Source: Geothrix edaphica (GTDB lineage Bacteria > Acidobacteriota > Holophagae > Holophagales > Holophagaceae). Taken from it: a DNA stretch of 64,000 nt. The stretch is from assembly GCF_030268045.1 (NCBI RefSeq), contig NZ_BSDC01000001.1, positions 248,001-312,000 on the forward strand, given 5' to 3'. Under the pieces are notes generated by a model. It ran no database searches. It worked only from the letters and a program-made list of their open reading frames with translations, and was not told where the DNA came from. How positions within the stretch are numbered: the stretch's first letter is position 1; each line of letters starts with the position of its first letter. A program made the position numbers and the translations under genes. This document shows positions 1 to 64,000 of the stretch, one piece after another.

Positions 1-136
1 CGTAGGCCCGGAAGCGGGGAAGGCCCAGGCGGCGCACGTTGAAGGAGCCGTCCTTGTTGACCCCTCGACCGGCCCTCCCCTGTAGGCCCAGGCCGAGGTC
101 GTCAGGGAGAGAGGGTCCGCGGAAGGGGGAGGCCAT
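1..136 (-). CDS. Inward-rectifier K+ channel family protein, N-terminal fragment
   Basis: Only the first 45 or so residues lie in the window; the gene runs off the left edge. Translating leftwards from an ATG at 136 gives MASPFRGPSLPDDLGLGL, then RGVNKDGSFNVRRLG and a basic stretch ending RFRAY. The NKDGSFNVRR block preceded by DLGLG resembles the cytoplasmic N-terminus just before the slide helix of bacterial Kir (KirBac) potassium channels. The selectivity filter and the transmembrane part are outside the window, so channel function rests on this short block alone. The gene is divergent from nothing visible, and about 100 bases separate it from the prepilin peptidase gene that lies upstream of it on the same strand. 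Confidence 0.55.
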   Translation of the reverse strand, partial: MASPFRGPSLPDDLGLGLQGRAGRGVNKDGSFNVRRLGLPRFRAY

Positions 137-238
137 GGCGTCCTGCGAAGGAAGGGAAAGCCCAGATTGTAGCGACGGGGGGCCAGACTGCCAGAGGCAG
201 GCCGCGTCTCCTTCTCTCGCGGTCGGCGGGAAGCCGGA

Positions 239-1153
239 TCAGCCCACCACGCCCAGGTACCCCAGCCACAGCGCCCGCCCGAAGAACACCACCATGGGCG
301 TGGCCAGGGCCAGGAAGCAGCCGAAGGGCAGCATGGTCTGGCCCCCGGAGCGGCGGGTGAGCATCAGGGGCAGCCCCACGGCGGCGCCCAGGCCCGCGCC
401 CAGGAAGAGGACCCCCAGCATGGGGGCCCAGCCCCAGAAGGCGCCAAGCCAGGCGAGCATCTTGAAGTCGCCCATGCCCAGGCCGTCGGTCTTGCGGATG
501 GCCTTGTAGACCAGGTTCAGCAGGGCTGGCGCCCCATAGCCGATGGCCAGGCCCAGGAGGCTGGCCTGCCAGGTGACCGTGGGTTCGAAGCCGTGGTAGG
601 CCGGGGCGGGCTGGAGGCCGTTGTGGAAGGCCAGGGCCTGGATGAGCGTGTCCCCCCGTCCCCAGGCCTTCACCAGGGTCTCGGGCCAGGCCAGCTGGGG
701 CAGGGCGCAGAGGACGCCCAGGACCATCAGGGGGAACTGGATCGCATCCGGCAGGATCATCTCGGTGAAGTCCGTGAAGAAGAGCACCAGCAGGGCGTAG
801 GCGCAGATCACGGCCTTGAGCCAGATGAGCGTGCCGAAGGGGAAGAGCCAGTGCGCGCCGCCCAGGATCAGGCCGCCCAGCAGCTCCACCAGCGGGTAGC
901 GGAAGGGGATGCGCCAGCCGCAGGCCGCGCACTTCCCCCGCAGCCACAGCCAGCCGAAGAGGGGCACGTTGTGCCAGGGCTTGATCTTCGCCTTGCAGGA
1001 CGGGCAGTGGCTGGCCTTCGTCACCACGTTGCGATCCTCCGGCGCCTCCTGGGGCAGCCGGTGGATGAGCACGTTGGAGAACGAGCCCAGGAGCAGCCCG
1101 AAGGGCGTCAGGAAGAGGCTCAGGATCCAGGGCGGGAGGTCGAGGAACGGCAT
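239..1153 (-). CDS. pilD: Prepilin peptidase / N-methyltransferase (type IV pilin or type II secretion leader peptidase)
   Basis: A 304-residue integral membrane aspartic protease that cleaves the leader of type IV prepilins or pseudopilins and N-methylates the new N-terminus. After a first membrane helix containing [16 protein letters not shown] come two CxxC zinc motifs (HCPSC and CAAC, about 30 residues apart) in the cytoplasmic methyltransferase domain. Further membrane helices carry the two catalytic aspartates, in [14 protein letters not shown] and in [12 protein letters not shown] (the GxGD motif). Length and order are those of full PilD/GspO proteins. The ATG at 1153 was chosen because homology begins there; the frame is open upstream, but that part reads like antisense of the next gene. 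No pilin genes are adjacent, so it probably serves substrates encoded elsewhere. Confidence 0.93.
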
Positions 1154-1222
1154 GGGACAACGATACCGGGGACTTCTTCCGCGTTCGCGGCAGAATGGAA
1201 GGGAACGCCCCCAGGAGTCCCC

Positions 1223-1864
1223 GTGTCCCGTTTGCTGCCCAGCCTCGTCCTCGCTGTCTCCCTGTCCGCCCAGGCGCCCGTCCCGGCGCCCACGCCAGCG
1301 GCCACGCCGGTGCCTGTTCCTGCGCCCCTTCCCGCGCCCCTGGCCAAGCCGCGGGTGCAGCTGCTCACCAGCTACGGTCCCATCGTGGTGGAGCTGGAGC
1401 CGGAGCTGGCCCCGAAGACCGTGGAGAACTTCCTTCAGTACGTGAAGGATGGCCACTACAAGGGCACCATCTTCCACCGCGTCATCGAGGGGTTCATGGT
1501 TCAGGGCGGCGGCCTGCTGGAGAACCTGGAGGAGAAGCCCATGCGGGCGCCCATCCTCAACGAGGCCCCCCAGACCTTCCGGGCCGGCTTGAAGAACACC
1601 CGCGGCACCATCGCCATGGCCCGCACGGGGTCGCCCCACAGCGCCACGGCCCAGTTCTACATCAACACCGTGGACAACAAGGCCCTCGACCACCGGGACC
1701 TGAGCGAGGAGGGCTACGGCTACTGCGTCTTCGGCCGGGTGGTGGCGGGCATGGACGTGGTGGACAAGATCGAGAAGGTGCGGACCGAATGGCGCAAGGG
1801 CCAGTCCGGGGTGCCCCAGTACCCCGTGCGGCTCAAGGACGCCGTACTGCTGCCGCCGCAGTAG
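1223..1864 (+). CDS. Secreted cyclophilin-type peptidyl-prolyl cis-trans isomerase
   Basis: A 213-residue protein with a short hydrophobic signal ([17 protein letters not shown]), a Pro/Ala-rich linker (residues about 20-45) and one cyclophilin domain. The domain shows [19 protein letters not shown], with the catalytic-type Phe-His-Arg, then GTIAMAR and [13 protein letters not shown]. It should isomerise X-Pro bonds during folding of exported proteins in the periplasm. The start is a GTG at 1223 with AGGAG five bases upstream; longer upstream reading is open but not protein-like. The gene is followed after five bases by an acyltransferase gene and is probably transcribed with it. Confidence 0.9.
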
Positions 1865-1869
1865 GGGCG

Positions 1870-2607
1870 ATGGCGGGCCGTCCTCTCCTCCGTCCCCTTC
1901 TGGTCTGGATCTTCGGCGCCCTGGCGCTGGCGCTCTCTGTGTGCCTCTGCTTTCTGCTGGCGCCCTTCCTCGGCGGCCCGGGGGCCTTCTGGCTCGTGGC
2001 GCCCCGCTACATCCGCGGCACAGCCCGGGCCTTCGGCATCCGCCGGGAGCTGGAGGGCTGGGAGGCGCTCCCGCCTGATCTCCGCAGCGGCGGACGGCCC
2101 GCCGTGTTCATCGGCAACCATACGTCGCTGTTCGATCCGCCCCTGATGATCTCCACGCTGCCCTGCCGCCCGGTGTTTGTGGCCAAGCGGGAGCTGGCGC
2201 GGGTCCCCTTCCTGGGGTGGGTGATCTGGCTGGCGGACTTCATCTTCATCGACCGCCGCGACCGGAACGCGGCCCTGGCGAGCCTGGAGGAGGCCGCCGT
2301 CCGCATCCGCGCGGGCCAGAGCATCGTGGCCTTTCCCGAGGGCACCCGCAGCCAGGAAGGGTGCCTGCAGCCCTTCAAGAAGGGGGCCTTCGCCCTGGCC
2401 TTCGAGGCCGGCGTGCCCGTGGTGCCCCTCGCCATCCACGGCGGTCCGGAGATCCTGCCCAAGGGCGGCTGGCGCGTGCGGGGCGGCCTCTACCGCATCA
2501 CCATGGGTTCGCCCCTGGAATCCAGCGCCTACCCCGACGCGGAGGCGCTCCGCCTGGCCGCGGAATCAGCGGTGCGCGAGCTCCTGGGGAAGGGCGACGG
2601 TCGCTGA
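1870..2607 (+). CDS. 1-acyl-sn-glycerol-3-phosphate acyltransferase (PlsC family)
   Basis: A 245-residue membrane-associated acyltransferase that should place an acyl chain on lysophosphatidic acid. An N-terminal hydrophobic segment (residues about 5-35) is followed by the family blocks NHTSLFD (HX4D, catalytic His and Asp), FIDRRDR and FPEGTRS (acyl acceptor and phosphate binding). The ATG at 1870 lies five bases after the cyclophilin stop, which suggests translation in one operon. Three PlsC-type proteins occur in the window (also 38,498-39,751 and 58,628-59,275), so which one is the housekeeping PlsC cannot be told from sequence. Confidence 0.88.
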   Translation: MAGRPLLRPLLVWIFGALALALSVCLCFLLAPFLGGPGAFWLVAPRYIRGTARAFGIRRELEGWEALPPDLRSGGRPAVFIGNHTSLFDPPLMISTLPCRPVFVAKRELARVPFLGWVIWLADFIFIDRRDRNAALASLEEAAVRIRAGQSIVAFPEGTRSQEGCLQPFKKGAFALAFEAGVPVVPLAIHGGPEILPKGGWRVRGGLYRITMGSPLESSAYPDAEALRLAAESAVRELLGKGDGR

Positions 2608-2624
2608 CCCCAGCGGTGCCGGGC

Positions 2625-3026
2625 TCAGTTCACGATCTTGATGGGCGGAGGCGGCCCCTGCGGACGCCGGCGGTCCTTGGGGATGAAGATCGCGCCGAGG
2701 ACCGATGCGATGACGCTGCTCACCAGGGCGCCGAAGAAGCCGGCCCAGAAGCCCGGGACGGTGAACCCGAGGCCGAGCCGCGAGGACAGCGCCCCGGCCA
2801 GCCAGAACACCAGGCCGTTGATGACCAGGCTGAAGCAGCCGAAGGAGCAGGCCACGGGGACGAAGGCGATGAGCTTCAGGAGGCTGCCCACGGTGGTGTT
2901 CAGGGCGGCCAGGATCACGGCCACGATGAGCAGATCGAGGAAGGTGCCGTGGCCCAGGCCCGGCACGAAGGCGCAGGCCACCAGCAGGCCGACGGCCGAG
3001 AAGAGGAAGCGCAGGAGGGTGGTCAT
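2625..3026 (-). CDS. Phage-holin-family (holin 4_2/DUF360-type) small membrane protein
   Basis: A 133-residue protein with about four hydrophobic segments and a Pro/Arg-rich cytoplasmic tail. The pattern of a short N-terminal helix, a long segment around LDLLIVAVILAALNTTVG, a segment ending INGLVFWLAG and a Gly-rich last helix fits the phage holin 4_2 / DUF360 family. Despite the name, these are mostly chromosomal proteins of unknown function. The ATG at 3026 overlaps the stop of the upstream serine acetyltransferase gene (ATGA), so the two are translationally coupled. There is no lysis gene nearby, which argues against a prophage remnant. Confidence 0.75.
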   Translation of the reverse strand: MTTLLRFLFSAVGLLVACAFVPGLGHGTFLDLLIVAVILAALNTTVGSLLKLIAFVPVACSFGCFSLVINGLVFWLAGALSSRLGLGFTVPGFWAGFFGALVSSVIASVLGAIFIPKDRRRPQGPPPPIKIVN

Positions 3027-3922
3027 GCCGGCATTCCGTCCTTTTCCTTGGCCTGGGTGATGATGCTGCCCGGAGGCACGCTGCGGGTGAGCCACACGTT
3101 GCCGCCGATGGCCGAGCCCTTGCCGAGGGTGATGCGGCCCAGCACCGTGGCGTTCGAGTAGATGATCACGTCATCCTCCACCACCGGGTGGCGGGGGACG
3201 CCCTTCACGGGGTGGCCCTCCGCATCGAGTGGGAAGCTCTTGGCTCCCAGCGTCACGCCCTGGTAGATCCGCACGTTGCGGCCGATGATGCAGGTCTCGC
3301 CGATGACAACGCCGGTCCCGTGGTCGATGAAGAACCGCTCGCCGATCTGGGCGCCGGGGTGGATGTCGATGCCCGTGAGGCTGTGGGCGAGCTCGGTGAT
3401 CATGCGGGGCAGCAGGGGCACGCCCAGCTTCAGCAGCTCGTGGGCCAGGCGCTGGCTGGTGATGGCCACCATGCCCGGATAGCAGAACAGCACCTCATCG
3501 GGACTGGTGGCCGCCGGATCGCCCTCGAAGCCCGCCTGGATATCCGTGGCCAGGAGGCGCCGCACCTCGGGCAGCCGGGCCAGGAAGGCCCGCGCCAGGT
3601 CCAGGGAACGCTCGCCGCAGTCGCCGCAGGCCGGATCGGAGGCCATCATCCCCCGCTGGATCTGGTCGCAGAGCCCGTGGAGCACCCGGTCCATGCGGGC
3701 GCCCAGGTGGTAGCGCAGAGTCTCGGCCTTCAGCTCGGAGGCGCCGAAGTAGCCCGGGAAGAGCAGGGCGCGCAGCTCTTCCACCAGGGCGGCCAGGGCC
3801 GTGCGTGAGGGGAACTCCCGCCGGCCCAGGGGCATCTCCGTGAGCGCCGAGGAGGCTTCGGCCAGAGCCTCGACCACGGCGTGGAGGTCGGGCCGTGGCT
3901 CCGGGTGTCGCTTGCTGGGCAT
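3023..3922 (-). CDS. cysE: Serine O-acetyltransferase (CysE/EpsC type)
   Basis: A 299-residue enzyme making O-acetylserine from serine and acetyl-CoA, the first committed step of cysteine synthesis. An alpha-helical N-terminal part (about 1-170) is followed by a left-handed beta-helix acetyltransferase domain. Signature parts include GIDIHPGAQIGERFFIDHG, GVVIGETCIIG and VTLGAKSF, with His residues of the active-site type, and the late hexapeptide turns AIGGNVWLTRSVPPGS. Length and the long N-terminus resemble the EpsC-type branch. An ATG at 3940 is also possible; 3922 was chosen because a GGAG lies five bases before it. No cysK is visible beside it. Confidence 0.9.
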   Translation of the reverse strand: MPSKRHPEPRPDLHAVVEALAEASSALTEMPLGRREFPSRTALAALVEELRALLFPGYFGASELKAETLRYHLGARMDRVLHGLCDQIQRGMMASDPACGDCGERSLDLARAFLARLPEVRRLLATDIQAGFEGDPAATSPDEVLFCYPGMVAITSQRLAHELLKLGVPLLPRMITELAHSLTGIDIHPGAQIGERFFIDHGTGVVIGETCIIGRNVRIYQGVTLGAKSFPLDAEGHPVKGVPRHPVVEDDVIIYSNATVLGRITLGKGSAIGGNVWLTRSVPPGSIITQAKEKDGMPA

Positions 3923-3980
3923 GGGGACTCCAGGATCCATCCGGACCGCGGAGGGCCGGATGGACTAGGATGCCGCAGAA

Positions 3981-5039
3981 TCACTCCCGCACGTAGTGGC
4001 AGGTGTAGCCGCCGGGGTGCTTGATCAGGTAGTCCTGGTGATATTCCTCGGCCGTCCACCACGGCCCGGCCGCGGTGATCTCGGTGACGACGGGCCGCTT
4101 CCACTTGCCGCTGGCGTCCACCTCGGCCTTCACGCGCTCGGCGGTCTGCCGCTGGGCCTCGCTGTGGGTGAAGATCGCGCTGCGGTACGAGGTGCCCACG
4201 TCGTTGCCCTGGCGGTTCAGGGTGGTGGGGTCGTGCATGCGGAAGAAGAAGCGCAGCAGGGCCTCGAAGCTGGTCTTGGTGGGGTCGAAGCGGATCTGCA
4301 CAGCCTCGGCGTGGCCCTCGTGGTGCTCGTAGGTGGCGTTGGGCACGGTGCCCCCGGTGTAGCCCACCTCGATGCCGAGGACGCCGGGCTGCTTGCGGAG
4401 GAGGTCCTCCATGCCCCAGAAGCAGCCGCCGGCGAGGGTGGCGATCTCCTCCTTGGCCACCGGCGCCGCCTTGGCCGTCCGGCCGAACAGGGGCAGGAAG
4501 CGGCCCAGGCCCTCCTTCTCCAGGTCATCCACGGGCACGAAGCGGAGGGAGGCCGAGTTGATGCAGTAGCGCAGGCCGCCCTGGTCACGGGGGCCGTCAT
4601 CGAAGACATGGCCCAGGTGGGAGTCGGCGCCCTTGGATCGCACCTCGGTGCGGATCATGCCATGGGAGATGTCGCGGTGCTCGACCACCTCCTCGGCCGC
4701 CAGGGGCTTCGTGAAGCTGGGCCAGCCGCAGCCCGAATCGAACTTGTCCTTGGACGAGAAGAGCGGCTTACCGCTCACCACGTCCACATAGATCCCGTCC
4801 CGGTGGTCGTTCCAGAACTCGTTCTGGAAGGGGGGCTCGGTGCCGGCCTCCTGCGTGACGCGGTACTGCATGGGCGTGAGCTTCTTCTTGAGGGCGTCAG
4901 GGCTGGGCTTGTCGGGCGCGGTCACATTCACCTCTCGATCGGTCGGGGTAGGAGGATGCCCCGGGTGGGGGAGGGCCAGGGCCGCGCCCGCCAGCGCCAC
5001 TGCTGCGGCCACCGCCAACCAGATGCTCCGCCTCCGCAT
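3981..5039 (-). CDS. msrAB: Exported MsrB-MsrA fusion, bifunctional methionine sulfoxide reductase
   Basis: A 352-residue protein that reduces both R- and S-methionine sulfoxide in damaged proteins. After a signal-like N-terminus ([21 protein letters not shown]) comes the MsrB domain, about residues 50-185, with [19 protein letters not shown] and the catalytic-cysteine block [11 protein letters not shown]. The MsrA domain, about 200-350, carries the catalytic GGCFWGMED and GYTGG. The domain order MsrB then MsrA is the reverse of Neisseria PilB. The MsrB zinc CxxC pairs seem to be missing. The signal points to the periplasm, where reductant must be supplied by another protein, since no thioredoxin domain is fused. 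ATG 5039 was chosen as the start of the signal sequence. Confidence 0.92.
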
Positions 5040-5121
5040 GGGTCCTCCGGATGCAGGTTGGATGCCGCCAGGTGCCCGGGCGTTTCCGGCTGAGGGACAA
5101 TGGGCCCCTTGGGGGGCTTCC

Positions 5122-5775
5122 ATGCGGTTCATCTTCGAGCAGATCCGGGTCGGGGGCGATCGCAACTTCGGCTATCTCCTGGGGGACCGGGAAGCGGGCG
5201 TGGGCGTGCTCATCGATCCCTCGTACACCCCCGAGACGGTGGTGGAGCGGGCCCGGGCCCAGGGGCTGCGGATCACCCACATCCTCAACACCCACGGCCA
5301 CGCCGACCACGCCAACGGCAACGAGGGGGCCAAGGCGCTGACCGGGGCGCTGGTGGCGGGAGGCCCGGGGCACCCCGGGCCCACCGACCTCACGCTCAAA
5401 GATGGGGACCGGGTTCCCTTCGGCGCGTATTCGCTCCGGGTGTGGCACGTCCCCGGTCACTACCACGACCACCTGGCCTTCCTGGTGGAGGGCGAGGGCG
5501 CCGGCTTCACCGGGGACCTGCTCTTCGTGGGTAAGGTGGGCGGTACCCAGACCGAGGCCGACGGCCGCACGGAGTGGGACAGCCTCCAGCGCCTGCTGCG
5601 GGAGTGGCCGCCCCACACCACCCTCTGGCCCGGCCACGACTACGGCGCCCGCCCCAGCTCCACCATCGAATGGGAACGGTGCTACAACCCGTTCCTCCTG
5701 TGCCCTGATGTGGAGGCTTTCCTCAAGGCCAAGGGCGAGTGGGCGGGGTTCAAGGCGAACCACGGGCTGCGCTGA
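5122..5775 (+). CDS. MBL-fold metallohydrolase (glyoxalase II / persulfide dioxygenase-like)
   Basis: A 217-residue metallo-beta-lactamase-fold enzyme. It shows [10 protein letters not shown] (HxHxDH metal motif), HVPGHYHDH (third His), a [11 protein letters not shown] block with the bridging Asp, and a last metal His in WPGHDYG. The arrangement matches the glyoxalase II / ETHE1 branch, which hydrolyse S-acylglutathione or oxidise persulfides; sequence alone does not decide between them. The gene is divergent from msrAB, with about 80 bases between starts, so a shared oxidative or sulfur-stress role is possible but not shown. ATG 5122 is the only start fitting the family N-terminus. Confidence 0.85.
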
Positions 5776-5997
5776 GCGCTGGACCCGATCGCCATCTAAT
5801 TTGAAGGACTTCTTCTCCATTTTGATGGAATCCGCCGGAACGGCAGGCCCAATATGGCTATGTAAGTTATTAATATAAATAAATTTAAGTTGTGGCCTGG
5901 AATGTGCACCTCAGAGCCATGGTTGGCGGGTCGGACCTCACGGTCCGGGCCCTCGATCTGCCGTCGCCCCATTCCCCTTCCTGCTTAAGGAGCAGCC
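5776..5997. other. Intergenic region with AT-rich patch
   Basis: These 222 bases hold no credible gene. A strikingly AT-rich stretch lies at about 5860-5893 (TTATTAATATAAATAAATTT), followed by a GC-rich imperfect hairpin around 5930-5950 (GGACC / GGTCC) and an AGGAG-type ribosome site before 5998. It probably holds the promoter of the lipoprotein gene and the end of the MBL transcript. Confidence 0.45.
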
Positions 5998-6861
5998 ATG
6001 AATGACTTCAAGCGTTTCGCCCCGGGTGCCTTGACGGTGCTGGTGGCTGTCGGCTTCACAGCCTGCCAGCCCAAGGCCAGTGATGCCACCGTCCAGGCCC
6101 AGGTCGCCGCCCAGCTGCAGGCCAAGGCCGCCGAGGACCGGGTGGCCATGCTGGAACAGCAGGTGGCCGACATGAAGGCCGGCAAGAACCGCGCGTCCGG
6201 CGACCAGGAAGCCATCAACCAGGTGTCCCTGGCGCACATGCGCGCCCTGGACCGGCAGCTGGCGGACGCCCGGCAGCGGGCTGCAGAGCGCCGCAAGGAC
6301 GCGGCCACCTTGGCCTCGACTCCGGTCGCCCAATTGCCACGGGTGACCATCGTGGAGGTTCCCAGCGGCACCCGCATCACCGTCAGGATGGGCGCTGAGC
6401 TGGCCACGGATCGGGACCAGGCCGGAGATCCCTGGTCCGGGACCCTGTCCGAGGACGTGATGGTGGGGAACACCGTGGTCTGGCCTGCGGGCACCAATGT
6501 CAGTGGTGTCGTGGCGCAGAGCACCCCCGCGGGGCGCCTGTCCAGCGGCAATGGTGGGCTGGGCATCCGCTTGACCACAGTGGGCCACAACGGCGTGGAT
6601 GCCGGAACCTACATGGTGGTGGGCGACACCCGCGGCAAGCGTGACGCCAAGTTCATCGGCGGCACCGCGGCCCTGGGCGCCCTGGTGGGCGTCCTCACCG
6701 ACAAGAACCACCAGGGTGATCACGCCCTGGGTGGGGCGGCGGCAGGCGCCCTCGCCGGAACCGCGCTTGCGGCCGGTACCGCCGACACCGTGATCCGCAT
6801 CCCCTCCTCCCAGCTCGTCACCTTTTCCCTGACCGCCCCCGAGCCGGTCTCCGTCAAGTGA
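5998..6861 (+). CDS. Putative lipoprotein with coiled coil and Gly/Ala-rich C-terminal segment
   Basis: A 287-residue protein not assigned to a named family. It begins with a signal and lipobox VGFTAC (Cys23), then a Gln/Ala-rich helical region (about 30-105) with coiled-coil character. A beta-rich domain follows (about 110-215) starting PRVTIVEVPSGTRITVRMG and including GDPWSGTLSEDVMVGNTVVWPAG. Near the C-terminus, Gly/Ala-rich segments (GGTAALGALVGVL and GGAAAGALAGTALAAG) resemble glycine-zipper membrane helices. It is likely anchored to a membrane on the periplasmic side. A ribosome site AAGGAG precedes the ATG. The following gene starts 29 bases after the stop. Confidence 0.8.
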   Translation: MNDFKRFAPGALTVLVAVGFTACQPKASDATVQAQVAAQLQAKAAEDRVAMLEQQVADMKAGKNRASGDQEAINQVSLAHMRALDRQLADARQRAAERRKDAATLASTPVAQLPRVTIVEVPSGTRITVRMGAELATDRDQAGDPWSGTLSEDVMVGNTVVWPAGTNVSGVVAQSTPAGRLSSGNGGLGIRLTTVGHNGVDAGTYMVVGDTRGKRDAKFIGGTAALGALVGVLTDKNHQGDHALGGAAAGALAGTALAAGTADTVIRIPSSQLVTFSLTAPEPVSVK

Positions 6862-6889
6862 CTGGCGCATTGTCCAGGAGATGAGAACC

Positions 6890-7090
6890 ATGGTTGCGAC
6901 CAGGAAGACCATCCAGATCAAGAAGTCCCATGAGGGGCGGCTCCACAAGGACCTGAACCTCCCCATGGGCCAGCCCATCGAGGCCGCCAAGCTGGAAGAG
7001 GCCCTGCATTCCAGCGACCCCGTCGTGCGGAAGCGGGGCCAGTTCGCGAAGAATGCCCACCATTTCCATCACCCCAAAAAGGGTCAGTAG
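6890..7090 (+). CDS. Small conserved basic protein of unknown function
   Basis: A 66-residue protein rich in Lys, Arg and His, starting MVATRKTIQIKKSHEGRLHK and ending with HHFHHPKKG. The pattern of a short conserved TRKTIQIKKSHEGRLHKDL head followed by a charged helix is seen in small hypothetical proteins of many bacteria; no function is known to me. AGGAG at 6876-6880 gives a nine-base spacing to the ATG at 6890, while the ATG at 6881 directly abuts the Shine-Dalgarno and is unlikely. It is probably co-transcribed with the lipoprotein gene. Confidence 0.7.
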   Translation: MVATRKTIQIKKSHEGRLHKDLNLPMGQPIEAAKLEEALHSSDPVVRKRGQFAKNAHHFHHPKKGQ

Positions 7091-7120
7091 ATCAGCGCAG
7101 AGGCCGCCAGGAGGGGCTTT

Positions 7121-7879
7121 ATGATTCAGGGAGGCCTGGTGGGCTGCCCTGAAAGGATTGGCGCTGTGAACCTGTTCGACGTGCCCAGCGAAGCACACAC
7201 CGCCGCGGTCGATGCCGCCATCACCAGCCGCCGCTCCATGCGTGCCTTCCTGCCGACGCCCGTGCCGCGCGAAACCGTAGAGGCCATCCTGCGCGTGGCT
7301 TCGCGGGCCCCCTCGGGCACCAACATCCAGCCCTGGCAGGTCCATGTGCTGACTGGCGCCGCCAAGGAGCGGCTCTGCGACCGCATCCTCGCGATCTACG
7401 AGGATCCCGACGAGCTGGCCCGCCACGAGCGGGAGTACGAGTACTACCCGAAGGAGTGGGTCTCGCCCTACCTCGACCGGCGCCGCAAGGTGGGTTGGGA
7501 CCTCTACGGCCTCCTGGGCATCGCCAAGACCGACAAGGCAGGCATGCACGCCCAGCATGGCCGCAACTTCCGGTTCTTCGACGCCCCTGTGGGCCTGATC
7601 TTCAGCATCGACCGCCGGATGCAGATGGGCAGCTGGCTTGATTACGGCATGTTCCTCCAGAACCTCATGGTGGCGGCCCGGGCCCGGGGCCTGCACACCT
7701 GCCCCCAGGCCGCCTTCATCCAGTTCCACCGCGTCATCGCCGAGGAGCTGGCCTTCCAGCCCGGGCAGATGCTGGTCTGCGGCATGGCCCTGGGCTACGC
7801 CGACCCGGCGTCTGTGGAGAACAGCCTGGAGACCGAGCGCGCTCCCGTCGCTGAGTTCACGCGATTCCTCGAGGATTAG
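7121..7879 (+). CDS. Nitroreductase-family FMN flavoprotein
   Basis: A 252-residue NAD(P)H-dependent flavoprotein. The FMN-binding signature SRRSMRAFLPTPVPRETVEAI is followed by ASRAPSGTNIQPWQVHVL and later GSWLDYGMFLQNLMVAARARGL, as in the NfsA/NfsB superfamily. The physiological substrate cannot be read from the sequence. ATG 7121 has AGGAGG seven bases upstream. The gene is convergent with the MoaD-like gene of the AOR unit, ten bases away, and so is not part of that transcript. Confidence 0.88.
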   Translation: MIQGGLVGCPERIGAVNLFDVPSEAHTAAVDAAITSRRSMRAFLPTPVPRETVEAILRVASRAPSGTNIQPWQVHVLTGAAKERLCDRILAIYEDPDELARHEREYEYYPKEWVSPYLDRRRKVGWDLYGLLGIAKTDKAGMHAQHGRNFRFFDAPVGLIFSIDRRMQMGSWLDYGMFLQNLMVAARARGLHTCPQAAFIQFHRVIAEELAFQPGQMLVCGMALGYADPASVENSLETERAPVAEFTRFLED

Positions 7880-7889
7880 CCCGGGGCCC

Positions 7890-8123
7890 TCAGCCCCCAC
7901 CCACCAGGGGGAAGAGGGCCAGGGTGTCGCGCTCGCTCAGCGGATGATCCAGGGGAGCGTGCTGGCCGTTGACCATGACGATGCCCATCTCGCCCAGCCG
8001 GAAGCCCAGCCCGAGGATGACCTCGCGGCAGGCCACGCCGGGCGGGAACTGATGGTCGGCCTCCTTGAACCGGCCGTGCCGGAAGTGGGCGAAGAGCTTG
8101 ATGGTGACGGTGATCGGCGCCAT
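7890..8123 (-). CDS. MoaD/ThiS-like ubiquitin-fold protein linked to AOR
   Basis: A 77-residue protein ending in VGGG, with the beta-grasp pattern of MoaD/ThiS sulfur carriers: TVTIKLFAHFR, PPGVACREVILGLGF, VMVNGQHAPLDHPLSERDTLALFPLVGGG. The terminal Gly-Gly is the residue pair normally adenylated and thiocarboxylated. It begins one base after the AOR stop, so both are made from one message. Proteins of this type beside aldehyde oxidoreductases are thought to supply sulfur for the tungsten pyranopterin cofactor; that is inference here. Extra terminal Gly beyond GG is a small oddity. Confidence 0.85.
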   Translation of the reverse strand: MAPITVTIKLFAHFRHGRFKEADHQFPPGVACREVILGLGFRLGEMGIVMVNGQHAPLDHPLSERDTLALFPLVGGG

Positions 8124-8124
8124 C

Positions 8125-9855
8125 TCAGAAATCCCAGAAGGCGTCGATTTCCTCGTTCGTGAAGTCCCACACGGCCTGGTGGGGCGTGACGGGATCCGAG
8201 CTGAAGAACTCCGGCAGGCGGTCATCGGCGCTGGTCAGGCCGGCCGCCAGGTTGAAGGCCCGCTCGAGCTTCAGGACCGTCTTGCCCAGGCCCGTCACGT
8301 CCTCGCCTGTGAGCTTTGCGCCGAACCGGGCGTTGATCATGGCGATCAGCGCCGGCAGGCACTCGGGAATGTCCAGGGCCGGGAAGGCGATGAAGATGCA
8401 CATGCCCGTGGAATCGATGGCGGCCGTGGCGATCTGCAGGTTCCGGGAGAGCTCGACCTGGCCCTCCTTCTTCAGCGGATCCACCTGGCCGCCCACGTTG
8501 AGGATGTTGGTGGCGATGGTGTAGCCCGCGGTGTGGTCCGCGCCCATGGGGCTGGTGCAGTAGGTGATGCCGATGCCCTTGACCGAGCGGGGGTCGTAGG
8601 CCGGGATGGCCTGGTTCTTCACCACGGGCACCCGGGTGACGCCGTAGGTGCGGCCCACGGCGCCTGCGCCCGAGCCGATCACCCGGCCCAGGGCGGTGCC
8701 CTTGCCGATCTCCTCGCGCAGGATGCGGACCACTTCCTTCCCGTCGCCCCAGGGGAGGAGGCCCGCTTCCATGGCCACGCCGAAGGCCACGGCGGTCTCG
8801 ATGGAGTCGATGCCGAGGTCATCCATGAGGTTGTCCGCCAGGGCGATGTCGTCCAGCTCGGCGATGAGACAGTTGGCGCCCAGGCCCCAGATGGTCTCGT
8901 ACTCGAAGCCGGAGGTCAGGTACTGGCCCTCCTTGTCGTGGTAGACCTGCGAGCACTGGATGACGCAGCCCGCGTGGCAGCCGTGCCGGGGCTTGCCCCC
9001 GCGGGCCACGATGGTGTCGTGCATGGTCTCGCCGCAGATCTGCTCGTGGCCGTCGAACTGGCCGTGCGTGAAGTTCCGGGTCGGCAGGCCGCCCGCCTCG
9101 TGGAGGATGTTGACCAGCACGTTCGTGCCGTAGGTGGGGAGGCCCTGGCCGCTCACGGGGTGGTCCATGAGGGCCTTCGTGAACACGCGGGAGGCGCGCT
9201 TGAAGGCCTCGGGATCCGCGAGCTGGATGCCGGGGGCGCCCTCGTCATCAATGGCGATGAACTTGATCCGCTTGGAGCCCATGACGGCGCCAAGGCCGCC
9301 GCGGCCGTGGCTGCGGATCTTGCCCGAGGGATCCTTCACCGAGATGTTCGCGGACGTGAGCTTCATCTCGCCGGCGGGGCCGATGGCGATCACGCCGGTC
9401 TTCTTGCCGAGGAGCGCCTGGAGGGCGTCGATGACGGCGAAGTTCCCCAGGCCCAGGAGCCCGCGCTCCTCTTCGATGGTGACGCCGTCCTTGCCGACCT
9501 TGAGGGCGTACCAGCCCTCGCCTTTGGGCATGCCCTCGACGATCAGGGCCTTGATGCCCAGGCGCGCGAACATCTGGGCCGCCGTGCCGCCGACGTTGCT
9601 CTCCTTGATGCCCCCCGTCAGCGGGCTCTTGGCGCCGGCGGACAGGCGACCCGAGTTGGACGCCGCCGTGCCCGAGAGCAGCCCGGGCGCGAACACCAGC
9701 TTGTTGTTGGGCCCGAGGGCGTGGCAGGTGGGCGGGACCTCCTTCGCCACGATGGTCGACGTGAGGGCCCGGCCGCCGAGACCGGCCCACTCGGCGGGCA
9801 CCTCCTCGACCGCGGTGGTCAGGTCGGTCATGTTCACGCGCAGGATCTTGTCCAT
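8125..9855 (-). CDS. aor: Tungsten-type aldehyde:ferredoxin oxidoreductase family protein
   Basis: A 576-residue enzyme expected to oxidise aldehydes to acids, or the reverse, with ferredoxin, using a bis-pyranopterin tungsten centre and a 4Fe-4S cluster. Cluster ligands are visible as C293, C297 and C301 (CHAGCVIQC) and C486 (DSTGMC). Family blocks include GLGGRALTS near the N-terminus, GRLSAGAKSPLTGG and GRGGLGAVMGSKRIK. The length is slightly under the usual 600 residues. ATG 9855 is supported by the family N-terminus MDKILRVNM. The promoter region carries a sigma-54 type site and the divergent gene is a sigma-54 activator, so expression is probably inducible. The aldehyde substrate is unknown. 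Confidence 0.93.
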   Translation of the reverse strand: MDKILRVNMTDLTTAVEEVPAEWAGLGGRALTSTIVAKEVPPTCHALGPNNKLVFAPGLLSGTAASNSGRLSAGAKSPLTGGIKESNVGGTAAQMFARLGIKALIVEGMPKGEGWYALKVGKDGVTIEEERGLLGLGNFAVIDALQALLGKKTGVIAIGPAGEMKLTSANISVKDPSGKIRSHGRGGLGAVMGSKRIKFIAIDDEGAPGIQLADPEAFKRASRVFTKALMDHPVSGQGLPTYGTNVLVNILHEAGGLPTRNFTHGQFDGHEQICGETMHDTIVARGGKPRHGCHAGCVIQCSQVYHDKEGQYLTSGFEYETIWGLGANCLIAELDDIALADNLMDDLGIDSIETAVAFGVAMEAGLLPWGDGKEVVRILREEIGKGTALGRVIGSGAGAVGRTYGVTRVPVVKNQAIPAYDPRSVKGIGITYCTSPMGADHTAGYTIATNILNVGGQVDPLKKEGQVELSRNLQIATAAIDSTGMCIFIAFPALDIPECLPALIAMINARFGAKLTGEDVTGLGKTVLKLERAFNLAAGLTSADDRLPEFFSSDPVTPHQAVWDFTNEEIDAFWDF

Positions 9856-9895
9856 GGTGGGCTCCCCTCAAGGTCTCGGATGGATCCCTGACCAA

Positions 9896-9912
9896 GGCAG
9901 GAGGTGTGCCGG
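9896..9912 (-). promoter_or_regulatory. Candidate sigma-54 (-24/-12) promoter of aor
   Basis: Read on the minus strand, CCGGCACACCTCCTGCC has GG and GC separated by exactly ten bases, matching the TGGCAC-N5-TTGC form closely at the invariant pairs. Transcription would start about 30 bases before the aor ATG. The divergent sigma-54 activator gene makes a true site more likely. Confidence 0.6.
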
Positions 9913-10030
9913 TCGCCGGAGGCGGGGGGCTATTCTTGACATAGGTGTCCGCGAAGCCCCGGCCGGCCCGGTCGGGAATGGGAAAAAACGAAGGTCCAAT
10001 CCTCCGGAGCCGCCCCCGATCCTCGGTTTG

Positions 10031-10070
10031 AAACGTTACTTCTTGATCATTTATGTATCGAATCGTTACC
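10031..10070. promoter_or_regulatory. Repeated 10-mer, candidate upstream activator site
   Basis: GAAACGTTAC at 10031-10040 and GAATCGTTAC at 10061-10070 differ in one base and start exactly 30 bases apart, close to three DNA turns. They lie about 130-165 bases upstream of the aor -12 element, the usual distance for enhancer sites of sigma-54 activators. That the AcoR-like protein binds here is inference. Confidence 0.5.
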
Positions 10071-10073
10071 ATG
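10044..10073 (+). promoter_or_regulatory. Possible sigma-70 promoter of the activator gene
   Basis: TTGATC at 10044-10049 and TACCAT at 10068-10073 with 18 bases between them form a weak -35/-10 pair, and the region is unusually AT-rich for this genome. It overlaps the repeated 10-mers, which would allow autoregulation. Confidence 0.3.
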
Positions 10074-10122
10074 ATGGAACAGTTTGGCGCGACCCGCGAC
10101 CGGACTGGCCTCCGGAGGGGCC

Positions 10123-12126
10123 ATGGCGCAGAGGGAGGGGCAGACCACGGAGCGCTGGGCGGTCTGGGACCGCTTCATCCGGGCGGGGAAGATCGAACCC
10201 GGAACGCTGGGCCCTGAGCTGGAGGCCTCATGGCGCCGCTGCCAGGCCGCGGGTGTGGATCCGCTGGCCGGGCGCTCCACGATGGTACTGGGGTCCGCCG
10301 AGTTCGCGGCGCTGGCGGAGCGGAAGCAGGACCTGATCCGGGTCGCCAAGCCCTTCATGGAGAACCTGTACAGCCTGGTGGCGGGCTCCAGCTTCGTGGT
10401 GCTGCTCTTCGACGAGCAGGGGTACCTCCTGGAAGCCGTCGGCAACCCGGACCGCATCCTCGCCTCCCAGGACCTGAACCTGAACAAGGGCGCGCTCTGG
10501 GCCGAAGCCGAGGTGGGCACCAACGGGGCTGGCACGCCGCTGGTGCTGGGCCGCCCCTTCCAGGTCTCGGGGGCGGAGCACTACTGCCAGAAGCACCACC
10601 GGTGGACCTGTTCCGGGGCGCCCATCTTCGACCCCCGGGGCAAGACCATCGGCCTGCTGGATATGACCGGCCCCGTGGACGAGACCCACATCCACACGCT
10701 CGGGCTGGTGATGGCCGCGGTGGAGGCCATCCAGCACGAGCTGGAGGTGGGCCAGAAGAACCGGGAGCTCCGGCTGCTGAACAACCGGCTCTCCAGCATC
10801 ATCCTCACCGTCACTGACGGGGTGCTGGTGCTGGACGTCGATGGCGTCCTCGATCAGATCAACCCCGTGGCGGAGCGGCTGCTGGGCGTCTCCAGCCAGC
10901 AGGCCGCGGGCAAGCGCATCACGGAGCTGGTCCGGGACCTGGGGCCCATCCGCGAGCTGCTGGCGTGGGGCCGGGAGTTCCTGGACCGGGAGCTGGAGCT
11001 GACCTCCGGCCGGGGAACCCTCCAGTGCGTCGCCAGCGGCAAGCCCATCCTGGACGAGGGCGGCGTGGTTAAGGGGGCCGTGCTGTTCGTGAACCCCATC
11101 AACAAGATCAAGGGGCTCATCAACCGCTTCAGCGGGGCCCAGGCCACCTTCCGCTTCGAGGACATCCTGGGGCAGGGGGAATCCCTGCAGCGGGCCGTCC
11201 AGCTGGGCCAGCTGGCCGCGGCCAACGAGAGCAACGTGCTGCTGACCGGCGAAAGCGGGACGGGCAAGGAGATGTTCGCCCACGCCATCCACAACCAGTC
11301 GGAGCGCCGGAAGGGGCCCTTCGTGGCCATCAACTGCGGGGCCATCCCCCGGGAGCTCATCGCCAGCGAGCTGTTCGGCTACCAGGACGGGGCTTTCACA
11401 GGCGCGGCCCGGGGCGGGCGCCCGGGGAAGTTCGAGCTGGCCAGCGGAGGCACCCTCTTCCTGGACGAGATCGGCGACATGCCCCTGGAGCAGCAGATCG
11501 CGCTGCTCCGGGTGCTCCAGGACAAGACCATCACCCGCCTCGGCGGCGACCGGCCCTTCGTGGTGGATGTACGGATCATCTGCGCCACCCACAAGGACCT
11601 GCGGGAGGAGATCCGCAAGGGGACCTTCCGCCAGGACCTCTACTACCGGCTCAACGTCTCCATGATCAGGCTGCCGCCCCTGCGGGAGCATCCGGAGGAC
11701 ATCCCGGAGCTGCTGGAGGCCTTCCTCCACAAGTTCGCCACCCGCAAGGGGGTCGCGAACCTCCGCATCGATCCCGGCGTGAGCGGTGCCCTCCAGGGCT
11801 ATGCCTGGCCCGGCAACATCCGCGAGTTCCAGAACGTGGTCGAGCGGATGGTCCATGCCATCAAGGGCGAGGTGATCACGCTGGGGGACATTCCCGAGGA
11901 GATCCTGCGAGCCCCGGACGCCGCGGCAGCCGTCGCGGCCCCCGCGCCTCCGGGCCCGGCCAGGAATCCGGCGCCCGCGAACCTCCGGGAGCAGCTGCTG
12001 GAGGAGGAGCGGGCGCAGATCCAGGCCTGCCTGCGCGCCTCGAAGGGGAACATGAGCAAGGCGGCCCAGGAGCTGGGGATGGCCCGGAACACCCTCTACC
12101 GGAAACTCCAGAAGCTGGGCATCTGA
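10123..12126 (+). CDS. AcoR-like sigma-54-dependent transcriptional activator
   Basis: A 667-residue enhancer-binding protein with an AcoR-type N-terminal sensory part. A GAF-like region spans about 60-220 (RKQDLIRVAKPFMENL, LLDMTGPVD), a PAS-like region about 230-335, and the AAA+ domain about 340-575. The AAA+ domain has Walker A GESGTGKE near 375, the sigma-54 contact loop GAFTGA near 422 and Walker B LFLDEIGD. A Fis-type helix-turn-helix ends the protein (NMSKAAQELGMARNTLYRKLQKL). AcoR relatives control acetoin, aldehyde or alcohol metabolism. It is divergent from aor and is the obvious candidate regulator. ATG 10123 has GGAGG four bases upstream; a TTG at 10084 is open but lacks support. 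Confidence 0.93.
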   Translation: MAQREGQTTERWAVWDRFIRAGKIEPGTLGPELEASWRRCQAAGVDPLAGRSTMVLGSAEFAALAERKQDLIRVAKPFMENLYSLVAGSSFVVLLFDEQGYLLEAVGNPDRILASQDLNLNKGALWAEAEVGTNGAGTPLVLGRPFQVSGAEHYCQKHHRWTCSGAPIFDPRGKTIGLLDMTGPVDETHIHTLGLVMAAVEAIQHELEVGQKNRELRLLNNRLSSIILTVTDGVLVLDVDGVLDQINPVAERLLGVSSQQAAGKRITELVRDLGPIRELLAWGREFLDRELELTSGRGTLQCVASGKPILDEGGVVKGAVLFVNPINKIKGLINRFSGAQATFRFEDILGQGESLQRAVQLGQLAAANESNVLLTGESGTGKEMFAHAIHNQSERRKGPFVAINCGAIPRELIASELFGYQDGAFTGAARGGRPGKFELASGGTLFLDEIGDMPLEQQIALLRVLQDKTITRLGGDRPFVVDVRIICATHKDLREEIRKGTFRQDLYYRLNVSMIRLPPLREHPEDIPELLEAFLHKFATRKGVANLRIDPGVSGALQGYAWPGNIREFQNVVERMVHAIKGEVITLGDIPEEILRAPDAAAAVAAPAPPGPARNPAPANLREQLLEEERAQIQACLRASKGNMSKAAQELGMARNTLYRKLQKLGI

Positions 12127-12129
12127 GCC

Positions 12130-12702
12130 ATGGGACAGTCCTGGGGGCTCGCAGCGGGAGGCCAAGAGGCGGCGCTGGCCTACCTGGCGGGCATGGCCGC
12201 GGCGCTCTGGCTGCTGAACCGGGCCCGGCGCTCCTTCTGGCTCTTCTCCCTGCTGGTGCTGCCCGGGACCTTCTGCCACGAGCTCTGCCACTGGCTCGCG
12301 GGGCATCTGCTCAACGGGCGCCCCGTCCACTTCACCGTGCTCCCGCGGCGTGAAGGCCGCGGCTTCGTGCTGGGGGCCGTCACCCTCTCGAACCTCCGCT
12401 GGTACAACGCCTTCTTCATCGGCCTCGCGCCCCTGGCCCTGCTGCCCGCCGCCTGGGGCCTGCTCCTGTGGCGGCTCGGCGGCCGGCCCGCCCTGGGCTG
12501 GCCCGAAGTGGCCATGGGGTTCCTCCTGGCGAACCTGGTCTTCGCCTCCGTGCCCTCCTGGCAGGACCTCCGCATCGCGGCCCGCTCTCCCATCGGCTGG
12601 TTGCTGCTGGCGGGGGCGCTGGCGTGGGGGTGGCTGCGGGACGCGAAGCCGGGCTCCGCCCCGGCTCCATCACGCCCGGGTCACGGCAGGAAGAGCGCCT
12701 GA
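12130..12702 (+). CDS. Membrane protein with HELCH zinc-protease-like motif
   Basis: A 190-residue protein with four or five hydrophobic segments. After a membrane helix it has PGTFCHELCHWLAGHLLNG, an HEXXH motif followed by a hydrophobic segment, as in M50-type intramembrane metallopeptidases or their inactive relatives. I cannot identify the second metal ligand with confidence; the later SVPSWQDLR may play that part. The gene starts three bases after the activator stop and could be read through from it. Its 3' end overlaps the convergent flavoprotein gene by 33 bases. Confidence 0.75.
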   Translation: MGQSWGLAAGGQEAALAYLAGMAAALWLLNRARRSFWLFSLLVLPGTFCHELCHWLAGHLLNGRPVHFTVLPRREGRGFVLGAVTLSNLRWYNAFFIGLAPLALLPAAWGLLLWRLGGRPALGWPEVAMGFLLANLVFASVPSWQDLRIAARSPIGWLLLAGALAWGWLRDAKPGSAPAPSRPGHGRKSA

Positions 12703-14022
12703 GGCGGACTCCGCCCAGGCCGCGATGCCCTCGGCCAAGTCCGGGATGCCCGGCCCGAAGCGCGCGGCGCCCAGCCAAACCAGGCCCTGGGGGAGGCCGG
12801 CGAGCACCCGCGCCACCTGCGTGCCGTGGCCCGGCTCCAGCAATGGGAAGGCCCCGGGGCAGACTTCCTCCCGCACCTGCACGGCCTCGGGCAGTTCCGG
12901 CAGCCAGTGGCGGAGCTCGGCGAACACGCCGGCCCAGGTGTGCAGCGCGGGGGCCACGGGATAGGCGCCGCCGAGGTAGGTCCGCAGCTGGAGCAGGCCG
13001 GGCACGCCCCGGGGATCGTCCGCCGCGAGGGACACGGCCCCCAGGAGGCCCCGGCCCTCCGGCGGGTGGATGAGCAGGCCGAGGCCCCGCTCCCAGCCCG
13101 GAACCATGGCATGGCGGCTGTGCCAGACGCGGAGCTCCAGCTGGGGGACGTCCGCCAGGATCCGGCTCGCCGCGGAGGCCACCGGCGCCAGCAGCGAGGA
13201 CGCGGCCTGGGCCGGCAGGGCCAGCACCACGGCCTCCGCCTCGCAGCTGAGGCCCGCCCCGTGGACCCGCCACCGGCCCTGCGTCAGGGGTTCCAGGGCC
13301 TGGGCGGGTCGGTGGGTGTGCACGCAGCCGAGCCGCTCCGTCAGGTCCCGCGCCAGGGCGCCGGTGCCTCCGACGGGCAGGCGCGTGCGCTCCGGGCCCG
13401 CCCGCAGGCCGCCGAGAAGCAGGCCTCCCCGGGCCTCCAGGCGCTGCAGGCGGGGCAGGGCCTCCAGGCCGATGCGCTCCGGCGGTGCCGCCAGCACACC
13501 GGCCACCAGGGCCGGCAGCAGCTCGCGCGCGAAGCCCTCCCCCAGGCGGCGGGCGAAGAAGGCGTGCAGGCTTTCGTCGGTCGCGGTCCCCGCCGGAATG
13601 AAGGGTTCCGCCAGCATCCGCAGCTTCCCGCCGGGCCCGAGGCCCGGCGCACGCAGCAGCCCCGTCAGCGTGGCTGGGCTGGGCTCGCGCCTCCCGCCCC
13701 GGCCCAGCCAGCGGGGGCCTTTCGGCTGGGGAGGGCGCAGCTCCAGATCCAGGTCGTGCAGCAGGCGATCCAGGGCGCCGTCCCGGCCCACCAGGAGCCC
13801 CTGGGGACCCCGCTCCAGGAAGCCCGGCTCACCGGCCGGACCAGGCCAGGGCAGCGTCTGTGCCCAGCCGCCCGCCGCGTGGGAGGCCTCCCAGACCTCG
13901 ACCTCGCAGCCGCGCCGGCGCAGGTGCCACGCCGCGAGAAGGCCGGAGATTCCGCCCCCCAGGACGAGGATGCGCGCGCTGTTCCTGTTCCCTTCCACAC
14001 CACCCCGTGGCCCGCCCGCCAT
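12670..14022 (-). CDS. Protoporphyrinogen oxidase-like FAD-dependent oxidoreductase
   Basis: A 450-residue flavoprotein of the HemY/HemG-type amine-oxidase superfamily. It has an N-terminal FAD fold ILVLGGGISGLLAAWHL with EVWEASHAAGG, the substrate-side block FLERGPQGLL, a substrate-domain start LPVGGTGALARDL and a C-terminal FAD contact GLVWLGAARFGPGIPDLAEG. The first and last blocks match coproporphyrinogen/protoporphyrinogen oxidases, so a role in heme synthesis is plausible. No other heme gene adjoins it. The 3' end overlaps the convergent membrane protein gene. ATG 14022 lies 14 residues ahead of the FAD fold; GGTGGGG upstream may serve as ribosome site. Confidence 0.82.
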   Translation of the reverse strand: MAGGPRGGVEGNRNSARILVLGGGISGLLAAWHLRRRGCEVEVWEASHAAGGWAQTLPWPGPAGEPGFLERGPQGLLVGRDGALDRLLHDLDLELRPPQPKGPRWLGRGGRREPSPATLTGLLRAPGLGPGGKLRMLAEPFIPAGTATDESLHAFFARRLGEGFARELLPALVAGVLAAPPERIGLEALPRLQRLEARGGLLLGGLRAGPERTRLPVGGTGALARDLTERLGCVHTHRPAQALEPLTQGRWRVHGAGLSCEAEAVVLALPAQAASSLLAPVASAASRILADVPQLELRVWHSRHAMVPGWERGLGLLIHPPEGRGLLGAVSLAADDPRGVPGLLQLRTYLGGAYPVAPALHTWAGVFAELRHWLPELPEAVQVREEVCPGAFPLLEPGHGTQVARVLAGLPQGLVWLGAARFGPGIPDLAEGIAAWAESASGALPAVTRA

Positions 14023-14127
14023 CGCCCCACCGCAGGAGCCCGGGCATCGCCAGACCGACTATATCGGGGGCGGGCGCCGATCCTTCCCCGTTTTCTGCCG
14101 AGGCCAGGAAACCCCGGTGCGATCAGC

Positions 14128-15423
14128 TCACCCGCGTTCCTTGTCCTTGTCCTTGTCCTTTTCCGGATCAGGCTTGGGCTTGGCTTTGGGGGCCGGATCA
14201 GGCTTGGGCTTGGCTTTCTCCACGGGATGAGGCGCGGGTTCCGGCCGTCGCTCGAGCTGCGGTTGGGGCCTGGGAGCAGGCTGTGGATCAGGCCTCGGCG
14301 CGGGTTTCCGATCAGGTTCAGGAAGAGGGCGCGGGGCCGGCTCCGGGCGGCGCTCAGGCGCGGGCCGCACGGGCGGTTCTTCCTTGGGCCTGGGGGTCGG
14401 ATGCAGGGTGGGCTCCCGGCTGGGTTCCGGGGCTGGCCGCGGGGCCGGCTCCGGGCGGCGCTCAGGCGCAGGCCGCACGGGCGGTTCTTCCTTGGGCCTG
14501 GGTGTCGGATGGGGCGCAGGCTCCCGGCTGGGTTCCGGGGCGGGACGCGAGGCCGGCGCGGGCTGGCGCTCAGAGGCAGGGCGCCCTTCCGCGGGGCGCG
14601 GCTTCGATTCCTGTGCCGGGCTGGCGGGCCTTGTCGCAGGAGTCGGGCTCTTCACGGGCGGTGGCAGGGTTTTCGGCGTGGCCTTCAGGACGGCCTCTGG
14701 CACCTGCCCACCGGGGGCCTTGGCCGGCACCACGCTCCTGGGGGAGAAATCGGCGGGACGCACGGTGGCCGCCACGGGCGGTTTGCCGCGGTTCACCGAG
14801 GCCAGGAGTTCCCGGTTCTGGCTGGCGACCTCATGATGCCGGGTCTGCTCTGCGGTGGGCTGCACGTGGGCTTCCCGCGCCCACGTCCGATCCCGCTCCG
14901 TGGGGGCGACATTCACGCCTCCGGTGCCGCCGTTGTAGGCGATGTAGGTGTTGTTGTTGACGACCGTCTTGTTGTAGACGTAGGTGATGCTGCTGGTGTT
15001 CACATTGGTGACGGAGCGGTTGTAGTAGTAGTCCTGCCCCTGCCAGTAGCCGCCTTCGAAGCCATCACCTCCATAGCCATGGCCGTAGTTGATGCCGCCG
15101 TAGAAGCCCACGTGGAGCCCCCAATAGCCCCGGTGGAACTCGAAGAATTCGCCTTCCCACCCCCAATAGCCGGGCGTCCAGAGCAGGCCTCTCTGGGGGA
15201 TCCGCACCCAGGTGCCGGGAACCCAGTAGTAGCCATCGCCGCCCCAGGCCCAATAGCCAGGTGTCCAGGCGTACCCGTACTCGGGAACCATGGGCTGTTC
15301 GTAGATGGGAATCGGCGGGGGCCCGATGGTGATCTGGATGCTGATCTGCGCGAGCAGGGCGGAGGGCGCGGCCATCGCCAGAAGGACGTAGGTGAGCCGG
15401 GGAAGGAATCGCTGGGCAAGCAT
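14128..15423 (-). CDS. Secreted YXWGXW-repeat protein with proline-rich repeat tail
   Basis: A 431-residue protein in two parts. After a signal peptide (MLAQRFLPRLTYVLLAMAAPSALLAQ) comes a Tyr/Trp/Gly-rich region, about 40-130, with YAWTPGYWAWGGDGYYWVPG and WTPGYWGWEGEFF, the YXWGXW pattern common in acidobacterial and proteobacterial envelope proteins. An Asn/Thr-rich strand region follows (NRSVTNVNTSSITYVYNKTVV). The C-terminal half is Pro, Arg, Glu and Lys rich with perfect-frame repeats, ending KDKDKDKERG. It is probably an envelope or matrix protein of unknown function. ATG 15423 has GGAGGAG seven bases upstream; an in-frame ATG at 15594 lacks a signal sequence. Confidence 0.82.
   Translation of the reverse strand: MLAQRFLPRLTYVLLAMAAPSALLAQISIQITIGPPPIPIYEQPMVPEYGYAWTPGYWAWGGDGYYWVPGTWVRIPQRGLLWTPGYWGWEGEFFEFHRGYWGLHVGFYGGINYGHGYGGDGFEGGYWQGQDYYYNRSVTNVNTSSITYVYNKTVVNNNTYIAYNGGTGGVNVAPTERDRTWAREAHVQPTAEQTRHHEVASQNRELLASVNRGKPPVAATVRPADFSPRSVVPAKAPGGQVPEAVLKATPKTLPPPVKSPTPATRPASPAQESKPRPAEGRPASERQPAPASRPAPEPSREPAPHPTPRPKEEPPVRPAPERRPEPAPRPAPEPSREPTLHPTPRPKEEPPVRPAPERRPEPAPRPLPEPDRKPAPRPDPQPAPRPQPQLERRPEPAPHPVEKAKPKPDPAPKAKPKPDPEKDKDKDKERG
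14331..14546 (-). repeat. Two tandem 108-bp copies inside the proline-rich tail
   Basis: Copies start at 14331 and 14439 and encode a 36-residue unit containing PHPTPRPKEEPPVRPAPERR, with only a few substitutions (PAPH versus PTLH). The length keeps the frame. A third, decayed unit follows. A separate short repeat of GGATCAGGCTTGGGCTTGGC lies near 14168-14215. Copy number could vary between strains. Confidence 0.8.
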
Positions 15424-15652
15424 GAGGTGCTCCTCCAAGAATCGTTGGGCCGCAGAGGGGTGGTTCGGAGCGGGAGACGATCCACCCCCGCTCCGCCTGA
15501 TGGCGAAGATCACGGGAAGCACGACCCCCAAAGGGGGCAGGGCCCTTCCGCGAACGTGGATAAGCAGGTTCCGAGCCGCCGCCATAAACATCATTTTTGA
15601 AGTTGTTTATGGCTTCCCGATACCCGGTGGCGCGGGCGGGCCCATCAATATG

Positions 15653-15669
15653 GAGGGGGCTTCCCCCTC
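15653..15669 (-). terminator. Short perfect hairpin after the LytTR regulator gene
   Basis: GAGGGGG and CCCCCTC form a seven-base stem with a three-base loop. It lies about 70 bases beyond the response regulator stop on the minus strand, but the following bases are not a clear T-run, so it is a weak terminator candidate. The rest of 15424-15737 contains no gene that I can support; it must hold the promoter of the YXWGXW gene. Confidence 0.35.
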
Positions 15670-15737
15670 AATTTGAAGGAGTAGGAGCCGCCGCCCGCTG
15701 CCCCTGGGGCCGGGGCGGCTTCAGGGGCCCGGGCGTC

Positions 15738-16478
15738 TCAGCGCTTCCCCACCTGGATGCACTCTTTCGTCTTGGGGGTCATGGCCCGGCTGACGGTCAG
15801 CTCCACCTTGGGGGCGACCATCACCTTGATCCGCCCCACGGAGGCCGGGCGGATCCCCTTGACCATCCCGGGGCGCAGCAGCAGGTGGCGCTGAATGCGG
15901 ACCATGCCGTCCTCCGGGAAGGTCTGCTCCACCTCCGACAAGGCGGCCCAGCGCGTCAGATAGCGGTTCTGGCCGCGGCAGGCCCAGACCTGGTTCTGCT
16001 CCAGTTCGAAGTGCGTGACCAGCTCCAGCTCCATGTAGATCTCCCCGTCGCCGGCCCGGATGGGGAAGCGGATCGGGGGCGGCACGAGGGCCTTCAGTTC
16101 GGTCGGGCTCAGGGGCCGGATCAGCCGATCCCGCAGGCGCTGCAGGCATTTCGCCAGCCGGTCCTCGAACACCGGTTTCAGCAGGTAGTCCACGGCCGCG
16201 AGCTCGAACGCGCGCACCGCATAGGTGGAGTAGGCCGTCACGAAGACCACGGGCGGGGTGTCCGGGGCCTCCGCCAGCACCTCCAGACCGCTGAGGCCGG
16301 GCATCTGGATGTCCAGGAAGATGACATCCGCTTCGTGGGGTTCCTTCAGCCACTGGAGCAGGGCGACGCCGTCACCGAGCTCCGCCACGACGGTGCAGCC
16401 GGCCTCCAGGAGCAGCCGCGAGAGCCGCTCCCGGGCCAGGGGCTCGTCATCAACTACAAGGGCCTTCAGGGACTTCAT
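15738..16478 (-). CDS. LytTR-type two-component response regulator
   Basis: A 246-residue regulator with a receiver domain (about 5-120; acidic pair DDE at 10-12, phosphoacceptor D56 in FLDIQMPG, VTAYSTYAVRAFE, K of LLKPV) and a LytTR DNA-binding domain (about 145-240, with FELEQNQVWACRGQNRYLT and VRIQRHLLLRPGMVKGI). LytTR proteins bind paired 9-bp direct repeats. It overlaps the 3' end of the kinase gene by 29 bases, forming one operon. In many Gram-positives such pairs sense peptides; the peptide gene just upstream makes that attractive here. Candidate target repeats are listed at 17812-17846 and 21063-21096. Confidence 0.93.
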   Translation of the reverse strand: MKSLKALVVDDEPLARERLSRLLLEAGCTVVAELGDGVALLQWLKEPHEADVIFLDIQMPGLSGLEVLAEAPDTPPVVFVTAYSTYAVRAFELAAVDYLLKPVFEDRLAKCLQRLRDRLIRPLSPTELKALVPPPIRFPIRAGDGEIYMELELVTHFELEQNQVWACRGQNRYLTRWAALSEVEQTFPEDGMVRIQRHLLLRPGMVKGIRPASVGRIKVMVAPKVELTVSRAMTPKTKECIQVGKR

Positions 16479-17532
16479 GGGGGAATTCTACTTGGATCGC
16501 CTCGAATCGAATGCAGGCAAGGGTGCCCGTGCCCGAGGGCCCGATGGACAGCCGGGCGCCATTGCCGAAGTGCAGGGCCAACCGGGAGCGCAGGTTCTTG
16601 ACGCCGATGCCGTTCCCGCTCCCGTGGACCGGGAAGGGCTGCCCCGAATTCCAGACCTCCAGGAGGATGGCCCCCTCCTGGGCCCGGGCCCGGAGCACCA
16701 GGTCGCCTCCGGGGATGCTGGGCGCGATGCCGTGCTTGATGGCGTTTTCCACCAGGGGCTGGAGGAGGAGTGGGGGCAGCTCGATGGAGTCCAGCCCTTC
16801 GTCCCACTCCCAGACGACCCGGAGCCGGCTGCCCAGCCGGATGGCTTCCAGGGCCAGGAAGTCGGCGATGATCTTCCGTTCTTCCCGCAGGGGCAGGCGC
16901 ACGTGCTCCGACGCGACGAGGATGCGCCGGAGCAGGTCGGAGAGATGCCGGATGGCGCCCTCGGCGGCCTTGGGATCCTTGTGCACCAGCTCCGCCAGGC
17001 CGTTCAGGGCGTTGAACAGCACATGCGGGTGGATCTGGCTCTGGAGCAGCCGGTTCTTGGCGATCTGGGCTTCGGCCTGGGAAGCCTCCCGGAGCTCCTC
17101 CGAGCGGGCCCGCGCCGCGACAAGTCCCCCGACGACCATCATGGCTGGCCCCACGAGTGAGGTGTAGAGCTGCACGAGCTTCCGCAGGTTGAATTTGACG
17201 TTTCCTTTGGCAAGAAACCATCCATCGATAATGGGGAGAAGAACCGCAACCAGCTCACAGGCAACCACTGAGAGCACGAACCCGAGAATGAAGTTCCAAG
17301 GAGTAGAAAGCCGTCGAGGCAGGACCCAGGGCAGAGGGGCCAGGAAGGCGAAAGCTCCAATGTGCGTGAGCGGAGAGGAGAAGGCACTGGCCAGCCACCA
17401 TCCGGAGCCGATCCGATGAGACGTCCAATGATCGTACAGAAGGAGGATGACCCACAGGGAATAGCAGGCTCCGATGGCCCGCCAGTTTTTGGCCAGCGGA
17501 AAGGCTGAAACCCATGGGTTCGCGGGGCCCAT
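16450..17532 (-). CDS. LytS/AlgZ-type membrane histidine kinase
   Basis: A 360-residue kinase with four or five membrane helices in the first 140 residues and a very short cytoplasmic linker. The kinase core has the family block SQIHPHVLFNALNGL (phospho-acceptor His about 170), LLLQPLVENAIKHGI (N box) and GNGIGVKNLRSRL (G box). No periplasmic sensor domain is seen, so the signal is probably sensed in the membrane. The frame is open to 17628 and an ATG there would overlap the peptide gene; 17532 was chosen because AGGGGG precedes it and the protein then starts just before its first helix. The start lies 40 bases after the peptide stop with no terminator between. Confidence 0.9.
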   Translation of the reverse strand: MGPANPWVSAFPLAKNWRAIGACYSLWVILLLYDHWTSHRIGSGWWLASAFSSPLTHIGAFAFLAPLPWVLPRRLSTPWNFILGFVLSVVACELVAVLLPIIDGWFLAKGNVKFNLRKLVQLYTSLVGPAMMVVGGLVAARARSEELREASQAEAQIAKNRLLQSQIHPHVLFNALNGLAELVHKDPKAAEGAIRHLSDLLRRILVASEHVRLPLREERKIIADFLALEAIRLGSRLRVVWEWDEGLDSIELPPLLLQPLVENAIKHGIAPSIPGGDLVLRARAQEGAILLEVWNSGQPFPVHGSGNGIGVKNLRSRLALHFGNGARLSIGPSGTGTLACIRFEAIQVEFPHEVPEGPCS

Positions 17533-17572
17533 GCCCCCTTCTTCCCCCCACTCGGCGAACCCATGTCGGTTG

Positions 17573-17737
17573 TCAATCAATGGTGGTGAGTGAGGTGGTG
17601 AGGGTGATCGGCCGCTGGCCCCGCTCATGCTTCGGCCCCTGGCCTTCCGTGAAGGGCGCTGTGGGTCGGCTGGCAGCTTCGCTCATCTGGCTCGAGCGCT
17701 GGATGGATTCTTTGCGGAAGGAGAGGCTGGTGTTCAC
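17573..17737 (-). CDS. Candidate RiPP precursor peptide (class I lanthipeptide-like leader, cysteine-free core)
   Basis: A 54-residue peptide read from a GTG at 17737, with GGGAG six bases upstream. The N-terminus NTSLSFRKESIQ resembles the LxLxKETI leader motif of class I lanthipeptide precursors. The middle is polar with Pro, Gly and Arg (TEGQGPKHERGQRP), and the last 11 residues are ITLTTSLTTID, with five Thr and one Ser and no Cys anywhere. The gene stands divergent to a full-length LanB gene, whose substrates are Ser/Thr residues of such peptides. It lies directly upstream of a LytS-type kinase on the same strand, so it could encode the modified peptide, its signal form, or both. Small size and novelty keep confidence moderate. 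Confidence 0.6.
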   Translation of the reverse strand: MNTSLSFRKESIQRSSQMSEAASRPTAPFTEGQGPKHERGQRPITLTTSLTTID

Positions 17738-17811
17738 GGGAGCTCCCAGGTGGCGCCGCAGGGCGCGACCTTGTTTTTGAACCCTCCCGAGACGGGAACC
17801 AACGTCTTTCC

Positions 17812-17846
17812 ATGAACGGTATGTAACCACACCTCCAACCGTTGGG
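17812..17846. promoter_or_regulatory. Candidate LytTR operator between peptide and lanB genes
   Basis: On the minus strand ACCGTTCAT (17812-17820) fits the LytTR half-site pattern [TA][AC][CA]GTTN[AG][TG] fully, and ACGGTTGGA (17834-17842) fits seven of nine positions, with starts 22 bases apart. On the plus strand ACCGTTGGG (17838-17846) also fits fully. The rest of 17738-17936 holds divergent promoters and leaders only. Confidence 0.4.
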
Positions 17847-17936
17847 ACCCCTGCATGCCACCATTCGGAGATTCCGGGTGGTGCGCGGTCGGGAGATGAT
17901 TCCCTGGAGCGGTCTCCCAACGAAGGCATCCGGCCC

Positions 17937-20900
17937 ATGTCGCACCAGCCCACCTGTCGAACCGCTGACTTTTTTGTGTTACGTAGCCCGAGCCTCCCGC
18001 TGGATTCGCTGGATCCCCGGAATCCTCCGGAACGGGACCGGGAGGCCCTGCGCGGGATCCTCCGCGAGCTGGCCGGACGCGACGCCGTGCGGGAGGCCCT
18101 GGCGCTGGCCTCGCCGGACCTCGCCGCGCGGCTGGACGCGTGGCGGTCGGGAGCCCTGGAGCCCCCGGCGGCCCGCGGCGTCGAGCGGGCCCTGCTGAAG
18201 TACCTCGGCCGCATGAGCCGCCGCGCGACGCCCTTCGGCCTGTTCGCGGGCGTGTCGACGGGAACCTGGGGCGCCACGAGCCAGCTCGCCGTGGCCTCCT
18301 GGCCGGAGTGCCGCAAGGCCGTGCGTCTGGATTGGGGCGTCCTGGAGACCCTGGTGGCACGCCTGGAGCAGGCGCCGGAGGTGCGGTCCCGGACGGTGTA
18401 CCGCCCCAACTCCAGCCTCTACGGATGCGGGGGCTGGTACCGGTACCTGGAGCACCGGGAGCAGCCCGGAACGGGGCGGACCTACCACCTGGAGGCGGTG
18501 GAGGCCACGCCCCACCTGGACTTCGCGCTTCAGGAGGCCCGGGATGGCGTGCGCCTGGAGGACCTCGCGGAGCGGCTGGCCGGTCACCTGGAGGTGCCGC
18601 CGGCGGAGGCGCGGGCCTTCCTGGAGCAGCTCGTGCAGGCCCAGGTCCTCTGCGGGGATCTGCTGCCTCCGCTGAGCAGCCGGGATCCCCTGGGCCACGT
18701 GGTCTCCGCCCTGCGGGCCGAGTCGGCCACGGCCCACCACGCGGAGCCCCTGGCGGCCCTGGGCCTGGGCCTGAAGCGCCTCCAGGAGGCCCCGGCCGGT
18801 TCGCACCCCCGAGGCGATCCGGGCCTGGCGGCCGCCCTGCTCGATCTGGGGATCCCCGCGGAAACCCGGGATGTCCTCCAGGTGGACCTCTTCCGTCCCG
18901 CCCCGGACCTGTCCCTGTCCCCCGGAGTGCGGCAGGCCCTCGAGGAGGGCGCCGAGACGCTCCGCCGCCTGACGCCGGCCCCGGCCGAGGGGGCGCTGGA
19001 GCGGTTCCGGGCGGCCTTCACCGCGCGGTACGACGCCCGCTGGATGCCGCTGCTGGAGGTCCTGGACGAGGAGCGCGGGATCGGCTTCGACGGGGCGCCC
19101 GTCTATGACTCGCCACTGCTGGAGGGCCTGTCGTTCCAGAGCCCGCCCGCCCCGGCCCCGCTGTCCCGCCGGGACCGGTACCTGCTGGCGCAGCTGCCCC
19201 GCTGGCAGGGGACCCAGGCCTGGGAGCTGGAGGAGGCGGACCTGGCCGCCCTCGCCCACCCGGATCCCCAGCCCTTCCCGCCCTCCTTCGCCGCGCTGGC
19301 CACCCTGGCGGCGGCCAGTCCGGCCGCCCTGGACCGGGGCGAGTTCCAGTTCTGGATGGAGCACCACTCGGGCCCCACGGCCGCCCGCTGGCTGGGGAGG
19401 TTCGCCTCCGGGGATCCCGAGCTGGAGGAGGCCCTCCAGCGGCACCTGCGGAAGGAGGAGGCCGGGCGCCCCGAGGTGGTGTTCGCCGAGGTGGTCCATG
19501 TGCCTGAGGGCCGCATGGGCAACGTCCTGGCCCGGCCTTCGCTGCGGGACTACGAGATCCCCTTCCTGGCCCCGTCCGGCGTCGCCGCCGGGGCGGCCAT
19601 CCTCCCTGCGGACCTCCAGGTGGCCGTGCGCGGGGAGCGCGTGGTGCTGGCCTCGACGCGGCTGGGGCGGGAGGTCGTGCCCCGCCTCTCCTCGGCCCAC
19701 AACTTCGCCCGCGGGCCGGTGGTCTACCGGTTCCTGGCCCGCCTGCAGGACCAGGATGGGCGTCCGGGCGGGTGGTCCTGGGGCGCCCTGGCGGAACAGC
19801 CCTTCCTGCCCCGGGTCACGCGCGGGCGCCACGTCCTCAGCAAGGCCCGCTGGCGGGTGGAGGCCCGGGAGCTGAAGGAGGCCGCGGCAGGCCCGGGCGA
19901 GGGTGCCTGGGGCGCGTTCCAGGCGCTGCGGGAGCGCCGGGAGCTGCCCCGGTTCGTCGTGCTCACGGAGGCCGACAACAGCCTGCTGGTGGACCTGGAC
20001 CAGGCCCTCTGGGTGGAGACGCTGCACCACCTCGTGGCGAACCGTCCGGGCTTCATCCTCACGGAGTGCTTCCCCGCTCCCGGCGAGGCCCTGGTCACCG
20101 CGCCGGAGGGGCGGTTCGCCCATGAGCTGGTCATCCCCTTCGAGGCGACCGCCCCGCCCAGGCCCCAGGCCATCGCCCTCCCGTCGGCGCTCCCCGCGTC
20201 CGAAGTCCGGACCTATCCCCCGGGGTCGGAATGGCTCTACCTCAAGCTCTACGGCGGGCCGGCCAGCGCGGACCGGCTCCTCACGGAGCTGGAGCCACTG
20301 CTCCGGATGACCGGGGCGCAGGGGCTTTGGGACCGCTGGCACTTCATCCGGTACCGCGATCCAGACCCGCACCTGCGCCTCCGCTTCCACGGCGTGCCCC
20401 TCCGGCTCCTCGCGGAGCTGCTGCCCCTGCTCCACAAGTATCTGGAAGAGCGCCGGGCCCAGGGGCTCCTCCGGACCTGGCAGGTGGACACCTTCGAACC
20501 CGAGTGGGAGCGCTACGGCGGCGCCCTCGGCTTCTCCCTGGCGGAGGCCTGGTTCTGGGCGGACAGCCAGCAGGTCCTGGCGCACCTGGCCGCGGGCATG
20601 ACGCTGGAGCAGCGCTGGCGGACGGGGCTGCACGAGGTGGACGCCATCTGGGCGGCCCTGGGCCTGGACCGTTCAGCACGGAAGGCGCTGGCCCAGGCCA
20701 CCCGGGAGCGTCTCCGGAAGGAATTCGGCGACACCGGGGCGGAAAGCGCCCAGCTGGGCGTGCGGTTCCGGGGCCTTCGGAGGGAGCTCGAGGCGGGGTT
20801 CCCCGCGAGCACCGGGGCCTCCGGGGCCCAGCACCTTCGCGGCCTGGACCGGATCCGGGCCGCCTCCGCAGAGGGGCTGCTGCAGGAGAGCCTGACCCGC

Positions 20901-21050
20901 ATCGCGGGGAGCCTGGCGCACATGCACCTCAACCGCCTGTTCCGGAACCACCCCCGGGAACAGGAATGGGTGCTCATGGAGTTCCTGACCCGCCTCTACG
21001 ACTCCCACCTCGCGCGGTTTCCGGAGGGCTCCGCCGGATCGGGAGGGTAG
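17937..21050 (+). CDS. lanB: Full-length class I lantibiotic dehydratase (LanB)
   Basis: A 1037-residue tRNA-Glu-dependent dehydratase that glutamylates Ser/Thr side chains and eliminates glutamate to leave dehydroalanine or dehydrobutyrine. The N-terminal domain (to about 740) opens with ADFFVLRSPSLPLDSLD and has MSRRATPFGLFAGVSTG near 92-108. The C-terminal elimination (thiopeptide-type) domain begins about 765 with WLYLKLYGG, has FIRYRDPDPHLRLRFHG holding the catalytic-type arginines, and ends near HMHLNRLFRNHP. Both halves are therefore in one chain, as in NisB. No LanC cyclase, exporter or leader protease lies in the window. The start ATG 17937 fits the family N-terminus, though the ribosome site is weak. 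Confidence 0.93.
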   Translation: MSHQPTCRTADFFVLRSPSLPLDSLDPRNPPERDREALRGILRELAGRDAVREALALASPDLAARLDAWRSGALEPPAARGVERALLKYLGRMSRRATPFGLFAGVSTGTWGATSQLAVASWPECRKAVRLDWGVLETLVARLEQAPEVRSRTVYRPNSSLYGCGGWYRYLEHREQPGTGRTYHLEAVEATPHLDFALQEARDGVRLEDLAERLAGHLEVPPAEARAFLEQLVQAQVLCGDLLPPLSSRDPLGHVVSALRAESATAHHAEPLAALGLGLKRLQEAPAGSHPRGDPGLAAALLDLGIPAETRDVLQVDLFRPAPDLSLSPGVRQALEEGAETLRRLTPAPAEGALERFRAAFTARYDARWMPLLEVLDEERGIGFDGAPVYDSPLLEGLSFQSPPAPAPLSRRDRYLLAQLPRWQGTQAWELEEADLAALAHPDPQPFPPSFAALATLAAASPAALDRGEFQFWMEHHSGPTAARWLGRFASGDPELEEALQRHLRKEEAGRPEVVFAEVVHVPEGRMGNVLARPSLRDYEIPFLAPSGVAAGAAILPADLQVAVRGERVVLASTRLGREVVPRLSSAHNFARGPVVYRFLARLQDQDGRPGGWSWGALAEQPFLPRVTRGRHVLSKARWRVEARELKEAAAGPGEGAWGAFQALRERRELPRFVVLTEADNSLLVDLDQALWVETLHHLVANRPGFILTECFPAPGEALVTAPEGRFAHELVIPFEATAPPRPQAIALPSALPASEVRTYPPGSEWLYLKLYGGPASADRLLTELEPLLRMTGAQGLWDRWHFIRYRDPDPHLRLRFHGVPLRLLAELLPLLHKYLEERRAQGLLRTWQVDTFEPEWERYGGALGFSLAEAWFWADSQQVLAHLAAGMTLEQRWRTGLHEVDAIWAALGLDRSARKALAQATRERLRKEFGDTGAESAQLGVRFRGLRRELEAGFPASTGASGAQHLRGLDRIRAASAEGLLQESLTRIAGSLAHMHLNRLFRNHPREQEWVLMEFLTRLYDSHLARFPEGSAGSGG

Positions 21051-21062
21051 GGGGCCGGGCCT

Positions 21063-21096
21063 ACCGTTCGGCCGGGAAAAGCGACCGTTCGACCGG
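21063..21096 (+). promoter_or_regulatory. Direct repeat matching a LytTR operator, upstream of DUF3606 gene
   Basis: ACCGTTCGGCCGG (21063-21075) and ACCGTTCGACCGG (21084-21096) differ in one base and start 21 bases apart. Their first nine bases fit the LytTR half-site pattern in nine and eight positions. TAGGAT at 21125-21130 may be the -10 element, with no recognisable -35, as expected for an activated promoter. Confidence 0.5.
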
Positions 21097-21148
21097 CGGG
21101 CGGCCCGGCTCCCGCGGCCACTGCTAGGATCCGCTCCATGGAGGTCCT

Positions 21149-21325
21149 ATGCACGAGAACCTGGAGATCCGGGGAACGGAAAGCCAGGAATGGATCAACG
21201 TCCACGAGCCCTACGAGCTGCGGGACTGGGCCATCTACTTCAGCGTCTCGCGGATGAAGATCGCCGAGGCGGTCATGGCCGTGGGTCCCATGGTCGAGGA
21301 TGTGAAGCGCTACCTCGGGAAGTGA
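21149..21325 (+). CDS. DUF3606 family small protein
   Basis: A 58-residue protein, MHENLEIRGTESQEWINVHE followed by PYELRDWAIYFSVS and VGPMVEDVKRYLGK. The INVHEPYELRDW and VGPMVEDV blocks are typical of DUF3606, a small helical family widespread in proteobacteria and acidobacteria with unknown function, often stress-linked in name only. GGAGG lies four bases before the ATG. It follows lanB by about 100 bases with its own candidate promoter. Confidence 0.8.
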   Translation: MHENLEIRGTESQEWINVHEPYELRDWAIYFSVSRMKIAEAVMAVGPMVEDVKRYLGK

Positions 21326-21447
21326 GCCACCCCGCCGGCGCCTCCGCCTGCCGCAGGGCGATGGACCGCCGGCTGCAAGCCCAGCACCCCTAGAGGCCTG
21401 GGGCGTCTGCCAGGATAGTCGGGAACCTTGCGGTTCCAGAGGCAGGC

Positions 21448-24411
21448 ATGAGCTACGACCCCTTCGACGGTGTGCTGTTGGATGACCCGAGGCTGCCGGT
21501 CCCGGGCGCCCTGGGCATGATGCTGCACCTGCGGGTGGCGCGCCGCCTGGCCAAGTCGAATGGTTGGTCCAGGCCGAGTCTGGATGGCCTGAAGGCCCGG
21601 GCCGGGGCCTGCCAGGAACTCCTGGCCCAGGGCCTGCTCCCCGCGACGGTCCGGGCTCTGCGGGCCCATGGGCTGGACCTGGGGAATCCCACGACGCCGC
21701 ACAGCCTGGCGAGCCTCGTGGCCCACCTGGAGGCCTACCTCCTGGAGGTGGACCGCGCCGGCTACCTGGAGCCCGACGTCGCCCTCTGGCGGGCCGTGGA
21801 TCTGGAACTGGCGGGCCTGCGGGGATTCTGGATCGAGCGCACGGCGGAAGACGGCCCCATCGCCGCCGGCCTGCGCGACCTGGTCCCCGCCCGGCTACGG
21901 GCCCTGGCCTGCGTCCCGGGCCTGGAGGGCGCCGCGTTCACCCTCGCCACCCGCAAGGGGGACGCCACCTCCGGGCTCTTCGGCAGCCCCCAACCGGTGG
22001 TGGAGTGGTTCCTGGATGGGCTGGAGGAGCATGGCGGGGGCCTGCCCAACGCGCTGGATCTCGCGGAACCGGATGGCTGGGGCTCGGCCCCCTGGGTCCC
22101 GGCCCTGGAGAACCTCTTCGAGGGACCCCTGGACCTCGCAGGCCACGAAGGCTGCTTCCAGCGGGGCCTGGTGGAGGGCCCCGTGGACCTGCTGCGCCAC
22201 GGGGCGGAGCAGGTCTGCGCCTGGCTGGACGAGGGCATCCCCGCGAAGGACATCACCCTCATCCACCCGGAGCCGCACAAGGTGGGCCTCTTCCTGGCGC
22301 CCATCCTGGCGGCGGAAGGGGTGGCCCTGCATGTGCGCGGCGGCCTGCTGCCCCTCCTCGCCAGCGAGGCCTGGAGCCCCCTCTGGACCCTGCTGGAAGG
22401 CGTGCAGCGCCTGGATCCCTGCGCGGTCTCCGCGGGCCTGCGGGCCTCCCGCCGCGACGACCTGCGCCGCTGGGCCGACCTCCTGGCGGTGGCGGACCAG
22501 GACGGGCCGCTCTCCTTCGAAGGCAGCTTCATGCACCTGAACGACTGGGCCAGGGCCGGCGCCCAGGCCACCTGGCGGGAGCTGGACGCCCTGCGCGGCC
22601 GGACGGCCGCCGCCCACGACTGGGCCGCGCGCCTGGAGGCCCTGGCCGCGGCCCTGCGCCTGCCCACGGATCCGGAGGACTTCTTCTCCCCGCTGGGCCT
22701 GATGAAGGAGGCCTGGGGGAACGAGGCGTGGTCGTTCGCCGACATGCTCACGGCCCTGGAGGCCTTCCTGGAATCCGCCCGCAGCAGCCGGGTGCCCCGG
22801 TCGCCCGAGGGCCTGCGCCTGGTGACGCCGGACACGCTGCTGGAGGACTGGTCCGGCGCCCGGGCCACACTGATCCTCGACCTCTCCGAAGGCGCCTGGC
22901 CGGGCCGCGCCGCCGACAACCCGGACCTGGACTGGAACCGGAAGGCCGCCCTCAACCGGGCGCTCCTGGAGGCCACCCGCGCCGCGGAGGGGGACGCCGT
23001 CTTCCCGCCGGCCCTCCAGCGCTTCTGGCTGCCCCGCAGCGAGCACGGCGACCAGATCCCCCGCACCTTCCAGATGGAGGCCTACGCCTTCAACAAGGTG
23101 CTGGCCATGACGCGGGAACGGCTGGTGGCGCTGAGTCCCGGCCAGGATGCCGAGGGGCGCCTGCAGGCCCAGGGGCCGTTCTGGAACGCCCTGGAAGGGG
23201 CGGCGCCCTGGGCGCCCCAGGCGACCGCCGTGCACAGCGGCCTGCGCTGGCTGTGGGAAGGGCGCGAGGCGGATCCCCGTGCCGAGGCCCGCGCCACCGC
23301 CGCCCTGGCGCGCCCCGAGAAAGACGCGCTGACCACCCAGGCCCCGGAACCTGATCGCGTGTCCGGGGTGCGCGAGGTCTGGCTCAAGGGCCGCCCCGGC
23401 GCCAGCCCCACGGCGCTCGAGGGGCTGGCCCGGTGCCCCTTCCGCTCCCTGGCCGAGCGCGTGTGGGGGCTGGCGAGCTTCGACGCCCGGAGCCGGCTCT
23501 CCATGGCCGTGGGCACCCTGGTGCATCACGTGCTGGAAGCGGCCCTGACACCGGTGGTGGGGATCGAGGACTGGCCCGCCGCCTTCCTCGCCGGGGCGGG
23601 CGTGGCGCCCGAAGCGGGAGCCGACGCCCTGCTGCCGGTGCTCCAGGACCTCTGGACCGCGAACCGGGAGACCTGGCTGGCCGGGCTGGGTGACGCCATC
23701 CCCCAGGAGCAGTGGCCCCAGGCCGTGCTGGACCTGGAGGCCCTGCTGCCCAACGCCGCCGCCGCCCTGATGCTCGATGCCACCACCCCGGGTCCCACCC
23801 GGTGGGAGATCGCGTTCCTCTATCCCGAGCGGATGCCCCTGGCGGAGGCCGCCAACTGGCGGAAGACGCCGCCCCTGCAGGAGGGCTGGACGCGGACGCT
23901 GTTTTCCCTGGAGGGGGAACTGGGTCCGGTGGATTTGGACCTGGGGAACGGCCGGAGCCTCGCCGTGATGGGGAAGGTGGACCGCATCGAGCGCTGGGAC
24001 CACGTGGAGGGCCTGTCCTTCCTGCGCGTCACGGACTACAAGACCTCGAAGAAGACGAGCCTGGACGCCTACGCCGAGGCGGGCGCCCCCTTCGCCGCCC
24101 ACCTGCAGACGCCCCTGTACATGCTCATCGCCGAGGCGGCCCTGCCCGGGAGCCTCAGCACCGCGGCGCTGCTACCCCTGCGCGAGGAGGAGCCCGCCCC
24201 CTTCACGGAGCACCTCCGGACCCTGGCCGAGGCCGGCGACTCCGGGGCCTGGCGCGCCCGGCTGCGGGAGAACCTGGCCCGCTTCGACGCGCGTCTGGAG
24301 ACCGGGGACTTCCCGCCCACGCCCGGAGACCACTGCCAGCGCTGCGAGCTGGGCGCCCTCTGCGGCCGGCCGGTGGATGTGACCGTCGAGACCGACGAAG
24401 GAGAGGACTGA
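21448..24411 (+). CDS. AddB-like PD-(D/E)XK nuclease subunit
   Basis: A 987-residue protein expected to pair with the next gene in end-resection of double-strand breaks. The C-terminal third holds a RecB-type nuclease: GKVDRIER near 845 and VTDYKTSKKTS near 865. Four cysteines fit the AddB iron-sulfur staple: one in LARCPFRSLAERVW near 660 and three in HCQRCELGALCGR near 960. The N-terminal two-thirds lack a Walker A motif, as expected for the inactivated helicase of AddB. The stop overlaps the next start (TGATG). A GGAACC/GGTTCC hairpin (21422-21437) sits just before the ribosome site. The N-terminus is divergent from model AddB, so the subunit name is by analogy. Confidence 0.82.
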   Translation: MSYDPFDGVLLDDPRLPVPGALGMMLHLRVARRLAKSNGWSRPSLDGLKARAGACQELLAQGLLPATVRALRAHGLDLGNPTTPHSLASLVAHLEAYLLEVDRAGYLEPDVALWRAVDLELAGLRGFWIERTAEDGPIAAGLRDLVPARLRALACVPGLEGAAFTLATRKGDATSGLFGSPQPVVEWFLDGLEEHGGGLPNALDLAEPDGWGSAPWVPALENLFEGPLDLAGHEGCFQRGLVEGPVDLLRHGAEQVCAWLDEGIPAKDITLIHPEPHKVGLFLAPILAAEGVALHVRGGLLPLLASEAWSPLWTLLEGVQRLDPCAVSAGLRASRRDDLRRWADLLAVADQDGPLSFEGSFMHLNDWARAGAQATWRELDALRGRTAAAHDWAARLEALAAALRLPTDPEDFFSPLGLMKEAWGNEAWSFADMLTALEAFLESARSSRVPRSPEGLRLVTPDTLLEDWSGARATLILDLSEGAWPGRAADNPDLDWNRKAALNRALLEATRAAEGDAVFPPALQRFWLPRSEHGDQIPRTFQMEAYAFNKVLAMTRERLVALSPGQDAEGRLQAQGPFWNALEGAAPWAPQATAVHSGLRWLWEGREADPRAEARATAALARPEKDALTTQAPEPDRVSGVREVWLKGRPGASPTALEGLARCPFRSLAERVWGLASFDARSRLSMAVGTLVHHVLEAALTPVVGIEDWPAAFLAGAGVAPEAGADALLPVLQDLWTANRETWLAGLGDAIPQEQWPQAVLDLEALLPNAAAALMLDATTPGPTRWEIAFLYPERMPLAEAANWRKTPPLQEGWTRTLFSLEGELGPVDLDLGNGRSLAVMGKVDRIERWDHVEGLSFLRVTDYKTSKKTSLDAYAEAGAPFAAHLQTPLYMLIAEAALPGSLSTAALLPLREEEPAPFTEHLRTLAEAGDSGAWRARLRENLARFDARLETGDFPPTPGDHCQRCELGALCGRPVDVTVETDEGED

Positions 24412-27400
24412 TGCGCAGCCTCGACCTCCGCGATCCCCGCGTCCTCGACCAGTCCCTGGTGGTCAGCGCCAGCGCGGGCTCCGGCAAGACCTTCACCCTC
24501 ACCGTCCTCGTCACCGCCAATCTGGGCCGCGGGGACATCCGGCCCTACGAGATCCTGGCCACCACCTTCAGCGAGGCGGCGGCGGCGGACCTCCGCGAGC
24601 GCCTGCTGCGCCCCCTGGACCTGCTGGCCGCCCTCGACGAGCCCACCTGGCGGGAGCTGCGACCCCTCCTGGGGCAGTCAGACAGCAAGCCCGTCGAAGC
24701 CCTGCTGAAGGCCCTGCCTCTGGCGGACCGCCTGCGGAAATCCGCCGGCGAGGTGGGCCTGGCGGCCTGCCACTGGGGCGGCGCCGCCTGGGCGGATTCG
24801 CCCGCCAAGGCCCGGGCCTTCTGGCGCCGCACGCGCCGGGAGGCGGAGCTGCTGCAGGTCTCCACCATCCACAGCCTGGCCCTGCGTCTCCTGGGCCGGG
24901 GCGAAGGCGCGCCGGAGAGCCTCCGCGACGTGGCCCATCCCGCCCTGCTGCGCCTGCTGCGCCAGACCGTGCGGGAGGCGCTGACCCTCCCCGAGGCGCA
25001 CCCCGACCAGGTGCCGGCCCGGCTGCTGCTGGCCTGGGCCGAGCGGAACTGGGAGGACCTGTCGCGGGGGCACGACCAGCACCGGGATGCCCTGGGCCAC
25101 CTCGACCCGGAAGATCCCGCGCCCCACCGGGCCGCGCTGCGGGCCGCCCTGGCCGCGGCCGCGCAGGCCCTGGCACCCTACGCGGCCAACCCGGTGCTGG
25201 CCCAGGATCAGGCCAGCCGCTCCCGGCATTTCTTCAAAGCCTCCTGCATCCTTCCGCTCCCGGGTGCGGGTGCGGACCTGGCCGCGTGCCTGCGCTGGGC
25301 CGAGAGCCAGAGCCGGCGCGCGGACGCGGAGAAGACCTACTTCACCCCCGAATTCCGGGCGGCCATGGCCACCTTCGGGCCCGTGGCCGATGCGCTGGAG
25401 GCCTGGCTGCGTTGCCTGCTGGTGGAGGCCCTGCGGCGGTTCGAGGCGCGCAAGGCGGAGCAGGGACAGGCGACCTTCGGCGACCTCGTCCGCCAGGCCC
25501 TGCTCGGGCTGCGGGAAGGCCGGCTGGAGACCACGCCGCCCAAGCTGCTGCTGGTGGACGAGTACCAGGACACCTCGCGCTCCCAGGACGCCTTCCTCAC
25601 GGCCCTCGGCGCCGGGCGCATCGTCCGCGTGGGGGACGTCAAGCAGGCCATCTACGGATTCCGTGGGGGCGATCCCGACCTGCTGCGCGATCACCTGGCC
25701 GCGGCCGGGGACCGGGCCTTCCGGCTTCCCTCCAACTTCCGCTCCACCCCCGAGGTGGTGGCCCTGGCCAACCGCTACGTGGACGAGGTCTGGCCCCGGC
25801 TCGCCCCGGCCATGGACGGGCTGGACGGCCTCCAGGAGGCCGTTGGCCCCGAGGCGCTGCCGGTGGGGCTCGTCCGGTCGCCGGCCCCGTCTTCGGGAAC
25901 GGATCTGCCGGCCCTGTCGGACTGGATCGCAGGGCTCTCCCGAGAGGCGGGCTGGCGGCAGTGTCTGGGCGCGTCCGCGCGGCCCGGCCCTCGCCGCCGG
26001 ACGCTGCTCCTGAAGCAGCGCACCAAGCTGCCCGCCCTCCTGCAGCGCCTGAAGCACCAGGGTATCCAGCCCTACGTGGTGGCGAAGGCGGGCTTCTGGG
26101 ACAGCCCCGGCGTGCGCCTGGTCATGGCGGCACTGGAGGCGGTGGCGCATCCCGAGCGGCCGCTGCCCTGCGCCGCGCTGCTCCGCCAGGTGGTGGGGCT
26201 CAGCGACGGGGAGCTCACGCGCCTCGCCGCCGCCCACGAGGGCCGGCCGGCCCTTCCGGGCCTGGGCTCGCTCGATCCAGAGGCCCTTCCCGAGCCGCAC
26301 CAGGACGGGGCCCGCTGGCTGCTGGACCTGCGCCAGGCCTCCACCCAGGAGCTGGCGGGGCGGCTGCTGAGGCAGGGGAGCGTGCTGCGGGCGCTGGGTG
26401 CCCTGCGCATCCACGGGGCCATGGAGCCCCTGCGGGCGCGGCGGAACCTCGCGGCCCTGCTGGCCCTTCTGCTGGACCTGCCCGCCAGCCCCGCCGTGGC
26501 CTTCGCGCTGCTGGAGGATGAGCGCGCGGGCATGGAGCGGGGCGACCTGCCCGCCTCCGCGGAGGACGCGGACCTGCTCATCCAGACTGTGCATGGCAGC
26601 AAGGGACTCGAGTACGACGATGTCATCCTGCCCCTGCTCCACGCCCGACCCCGCGCCTTCCGCCGCGGCGAGCTGCGCACACAGCCGGACACCGGGGACC
26701 TGCTGCTGGCCTGGAAGCTGGGCGACCACCCGGGCGCCGCCTACCGGGCACTCAAGCCGATCGTCGAGGCCCGCCAACGCCGGGACGAGCTGAACCTCCT
26801 CTACGTGGCCCTCACCCGCGCCAAGGAGCGCCTCTGCCTGCTGCTGCAGGAGCCGAAGGACAAGAAGGATCCCGCCGAGGCGAAGACCTGGGCCCAGTGG
26901 GGCCAGCACCTCGCCGAGGCCCATCCCGAGCTGGAGCTCCTCCAGGCCCCGCCCCAGCCCGCGCCGCTTCCACCCCCGGAGGCCCCCGCCGCGCAGGCCC
27001 CCGCCGCCAGGCCGGCCCTGCCCGAAGGCGTGACGCCTCCGGACGCCCATGCCGGCACGCCCGCCGACACCCGCGCCAGGGCCCGCCAGGAAGGCGAGGC
27101 CGTCCACGCCTTCCTCCGCGACCTCCTGGTGCGCTGGGAGGACCCGGAAGCCCTCGCCGCCTGCCTCGCCGCCACCCCTGCGATCGCGCAGCTGCGCGAG
27201 AACGCCCTCCGCTTCCTGGCACAGTTCGAGGCCCGGGGCTGGCGTCCCCTCCGCCGCCGCACCGAGCTGCCCCTGGCCGGGGCTGCCGCCAGCGGCGCGC
27301 TGGGCCGCGCCGACCTGGTGGTCTGGGCGGACGACCGCATCCACCTCCTGGACTTCAAGCACTCCAAGGCCTTCGGGGAAGAGGAACTGGCCGGCTACCG

Positions 27401-27503
27401 CGACCAGCTCGCCCGCTACGCCCGCGTGCTGGAGGACCAGGAAGGGAAGGCCGTCGAGGCCTGGCTGGTGGCGCTGAAATCGGGCGATTGGGTGCGGGTG
27501 TAG
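24411..27503 (+). CDS. AddA-like UvrD-family helicase-nuclease
   Basis: A 1030-residue ATP-dependent 3'-5' helicase with C-terminal nuclease, the likely partner of the upstream AddB-like protein in recombination repair. Motifs run in order: Walker A SASAGSGKTFTL (19-30), STIHSLALRLL (motif Ib), LLVDEYQDTSRSQ near 382 (motif II), VGDVKQAIYGFRGGDP, QTVHGSKGLEYDDVI, LLYVALTRAKERL (motif VI), then a Pro/Ala linker and a RecB-type nuclease with GRADLVV and LLDFKHSKAF near 980. All key residues look intact. ATG 24411 shares a base with the upstream stop, implying coupled translation. Confidence 0.9.
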   Translation: MRSLDLRDPRVLDQSLVVSASAGSGKTFTLTVLVTANLGRGDIRPYEILATTFSEAAAADLRERLLRPLDLLAALDEPTWRELRPLLGQSDSKPVEALLKALPLADRLRKSAGEVGLAACHWGGAAWADSPAKARAFWRRTRREAELLQVSTIHSLALRLLGRGEGAPESLRDVAHPALLRLLRQTVREALTLPEAHPDQVPARLLLAWAERNWEDLSRGHDQHRDALGHLDPEDPAPHRAALRAALAAAAQALAPYAANPVLAQDQASRSRHFFKASCILPLPGAGADLAACLRWAESQSRRADAEKTYFTPEFRAAMATFGPVADALEAWLRCLLVEALRRFEARKAEQGQATFGDLVRQALLGLREGRLETTPPKLLLVDEYQDTSRSQDAFLTALGAGRIVRVGDVKQAIYGFRGGDPDLLRDHLAAAGDRAFRLPSNFRSTPEVVALANRYVDEVWPRLAPAMDGLDGLQEAVGPEALPVGLVRSPAPSSGTDLPALSDWIAGLSREAGWRQCLGASARPGPRRRTLLLKQRTKLPALLQRLKHQGIQPYVVAKAGFWDSPGVRLVMAALEAVAHPERPLPCAALLRQVVGLSDGELTRLAAAHEGRPALPGLGSLDPEALPEPHQDGARWLLDLRQASTQELAGRLLRQGSVLRALGALRIHGAMEPLRARRNLAALLALLLDLPASPAVAFALLEDERAGMERGDLPASAEDADLLIQTVHGSKGLEYDDVILPLLHARPRAFRRGELRTQPDTGDLLLAWKLGDHPGAAYRALKPIVEARQRRDELNLLYVALTRAKERLCLLLQEPKDKKDPAEAKTWAQWGQHLAEAHPELELLQAPPQPAPLPPPEAPAAQAPAARPALPEGVTPPDAHAGTPADTRARARQEGEAVHAFLRDLLVRWEDPEALAACLAATPAIAQLRENALRFLAQFEARGWRPLRRRTELPLAGAAASGALGRADLVVWADDRIHLLDFKHSKAFGEEELAGYRDQLARYARVLEDQEGKAVEAWLVALKSGDWVRV

Positions 27504-27613
27504 GCGTTCCCCTGCCGATGCGCCGGAAGAAGCTGTTTCGATCGACTTGGAAGTGAGGGGAAGTAGACTGGTTACATTCAACAGGCCGGATTCCTCGACC
27601 GCAGGGAGAACGG

Positions 27614-28696
27614 ATGGCTCAGGTACGCAGCGTCATCATCGGCACGGGCAGCTGCCTTCCCCTGCGCCACGTCCCGAATGACGCGTTTCTGGAGCATGCC
27701 TTCTTCGAGGGTGAAGGGCAGCCCTATCCCGCCGGGGAGACGGCGCGGATGGTGGCGAAGTTCCAGGAGATCACTGAGATCGCCGAGCGGCGCTACGCCT
27801 CGGAGGATCGGGTCGCCTCGGATCTGGCCCTCGAGGCCGCGAAGCAGGCCCTGGCCGCGGCCGCCATCGACCCGGAGACCCTGGATTACGTGATCGTGGC
27901 CCACAACTTCGGCGACGTGACCGCGGGCAGCCGGCAGTCCGATCTCGTCCCCACCCTGGCCGCGCGGGTCAAGGCGAGGCTGCGCATCGCCAACCCCTTC
28001 TGCGTAGCCTACGACCTGCCCTTCGGCTGCCCCGGCTGGGTCCAGGCCGTGATCCAGGCCGACTACTTCCTGCGCTCAGGGGACGCGAAGCGCGCCCTGG
28101 TGATCGGCGCCGAGACCCTCTCCCGCGTGTCCGATCCATGCGACCGCGACAGCCTGATCTATGCGGATGGCGCCGGGGCCGTGGTGCTGGAGGCCCAGGC
28201 CCACGACGAGCCCGTGGGCATCCTAGCGCACGCCACGAGGACCGACACCCTCGACCACGGCGGGCTGTTGCGGATGGGCCGCTCCTTCGACCTGGACCGC
28301 GGCGATGGCCAGCTCTACATCAAGATGCAGGGGCGGAAGCTCTACGAGTACGCGATCGCCACCGTGCCGGGTCTGGTGCGCCTGAGCCTCGAGCGGGCGG
28401 GCCTCTCCCTGGAGCACGTGGACAAAGTGCTGATCCACCAGGCCAACGGGAAGATGGACGAGGCCATCCTCAAGCGGCTCTTCCGGCTCTACGGCATCGC
28501 GGAGCTACCGAAGGGGATCATGCCCATGACAGTCTCCTGGCTGGGCAACAGCTCCGTGGCCACCGTGCCCACCCTCCTCGACCTGGTGGTGAGGGGCCAG
28601 CTGGAGGGCCACACCCTGCACAGCGGCGACCATGTGGTGTTCGCCTCCGTGGGCGCCGGCATGAGCATCAATTCTGTGGTCTATCGGTGGCCGTGA
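27614..28696 (+). CDS. 3-oxoacyl-ACP synthase III-like ketosynthase (FabH family)
   Basis: A 360-residue thiolase-fold condensing enzyme. The catalytic Cys139 is in YDLPFGCPGW, the His near 275 is in VLIHQANGKMDEAI and the Asn near 309 in SWLGNSSVATVPTL, the Cys-His-Asn triad of FabH. It is longer than canonical FabH (about 320) because of an insertion near residues 28-60, and the usual acetyl-CoA-binding details differ, so it may use another starter acyl group. No other fatty-acid gene is adjacent. The start ATG follows a GGAGAACGG ribosome site. Confidence 0.88.
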   Translation: MAQVRSVIIGTGSCLPLRHVPNDAFLEHAFFEGEGQPYPAGETARMVAKFQEITEIAERRYASEDRVASDLALEAAKQALAAAAIDPETLDYVIVAHNFGDVTAGSRQSDLVPTLAARVKARLRIANPFCVAYDLPFGCPGWVQAVIQADYFLRSGDAKRALVIGAETLSRVSDPCDRDSLIYADGAGAVVLEAQAHDEPVGILAHATRTDTLDHGGLLRMGRSFDLDRGDGQLYIKMQGRKLYEYAIATVPGLVRLSLERAGLSLEHVDKVLIHQANGKMDEAILKRLFRLYGIAELPKGIMPMTVSWLGNSSVATVPTLLDLVVRGQLEGHTLHSGDHVVFASVGAGMSINSVVYRWP

Positions 28697-28780
28697 TTCA
28701 TCCCGGTGCAGGAGGCTTCATTGCGGCGATCTTTCCGCGGTCAGGATTCTCCTTGATCCAGATCTGGTAGCCTGGCCCGC

Positions 28781-29668
28781 ATGGCCAATGCGGTGCTGAC
28801 GACTTCGGTCGGATCGATCTATGACGATCTCCCCGAGTTCCGCTATCACTTCCCCAGGACCTACCTGAACCAGGTACAGGCTGCGGTGGGTGACTGGGTG
28901 GTGTATTACGAGCCGAGGCGCAGCCATGGTGGTGGCCGTCAGGCCTATTTCGCGATGGCACGTGTGCTTCGGGTGGAACCAGATCCAAATCTTCGAGACC
29001 ATTTCTACGCGTACATGGATGGCTATCTGGAATTCGAACAGCCTGTCGGCTTCCAGGGAGCGGGGAGATACTGGGAATCCACACTCCAGAAATCGGACGG
29101 AACCACGAATAGAGGGGCTTTTGGGCGGGCGGTCCGGCTGCTGCCGGAGGCCGAATTCGAGGCCATTGTTCAGGCGGGCTATCAGCGGAACCTCGAACCT
29201 TGGGAGGCTATGGATGTGGCTCTGGCCCAAGGCGTTGCTGAAGAGACTTTCGCCTATGACGCACGTCCGATGGTCGAACAATGGGTGACGCGGCCTTTTC
29301 GTGAGGAGGCCTTCCGCCGCAAAGTTCGTGAAGCCTACAAGAACACATGCGCTTTTTCAGGGTTGTGCCTCGTCAACGGCGGCGGCCGGCCAGAAGTCCA
29401 GGCCGCGCACATCCGTCCTGTGGCCTCCAGTGGGCCTGATTCTGTGCGCAACGGCCTGGCGCTGACGGGCACCCTTCATTGGCTTTTCGATCGGGGGTTG
29501 CTGGCTGTGGGGGAGGACCTTGAAATCCTGGTTTCGCCCCAAGGCGTTCCCGATGGTCTCAGTCGGCTGTTGCGACCCGACCGGCGCCTGGTTGTTCCCG
29601 ACGCTCCAGACTCACGCCCCCACGCGGTATTTCTCGCCTGGCATCGGGAGAATGTATTTAAGGGTTGA
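28781..29668 (+). CDS. HNH endonuclease, solitary restriction-type protein
   Basis: A 295-residue protein. The first 130 residues, starting GSIYDDLPEFRYHFPRTYL and including VGDWVVYYEPRR and AYFAMARV, look like a PUA/EVE-type DNA-reading domain of restriction-like proteins (COG3440). The C-terminal HNH domain has CAFSGLCLVNGGGRPEVQ, AAHIRPVASSG, the Asn in VRNGLALTG and HWLFDRGLL. No methyltransferase lies beside it, which fits a modification-dependent nuclease, but that is inference. By eye, codon use is less GC-rich than in neighbours, which suggests transfer. The tRNA-Glu terminator is about 60 bases downstream on the other strand. Confidence 0.82.
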   Translation: MANAVLTTSVGSIYDDLPEFRYHFPRTYLNQVQAAVGDWVVYYEPRRSHGGGRQAYFAMARVLRVEPDPNLRDHFYAYMDGYLEFEQPVGFQGAGRYWESTLQKSDGTTNRGAFGRAVRLLPEAEFEAIVQAGYQRNLEPWEAMDVALAQGVAEETFAYDARPMVEQWVTRPFREEAFRRKVREAYKNTCAFSGLCLVNGGGRPEVQAAHIRPVASSGPDSVRNGLALTGTLHWLFDRGLLAVGEDLEILVSPQGVPDGLSRLLRPDRRLVVPDAPDSRPHAVFLAWHRENVFKG

Positions 29669-29729
29669 AGATGCCGGACGAATCGCGGAGTGACGCACAT
29701 TGAGGAAGAGAGTGTGCGAGACAAGCAAA

Positions 29730-29749
29730 AGGCCCGGGAAACCGGGCCT
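29730..29749 (-). terminator. Rho-independent terminator of the tRNA transcript
   Basis: On the minus strand AGGCCCGG-TTTC-CCGGGCCT forms a perfect eight-base stem, followed by TTTTGCTT. It lies 15 bases after the tRNA-Glu 3' end. Confidence 0.85.
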
Positions 29750-29764
29750 AAGTGCTTTATTTAC

Positions 29765-29839
29765 TGGTAGGGCTAACGGGATTTGAACCCGTGTTACCGC
29801 CGTGAAAGGGCGGTGTCCTGACCCCTAGACGATAGCCCC
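29765..29839 (-). tRNA. tRNA-Glu (UUC)
   Basis: A 75-base cloverleaf including the encoded CCA. The acceptor stem GGGGCTA pairs with TAGCCCT (one G-U), the anticodon loop CTTTCAC has anticodon TTC, and the T-arm reads CGGGTTCAAATCCCG. It is followed on the same strand by a terminator and preceded by tRNA-Lys, 13 bases away. Confidence 0.96.
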
Positions 29840-29852
29840 ATGGGGTGGAACT

Positions 29853-29927
29853 TGGTGGGCCCTGCGGGATTTGAACCCGCGGCCAACGGCTTAAAAGGCC
29901 GCTGCTCTACCGCTGAGCTAAGGGCCC
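29853..29927 (-). tRNA. tRNA-Lys (UUU)
   Basis: A 75-base cloverleaf with encoded CCA. The acceptor GGGCCCT pairs perfectly with AGGGCCC, the D-arm is AGCTCAGCGGTAGAGC, the anticodon loop CTTTTAA has anticodon TTT, and the T-arm is GCGGGTTCAAATCCCGC. It lies downstream of purA on the same strand, about 100 bases away. Confidence 0.96.
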
Positions 29928-30031
29928 TTGCCGGTGGTTCCAGGCCCGCGTGCCCTCGAGCGCGCGGTGCACGCGAGCGTGCGATGCCTGAATGGGCAGG
30001 ACGACCAGTGTGCCCGTGATAGAGCCCAGGG

Positions 30032-31339
30032 TCAAGCCAGCAGCGGCTCCAGGAAGGTCCCGGGATAGACGCAGCCCTCCTGGCGATCGGGGCCGGTGCT
30101 GAGGTAGGCGATGGGCACTTCGACGCTCTCGACCAGGGCCTCGAGGTAGGCGTGGGCCTCGGCGGGAAGCTCGCCGTGCCTGGTGATGCCCCGGGTGCTG
30201 GCCCAGCCCTTGAAGTACTTCACCTCGGGCTTCAGCTCCTTCCAGTCGGCGGCGCAGCTGGGGAGCTTGGTGGTGACGGTGCCTTCGCCGGTGCGGTAGC
30301 CCACGATGAGGCCCACCTCGTCCAGGCCGTCCAGGACGTCCAGCTTCATGATGGCCAGGCCATCCACGCCGTTGGTGCGGCAGGCGTGGGCGGTGATGGG
30401 GGCGTCGAACCAGCCGCAGCGGCGGGGCCGGCCGGTGGTGGTGCCGAACTCCTTGCCCACCTGGCGCAGGCGCTCGCCGGTGGCGTCGTGCATCTCGGCG
30501 GGGAAGGGGCCGGAGCCGACGCGGGTGGTGTAGGCCTTGGCGATGCCGAGGATCTTGTCGAGGGCCTTGGGGGACAGGCCGGTGCCGGTGAAGAGGCCGC
30601 CCAGGCTGCAGTTGCTGGAGGTGACGAAGGGGTAGGTGCCGTGGTCGATGTCGAGCAGGGCGGCCTGGGCGCCCTCGAAGAGGATGCGGTCGCCGCGCTC
30701 CCAGGCGGTCACGAGATGGCTCTGGGTGTCGCCGATGAAGGGCAGGAGCGGCTTGGCCGTGCGGAGCAGGCCTTCGACGATGGCATCCAGGGTGGGCAGG
30801 TCGGCGGCCCCGGCGCCCAGGCGCAGGCGGACCTCCTCGTAGCCGTGGCCGATGCGCTCGGCCAGGGTGTCGGGATGGAGCAGGTCGCCCAGGCGTACGC
30901 CCATGCGGCCGGCCTTCATCTCGTAGGCGGGGCCGATGCCGCGGCCCGTGGTGCCGATCTTGTTGGCGCCCCCCTCGCGCCAGAGGTCGAGCGCGATGTG
31001 GTGGGGCAGGATGATGTGGGCCCGGTCGGACAGCATCAGCCGGCCGGTCAGGTCGAAACCGCGGGTTTTCAGGCGATCCAGCTCCTGCTGGAAGACCTCG
31101 AGGTTGAGGACGACGCCGTTGCCCACCACCAGGAAGCAGCCGGGATGGAGGGCGCCGCTGGGCACCTGATGCAGTGCGATGCTCTGGCCGTCGACCACGA
31201 CGGTGTGGCCGGCGTTGTTGCCGCCCTGGAAACGCACCACCTGATGGAAGTGCGGGCTGAGGAGGTCCACGACCTTGCCCTTGCCCTCGTCCCCCCACTG
31301 GAGCCCCAGGATCGCCAGATTGGTCCTAACCAGGCTCAT
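30032..31339 (-). CDS. purA: Adenylosuccinate synthetase
   Basis: A 435-residue GTP-dependent enzyme joining IMP and aspartate on the way to AMP. The N-terminal GLQWGDEGKGKVVDLL loop binds IMP and GTP, and FQGGNNAGHTVVV, TTGRGIGPAYEMKAGR and the C-terminal STGPDRQ region are typical. ATG 31339 is preceded by GGAGGG and starts about eight residues before the loop; the upstream open frame is not protein-like. It is divergent from clpC, with about 215 bases between them, and a pair of tRNA genes follows. Confidence 0.95.
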   Translation of the reverse strand: MSLVRTNLAILGLQWGDEGKGKVVDLLSPHFHQVVRFQGGNNAGHTVVVDGQSIALHQVPSGALHPGCFLVVGNGVVLNLEVFQQELDRLKTRGFDLTGRLMLSDRAHIILPHHIALDLWREGGANKIGTTGRGIGPAYEMKAGRMGVRLGDLLHPDTLAERIGHGYEEVRLRLGAGAADLPTLDAIVEGLLRTAKPLLPFIGDTQSHLVTAWERGDRILFEGAQAALLDIDHGTYPFVTSSNCSLGGLFTGTGLSPKALDKILGIAKAYTTRVGSGPFPAEMHDATGERLRQVGKEFGTTTGRPRRCGWFDAPITAHACRTNGVDGLAIMKLDVLDGLDEVGLIVGYRTGEGTVTTKLPSCAADWKELKPEVKYFKGWASTRGITRHGELPAEAHAYLEALVESVEVPIAYLSTGPDRQEGCVYPGTFLEPLLA

Positions 31340-31512
31340 GTCGCCCTCCCAGCCCTCCAGTCTACCGTTCCGACAGGGTTCTGTCCCGGGTGGAGGCTGC
31401 CTTCCGGCCCGGCTCCGGGCTCGGTTCTGTCCCAGCCGGGCCGGGACAACCCGGGGGGAAGGCGCTACCCTGGTAGGCCTCCCTGGAACCATCCCGGCCC
31501 CGGGGTCATCCA

Positions 31513-31530
31513 ATCATCCGCAAGGATGAT
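31513..31530 (+). promoter_or_regulatory. Hairpin in the clpC leader
   Basis: ATCATCC and GGATGAT form a seven-base stem closed by a GCAA (GNRA) tetraloop, 26 bases before the clpC start. It is not followed by T bases, so it is more likely an mRNA leader element than a terminator. No CIRCE or clear heat-shock promoter was found around it. Confidence 0.45.
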
Positions 31531-31556
31531 CTGCAGCTAACCCGAAAGGGTGTCCC

Positions 31557-34027
<2,471 letters not shown>

Positions 34028-34031
<4 letters not shown>

Positions 34032-36607
34032 CGCAGCGGAACATGGTTTGGAACCGGGTCCAGCCCCGGTGGTGGAAGGGCGTGCTGCCCCTGACCCTCG
34101 TAGTCCTGGCGGCGGGCTTCGCACTTCCGCTGGCGGCGCAGGACATCGAGCCCATCGTCAAGATCGAGGTGGTGGGGGCCCAGAAGCAGACGGCCGAGAC
34201 GGTGATCTTCAAGTCGGGTGTGCATGTGGGCGACGATCTCCGGAACGTCGATCTCAGCGGCGTGATGAGCAGGCTCTGGGCCAGCGGCGGCTTCGATGAC
34301 ATCAAGCTGGAGCTCGAGGATGCCCCGGGCGGCAAGAAGCTGGTCATCCGCATCAAGGAGCGGCCCCTCATCAAGGAGATCGACTACCGCGGCGGCACCG
34401 AGGTGGGCATCACCAACATCAAGGACAAGGTGAAGGAGAAGAAGCTCACCATCAACCCGGACACGATCTACGATCCCGAGGCGGCCCGGAAGATCAAGAA
34501 CCTGATCGTGGACCAGGCCGGCGAGAAGGGCTTCCGGAACCCGGTGGTGGACATCACGCTCGAGCCCATGGGCCCCGGCGTGGCGCGCCTGGTCTTCGAG
34601 GTGAAGGAAGGCGGCAAGGCGAAGATCTACAAGGTCGAGTTCCGGGGCAATAAGGTGTTTTCCAGCTCCCAGCTGCGCAGCGTCATGAAGAAGACGCGCA
34701 ACCACTGGATGTTCAGCTGGCTCACCACCCACGACCTGCTGGTGGACAAGAACCTGGAAGAGGATCTGGAGAACCTCAAGAAGGCCTACTGGAAGCTGGG
34801 CTACAAGGATGTCTTCGTGGGCAAGCCGGTCATCGAGGTGGAGGACCGGACCACGGCCAAGCAGAAGAAGAAGAACGAGAAGCGCATCAAGGAGGCGAAG
34901 TCGCCCAAGTACGACCTCCGCGCCACCCTCACCATCCCCGTGCTCGAGGGGCAGCAGTACTTCGAGGGCACCTTCAAGGCCGAGGGCGGCAAGCTCTTCC
35001 GCGAGACCTACTACCCGATGAAGTACGCGGAGGTGAAGCGGGACAACCACTCCATCCTCAAGAAGTTCTTCAACATCCGGCCCTCCCTGGAGACCCCCAA
35101 GGCCGGCGCCAAGCCCGTGCCCTTCGACCTGGATGCGGTGAACCAGACCGTGGACAAGATCAAGGAGGCCTACAGCAACCAGGCCTACATCATGTTCCGC
35201 GCGGAGAAGAAGTTCGAGATCCGCGAAGAGGACGGCGTCAAGAAGGTGGACACCACCCTGAAGCTGGACGAGGGCGAGCCCTACACGGTCCGCCGCATCG
35301 AGTTCGAGGGCAACCTCACCACCAAGGACAAGGTGCTGCGCCGCAGCATGATGCTGAAGGAGGGCGACCCCTTCCGCATGGATATCTTCAAGGACTCCCT
35401 GCTGGGCATCAGCCAGCTGAGCTTCTTCGACGTGAAGACTTCCGAACCCAAGGTGGACCTGGTGCCGGATAAGCCCCAGGTGGATGTGGTGGTGCGCGGT
35501 GAGGAGGCCGGCGTCAACGAGCTGCTCTTCCAGGGTGGCTACGGCTCGCTGTTCGGTTTCTCCCTGGGCGTGAGCTTCTCCACTCGCAACCTCGGCGGCG
35601 GCGGCGAGACCCTGTCCATGAGCTACAACGGCGGCAAGTTCTCCAAGAACGTCTCCGTGGGGTTCACCGAGCCCTTCGTGTTCGACCTGCCCTACTCCTT
35701 CTCCACCTCCGTCTCGAACGGATCGGCAGACTACGACGCCTCCCGCGTAGGTGTTGCGAACGCCTACAAGCAGTTCACCCGCAGCCTCGGCCTGTCCGTG
35801 GGCGCGCGCCTGAGCAACTGGTTCCCCAACCAGCCCTGGGCCTTCTTCACCACCTATTCCACGGGCTACAGCTTCCGCCTGATCCGCATCGAGGGCGGCC
35901 GCAACTACTACTTCCGGGACCTGAGCAATCAGCTCACCTCCACCTTCAGTCAGAGCCTGGCTTACAGCACCGTGAACCACCAGTTCAAGCCCACCCAGGG
36001 CACCCGGGTGTCCTTCGGCCTGGAGTACGGCGGCTGGCAGTTCGGCGGCGACAAGCCCTTCCTGAGGGCCACCTGGGACTTCGCCAAGTTCACCAATCTG
36101 GCGGAGCGGCACATCTTCGCCATGAACCTCAGCTACGGCTACCTCCAGAACATGGGCCGCGAGGAGCTGCCGCTCTACGACCTCTACCGGCCCGGCGGCG
36201 AGAACAGCATCCGCGGCTATCGCTATGGCCAGGTGGGCTCCGTGCTCCTGGACAACAACGGCCAGCCGGTTGTGGTGGGGGGCAACAAGCAGTTCATCGC
36301 CAACCTGGAGTACCAATTCATGATTGCCGACCAATTCCGGCTCGTATTCTTCTACGACGCGGGTAACGCGTGGGGCAGCGGCACCAAGGTCTTCAGCCGC
36401 GACATGGTCCCCTACAAGGACGCCGCAAATAACCAGTATTCTTACAAGAGCCCGTCCCTCGTAAGGTCCATGGGCCTGGAGTTCCGGTTCTTCCTGCCCA
36501 TCAGCCCGGCCCCCCTGCGCCTGATCTGGTCGCGGAAGCTGAACCCCTATCCCTTCGACTTGGAGGGGCAGAACGACTTCCAGTTCTCCATCGGCACCAC
36601 TTTCTGA
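34028..36607 (+). CDS. bamA: Outer membrane protein assembly factor BamA
   Basis: An 859-residue outer-membrane insertase. After a signal ending LPLAAQ come POTRA domains (to about 480), with enlarged Lys-rich segments such as DRTTAKQKKKNEKRIKEAK near 270, and a 16-strand barrel (Omp85/D15 type). The conserved loop-6 motif appears as SIRGYRYG near 728, and the chain ends in aromatic Phe (SIGTTF), as barrel proteins do. ATG 34028 overlaps the clpC stop. A skp-like gene follows 56 bases on, as in most genomes. Confidence 0.95.
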
Positions 36608-36663
36608 TGAGTGGGGGCCGGGTCCCCCACGCTACAATGAGCCTTTCCCCCTGGAGCCTTCCC

Positions 36664-37242
36664 ATGCGTCTGCTTGCCCCGTCCCTGGCCGCCCTCTGCC
36701 TGTCCGCCGCCCTCGCCGTGCCCGCCGCGGCCCAGGAGGCGCCCCGCTTCGCCTTCTTCAGCATCAACCAGCTGGTCCGCAGCTCCAAGAAGGCCGGCGC
36801 CATCTTCTCCGAGCTGGAGATCACCGGCAAGAACCTGCAGGAGAAGCTCCAGGCCAAGGGCCAGGAACTGCAGACCCTGCAGCAGCAGCTGAACTCCCCC
36901 AGCATCGACCCCGAGAAGAAGGAGGCCCTGGCCAAGAAGTTCCGGGACCTGGAGTTCGAGGCCAAGAAGATGCAGGAGGACAGCCAGGCCGAGTACCAGC
37001 GCGTGGAGAAGAAGGTCGGCGAGGCCATCACCAAGCTGGCCGGCCCCATCGTCGAACAGCTGGCCAAGGAGCAGAAGCTCCAGATGGTCTTCTCCGATCA
37101 GTCCGTGCAGATCCTCTCCTGGGCCGACGCGGAGTGGATGAAGGGCTTCACCGCCGAAGTGGCCAAGCGCCTGGACGCCAGCGAGGGCGCTGCCGCTCCC
37201 GCGCCCAAACCCGCCGCGCCCAAGCCCGCCCCCAAGAAGTAG
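36664..37242 (+). CDS. Skp/OmpH-family periplasmic chaperone
   Basis: A 192-residue secreted chaperone-like protein. It has a signal peptide ending AVPAAAQ, then FAFFSINQLVRSS, a long charged coiled coil (about 60-125) and a second core segment ending at FSDQSVQILSWADAEW, followed by an Ala/Pro/Lys-rich tail. This fits Skp, which holds unfolded outer-membrane proteins. The tail is an addition relative to E. coli Skp. Its place after bamA supports the role. ATG 36664 was chosen at the signal start. Confidence 0.88.
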   Translation: MRLLAPSLAALCLSAALAVPAAAQEAPRFAFFSINQLVRSSKKAGAIFSELEITGKNLQEKLQAKGQELQTLQQQLNSPSIDPEKKEALAKKFRDLEFEAKKMQEDSQAEYQRVEKKVGEAITKLAGPIVEQLAKEQKLQMVFSDQSVQILSWADAEWMKGFTAEVAKRLDASEGAAAPAPKPAAPKPAPKK

Positions 37243-37263
37243 TCAGCCCCATCGCCTGACGAG

Positions 37264-38496
37264 ATGACCGCCGCGCGACGGCTGCTCCTGCTACTCACCG
37301 GGATCAACCTGGTGAACTACCTGGATCGGTACGTCATCGCGGCGATCCTCGATCCGCTGGGGAAGGAGCTCCGCCTCTCGGACGCCCAGCTGGGGCGGCT
37401 GACCCTGGTGTTCCTCCTGGTCTACATGTGCGCGGCGCCCCTCTTCGGGTATCTGGCGGACCGCCTCCACCGTCCCCGGCTGGTGGCGGCGGGCGTGGCT
37501 CTGTGGAGCCTGGCCACGATGGGCGCGGCCCTCGTCCACAGCTATCCGGCCCTGCTGGTGACCCGGTCCCTGGTGGGCGTGGGGGAGGCCGCCTACGCGA
37601 CCCTCGGCCCCGCCATGCTGGCGGACGGGTTCGCGGAATCGGACCGGGCGAAGTCCTTCACCTGGTTCTACCTGGCCATTCCCGTCGGCAGCGCCCTGGG
37701 GTACGGCCTGGGCGGCCTGGTGGCCGGGGCCTGGGGCTGGCGGGCCTCCTTCCTGGTGGCGGGCCTCCCGGGGCTGGCCCTGGCCCTCTGGATGGCCTTC
37801 CAGGTGGACCCGGAGCGCGGGGCGATGGACGGCGTCCGCGACCTGGGCGTGGGCGAGTCCTTCCGGACGCGGCTGGGGCACATCTTCCTCAACCGGGTCT
37901 GGCTGGCCTGCACCGCCAGCTACGTCGCCTACACCTTCGCCATGGGGGCGCTCAGCCTGTGGGGGCCCACCCTCCTGCAGCGCCGCTTCGACGTGAGCAC
38001 GGCCCGGGCGGGGCTGGCCTTCGGCGGCCTGGCGGCAGTCACGGGCCTCGTCGGAACGTTCCTGGGCGGGTGGCTCACGGACCGGTGGCAGAAGCGCAGG
38101 CCGGATGCCGGTGCCTGGATCTCCGGGATCTCCCTGCTGGCCGCCGCCCCGGTGGTGGTCTGGGCGCTCGGCGCCCGCAGCCTGGGCGCGGTCTATCTGG
38201 CCTTCTTCCTGGGCATGCTCCTGCTCTTCGTGAACACCAGCCCGGTGAACGCCATGACGGTCAGCTCGCTGCCCGCTTCGGTGCGCGCCACGGGGGTCGG
38301 GCTGAATGTCTTCCTGATCCACCTGATGGGGGACGCCATCAGCCCGGAGCTGGTGGGTCGCCGGGCGGATGCGCTCCACGCGGCGGGGCTGTCGGGCGGG
38401 GACGCCCTGGCCCGGGCCCTGGTCCTGGTGCTGCCGGCCATCGTCCTCAGCGGCGCGGCCCTCTGGTGGGCCCGGCACCAGCCGGCGCAGGACTGA
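37264..38496 (+). CDS. Major facilitator superfamily transporter (spinster-like)
   Basis: A 410-residue protein with twelve predicted membrane helices. The N-terminal NYLDRYVIAAILDPLGKEL and the A-loop FGYLADRLHRPRL between helices 2 and 3, followed by RSLVGVGEAAYATLGPAMLAD, match the Spns/spinster-type branch. The second half has GGWLTDRWQKRRP. The substrate is unknown; spinster relatives export lipids or organic anions. It lies two bases before the acyltransferase start, so the pair may act on lipid. Confidence 0.87.
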   Translation: MTAARRLLLLLTGINLVNYLDRYVIAAILDPLGKELRLSDAQLGRLTLVFLLVYMCAAPLFGYLADRLHRPRLVAAGVALWSLATMGAALVHSYPALLVTRSLVGVGEAAYATLGPAMLADGFAESDRAKSFTWFYLAIPVGSALGYGLGGLVAGAWGWRASFLVAGLPGLALALWMAFQVDPERGAMDGVRDLGVGESFRTRLGHIFLNRVWLACTASYVAYTFAMGALSLWGPTLLQRRFDVSTARAGLAFGGLAAVTGLVGTFLGGWLTDRWQKRRPDAGAWISGISLLAAAPVVVWALGARSLGAVYLAFFLGMLLLFVNTSPVNAMTVSSLPASVRATGVGLNVFLIHLMGDAISPELVGRRADALHAAGLSGGDALARALVLVLPAIVLSGAALWWARHQPAQD

Positions 38497-38497
38497 C

Positions 38498-39751
38498 ATG
38501 GCCGGCAGCAAGGTCGCCCGCCTGCTGGGCCGGATCTGGTTTCGCGCCCTGCGGCGGGAAGGTCCGCCCCTGCCGCCGGGGCCCTGCCTGATCCTGCTGA
38601 ACCATCCGAACGGCCTGCTGGATCCCCTCGCGGCCGCGGCCCTGCTGGACCGGCGCGCCGGCTGGCTCGCCAAGGCCACGCTCTGGAAGCTCGCCCCCCT
38701 CCGCCCCTTCCTGGCGGCCTTCCGGGCCATCCCCGTGACCCGGCCCAAGGACGGCGGCGCCACGCCGGAGTCCATCCAGCAGTGCTTCCGGAAGGTCCAC
38801 GAGGTGCTGGCCCGGGGCGGGTCCGTGGCCATGTTCCCCGAGGGCGTGAGCCACTCGGAGGCGGACCTGGCCCCCCTCAAGACCGGGGCCGCCCGAATGG
38901 CCCTCTCCAGCCCCGTGCCCCTGTCGCTGGTGCCGGCGGGCCTGGTCTACGGGGACCGGGCCACCTTCCGCCACAGCGCCCTCCTGCGGCTGGGCGAGCC
39001 GGTGCCCTGGGAGGACCTCGCCGCCCAGGGCGCGGAGCCCGAGGCCGTCGCCGAGCTGACGGTGCGCATCCGGGCGGCCCTGCAACCTCTCACTCTGCAT
39101 GACGCCGAAGCGCGCGTGCTGGCCCTGGCCCAGGACGTGGCCTGGCTCCTGGCGGAGGCCCCTGGCAGCCGCGTGGACCTGGAGGCCCTGCGCCGCCGCG
39201 TGCGGGCCCTGGTGCCGCATCTCGCCGCGCTGCCCGGGGGGGAACGGGCGGCCCTGGAGGCCCGGGTGCGGGAGGCCCAGACCTGGCTCCGGGCCAAGGG
39301 TCTCCGGCCCGACCAGGTGGGCTATCCCTATCCGGGGGCGGAGATCCGCCACTGGCTGCCGGGCGCGGCCCTGCGCCTGGGGCTGGCGGTCCTGCTGCTG
39401 CCCCTGGCGTTGCTCTTCTGGCCCTCGTACCGCCTGGTGGACTGGGCGGCCGGGCGCTTCACCGATGAGGGCGACCAGGCCGCCACCCTGAAGCTGCTGG
39501 GTGGCCTGCTGCTGCATCCGCTCTGGGCCGTCCTCCTGGCGGTCCTCTCCGGCCTGTGCTGGGGTTGGCCCGCCGCCCTGGTCCCGCCCGTGGCCCTGCT
39601 CCTCGCGCTGCTGGGGCTGCCGGTGCTGGAACGGGCCAGGGAGGACCTCCAGGCCATCCGGGGGTTCCTGAGGCGCCGGGACCCGGCCGTGCCCGACCTG
39701 CTGGAGGCCCGGAAGCAGCTGCTGGCGGCGTTCCCGGAGCTGGGTCAGTAG
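38498..39751 (+). CDS. PlsC-like acyltransferase with C-terminal membrane domain
   Basis: A 417-residue protein. The acyltransferase part (about 20-215) shows NHPNGLLDP (HX4D), IPVTRPKDGG and MFPEGVSHS. A helical region and two long hydrophobic segments follow (about 285-310 and 330-370), beyond the usual PlsC end, so this may acylate another lipid or act in a glycerol-3-phosphate acyltransferase-like role. The ATG is one base after the MFS stop. A strong terminator follows. Confidence 0.85.
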   Translation: MAGSKVARLLGRIWFRALRREGPPLPPGPCLILLNHPNGLLDPLAAAALLDRRAGWLAKATLWKLAPLRPFLAAFRAIPVTRPKDGGATPESIQQCFRKVHEVLARGGSVAMFPEGVSHSEADLAPLKTGAARMALSSPVPLSLVPAGLVYGDRATFRHSALLRLGEPVPWEDLAAQGAEPEAVAELTVRIRAALQPLTLHDAEARVLALAQDVAWLLAEAPGSRVDLEALRRRVRALVPHLAALPGGERAALEARVREAQTWLRAKGLRPDQVGYPYPGAEIRHWLPGAALRLGLAVLLLPLALLFWPSYRLVDWAAGRFTDEGDQAATLKLLGGLLLHPLWAVLLAVLSGLCWGWPAALVPPVALLLALLGLPVLERAREDLQAIRGFLRRRDPAVPDLLEARKQLLAAFPELGQ

Positions 39752-39761
39752 GCTCAAAACA

Positions 39762-39785
39762 GAGGCGGGGCCGAAGCCCCGCCTT
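39762..39785. terminator. Bidirectional rho-independent terminator
   Basis: AGGCGGGGC and GCCCCGCCT form a nine-base perfect stem with a CGAA loop, followed by TT on the plus strand and preceded by AAAAC, which is GTTTT on the minus strand. It lies between two convergent genes and can serve both. Confidence 0.85.
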
Positions 39786-39802
39786 TAATGACCCGAGGAA
39801 GG

Positions 39803-42505
39803 CTATTCCTTTGTCGGGTAGTTGATGACCAGGCTCTCGGGCCCGTAGGGGCTTGGTAGATGGACGGGAAGCAGTGTATTGGTCTGGATGCTGGGGTAAC
39901 CATTCGTAGCATCAGCACCATCCGCGACCTTACCCGTCAACACCCAAATTGCAAGTTGCCGTTGGGCTGCAGCTGTGTCCGCGAGAATCGCGCCATCCAG
40001 CAGAAGGCCGTGAGAGGCCGGAGAAGTCAGGGTGCCGTACTGCATGATGCCCTGAGTGGGGTGAGAGGATCCGGTTGTGGTTTCCGGCGCCACGGCCGAC
40101 TTTTTGGTGGTGAAGTCGGCCAGGGTGCTTCCGCCGAAGATGTACTTATTGGCTGGATCAGTGGTATCCGTGGTCCTGAGGACGTGTGTGAATCCGACGC
40201 TGGGATCCGCGCCGAACTGGGGCTTGCGTCCTGCGAGGGCATTCACGAAGTAATTGCCACAGGCATTCTGGATGACAGTATCGCCGATCGCTTCCTGGAT
40301 CAGGATGCGACCGTTCCCCAGGCGGGAGGCAGAAGTAAGGGAGGTCGGAGTCGCCATGGTGGCGGGGTCGATGGGGTCGGCCACTGCCTGGGCCAGGGCG
40401 AAGAACTGGAAGAAGGCCGTGCTATTGGTCGGCACTTTGGCTAGGGCGAGGCCACCAGCCACGGTGGTAGCGAAGGAGGGGCTTTCCTTCAAGATCCAAG
40501 CGAGCCGTCCACCAGGAACACTGAGAAGCCCTTTGGGGTTGTTACCGCCGGTCTGGCTGCTGTTACCGGCCAGGAAGTAGGTACCGGTGATGCTGCCGAG
40601 GCTCTGGCCGATAAACTGGGTGGCACCGGCGGAAGCACTTGTCGGGGCGGTGTTGTTGAGGGTTTTGCCGGCGGCTGCCATGGCAGCCTGGAGGCTCGTG
40701 GTATCCGCCGCAGGCTGGATGAGAACCCTCTGAAGGCGCCAAAGGTTGAAGGCGCTGGTCTGCACGTTGGTGCGCGCGGTCAGGATAGAAGGCAGCATGA
40801 AGAAGTTGCTGGCCCACTCGGCCTGGGGACGACCATTGCCGCCGCCCGTGGTGATTCCGGTCGGTGTGAGGCTTCCCGGCCCACCCGGGAATCCGTGAAC
40901 GGCCTGGTCGATGGAAACCACAGCGAAGCCAGCGGTGCAGAGCGTATTGGCAACGGGAAGCACGTCTTCCTTTGAGCGACCGATCCCATGCATGAAGATC
41001 GCGACAGGGAAGCCGCCAGCAGGAGCGTTCCCAGCGGGTGTGATGATGACGAAGGGTACGGTGCGGGTCTTATGGTAGAAACCACGCAAAACACCAGAAG
41101 GGTTTCTTGTGGCGCGGAGGAGGCCGGTTCCAGGAGTAGTACTGGTGCCAGGGTTGTAGATGGCTGGGGTGGTGCCAAAGACCGTGTCCATGTTGCCGCT
41201 GATGCTGGGATTGGCGTGGGCGTAATAGGGATCCATCTGGAAGTCGGCGCCCTCGAAAGAACCCCAGGCCACCTGGCCAACACTGCTGTGGGGAATGTAC
41301 TTGAGATGCCCTGGATTATTGGCGTCAGCGGTGCGGAAGATGGATCCGATGGAGCCAGAGCCCGTGACTTCCGCATCCGCAGAGGCTGCGTCGGGAACAG
41401 CATTGGTGCCGACCACAGCGAAATTGCTCACCGAGTTGGACCAGGCTCGGCTTTCACTGGTGCTGAAATCCACTAGGTTTAAGCCAGGAGCAGCGGCATT
41501 GGGAACGGCGGCATTATTGGCATAGGCCCAGAGAGACATTTCCACCGGAATGCGCACTGCGGCAAGGGCAGGTGTGGCATTGAGAGGATCGGTCGGAATG
41601 TAACCAGCTCCTGTGGTGATGAAGCGGCCCATCAGCGCGATGTCGCTGCGACTTGTAACTGTGGTGGTGGTGTGGGCTGTAATGAGGTCATCCATGACCT
41701 TTTTGTAGCCCGACAACTGAATATTGGTGGTGCTGCCTGTGACCATGGCGTTGGCCCGGATGGGTTCCAACTTGCCGAAGGCCCCGGAGAGGGGGGTGAC
41801 GGACTTCAGAGCCTCGAAATAGGGCGAAGCCGAGATTGGCTTTCCGGCCGAATCCAGCACGCGGTTGGTGACAACGTAGAGATAGCGGGTTCCTGGAAGA
41901 AGGGGCAGCTTTGGCATGGCATAGACGCCCCAGGCATTTGCATTGGTGACCGTGACACCATTTGCTGCATAGGTTGGGGCGGCGAAACTCGTGAAGGTGA
42001 ATTGTCCAGATATATCAGTGAATGTAAGTGCATTATTTTCTGTGCTTGCGGGGTCGCTTGTATTGTCTGGGGTGATCTTGAAGACCTTGATGTTGCCATC
42101 CACCGTGCTGGTGTTGAACGGCGTGCTGAAGGCGATAAAGATCGGGGCATTCAGGCCAGAGACAGCATGGGTTCCGCCCACTTCTGCGAAGTTCACATAA
42201 GCCAGGGCCTTGTCCGGGGTGAGGGGGACCCCCGGGTTGATGTTCAGGTCACCTGCTACTCCCGATGGGGTTGCCGAGTAGGTGAGTTGGCCTGGGGTCC
42301 CGTCCACATGAACATACGAGGCGGTCGCCAGGATGTTCGGCAGGGGAACCGCGCCGTTCGCAGGGTCGAACACGGCCGTGGTCGCGCTCGGCATGCTGGC
42401 CGGGCCCGTGACGATGGTGGGGGCCTTGGAGTCGCCGCCGCCGCTGCAGGCGAGGAGTGCCAGCAGGGAAGCGCCGAGGACCGCTTGATTCAAGCGTGGA
42501 AGCAT
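39803..42505 (-). CDS. Lipoprotein with alpha/beta-hydrolase (VolA/Pla-1-like lipase) domain
   Basis: A 900-residue surface or periplasmic lipoprotein. The lipobox LLALLACSGGG gives Cys20. A beta-rich N-terminal half follows with FDPANGAVPLPN and a SITPD-like KITPDNTSD strand, as in bacterial Ig-like VolA-type lipases. The hydrolase domain shows FMHGIGRSKEDV near 507 (oxyanion His-Gly) and the nucleophile elbow GQSLGSITG near 635; the His is probably in the last 100 residues. VolA-type enzymes release fatty acids from lysophospholipid. Thr/Ser/Asn-rich composition and lower GC than neighbours may reflect exposure or transfer. Confidence 0.82.
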   Translation of the reverse strand: MLPRLNQAVLGASLLALLACSGGGDSKAPTIVTGPASMPSATTAVFDPANGAVPLPNILATASYVHVDGTPGQLTYSATPSGVAGDLNINPGVPLTPDKALAYVNFAEVGGTHAVSGLNAPIFIAFSTPFNTSTVDGNIKVFKITPDNTSDPASTENNALTFTDISGQFTFTSFAAPTYAANGVTVTNANAWGVYAMPKLPLLPGTRYLYVVTNRVLDSAGKPISASPYFEALKSVTPLSGAFGKLEPIRANAMVTGSTTNIQLSGYKKVMDDLITAHTTTTVTSRSDIALMGRFITTGAGYIPTDPLNATPALAAVRIPVEMSLWAYANNAAVPNAAAPGLNLVDFSTSESRAWSNSVSNFAVVGTNAVPDAASADAEVTGSGSIGSIFRTADANNPGHLKYIPHSSVGQVAWGSFEGADFQMDPYYAHANPSISGNMDTVFGTTPAIYNPGTSTTPGTGLLRATRNPSGVLRGFYHKTRTVPFVIITPAGNAPAGGFPVAIFMHGIGRSKEDVLPVANTLCTAGFAVVSIDQAVHGFPGGPGSLTPTGITTGGGNGRPQAEWASNFFMLPSILTARTNVQTSAFNLWRLQRVLIQPAADTTSLQAAMAAAGKTLNNTAPTSASAGATQFIGQSLGSITGTYFLAGNSSQTGGNNPKGLLSVPGGRLAWILKESPSFATTVAGGLALAKVPTNSTAFFQFFALAQAVADPIDPATMATPTSLTSASRLGNGRILIQEAIGDTVIQNACGNYFVNALAGRKPQFGADPSVGFTHVLRTTDTTDPANKYIFGGSTLADFTTKKSAVAPETTTGSSHPTQGIMQYGTLTSPASHGLLLDGAILADTAAAQRQLAIWVLTGKVADGADATNGYPSIQTNTLLPVHLPSPYGPESLVINYPTKE

Positions 42506-42586
42506 CGCGTCACCTCATGGGTGGGGTTTGGGAAGGGTTCGAGGATTGGTTTGATGACAATAGGCGGCCCGAAGGGGAATTGCCAC

Positions 42587-42622
42587 ACAAAAGGCGAGGC
42601 CCCCGGAGGGGCCCCAGCCTTA
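42587..42622 (-). terminator. Terminator of the coiled-coil lipoprotein gene
   Basis: On the minus strand AGGC, GGGGCCCC, TCCG, GGGGCC and GCCT form an imperfect strong hairpin followed by TTTTGTG, about 25 bases after the stop at 42645. Confidence 0.7.
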
Positions 42623-42644
42623 CTTTGGGTAGGACTATCGTAGA

Positions 42645-43778
42645 TCAATCGGTGACGGCAAAGACGACCTTGTCGTTCTTGAAGCGGCTCACGGTGATGA
42701 GCTCGATGGTGGCCGTCTGCTTGTCGGCGCTGATGGCCAGCTTGTAGTGCTCGTCCTTCAGGTACGAACCGGGCACCACGTTCACTTTGCCGATCTTCTT
42801 CAGATTCAGGTCGGAGGCCTTGATGGTGATGGTCTTGGCGGTGCGCAGGTCCAGGCTCTGGGTGAAGACCTCGTCGCGCCAGTTCTTGCCGGCCCGGTCC
42901 TTGGCGAAGACGGGGATCTCGATGATGCCCTCGGCCTTCAGGGTGTCGCGGACGCCCACGACGTAGTGCAGCGAGTTGAGCTTGGCCAGCTGGGCGGTGT
43001 TGTCGGCCTGGAGCTTGGTGCGCTCCTCGATGAGGTTGGCGCGCTCGGTCTGGAGGCCGGCGATCTCCTCGGTGATCTTCTGCTTCTGGCTCTCGAGGTC
43101 GGTGACCTCCTCCTGCAGCTTCTCGTTCTGGGCCACGGCCTCGTCGCGCTCGCCCTCGATCTTCTCGCGCTCCTGGCGCATGAGGTCATTGGGGGTGATC
43201 TTGGCCCGGCCCTGGGCAACCCAGGTGCCGTAGGTCCCGTTGGCGTAGAAGTGGTAGACCTCGAAGCCCGGCGCCAGCTTCTCCAGAATGGCCACGCGGC
43301 TCACCAGCTTCTTGGCCTCGGCCTCGGGCACGCCCTTCTTCTTGAGGAAGCGCATGGCCATGCCGTAGTGGCTGTCATTGGGCTTGGCCAGGTCGGGCTT
43401 CGGCAGGTCCGCCTTCAGCTTGGCGACCTTGGAGTTGAGGTCCTTGATCTCCTTGTCCTTGTCCAGCACTTCCTGGAGCAGGGCCTGGTAGGAGCTGTTC
43501 TTCTCGTTCTTGATGCGCTCTTCCAGGGCCTTCTTCTGCTCGTCGGTGAGCTGGAGGGTCTCGGCGTTGGGCTTGATGTCGTTCACGCCGGCCTGGGCCA
43601 GCTTCTTCTGCTGCTCCGTGCTGGCCTGGTTCAGCTGCTGGCTGGCCTTGTCGGCCTCGGCGGCCTTCTGGGTCAGCTCCCGGATCTGGGGGTCCTCGCG
43701 TTTGCAGGCGGTGGACACCATCAGGATGGACGCGGCCATCAGGGCAAGGGCCAGCGTCGGACGGCGGAAGGCAATCAT
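42645..43778 (-). CDS. Coiled-coil lipoprotein of unknown function
   Basis: A 377-residue protein with a signal and lipobox VSTAC (Cys25). A long helical, Lys/Glu/Gln-rich middle includes two coiled-coil stretches (about 30-130 and 205-265), the second with EKLQEEVTDLESQKQKITEE. Between them is a small folded part with SHYGMAMRFLKKKG and FEVYHFYANGTYGTWVAQG. The C-terminus is beta-rich (SLHYVVGVRDTLKAEGI and SLDLRTAKTITI). I do not recognise a named family. It is probably a periplasmic scaffold anchored to a membrane. ATG 43778 has GGAGG six bases upstream. Confidence 0.82.
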   Translation of the reverse strand: MIAFRRPTLALALMAASILMVSTACKREDPQIRELTQKAAEADKASQQLNQASTEQQKKLAQAGVNDIKPNAETLQLTDEQKKALEERIKNEKNSSYQALLQEVLDKDKEIKDLNSKVAKLKADLPKPDLAKPNDSHYGMAMRFLKKKGVPEAEAKKLVSRVAILEKLAPGFEVYHFYANGTYGTWVAQGRAKITPNDLMRQEREKIEGERDEAVAQNEKLQEEVTDLESQKQKITEEIAGLQTERANLIEERTKLQADNTAQLAKLNSLHYVVGVRDTLKAEGIIEIPVFAKDRAGKNWRDEVFTQSLDLRTAKTITIKASDLNLKKIGKVNVVPGSYLKDEHYKLAISADKQTATIELITVSRFKNDKVVFAVTD

Positions 43779-43921
43779 GGGTTCCTCCACTGAGGGGGCT
43801 TGGGATAGGCGCTTCGGAGATGGGGCCATCCCACCTTAGTCCCCCAGGCTAGGGCATGGCAAGGTTTCCCGCGTCATCCAAAAGATGTAGGAGCAGCAAG
43901 CTCACGATATACTTTCCGTTT

Positions 43922-43943
43922 CCCCCGGAGGATCTTCCGGGGG
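43922..43943 (+). promoter_or_regulatory. Stem-loop in the metK leader
   Basis: CCCCCGGA and TCCGGGGG form an eight-base stem with a six-base loop, ending 18 bases before the metK ATG. A TATACT hexamer (about 43914) just upstream may be the -10 element, which would put the hairpin at the very 5' end of the message. No SAM riboswitch core was recognised. Confidence 0.5.
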
Positions 43944-43961
43944 GATTCCTAGGAGTCCCGA

Positions 43962-45104
43962 ATGGCCGCCCAGGGGCGTCACCTGTTCACTTCCGAGAGC
44001 GTCACCGAAGGCCATCCCGACAAGATGGCGGACCAGATCTCCGACGCCGTGCTGGACGCGGCCCTCAAGGACGATCCCCGCAGCCGGGTCGCCTGCGAGA
44101 CCCTCCTCACCACGGGCCTCGTCCTGGTGGCCGGGGAGATCACCACGGAGACCTACATCCCCGTCGCCGCGCTGGTGCGCGACGTGGTGAAGGACATCGG
44201 CTACGACCACCACATCAAGGGCTTCGACTATGCCACCTGCTCGGTGATGGTGACCATCGACCAGCAGAGCCCCGACATCGCCATGGGCGTGGACACGGGC
44301 GGCGCCGGCGACCAGGGCCTGATGTTCGGCTACGCCTGCCGGGAGACCCCGGAGCTGATGCCCGCGCCCATCCACTTCAGCCACCTGCTGACGCGGAAGC
44401 TCTCCGAAGTCCGCAAGAGCGGCCAGCTGCCGTGGCTGCGGCCGGACGGCAAGTCCCAGGTCACCGTGGAGTTCGACGGGGACAAGGTGCAGCGCATCCA
44501 CACCGTCGTCATCTCCACCCAGCACGACGAGCACGTCACCCAGAACAGCATCCGCGACGCGGTGATCCAGGACGTGATCAAGGCCTCGCTGCCCCAGGAC
44601 CTGCTGGACGCGCAGACCATCTTCCACGTGAACCCCACCGGGCGCTTCGTGGTGGGCGGTCCCATGGGCGATACGGGCCTCACGGGCCGCAAGATCATCG
44701 TGGACACCTACGGCGGCAGCGGCCATCACGGCGGCGGCGCCTTTTCCGGCAAGGATCCCAGCAAGGTGGACCGCAGCGCCGCCTACATGGGCCGCTACAT
44801 CGCCAAGAACATTGTGGCGGCGGATCTGGCGGACCGCTGCGAGATCCAGCTGGCCTACGCCATCGGCGTGGCCGAGCCGGTGTCCATCGCCGTGGACACC
44901 TTCGGAACCGGGAAGGTGTCGGACGCGGCCATTGTCCGCGCCGTGCGCGAGGTGTTCAGCTGCACCCCCAAGGCCATGATCGAGGCCCTGGACCTGCGCC
45001 GGCCCATCTACCGCGCCACCGCCGCCTACGGCCACTTCGGCCGGGCGGAGTTCAGCTGGGAGAAGACGGACAAGGTCGCTGCGCTGCGCGCCGCTGCCAA
45101 GTAG
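43962..45104 (+). CDS. metK: S-adenosylmethionine synthetase
   Basis: A 380-residue enzyme making SAM from methionine and ATP. It starts with the metal and ATP block [24 protein letters not shown], has the signature [12 protein letters not shown] near 110, the flexible loop region and the [19 protein letters not shown] block near 258. Length is typical. AGGAG lies six bases before the ATG. It is convergent with a GGDEF gene and shares the terminator region 45104-45186. Confidence 0.97.
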
Positions 45105-45186
45105 CTGTCAGCTATCAGTGCTAACGGATGCGGCCCTTCGGGGCCGCGTCTGTTTCTCTCGGCTGACAGCCGATCGCTGATAGCTA
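45104..45186. terminator. Terminator within a set of interleaved inverted repeats
   Basis: The core hairpin GCGGCCC-TTCG-GGGCCGC (45130-45147) is followed by GTCTGTTTCTCT and ends metK. It is flanked by GCTGTCAGC (45104-45112) with its complement GCTGACAGC (45162-45170), and CTATCAG (45112-45118) with CTGATAG (45177-45183), arranged A-B-A'-B'. The outer parts reach the stop codons of both convergent genes. Confidence 0.75.
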
Positions 45187-46104
45187 CTCCGCCCGTTCCA
45201 CCCGGTTCCGGCCGCCCTGCTTGGCGCGGTAGAGGGCCTCGTCGGCCAGCTTCAGGAGCTCCTCGGCGTCGGGGCTGCCGGCCTGGCCTTCACGGGCCGA
45301 CACCCCCATGCTGACGGTCTTCCGGATGGTGGCGCTGCCCAGGAGGTGGTCCATGGCGGCGAACTTCTGCCGGAGGTTGTCCGCGACCCGCAGGGCGGCG
45401 GCGGCGTCGGTGTAGGGCAGCACGAGGGTGAGTTCCTCGCCGCCGTAGCGTGCGGCCAGGTCCGTGGCCCGCAGGTTGGAGTTCAGCAGGGTGCCGATGT
45501 TGCGCAGCACCACATCGCCCATGGCATGGCCGTAAGTATCGTTCACTTCCTTGAAGTGGTCGATGTCGATCATGACCACGGCCAGGGGGACCTGGGTGCG
45601 CCGGGCCCGCCGCACCTCCTCGTCCAGCCGGGTGACGAGGAGGCGCCGGTTCGCCAGCCCCGTGAGGGCGTCGGTGACGGACAGCGCCTCGAGCTGGGCG
45701 TTCATCTCCCGCAACTCATCCTGGAGCCGCTTCAGCTTGGTGTGGATGCGCACCCGGGCGAGCAGCTCCTTCTCATGGAAGGGCTTGGTGACGTAGTCGG
45801 AGGCGCCCCGCTCCAGGATCTCGGCCTTGCGGTCCAGGTCGTCCTCGGCGGTGAGCATGATCACCGGGATCTGCTCCAGCTCCTTGCGGCTGGCCTTGAG
45901 GCCCAGGAACTTGAGGCCGTCGAAGCCCGGCATCACCAGGTCGCAGAGCACCAGGTCCGGCGGAGTCTCCATGATGGTCTTGAAGGCGGTGAGGCCGTCC
46001 GCCGCCTCCAGGAAGTGCGTGAACCCGCCGTCCTTCATGAGGACCGCCTTGATCTCGGTGCGGATCATGGCGTTGTCGTCGACGATGAGCACCCGGCCGG
46101 CCAT
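45184..46104 (-). CDS. Response regulator with GGDEF diguanylate cyclase domain
   Basis: A 306-residue PleD-like protein. The receiver domain (about 4-122) has VDDNAMIRTE, phosphoacceptor Asp in LVLCDLVMPG and K of VTKPFHEKEL. After a helical linker, the GGDEF domain (about 145-305) has DALTGLANRR, the metal-site DIDHFKEVNDTYGHAMGD and the active-site loop as YGGEEL, which fits an active cyclase that makes c-di-GMP. No RxxD inhibitory site is obvious before it. The start shares a base with the nagZ stop, so the two genes are coupled. No partner kinase is adjacent. Confidence 0.93.
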   Translation of the reverse strand: MAGRVLIVDDNAMIRTEIKAVLMKDGGFTHFLEAADGLTAFKTIMETPPDLVLCDLVMPGFDGLKFLGLKASRKELEQIPVIMLTAEDDLDRKAEILERGASDYVTKPFHEKELLARVRIHTKLKRLQDELREMNAQLEALSVTDALTGLANRRLLVTRLDEEVRRARRTQVPLAVVMIDIDHFKEVNDTYGHAMGDVVLRNIGTLLNSNLRATDLAARYGGEELTLVLPYTDAAAALRVADNLRQKFAAMDHLLGSATIRKTVSMGVSAREGQAGSPDAEELLKLADEALYRAKQGGRNRVERAE

Positions 46105-47114
46105 CAGGCCTCCCCGGCGGTGGTCTGGAGCCGCCCAAGCCAGGCCTGCCAGGCCCGGGCATCGAAGGGCGCGGCAGGCACCAGGTTCCGGCGCATGGCC
46201 CGGGCGGCCTGGAGGGGCACCCGGTACAGGGATTCGGGCAGGCGGCCGGCGGCTTCGGCGCAGGCGGTCCAGCCCTCCGGGGTCTGGCAGACCAGCAGCC
46301 ACTGGTGCCCGGCCTCCAGAGAGAGGCGCACCCGGTCGTCCCAGGTCCAGTCGGCGCAGCCGCCCATCTCCAGGTCGTCGGGGAGGAAGCGGCCCTGGAT
46401 GCCCCAGGGGTTTTCCACCACGGAGCCGCGGTGCAGGCTGGCGGGCAGGGGGGCCGAGGCGGGCGTGCGGAGGTGCGCCACCATCACCAGCCGGTCCGCG
46501 TGGGCCAGGGGGATGAAGGCCGCAGCGTTGCGGTCCACCCGGGCGGCCTCCTCCAGGGCCGGCAGGCCCAGGTGGCTGTCCAGGGTGGTGCCGCCCAGGC
46601 CGGGGAAGTGCTTCAGGCAGCCCCGGACGCCCGTGGACTCCAGGCCGTGGAGGAAGGCCCCCGCGGCGCTGGCGACCTCGGCCGGATCGGCGCTGGCGGC
46701 CCGGTCCCCGATGCCCGCCTCCGGGTGGCCGTCCCAGAGGTCCACCACTGGCGCGAAGTCCACGTTGAAGCCCAGCAGGTGCAGCCCCTCGCCCCAGAGC
46801 CGGCCCCAGGCGGCGCATGCCTCCGCGCCGCCGCGGGTCCACACTTGTCGCAGCGGTGGCGTGGCCCCCACCCAGGGGCGCAGGCGGCTCACGGGGCCCC
46901 CCTCCTGATCCAGGGCCACGGCCAGGGGCAGGTCCGCGCCGAAGCGGGCCTGGAGGCCGTCGATCAGGGCCCGGCAGCGGGCGGGCCCGGCCTCCGGGTC
47001 GGGATCCAGGTTCCTGGCGAAGAGGACGAGGCCACCCGGCTTAAAGGGCAGTGCCACCTCCGGGGCGTCCAGGCCCCGGAAGCCGGTCCACAGAAGCTGA
47101 TGGGGGCTTGTCAT
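46104..47114 (-). CDS. nagZ: Glycoside hydrolase family 3 beta-N-acetylhexosaminidase (NagZ-like)
   Basis: A 336-residue enzyme expected to remove N-acetylglucosamine from peptidoglycan fragments in the cytoplasm. It has LAVALDQEGGPVSRL, FNVDFAPVVDLW, the catalytic loop LKHFPGLGGTTLDSH with Asp/His, and PDDLEMGG for the nucleophile Asp. The sequence in the VDRNAAAFIPLAHAD part is looser than E. coli NagZ, and the usual VMVAHI appears as VMVAHL. No signal peptide is seen, consistent with cell-wall recycling. Confidence 0.9.
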   Translation of the reverse strand: MTSPHQLLWTGFRGLDAPEVALPFKPGGLVLFARNLDPDPEAGPARCRALIDGLQARFGADLPLAVALDQEGGPVSRLRPWVGATPPLRQVWTRGGAEACAAWGRLWGEGLHLLGFNVDFAPVVDLWDGHPEAGIGDRAASADPAEVASAAGAFLHGLESTGVRGCLKHFPGLGGTTLDSHLGLPALEEAARVDRNAAAFIPLAHADRLVMVAHLRTPASAPLPASLHRGSVVENPWGIQGRFLPDDLEMGGCADWTWDDRVRLSLEAGHQWLLVCQTPEGWTACAEAAGRLPESLYRVPLQAARAMRRNLVPAAPFDARAWQAWLGRLQTTAGEA

Positions 47115-47163
47115 GCGATCACTTTATCCAGAGAGCGGGCCGCCGGCGCCGGGCCGGGACCGG

Positions 47164-48600
47164 TCATGGGACAGGCGTTATACCGCGGCCCAGGGTGAGC
47201 TCGTAGATCCGGGCGTCGATGAAGATGCGCAGGGCCTCCTTGTCCAGGAGGTTCACTCTGGCCTCCTGGTCGAGGATCTCCAGGCTCCGTTCCACGCTCA
47301 CGGCGGCCTTGTAGGGGCGGTCGGCGGCGGTGAGCGCATCGTAGACATCCGTCACGGCCATGAGCCGGCTCTGGATCGGGATGTCCGGCTCCTTCAGCCG
47401 CCGCGGGTAGCCGCGCCCGTTCAGCCGCTCGTGGTGGGCATAGGCGATATCGGGCACGCCGGCCAGCTCGGTCGTCCAGGGGATCTGGGTCAGGAACCGG
47501 TAGGTGTGGGTGACGTGGCTTTCGATCTCCTCCCGTTCCTCGGCGGACAGGCTGCCCTTGGGGATCCTCAGCAGGTCGAGGTCGCTGGGCTCGAAGAGGA
47601 TGCGGGGGTCCCCGCTCCAGTGCTGGTAGGTGAGGTCTTCCAGGGTGTCGAGCTCCCGCGCCACCTCCTGGGGCAACACCGTGGGCTCGTTGCTCCGCCG
47701 GACCAGGTCCATGATGTGCCGGGTCTCCTCTTCCTGGCGGCGCAGCAGGTTCCCGACGTGGTCACGGTCGAAGGGCTGCCCCTGGCTCCAGGCTTCCAGC
47801 ATGCGGTCCCGCATGGTCTCGAGGGTGCGCTGATGGAGGCGCTGGTAGATGCTCTCCAGGCGCTCGCCCTGGAGCTTCTTGGCCTTCACCAGCACCTGCT
47901 CGCGGACGCCCACCTTGCCGAAGTCGTGGAGCAGGCTGGCGTAGCGGATCTCGCGGATCTGGGTGGGGGTGAAGGTCAGGGCGCCATACGGGCCGTTGGG
48001 CGTCCGGTTCACGGCCTCCGCCAGGCCCACGGTGAGTTCCGCCACGCGGCTGGAATGGCCCGAGGTGCTGGGATCGCGGGCCTCAATGGCGGTCACGGAG
48101 GCGTTCACGAAGCCCTCGAAGAGGCGCTCGATGTCGTTCTTCAGGCCCAGGATCTCCTCGGTGCGGGCCTCGACCATGCACTCCAGGTTCTGCTGGTATT
48201 CCTCGTTCTCCCGCAGCAGCCGGTAGTGCTCCAGCGCCCGCTCCAGGCTGGCCTGGATCTCCACCAGCTTGAAGGGCTTCTGGATGAAGTCGTAGGCGCC
48301 GCGCTTGAGGGCCTGGATGGCCGCCTCCGTGGTGGCGTAGCCGGTCATCAGGATGCCCAGGGTCCTGGGGTCCTCGTCGTGGATGGCCCGCAGCAGCTCC
48401 AGCCCGGAGAGCCCGCCGGGCATGTTCAGGTCCGTGAAGATGACGGGGAAGTGCTTCTGGTGTACGAGATCGAGGGCCCGGGCGCCGTTCTCGGCGCCAG
48501 CCGCGGCATAGCCCTCGTCCGTCAGGGCCTCCACCAGCAGGTTCCGTAGGTCCGCCTCGTCGTCCACGATGAGGATGGGGATGGGGGGAGTGAGAGGCAC
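47164..48600 (-). CDS. Response regulator with HD-GYP phosphodiesterase domain carrying an insertion
   Basis: A 478-residue protein. The receiver (about 6-120) has VDDEADLRN, FTDLNMPGG and K of FIQKPFK. A coiled linker follows, then the HD-GYP domain from about 185: TSGHSSRVAELT, LLHDFGKVG near 225, HHERLNGRGYP near 391 and DVYDALTAADRPYK. About 165 residues separate HD from HHE, roughly twice the usual distance; the extra part is helical and includes QEEETRHIMDL. It should hydrolyse c-di-GMP. GTG 48600 with GGAG five bases upstream was chosen because the receiver starts there. Confidence 0.88.
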   Translation of the reverse strand: MPLTPPIPILIVDDEADLRNLLVEALTDEGYAAAGAENGARALDLVHQKHFPVIFTDLNMPGGLSGLELLRAIHDEDPRTLGILMTGYATTEAAIQALKRGAYDFIQKPFKLVEIQASLERALEHYRLLRENEEYQQNLECMVEARTEEILGLKNDIERLFEGFVNASVTAIEARDPSTSGHSSRVAELTVGLAEAVNRTPNGPYGALTFTPTQIREIRYASLLHDFGKVGVREQVLVKAKKLQGERLESIYQRLHQRTLETMRDRMLEAWSQGQPFDRDHVGNLLRRQEEETRHIMDLVRRSNEPTVLPQEVARELDTLEDLTYQHWSGDPRILFEPSDLDLLRIPKGSLSAEEREEIESHVTHTYRFLTQIPWTTELAGVPDIAYAHHERLNGRGYPRRLKEPDIPIQSRLMAVTDVYDALTAADRPYKAAVSVERSLEILDQEARVNLLDKEALRIFIDARIYELTLGRGITPVP

Positions 48601-48699
48601 ACCGGCTCCGTCGACCTGGACCTCATCGGAGGGGGCCAGGGGGATGGCAAGTTTCGCATGGTGCGGTCTTATTTGCCCAACCCACCGCCGACGCAACAC

Positions 48700-51273
<2,574 letters not shown>

Positions 51274-51362
51274 GGAACACCTCGGGTTCCATGATGGGAC
51301 AAATGTGATGTTGATGCACTAAAATTTTCTTCTAATTTGAAGTATGGCCTTTGGGTGGGGGT

Positions 51363-54368
<3,006 letters not shown>

Positions 54369-54447
54369 GGGTTGACCTCAGCATAGTCGGCCCCGGGGCT
54401 TTGGCCACTCTGAAGCCGTCAGGGGCCCCGCCAGCCACGGAGACGGC

Positions 54448-55545
54448 CTAGCCCGCCGCCTCTTCCGCCAGGGCCAGGCAGGCCGTGAGGCCCGGGGACT
54501 CGATGCCGAGGAGGTTCACCAGGCCTGGGACGCCGTGGGCGTCCTCCCGCTGGATGAGGAAGTCCGGCGCAGTCTCTCCGGGACCGTGCAGCTTGGGACG
54601 AATGCCCGCGTAGGCCGGCTGGAGGGCCCCGTCCGGCAGGCCGGGCCAGTACTTGCGGACCTCCGCGTAGAAGCTGTCGGCCCGGCGCGGGTCCACATCG
54701 TAGTTCTCGCGGTCGATCCACTCCACATCGGGACCGAAGCGGGCCTGGCCCGCCAGGTCGAGGGTGAGATGCACGCCCAGGTGGCTCTGGTCCGGGATGG
54801 GGTACACCAGCCGCGAGAAGGGTGCCGCGCCGGCCAGGCTGAAGTAGTTGCCCTTGGCGAGCAGCCGGGGCAGGGGCGGAAGGGCCTCCAGGCGGATCCC
54901 GGCGAAGGCGCGGGCCAGGGCCAGGGCCCCCAGGCCGGCGCAGTTGAAGACCTGCTCTGCCATGAGGCTCATGGGCTCCGCGCCGCCCACGTCCACCCGC
55001 AGGCCATCGGCGGTGGCCATGCCGCCGGTGACGGGGCTTTTCAGCACCACCGTTGCGCCGGCGCCCTCGGCGTCCATGCGCAGGGCCCGCATGAGGCCGT
55101 GGCTGTCCACGATGCCCGTGCTGGGGGAGAGCAGGGCCGCGGCGCAGCGGAGCTGGGGTTCCAGGTGCCGGGCTTCAAGGGCGTCGAGCCACTGGAGGTC
55201 AGCCACGCCATTGGCTTCGGCCCGGGCGCGGAGCCTCTGGAGCTCCTCCACCTGGCTCTCGTCCGCGGCCACGATGAGCTTGCCGCAGCGGCGGTGGGCC
55301 ACGTGGTGCGCCTCGCAGAAGGGGTAGAGGGCCCGGTTGCCGGTCACGCAGAGCCGCGCCTTGAGCGAACCCGCCGGATAGTAGATCCCTGCGTGGATGA
55401 CCTCGCTGTTGCGGGAGCTGATGCCTGTGCCGATGCGGTCCTCCGCCTCCAGCACCACCACCTCGCGGCCGGCCTGGGCCAGGTGCCGCGCCAGGGCCAG
55501 GCCCACGACGCCGGCTCCGATGACGATGCAGTCCACGCGTTCCAT
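54448..55545 (-). CDS. L-2-hydroxyglutarate oxidase-like FAD-dependent oxidoreductase
   Basis: A 365-residue DAO-family flavoprotein. The FAD fold [18 protein letters not shown] is followed by [21 protein letters not shown] and [10 protein letters not shown], a pattern found in LhgO. Later blocks are [40 protein letters not shown] and [13 protein letters not shown]. It should oxidise L-2-hydroxyglutarate to 2-oxoglutarate, though related glycine-oxidase-like functions cannot be excluded. ATG 55545 is divergent from mutS. Confidence 0.88.
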
Positions 55546-55638
55546 GGCTCCATCTTCGCGGCAGACACGGCTCTGTGGGAAGATCGGAGACTCGCCTTTT
55601 CCGATCCTCCGACCCTCTGACCCTCTGATCGCCCACCC

Positions 55639-58158
55639 ATGTCCACCCCGATGCTGCAGCAGATCGCGGGCCTCAAGCGCGAGGCGGGCGAGGCCGTGCT
55701 GCTCACCCGCATGGGGGACTTCTACGAGATCCTGGGCGAGGATGCCGTGCGCGCCGCGCCGGTGCTGGAGATCGCCCTGACGATGCGCGGCAAGGGCTCC
55801 GAATCCGAGACGCCCATGTGCGGCGTGCCCCACTTCGCACTGGAATCCTACCTTCCGAAGCTGCTGGCGGCGGGCTTCTCCGCGGCCATCGCCGAGCCCA
55901 CGGCCAAGGCCGAGGAGGTCAAGGGCCTGCTGCCCCGCGCCATCAAGCGCATCATCACGCCCGGCACCTGGCTGGACGACGACGCCCGCTGGCTCTGCGC
56001 CCTGCACCGGCACGGCGGCACCTGGGGCCTGGCCCTGCTGCAGCTGGCCTCCGGGGCCCTGCGGGTGCTGCCGGGCGAAGGCGAGGAGGCCCTGCGGGCC
56101 ACGCTGGAGCGCCTGGGCCCCCAGGAGCTCATCCTGGCCGAGGGCGCCGAGGATCTTCCGGATCTGGAGGCGGCGCGCACGCGGCTGCCGGCCTGGCGCT
56201 TCGAGCCGTCGAGGGCGAAGCAGCAGGTGCTGGCCTTCTTCGGGTGGCAGCATCTCGAAGGCGTGGGCCTCGATCCCCACCCGGCGGCCCTGGGAGCCCT
56301 GGCGGCCCTGCTGGATCACGTGGAAACCACCCAGAAGGGCCGCCCCGCGCACCTCCAGGGTGTGTCGCTGGAGCTCGGCGCCGCGGGTCCCCTGCTGGAC
56401 GCCACCAGTGCCCGGCACCTGGAAGTGCTGGCCAACGGCCTGGACGGCGGCCGGGCCGGATCACTGCTTGCCCTGCTGGACCAGTGCCGCACCCGCCTGG
56501 GCTCCCGCCTGCTGAAGGCCTGGCTGGAGCAGCCCCTGCGGGACCGCGCCGCCCTGGAGCGTCGCTGGTCCCAGGTGGCCTGGCTCACGGAGGACCGTCG
56601 CCGCGCGCCCATCCAGACCCTGCTGGGCCAGGTGCCGGACCTGGACCGCCTGCTGGGCCGCGTGGCCCTGGGGCTCGCCACCCCGCCGGAGCTGGCCCAG
56701 CTCCGCGAGGGCCTGGCCGTCCTCCAGAAACTGCCCGCGCGGATCCAGGACGAGGGCTGGGCCAGCGAGGTGGCGGACCTGGGCCTGTGGCCCGGCGACA
56801 CGCCCCTCTGCACGCCGCTGCTGGCGGAGCTCCAGCGCTGCCTGGCCGAGGCGCCGCCCTTGGATCTGGAGAAGGGGGGCGTCATCCGCGAGGGCGTGGA
56901 CGCGGAGCTGGATGCCGTGCGCCGCCTGGCCCGGGATGCCAAGCAGGTGATGCTCGAACTGGAGGAGGAGGAGCGCGCCGCCTCCGGCATCAACAGCCTG
57001 AAGATCAAGTACAACCGGGTGTTCGGCTATTACTTCGAGATCACCAAGGCCAATCTGGGGGCCGTTCCCGCCCACTTCCTCCGCAAGCAGACCCTGGCCA
57101 ATGCCGAGCGCTTCACCACAGAGAAGCTGGTGGCCTTCGAGCAGCGGCTCCTGAGCGCCGAGAGCGACCAGGGGCGCCTGGAGACGGTGCAGTTCCAGCG
57201 CCTGCTGGCCCTGGTGCTGGAGCACCGCGCGGACCTCACGCGCCTGGCTCGGGCCGTGGCCGCCCTGGATGTGCTCGCCGCGCTTGCCGAGCGGGCGCGA
57301 TTGTCCGGCTGGACGCGACCCGAGCTCGGCGAGGATCGCGAACTGGTGCTGGCCTCCGCCCGCCACCCCATGCTGGAAGCGCGGCTGGGCCGCGAGTGCA
57401 TCCCCAACGACCTGCAGTTCAGCGGGGCGCAGCCCATGGCCGTGGTGACGGGCCCCAACATGGGCGGCAAGTCCACCTTCCTCCGCACGGCGGCCCTCCT
57501 GGTGGTGCTGGCCCAGACCGGCTCCTTCGTGCCCGCGGAGCTCATGCGGTTCGGGCTGGTGGACCGCATCTTCACGCGCATCGGCGCCTCGGACCAGCTG
57601 GCCAAGGGCCAGTCCACCTTCATGGTGGAGATGACGGAAACCGCCCGGATCCTCAACCAGGCCACGGCCGCCAGCCTGGTGATCCTGGACGAGATCGGCC
57701 GCGGCACCTCCACCCGGGACGGCCTGGCCCTGGCGGAAGCCATCGCCGTGTTCCTGCGGGACCTCAAGGGCGGGGCGCCCCGGACGCTCTTCGCCACGCA
57801 CTATTTTGAAATGACCAAGCTGGCGGACGACAGCCGCATCCAGAACCTCCACGTGGAGGTCCAGGAGTGGGAGGAGCAGCTGCACTTCCTCCACCGCGTG
57901 GCGCCGGGCCCGGCCGACCGCAGCTACGGCATCCAGGTGGCCCGGCTTGCGGGCCTGCCCAAGGCCGTCATCCAGAAGGCCCAGCGCCTGCTGGCCCAGG
58001 CGCCGGAAGCCCCGCCCCGGGCGCCCTTGCCGAGCCAACCCGCGCTTCCCTTGTTCGAACCGGAGCCGGACGCCCTCCGTGCCGAGCTGGAGGCCCTGGA
58101 CCTGAACCGCATGACCCCCCTGGAGGCCCTCAATTGGATCGCGAAGCAGCGGGCATGA
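55639..58158 (+). CDS. mutS: DNA mismatch repair protein MutS
   Basis: An 839-residue mismatch recognition ATPase. The mismatch-binding [11 protein letters not shown] (Phe-X-Glu, near 30) is in the N-terminal domain. The lever and clamp follow, with the connector helix ending in [19 protein letters not shown]. The ATPase has [17 protein letters not shown] near 612 and [15 protein letters not shown] near 685. Length is typical. There is no Shine-Dalgarno before ATG 55639; upstream lies a duplicated GACCCTCTG. The stop overlaps the next start (ATGA). Confidence 0.96.
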
Positions 58159-58631
58159 GCGCCCCCCACCATCCCATCCGCCGGCGCGACCGGGCGCTCG
58201 AGGAGAAGGAGACGTTGCGCCTGCTGGAGGAGGCCGAGTGGGGCGTGCTGGCCACGGTGGATGCCGATGGCTGGCCCTACGCGGTGCCCGTGAACCACGC
58301 CGTGGTGGACGGGGCCCTGATCATCCACTGCGCCACGGTGGGCCACAAGCTCGCCAACCTGGCCTTCAACCCGAAGGTCTCGTACTGCGCCGTCACCGTG
58401 GCCGAGGCCCTGCCCGCCGAGCTGGCCACCCGCTACGCGAGCGTGGTCGTCTTCGGCGTCGCGCAGCTGCTCACGGACGAGGCGGAGAAGCGCGCGGCGC
58501 TTCGGGCCCTGGGGTTGCGCTTCGCCGCGGAGCACCCCGAGGTGGTGGACCGCGAGCTCGACAAGGACCTCTTCCGCACGGCGGTGCTGCGCGTCCGCAT
58601 CGAGCGGGCCACGGGAAAGGCGCGCCGGTGA
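58155..58631 (+). CDS. Pyridoxamine 5'-phosphate oxidase-fold protein (Nim-like)
   Basis: A 158-residue split-barrel flavin-binding protein. RRRDRALEEKETLRLLEEAEWGVL, then DADGWPYAVPVNHAVVDGALIIH and GHKLANLAFNPKVSYCAV match the NimA / nitroimidazole-resistance family, in which His-rich strands bind flavin. Members are also common as housekeeping proteins, so drug resistance should not be assumed. It overlaps mutS by four bases and the next gene by four, forming one operon. Confidence 0.85.
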   Translation: MSAPHHPIRRRDRALEEKETLRLLEEAEWGVLATVDADGWPYAVPVNHAVVDGALIIHCATVGHKLANLAFNPKVSYCAVTVAEALPAELATRYASVVVFGVAQLLTDEAEKRAALRALGLRFAAEHPEVVDRELDKDLFRTAVLRVRIERATGKARR

Positions 58632-59275
58632 GCGGGCAGACGCGGCCCCAGGCCGATGGTGTGCCCATGATCTATTGGATCGCCCACACCCTGTCGCGCG
58701 TCGTCGGCCACCTTGTATTCCGACACCAAACCCTGCACCGGGAGTTCCTCCCCGAAGCCGGGGGAGCCCTGATCGTGGCCAACCATGTGAGCTTCCTGGA
58801 TCCGGCGGCCGTGGGGGCCGCCTTCCGGAAGCCCATCTACTACCTGGCCCGGAAGACCCTGTTCAAGGGGCTCCTGGGCTGGCTGCTCCCGCGGATCCAG
58901 GTGCTGCCCGTGGACCTGGGCAAGGGCGATCTCGCCAGCATGAAGCGCATCCTGGGCCTGCTCAAGGAGGGGAACCGGGTGCTCATCTTCCCGGAAGGCA
59001 CCCGCTCGCCCGATGGCACCCTCCAGGAAGCCGAGGCCGGCATCGGCTTCATCATCGCCAAGGGCGAGGTGCCCGTGGTCCCAGTGCGGATCTTCGGGGC
59101 CTTCGAGTGCTGGGGCCGCGAGGCCCGATGGCCGAGGCCGGGGCGGATCACCATCGTCGCCGGGCCGCCGGTGGATCTCTCCGCGCTCCCCGCCGAGCTC
59201 ACCGGCCGCGCCCGCTATCAGGCCTGTGCCGACCTGGTGATGAAGGCGCTGTCGGACATCCACCTCGAGGCGTGA
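58628..59275 (+). CDS. plsC: 1-acyl-sn-glycerol-3-phosphate acyltransferase (PlsC)
   Basis: A 215-residue acyltransferase with NHVSFLDP (HX4D), RIQVLPVDLGKGD and FPEGTRSPDG blocks and a short hydrophobic start (MIYWIAHTLSRVVGHLVF). Of the three PlsC-type proteins here, its length and motifs are closest to the usual bacterial PlsC. The GTG at 58628 overlaps the previous stop (GTGA) and was chosen; an internal ATG 41 bases later is also possible. Confidence 0.88.
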   Translation: MSGQTRPQADGVPMIYWIAHTLSRVVGHLVFRHQTLHREFLPEAGGALIVANHVSFLDPAAVGAAFRKPIYYLARKTLFKGLLGWLLPRIQVLPVDLGKGDLASMKRILGLLKEGNRVLIFPEGTRSPDGTLQEAEAGIGFIIAKGEVPVVPVRIFGAFECWGREARWPRPGRITIVAGPPVDLSALPAELTGRARYQACADLVMKALSDIHLEA

Positions 59276-59320
59276 GCTCCGATCTTCCACACCTCAGGTT
59301 CCAGGGCGTAGACTTCCCCC

Positions 59321-59662
59321 ATGCCCAGGCCCCTCAGCAAGACCCGCATCCGTGTGGCCTGGGCCATCGCCCTGACCGTGGACGCCATCCAGGTGCCGGC
59401 GGATCTCTCGGGCCCCATGGGCTGGTTCCTGGGTGCCGGCCTCGATCTGATCACCATGGTCGTCCTGTGGGCCATGCTCGGCTTCCACTGGGCCTTCCTG
59501 CCGTCGTTCGTCACCGAGGCGGTTCCGTACCTGAACCTCGCCCCCCTCTGGACCCTGGCCGTGGCCCTGGCCACCCGGGGACGGGGCGGGGAGGGCCTTC
59601 CCCAGCCCGGCACCCCTGCAGACCCGAAGCCGCCCCTCAAAATCCTGAACCCTGAGGACTGA
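59321..59662 (+). CDS. Small membrane protein of unknown function
   Basis: A 113-residue protein with two or three hydrophobic segments (about 12-27, 33-55 and 65-85) and a Pro/Gly-rich cytoplasmic tail. Segments such as VDAIQVPADLSGPMGW and LDLITMVVLWAMLGFHWAFLP resemble small conserved membrane proteins, but I assign no family. It is convergent with the ABC ATPase gene. Confidence 0.6.
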   Translation: MPRPLSKTRIRVAWAIALTVDAIQVPADLSGPMGWFLGAGLDLITMVVLWAMLGFHWAFLPSFVTEAVPYLNLAPLWTLAVALATRGRGGEGLPQPGTPADPKPPLKILNPED

Positions 59663-59678
59663 AGCCCGGAGACCGACC

Positions 59679-60491
59679 TCAGTCCACCGCCGCGCCGCGG
59701 AACTCGTCCTGCTCGTGCCGGTTCTGCTCTTCCATGAGGAGCAGGCTCAGCTCCTTCTTCAGGGCGTTGAAGGCCTGACTGGCCACGTCGCGGGGGCGGG
59801 GCAGGTCCACGCGCAGGTCCCGCTTGATGGTGCCGGGGCGGTAGGTCATCACCACGGTGCGGTCCGCCAGGTAGAGGGCCTCCTCGATGCTGTGGGTGAC
59901 GAAGAGGATGGTCTTCCTCAGTTCGGTCCACAGGCGCAGCAGCTCGTCCTGCAGGTTGCGGCGGGTGAGGGCGTCCAGGGCGCCGAAGGGCTCGTCCATG
60001 AGCATGATGGGCGAATCCAGGGCCAGCACCCGGGCGATGGCCACGCGCTGGCGCATGCCGCCGCTGAGGTCCTTGGGGTAGCGCTTCCGGAAATCCTGGA
60101 GGTGCAGGAGCTCCAGCAGGCTGCCCACCTTGGCCTGGATGGCCGCCTTGGTCTCGCCCTTGATCTGGAGGCCGAAGGCGATGTTCTGCTCCACGGTCAT
60201 CCAGGGGAAGAGGGCGTATTCCTGGAACACCATGCCGCGGTCGGGGCCGGGCGCCGAGATGGCCGCGCCTTCCACGGTGATGGCGCCGGAGCTGGGCAGG
60301 CTGAAGCCCGCCACGGCGTTCAGCAGGGTGGACTTGCCGCAGCCGGAGGGACCCAGCAGGCAGACGAACTCCCCGCGGGGGATCTCCAGGTCGATGGCCT
60401 TGAGGGCGTAGACATCCTGGCCGCCGCTCTGGAAGACCTTGTGGACGCCCTGGATGGAGATGTGGGAGGCGGTGTGGGTCATGTCCGTCAT
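59679..60491 (-). CDS. ABC importer ATPase (nitrate/sulfonate/taurine type)
   Basis: A 270-residue ATPase. It has Walker A GPSGCGKST, the Q-loop in VFQEYALFPWM, the signature LSGGMRQR, Walker B IMLMDEP and switch His in VTHSIEEA. The VFQEYALFPW form matches SsuB/TauB/NrtD-type importers. ATG 60491 overlaps the permease stop by four bases and has GGAGCAGGG before it. The three genes form a complete importer (binding protein, permease, ATPase), transcribed leftwards. Confidence 0.92.
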   Translation of the reverse strand: MTDMTHTASHISIQGVHKVFQSGGQDVYALKAIDLEIPRGEFVCLLGPSGCGKSTLLNAVAGFSLPSSGAITVEGAAISAPGPDRGMVFQEYALFPWMTVEQNIAFGLQIKGETKAAIQAKVGSLLELLHLQDFRKRYPKDLSGGMRQRVAIARVLALDSPIMLMDEPFGALDALTRRNLQDELLRLWTELRKTILFVTHSIEEALYLADRTVVMTYRPGTIKRDLRVDLPRPRDVASQAFNALKKELSLLLMEEQNRHEQDEFRGAAVD

Positions 60492-61306
60492 CCCTGCTCC
60501 AGGCCGCGATGCCACCGCAGCAGGCGGGAGCTGAGGCGGCTCATGACCGTGTCGATGCCCAGGCCCAGGAGGCCGATGGTGAACATGCCGGCGATGATCT
60601 TGTCGGACCAGAGGTACTCCCGGGCTTCGAGAATGCGGTAGCCCAGGCCGTTGTTCACGGCGATCATCTCGGAGACGATCACCACGATGAAGGCCGTGCC
60701 CATGCCGATGCGGGCCCCGGTGAAGATGTAGGGCGTGGCCGCGGGCAGGATGATGCGGGTGAACTGCGTGAACCGCGAGGCGCCCAGGTTCCGGCCCACC
60801 CGCAGGTAGATGCTGTCCACCGTCTGCACGCCGGTGACGGTGTTCATCAGCACGGGGAAGAAGGCCCCGATGCTGATGAGGAACACGGCCGGCGGGTTGC
60901 CCAGGCCGAACCAGAGGATGGAGAGCGGGATGTACGCGATGGGCGGGATGGGCCGCAGCACCTGGATGAGGGGGTTGAAGAGGCCGTAGGCCACCTTGCT
61001 GTAGCCCATGGCCAGGCCCAGGGGCAGGGCCAGGCCCGTGCCGATGGCGAAGCCCAGCAGCACGCGGTAGAGGCTGCCCATGGCGTCCTGGATCAGCTCG
61101 CCGGTGAAGCACCACTTGAGGTACGACCCCTGGCTGGGATCGAAGGCCTCCAGGGGCCGCAGGTAGGCCCACCACTTGGTGAGCACCTGCATGGGGGAAG
61201 GCAGGATGGTGGCGTTCACCCAGCCCTTGGCGGACAGCAGGTGCCAGAAGGCCAGGGCCGCCAGGGGGACGAGGATGCCGGAGGCGGCGTGCTTGTATCG
61301 CTTCAC
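60488..61306 (-). CDS. ABC importer permease (nitrate/sulfonate/taurine type)
   Basis: A 272-residue permease with about six membrane helices. The cytoplasmic EAA-type loop is visible as GRNLGASRFTQFTRIILPAATPYIFTGAR, with GIGTALPLG-like repeats and PIAYIPLSILWFGLG before it. The start is a GTG that shares a base with the binding-protein stop. This is the SsuC/TauC family; the substrate cannot be told from the permease. Confidence 0.92.
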   Translation of the reverse strand: MKRYKHAASGILVPLAALAFWHLLSAKGWVNATILPSPMQVLTKWWAYLRPLEAFDPSQGSYLKWCFTGELIQDAMGSLYRVLLGFAIGTGLALPLGLAMGYSKVAYGLFNPLIQVLRPIPPIAYIPLSILWFGLGNPPAVFLISIGAFFPVLMNTVTGVQTVDSIYLRVGRNLGASRFTQFTRIILPAATPYIFTGARIGMGTAFIVVIVSEMIAVNNGLGYRILEAREYLWSDKIIAGMFTIGLLGLGIDTVMSRLSSRLLRWHRGLEQG

Positions 61307-62268
61307 TACTTCACCTTCAGCCGCTTCTTGGCCTCCGCCAGGAGGTCGAGCTTCACCCAGTCGCCGGCCTTGGGCGGATTGGCCATCTTGCCCACGCCGT
61401 ACTTGGCCATCAGGTCCGTGGTGACCTGCACGTGCGACACGGTGATGTCATAGCTGAAGGGGGAGTTCCCGATGGCGTCCAGGTAGTCCTCGGCGCTGAT
61501 CTGGTTCTTGAACATCGTCTCGCGGACATACTTCTCAGCGGTCTTGGGCTCGTCGATGAACTTCTTGGTGGCCTCCACGAAGCAGAGCAGGAAGCGCTGG
61601 GCCACATCGCGGCGCTCCTTGTAGAGCTTCTCCGTGATGACCAGGGCGCGGATGGGCTCGCCGAGGGGCGTGTCGTACGGCTTGAGCAGCTCCACGCCGA
61701 ACTTCCGGTTGATGGCCTGGGAGCTGTAGGGCTCGCTCTGGCACATGGCGTCGATGTTCTTGGCCATGAGGGCCTGGTTCAGGTCCGCGAAGGGGAGGTA
61801 GAGCACCAGCACATCCTTGCCGGGCCTGTCGGACCAGGTGAGGCCGGCCTTGGCCAGCTCCGCCAGCAGCAGCAGCTCCTGGGCTCCGCCGCGCGCCACG
61901 CCCACCTTCCGGCCCTTGAGGTCCTTCAGCGACCGGATGCCGGAGCTCGCGTTCACCACGATGCGCGCGCCGCCCCGGGCGAAGCCGGCCACCACGTAGA
62001 TGGGCACGCCCGCCGCCCGGCCGGCGATGGCGGCATCCAGGGCCGCGGCGCTGGCGTCGATCTCGCCGGCCACGATGGCCGGGTTGATGTCGATGCCCTT
62101 GGCGAACATCCGCTCATCGACCCGCAGGTTGTACTTCGGTGCCAGCTCCTTCATGTAGGACACGGCCCCGTAATGCGCGAACTTCAGGTTGCCGAGACGG
62201 ACCACATCCTGGGCCAGCAGACTCAGGGAGGACAGGGCGAGCAGGAAGGCCAAAGGCTTCATTCGCAT
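61306..62268 (-). CDS. ABC importer periplasmic substrate-binding protein (NMT1/SsuA-like)
   Basis: A 320-residue secreted binding protein with signal PLAFLLALSSLSLLA. The fold starts VRLGNLKFAHYGAVSYMKELAPKYNL, then DINPAIVAGEIDASAAALDAAIAG, KDLKGRKVGVARGG and a second lobe with CQSEPYSSQAI. This is the NrtA/SsuA/ThiY superfamily. No sulfonate monooxygenase, nitrate reductase or thiamine gene sits nearby, so the ligand is open. ATG 62268 has GGAG before it; a second ATG two codons on is also possible. Confidence 0.88.
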   Translation of the reverse strand: MRMKPLAFLLALSSLSLLAQDVVRLGNLKFAHYGAVSYMKELAPKYNLRVDERMFAKGIDINPAIVAGEIDASAAALDAAIAGRAAGVPIYVVAGFARGGARIVVNASSGIRSLKDLKGRKVGVARGGAQELLLLAELAKAGLTWSDRPGKDVLVLYLPFADLNQALMAKNIDAMCQSEPYSSQAINRKFGVELLKPYDTPLGEPIRALVITEKLYKERRDVAQRFLLCFVEATKKFIDEPKTAEKYVRETMFKNQISAEDYLDAIGNSPFSYDITVSHVQVTTDLMAKYGVGKMANPPKAGDWVKLDLLAEAKKRLKVK

Positions 62269-62324
62269 GGGGTACTCCGGGGGTTTGGACCATTCTAGGC
62301 CAACGGTTCCCGGAGATGCACCGG

Positions 62325-62921
62325 TCAATCCTGCCGGCGCCTCGCCACCAGCAGGAACTCCCGCCCCAGGCGGCGCGGATGGCTGTTTGTTGCGTGCGCA
62401 AGATGCAGGATCTCGAAGCGGGCTTCCGCAAGAAGGCGCATCTCCGACATGGAAACGGCATGTGGAGGTCCCGGCCGTCCGTTCACGTCATGGAAGACCA
62501 CGGCCATCCAGAGGCCGCCAGGCCGGAGGTGGTGCGCGCAGGCATCCACATAGGCTGGCCGCCGGGCGGGATCCATGGCCACGAAGCAGGTGTGGTCGAA
62601 GATCGCGTCCCAGGGCCCGAGCTGGGTGCTGAACCAGTCCGCCTGCGACCACGCGACTCGGTCTCCATAGCGCTTCATGGCGCCCTGGATGGCCAGGGGC
62701 GCGAAGTCCAGACCCGTGACCGCGAAACCCCGCGCGTCCAGTTCCACGGCATCGTGGCCATAGCCGCAGCCCGGCACCACCAGGTCGCTGCCCGGGCGCA
62801 GGCCCAGGGGAAGGGCCAGATCCAGCATGTCGCGCACCAGTGGCGTGGCGCCGTCCATGTCCCAGCCAGGGCGGCCCTGCTCTTCGTAGAGGCGGTTCCA
62901 GTAGTCGGGGTGGTCGGTCAT
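62325..62921 (-). CDS. Thiopurine S-methyltransferase-like SAM-dependent methyltransferase
   Basis: A 198-residue methyltransferase. SDLVVPGCGYGHDAVELDARGF is the SAM-binding glycine loop, followed by GLDFAPLAIQGAM and WDAIFDHTCFVAMDP. The start DYWNRLYEEQGRPGWDM fits the TPMT family, which methylates thiols, selenols or tellurite-type substrates. It overlaps the upstream gene by four bases (ATGA) and so is coupled with the DNA glycosylase-like gene; the link is unexplained. Confidence 0.88.
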   Translation of the reverse strand: MTDHPDYWNRLYEEQGRPGWDMDGATPLVRDMLDLALPLGLRPGSDLVVPGCGYGHDAVELDARGFAVTGLDFAPLAIQGAMKRYGDRVAWSQADWFSTQLGPWDAIFDHTCFVAMDPARRPAYVDACAHHLRPGGLWMAVVFHDVNGRPGPPHAVSMSEMRLLAEARFEILHLAHATNSHPRRLGREFLLVARRRQD

Positions 62922-64000
62922 GGCAGCTGGATCTCGTCTGCGCCCACGAACCCTGCCAGCCGCTCCAGGGCCTCGTCCAGACCGCGCTTCCGGGCCTTCG
63001 TGGCCTTGACGCCGGGCTCCCACCAGAGGCCCTTGATCTCCAGCAGGCCGCGGTCGCGGTGCAGCTTGGGATCGAGGCGGCCCACCAGGCGGTCGCCCTC
63101 GAGGATGGGCAGCACGAAGTAGCCGTACTGGCGCTTCGGCCCAGGCACGAAGGCCTCGAAGCGGTAGTCGAAGCCGAAGCGGCGCAGGGCGCGGGCGCGG
63201 TCGCGGAGGATGGGATCGAAGGGGCAGAGCAGGCGCGTGCGGTCCGGCGGATCGGGCAGCTTCGCCAGGCGCGCCTCCCAGTCCGCCAGGGCGAAGGCGG
63301 GGCGGACCTCGCCATCGGCCCCCTCCACCTCCACGGGGACGAGGCGCCCTGCCTTCGCCGCGGCGGCGCACCAGGCCCTGGCTTCGGCGGCCTCGATGCC
63401 CGCCCAGAACTCCGCCAGTTCCTTCGGAGTGAACACCCAGAGCCGCTCGGCGGCGCTGGCGCAGGCCCACTCCTGGTGTTCCTGGGGATCGGGGCAGGGC
63501 CGCGCGTGGTGCTCCGGCAGCACGCGCTCGGTGAGGTCGTAGAGCTTCTGGAAGCCCTCGCGCCGGGGGACCATCAGCTCGCCGCTGCGCCAGAGGAAGT
63601 CCAGGGCGGCCTTCTGCGGCTTCCAGCCCCACCAGGGGCCGCGCTTCTCGGGGTGCTCGAAGTCCGAGGACTTCAGCGGTCCCTCGCGCTCGATGCGGGT
63701 CTTCACGTCCTGCACCACCCGGGCCCCGTCCGTGCCGCGGAAGTGGTGTTGCCACCAGGCGTGGGCGCGGATGCGCTCCCGGTCCCGCGCGAAGCGGGGT
63801 TTCCAGTGGGGGAAGAAGGCCGTGGGGATGGCGGAGGCGTCGTGGGTGAAGCCTTCAAACAGGCTCCGCCTGTCCTCCAGCAGCTTCCTCAGGTGCTCCG
63901 GCTTGTAGCCGTCCAGGCGGCTGAGGAGGGTGAGGTCGTGGGCCCGGGCCACCACGTTGATGGTGTCCATCTGGACGAAGCCCAGGCGCTCGAGGAGGCC
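62918..64000 (-). CDS. YcaQ-like crosslink-repair DNA glycosylase, start outside window
   Basis: The C-terminal 360 residues of a winged-helix protein; the gene runs off the right edge, with LLERLGFVQMDTINVVARAHD near the edge. This QMDTINVVARAHDL block is the catalytic-type QxD-like motif of the YcaQ/AlkZ family, which unhooks interstrand crosslinks. Later blocks are LFEGFTHDASAIPTAFFPHW, RTRLLCPFDPILRDR and FDYRFEAFVPGPKRQYGYF, and WWEPGVKATKARKRGLDEAL at the end. The start codon is not in view; the domain runs to the expected C-terminus. Confidence 0.85.
   Translation of the reverse strand, partial: GLLERLGFVQMDTINVVARAHDLTLLSRLDGYKPEHLRKLLEDRRSLFEGFTHDASAIPTAFFPHWKPRFARDRERIRAHAWWQHHFRGTDGARVVQDVKTRIEREGPLKSSDFEHPEKRGPWWGWKPQKAALDFLWRSGELMVPRREGFQKLYDLTERVLPEHHARPCPDPQEHQEWACASAAERLWVFTPKELAEFWAGIEAAEARAWCAAAAKAGRLVPVEVEGADGEVRPAFALADWEARLAKLPDPPDRTRLLCPFDPILRDRARALRRFGFDYRFEAFVPGPKRQYGYFVLPILEGDRLVGRLDPKLHRDRGLLEIKGLWWEPGVKATKARKRGLDEALERLAGFVGADEIQLP

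Follow-up and report, generated by a model that had tools for sequence, protein, structure and literature searches.

The genome of Geothrix edaphica holds a module of four genes in which an orphan full-length LanB dehydratase is encoded divergently from a cysteine-free precursor peptide, a histidine kinase and a LytTR response regulator (Table 1). We consider it probable that this module is a peptide two-component system resembling those of quorum sensing, with the LanB-modified peptide as its signal. The preliminary description of the window (the whole 64,000-nucleotide stretch of DNA that was analysed) stands in part: the precursor-like character of the peptide and its lack of cysteine are borne out, and the best reading moves from an odd lanthipeptide to a signal with its own two-component system because a histidine kinase and a LytTR regulator lie downstream and LytTR boxes lie in the promoter.

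Table 1. Features of the module and its surroundings (window coordinates)
Feature	Position	Strand	Details
Response regulator with LytTR DNA-binding domain	15738..16478	-	PF00072, PF04397
Sensor histidine kinase (PF06580)	16450..17532	-	Four N-terminal membrane-type helices, weak model
Cysteine-free precursor gene (54 aa + stop)	17570..17737	-	Leader LSFRKESIQ, Thr-rich tail ITLTTSLTTID
Divergent lanB/precursor promoter	17807..17872	.	LytTR boxes, placed relative to the precursor start
Full-length LanB dehydratase	17937..21050	+	PF04738 E 2e-158, PF14028 E 2e-55
Tandem LytTR box ACCGTTCGG-N12-ACCGTTCGA	21063..21092	+	Precedes the DUF3606 gene
DUF3606 small protein (58 aa)	21149..21325	+	Probable response-regulator target

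The precursor gene and its LanB

On the minus strand, positions 17573-17737 read VNTSLSFRKESIQRSSQMSEAASRPTAPFTEGQGPKHERGQRPITLTTSLTTID and then TGA, the stop codon (17570-17572) lying just beyond the range in which the gene was first described. The GTG start and GGGAG site ascribed to it are both found on this strand, the start being preceded by CTGGGAGCTCCC, and at 54 aa, none of them cysteine, the product falls below annotation size, as had been remarked. The start codon is ATG in nearly all orthologues as against GTG in the window, and ACCTGGGAG is kept upstream of the precursor homologues.

A profile search for the precursor gave matches in 30 of the 77 genomes of the family (Holophagaceae/Geothrix) with E values from 1e-7 to 6e-30, including one match in the source genome, which has no second precursor of the same family. 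A LanB search returned 17 loci, all from Geothrix, Holophagaceae or Acidobacteria, and the precursor occupies the same place in 15 of them, these being all the loci whose contig reaches the site; precursor homologues adjoin LanB in the relatives with contigs extending far enough. The preliminary description had likened the peptide to class I (LanB) precursors and had named a frame not conserved in close relatives as one of two findings that would refute this reading; the frame is conserved, and the precursor-like character is supported.

Two alignments were made, one of the precursors of 15 relatives with that of the window and one of 29 precursors. An LxFRKESIQ leader, slightly altered in some, and a C-terminus rich in Thr are present in all 29. 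The leader hardly varies and the tail is variable, length differences between relatives amount to whole codons, and the last 14 residues contain a mean of 5.2 Ser/Thr, mostly Thr. The consensus of the C-terminal stretch of ∼10-12 residues is about P-[IT]-[ST]-[LIF]-T-T-x-[LF]-T-x. The core cysteine characteristic of class I lanthipeptides is absent from every one of the 29 tails, and the 1524 residues of these precursors include a single cysteine, in the leader of locus L049; at an assumed frequency of 0.9% about 14 would be expected, which for related sequences is only a guide. In the genome with this locus (G046) the complete module is present twice, as diverged copies (L049 and L050) that differ in their tails. 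The precursor has no GG cleavage site.

Of the checks proposed in the preliminary description, the search against lanthipeptide leader models failed to recognize the precursor with any Pfam or NCBIfam model. The comparison of synonymous and nonsynonymous changes gives a pN/pS of 0.45 for the leader, which by this measure is under constraint, and of 0.83 for the tail, a soft figure with distant pairs near saturation. The conservation of the adjacent noncoding DNA could suggest a chance open reading frame within a conserved promoter region, but we reject this extremely improbable explanation in view of the strength of the amino acid profile matches (to E 6e-30), the whole-codon indels, the conserved start codon and ribosome-binding-like site, and the pN/pS of the leader. 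Sequence comparison confirms the small open reading frame as a real gene, above chance.

The LanB gene lies 200 bp from the precursor, and phmmer matches its product to solved LanB-type dehydratases including NisB. Residues aligned with NisB R14, R83, R87, T89, D299 and R464, and with R784, R786, E823 and R826, are kept in 30/30 module LanBs, as is a C-terminal His; numbers were assigned by hand on the phmmer alignment, outside of which the C-terminal His lies, and we take the latter to correspond to NisB H961. In NisB these residues have roles in catalysis. The source genome (3.16 Mb, 99% complete) has this one LanB and no second, nor, as noted, a second precursor of the family, so that the other refuting condition of the preliminary description, a cysteine-containing precursor elsewhere for LanB to use, did not overturn the reading within these searches. 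It also lacks LanC (PF05147) at E<=1 and a C39 peptidase/transporter.

We predict that LanB binds the LxFRKESIQ leader and glutamylates Thr and Ser of the ∼10-12 residue C-terminal stretch, and that subsequent elimination of glutamate would yield a linear, hydrophobic, dehydrobutyrine-containing peptide. In agreement with the preliminary description, no lanthionine would form because the peptide has no cysteine and the genome no LanC. The retention of every catalytic residue mapped from NisB makes a linear dehydrobutyrine-rich product, one of the outcomes proposed earlier, likely. The same retention of all elimination-domain residues makes a halt at glutamylation unlikely, and with it a product that keeps its glutamyl esters; attack on the dehydro-residues by amines or external thiols, giving a crosslink or adduct, would be in keeping with their reactivity and the lack of cysteine and cyclase, but the module has no further modifying enzyme. 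LanB-type enzymes can give products free of lanthionine, such as the dehydroalanines of goadsporin (PMC5303826), and still we judge a product without free dehydro-residues to be quite improbable here.

Kinase, regulator and LytTR boxes

The kinase gene starts 37 bp past the precursor stop codon on the same strand and is followed by the regulator gene. The order of LanB divergent to precursor, kinase and regulator recurs in every locus with enough contig and the flanking genes differ, except that a DUF3606 gene directly follows lanB in eleven loci. Across the family, LanB, kinase and precursor occur in essentially the same set of genomes. A membrane histidine kinase and LytTR regulator thus stand beside the precursor as in LytTR quorum-sensing systems, but the dedicated exporter or membrane processing protease of such systems is absent from the module, as are genes for transport, immunity and proteolytic leader cleavage. 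The AlphaFold model of the kinase is poor (pLDDT 61), too weak for a fold search, and only its helix pattern was used; no large external domain is evident.

The promoter between lanB and the precursor contains LytTR boxes, scored with WMMGTTNRK, which we take to be the LytTR consensus. Relative to the precursor start, a box at -83 faces the precursor and boxes at -109 and -131 face lanB, a central quasi-palindrome pairing with both the -83 box (22 bp) and the -131 box (22 bp). These positions are the same in most of 29 loci. The direct repeats are thus found in the promoter of the module's own operon, although in the window each pair has a degenerate second repeat (the -131 copy reads ACCATTCGG). 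Published LytTR repeats have the same 9-bp length, are spaced by 12-13 bp and lie upstream of the promoter, and the LytTR sites of Streptococcus mutans act by positive feedback (PMC6193735).

Boxes also occur away from this promoter. The window's tandem box upstream of the DUF3606 gene is followed after 32 bp by TAGGAT, and other DUF3606 loci are boxed as well, three with only one exact box. The pattern CCGTTCRGN{13,14}CCGTTCRG has 76 sites in 29 of the 77 genomes compared with 2 for the reversed pattern, and tandem boxes are present in 27/35 kinase-positive genomes versus 2/42 kinase-negative ones, a comparison among related species for which p-values are only a guide. TANNVT follows 30-35 bp downstream in 36 of 70 sites (mean 3.9 and maximum 9 in 500 shuffles), this -10-like site being clear at many distant targets but not at lanB or the precursor. 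Genes under boxes, for which the gene calls are rough at many sites, encode a PAS-HisKA kinase, DUF3892 and GyrI-like proteins, a secreted lipobox protein of ∼650 aa and large secreted proteins without a Pfam match that are RHS-like by eye. Three matches in the source genome (C1:2020, C1:1687806 and C4:171987) have no convincing gene downstream.

In one genome a free-standing 328 aa Lant_dehydr_C protein (PF14028), without the N-terminal half, is encoded under a tandem box (L145 / L091, G070:C1:1058085-1059029). A secreted-looking, cysteine-containing peptide of 67 aa lies 3' of a tandem LytTR box in G020 and G007 (L131, L167). A second kind of boxed promoter (L125, L163, L183, L184, L192) has TGTCTTCAT or TGCGTTCAT near +31 instead of TANNVT, several of its members also having TTG near +9.

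Once cleaved and exported, the modified peptide would reach the membrane kinase with four helices, the product of the next gene downstream, and this kinase would phosphorylate the LytTR regulator. We infer that this regulator binds the tandem ACCGTTCRG boxes, which other LytTR regulators could share. It would switch on precursor, kinase and regulator together with lanB, a putative positive feedback, and may in addition activate distant genes including those for DUF3606 proteins, the PAS histidine kinase, the ∼650 aa lipobox protein and others. Boxes in front of so many non-peptide genes fit a regulator of behaviour better than a production switch, and this, along with a module that carries no gene for a transporter, for immunity or for a protease, in a genome that has no C39 exporter or LanC, makes it unlikely that the product is a secreted antimicrobial or effector, a linear dehydropeptide like a lantibiotic without rings whose two-component system merely controls production upon an unrelated cue. 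That explanation would nonetheless accommodate the three loci that retain the kinase without the peptide and the divergence of tails between species, which is seen in toxins and signals alike, and class I lanthipeptides such as nisin and subtilin often have a two-component system of their own.

The reading as a signal has its own weak points, namely the missing exporter and cleavage motif, the poor kinase model and the loci that hold only the receiver half. The kinase may sense something other than the peptide because three loci keep it without one, and the link between the two may be one of gene order, without sensing.

Phylogeny and losses

In the LanB tree the module enzymes group in a single clade of 30 with support (SH-aLRT 97), counting two members whose contigs are too short to show the module. 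Its distant member L084 (G066) has 48% LanB identity, diverged kinase and regulator genes and a cysteine-free precursor ending in ASITTIWTTPW. The sister of this clade is a Geothrix LanB with an HlyD protein and a C39 exporter encoded beside it (L082, L083), at which no precursor was found. Farther out in the tree, LanBs from the phylum and the family have cysteine-containing precursors nearby, several of the GG type. The module clade falls within the LanBs of apparently canonical lanthipeptide clusters, and with such precursors at the more distant LanBs the cysteine-free state looks derived, and derived once, on a tree that was built quickly and has some long outgroup branches. A canonical lanthipeptide cluster from the same family (L088, 12045-12476) has two tandem cysteine-containing precursors with the leaders LELTKETI and ILIERETI.

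Precursor and lanB are missing together from three loci, in G009, in G010 and at the L152 locus of G020, and these receiver-only loci (L195, L196, L152) keep the kinase, DUF3606 and the LytTR boxes. The precursor/lanB pair is thus lost as a unit, and the receiver can persist alone. In the second locus of G020 (L051), lanB (8366-9019) is cut after ∼218 codons by unrelated sequence, with precursor, kinase and regulator genes still present. These losses and the patchy distribution in the family could be read as the decay of a lanthipeptide system that lost its cysteine and is now disappearing. As a general explanation this is very unlikely, and we reject it: every module locus in a single LanB clade, the distant L084 among them, shares the cysteine-free tail, the leader is constrained and the LanB catalytic residues are intact in 30/30.

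Comparison with known systems

The module shares with class I lanthipeptides (NisA/NisB/NisC) a full-length two-domain LanB next to its precursor with all mapped catalytic residues, a leader resembling LxLxKETI and a neighbouring two-component system like those that serve autoinduction by nisin and subtilin. It differs in having no core cysteine, no LanC and no LanT, LanP or immunity genes, and in a regulator of LytTR type and a kinase of PF06580 type, presumably LytS/BtsS-like and not of the AgrC type. We do not class the peptide as a class I lanthipeptide because two tested defining features, cysteine and LanC, fail.

With LytTR pheromone systems (Agr, Com/Blp, sil) it has in common a compact locus of precursor, modifier, membrane kinase and LytTR regulator. 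In place of AgrB or a C39 exporter, however, the modifier is a tRNA-dependent dehydratase, the locus has no exporter and the host is a Gram-negative member of the Acidobacteriota. The module resembles a LytTR peptide signalling system minus the dedicated exporter, with putative ligand sensing. LytTR regulatory systems (LRS, HdrRM/BrsRM) also have autoregulatory LytTR direct repeats before their own operon, but a membrane inhibitor takes the place of the kinase and there is no modified peptide. The expected end product, with dehydro-residues and no lanthionine rings, is like that of linaridins and goadsporin. Linaridins are made by unrelated dehydratases. Goadsporin is made by split LanB halves together with azole-forming enzymes (PMC5303826). 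Tandem 9-bp repeats spaced by 12-13 bp are a further likeness to the LytTR pheromone systems (PMC6193735). CA_C0082 of Clostridium acetobutylicum similarly ties a lanthipeptide-type enzyme to quorum sensing but is described as a class II LanM-like effector downstream of Agr and not a LanB adjacent to precursor and receptor (PMC10301443).

Parts of this arrangement are therefore already known: cysteine-free precursors occur elsewhere, beside LanM with LanKC and in the cyanotins (PMC7268733), as does LanB-type chemistry without lanthionine, in goadsporin (PMC5303826). In the literature searched, outside which most subscription journals lie, we found neither a cysteine-free LanB peptide combined with its own two-component system nor a paper on Geothrix and lanthipeptides or on LanB lanthipeptides without cysteine. 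We tentatively propose a new class of pheromone, a ring-less dehydrobutyrine peptide made by LanB and sensed by a LytTR two-component system, that may have arisen once in the Holophagaceae from a canonical lanthipeptide pathway that lost its cysteine, cyclase and exporter, with a genome-wide regulon and a receiver half that stands alone in some relatives.

The natural task of the module LanBs is possibly the dehydration of short Thr-rich tails, and rules that demand a cysteine or LanC would miss LanB products of this kind. If the proposal is true, LanB chemistry can yield a signal instead of an antibiotic without forming lanthionine, and the Acidobacteriota would acquire a candidate system for signalling between cells, whose predicted regulon is testable in cultured Geothrix.
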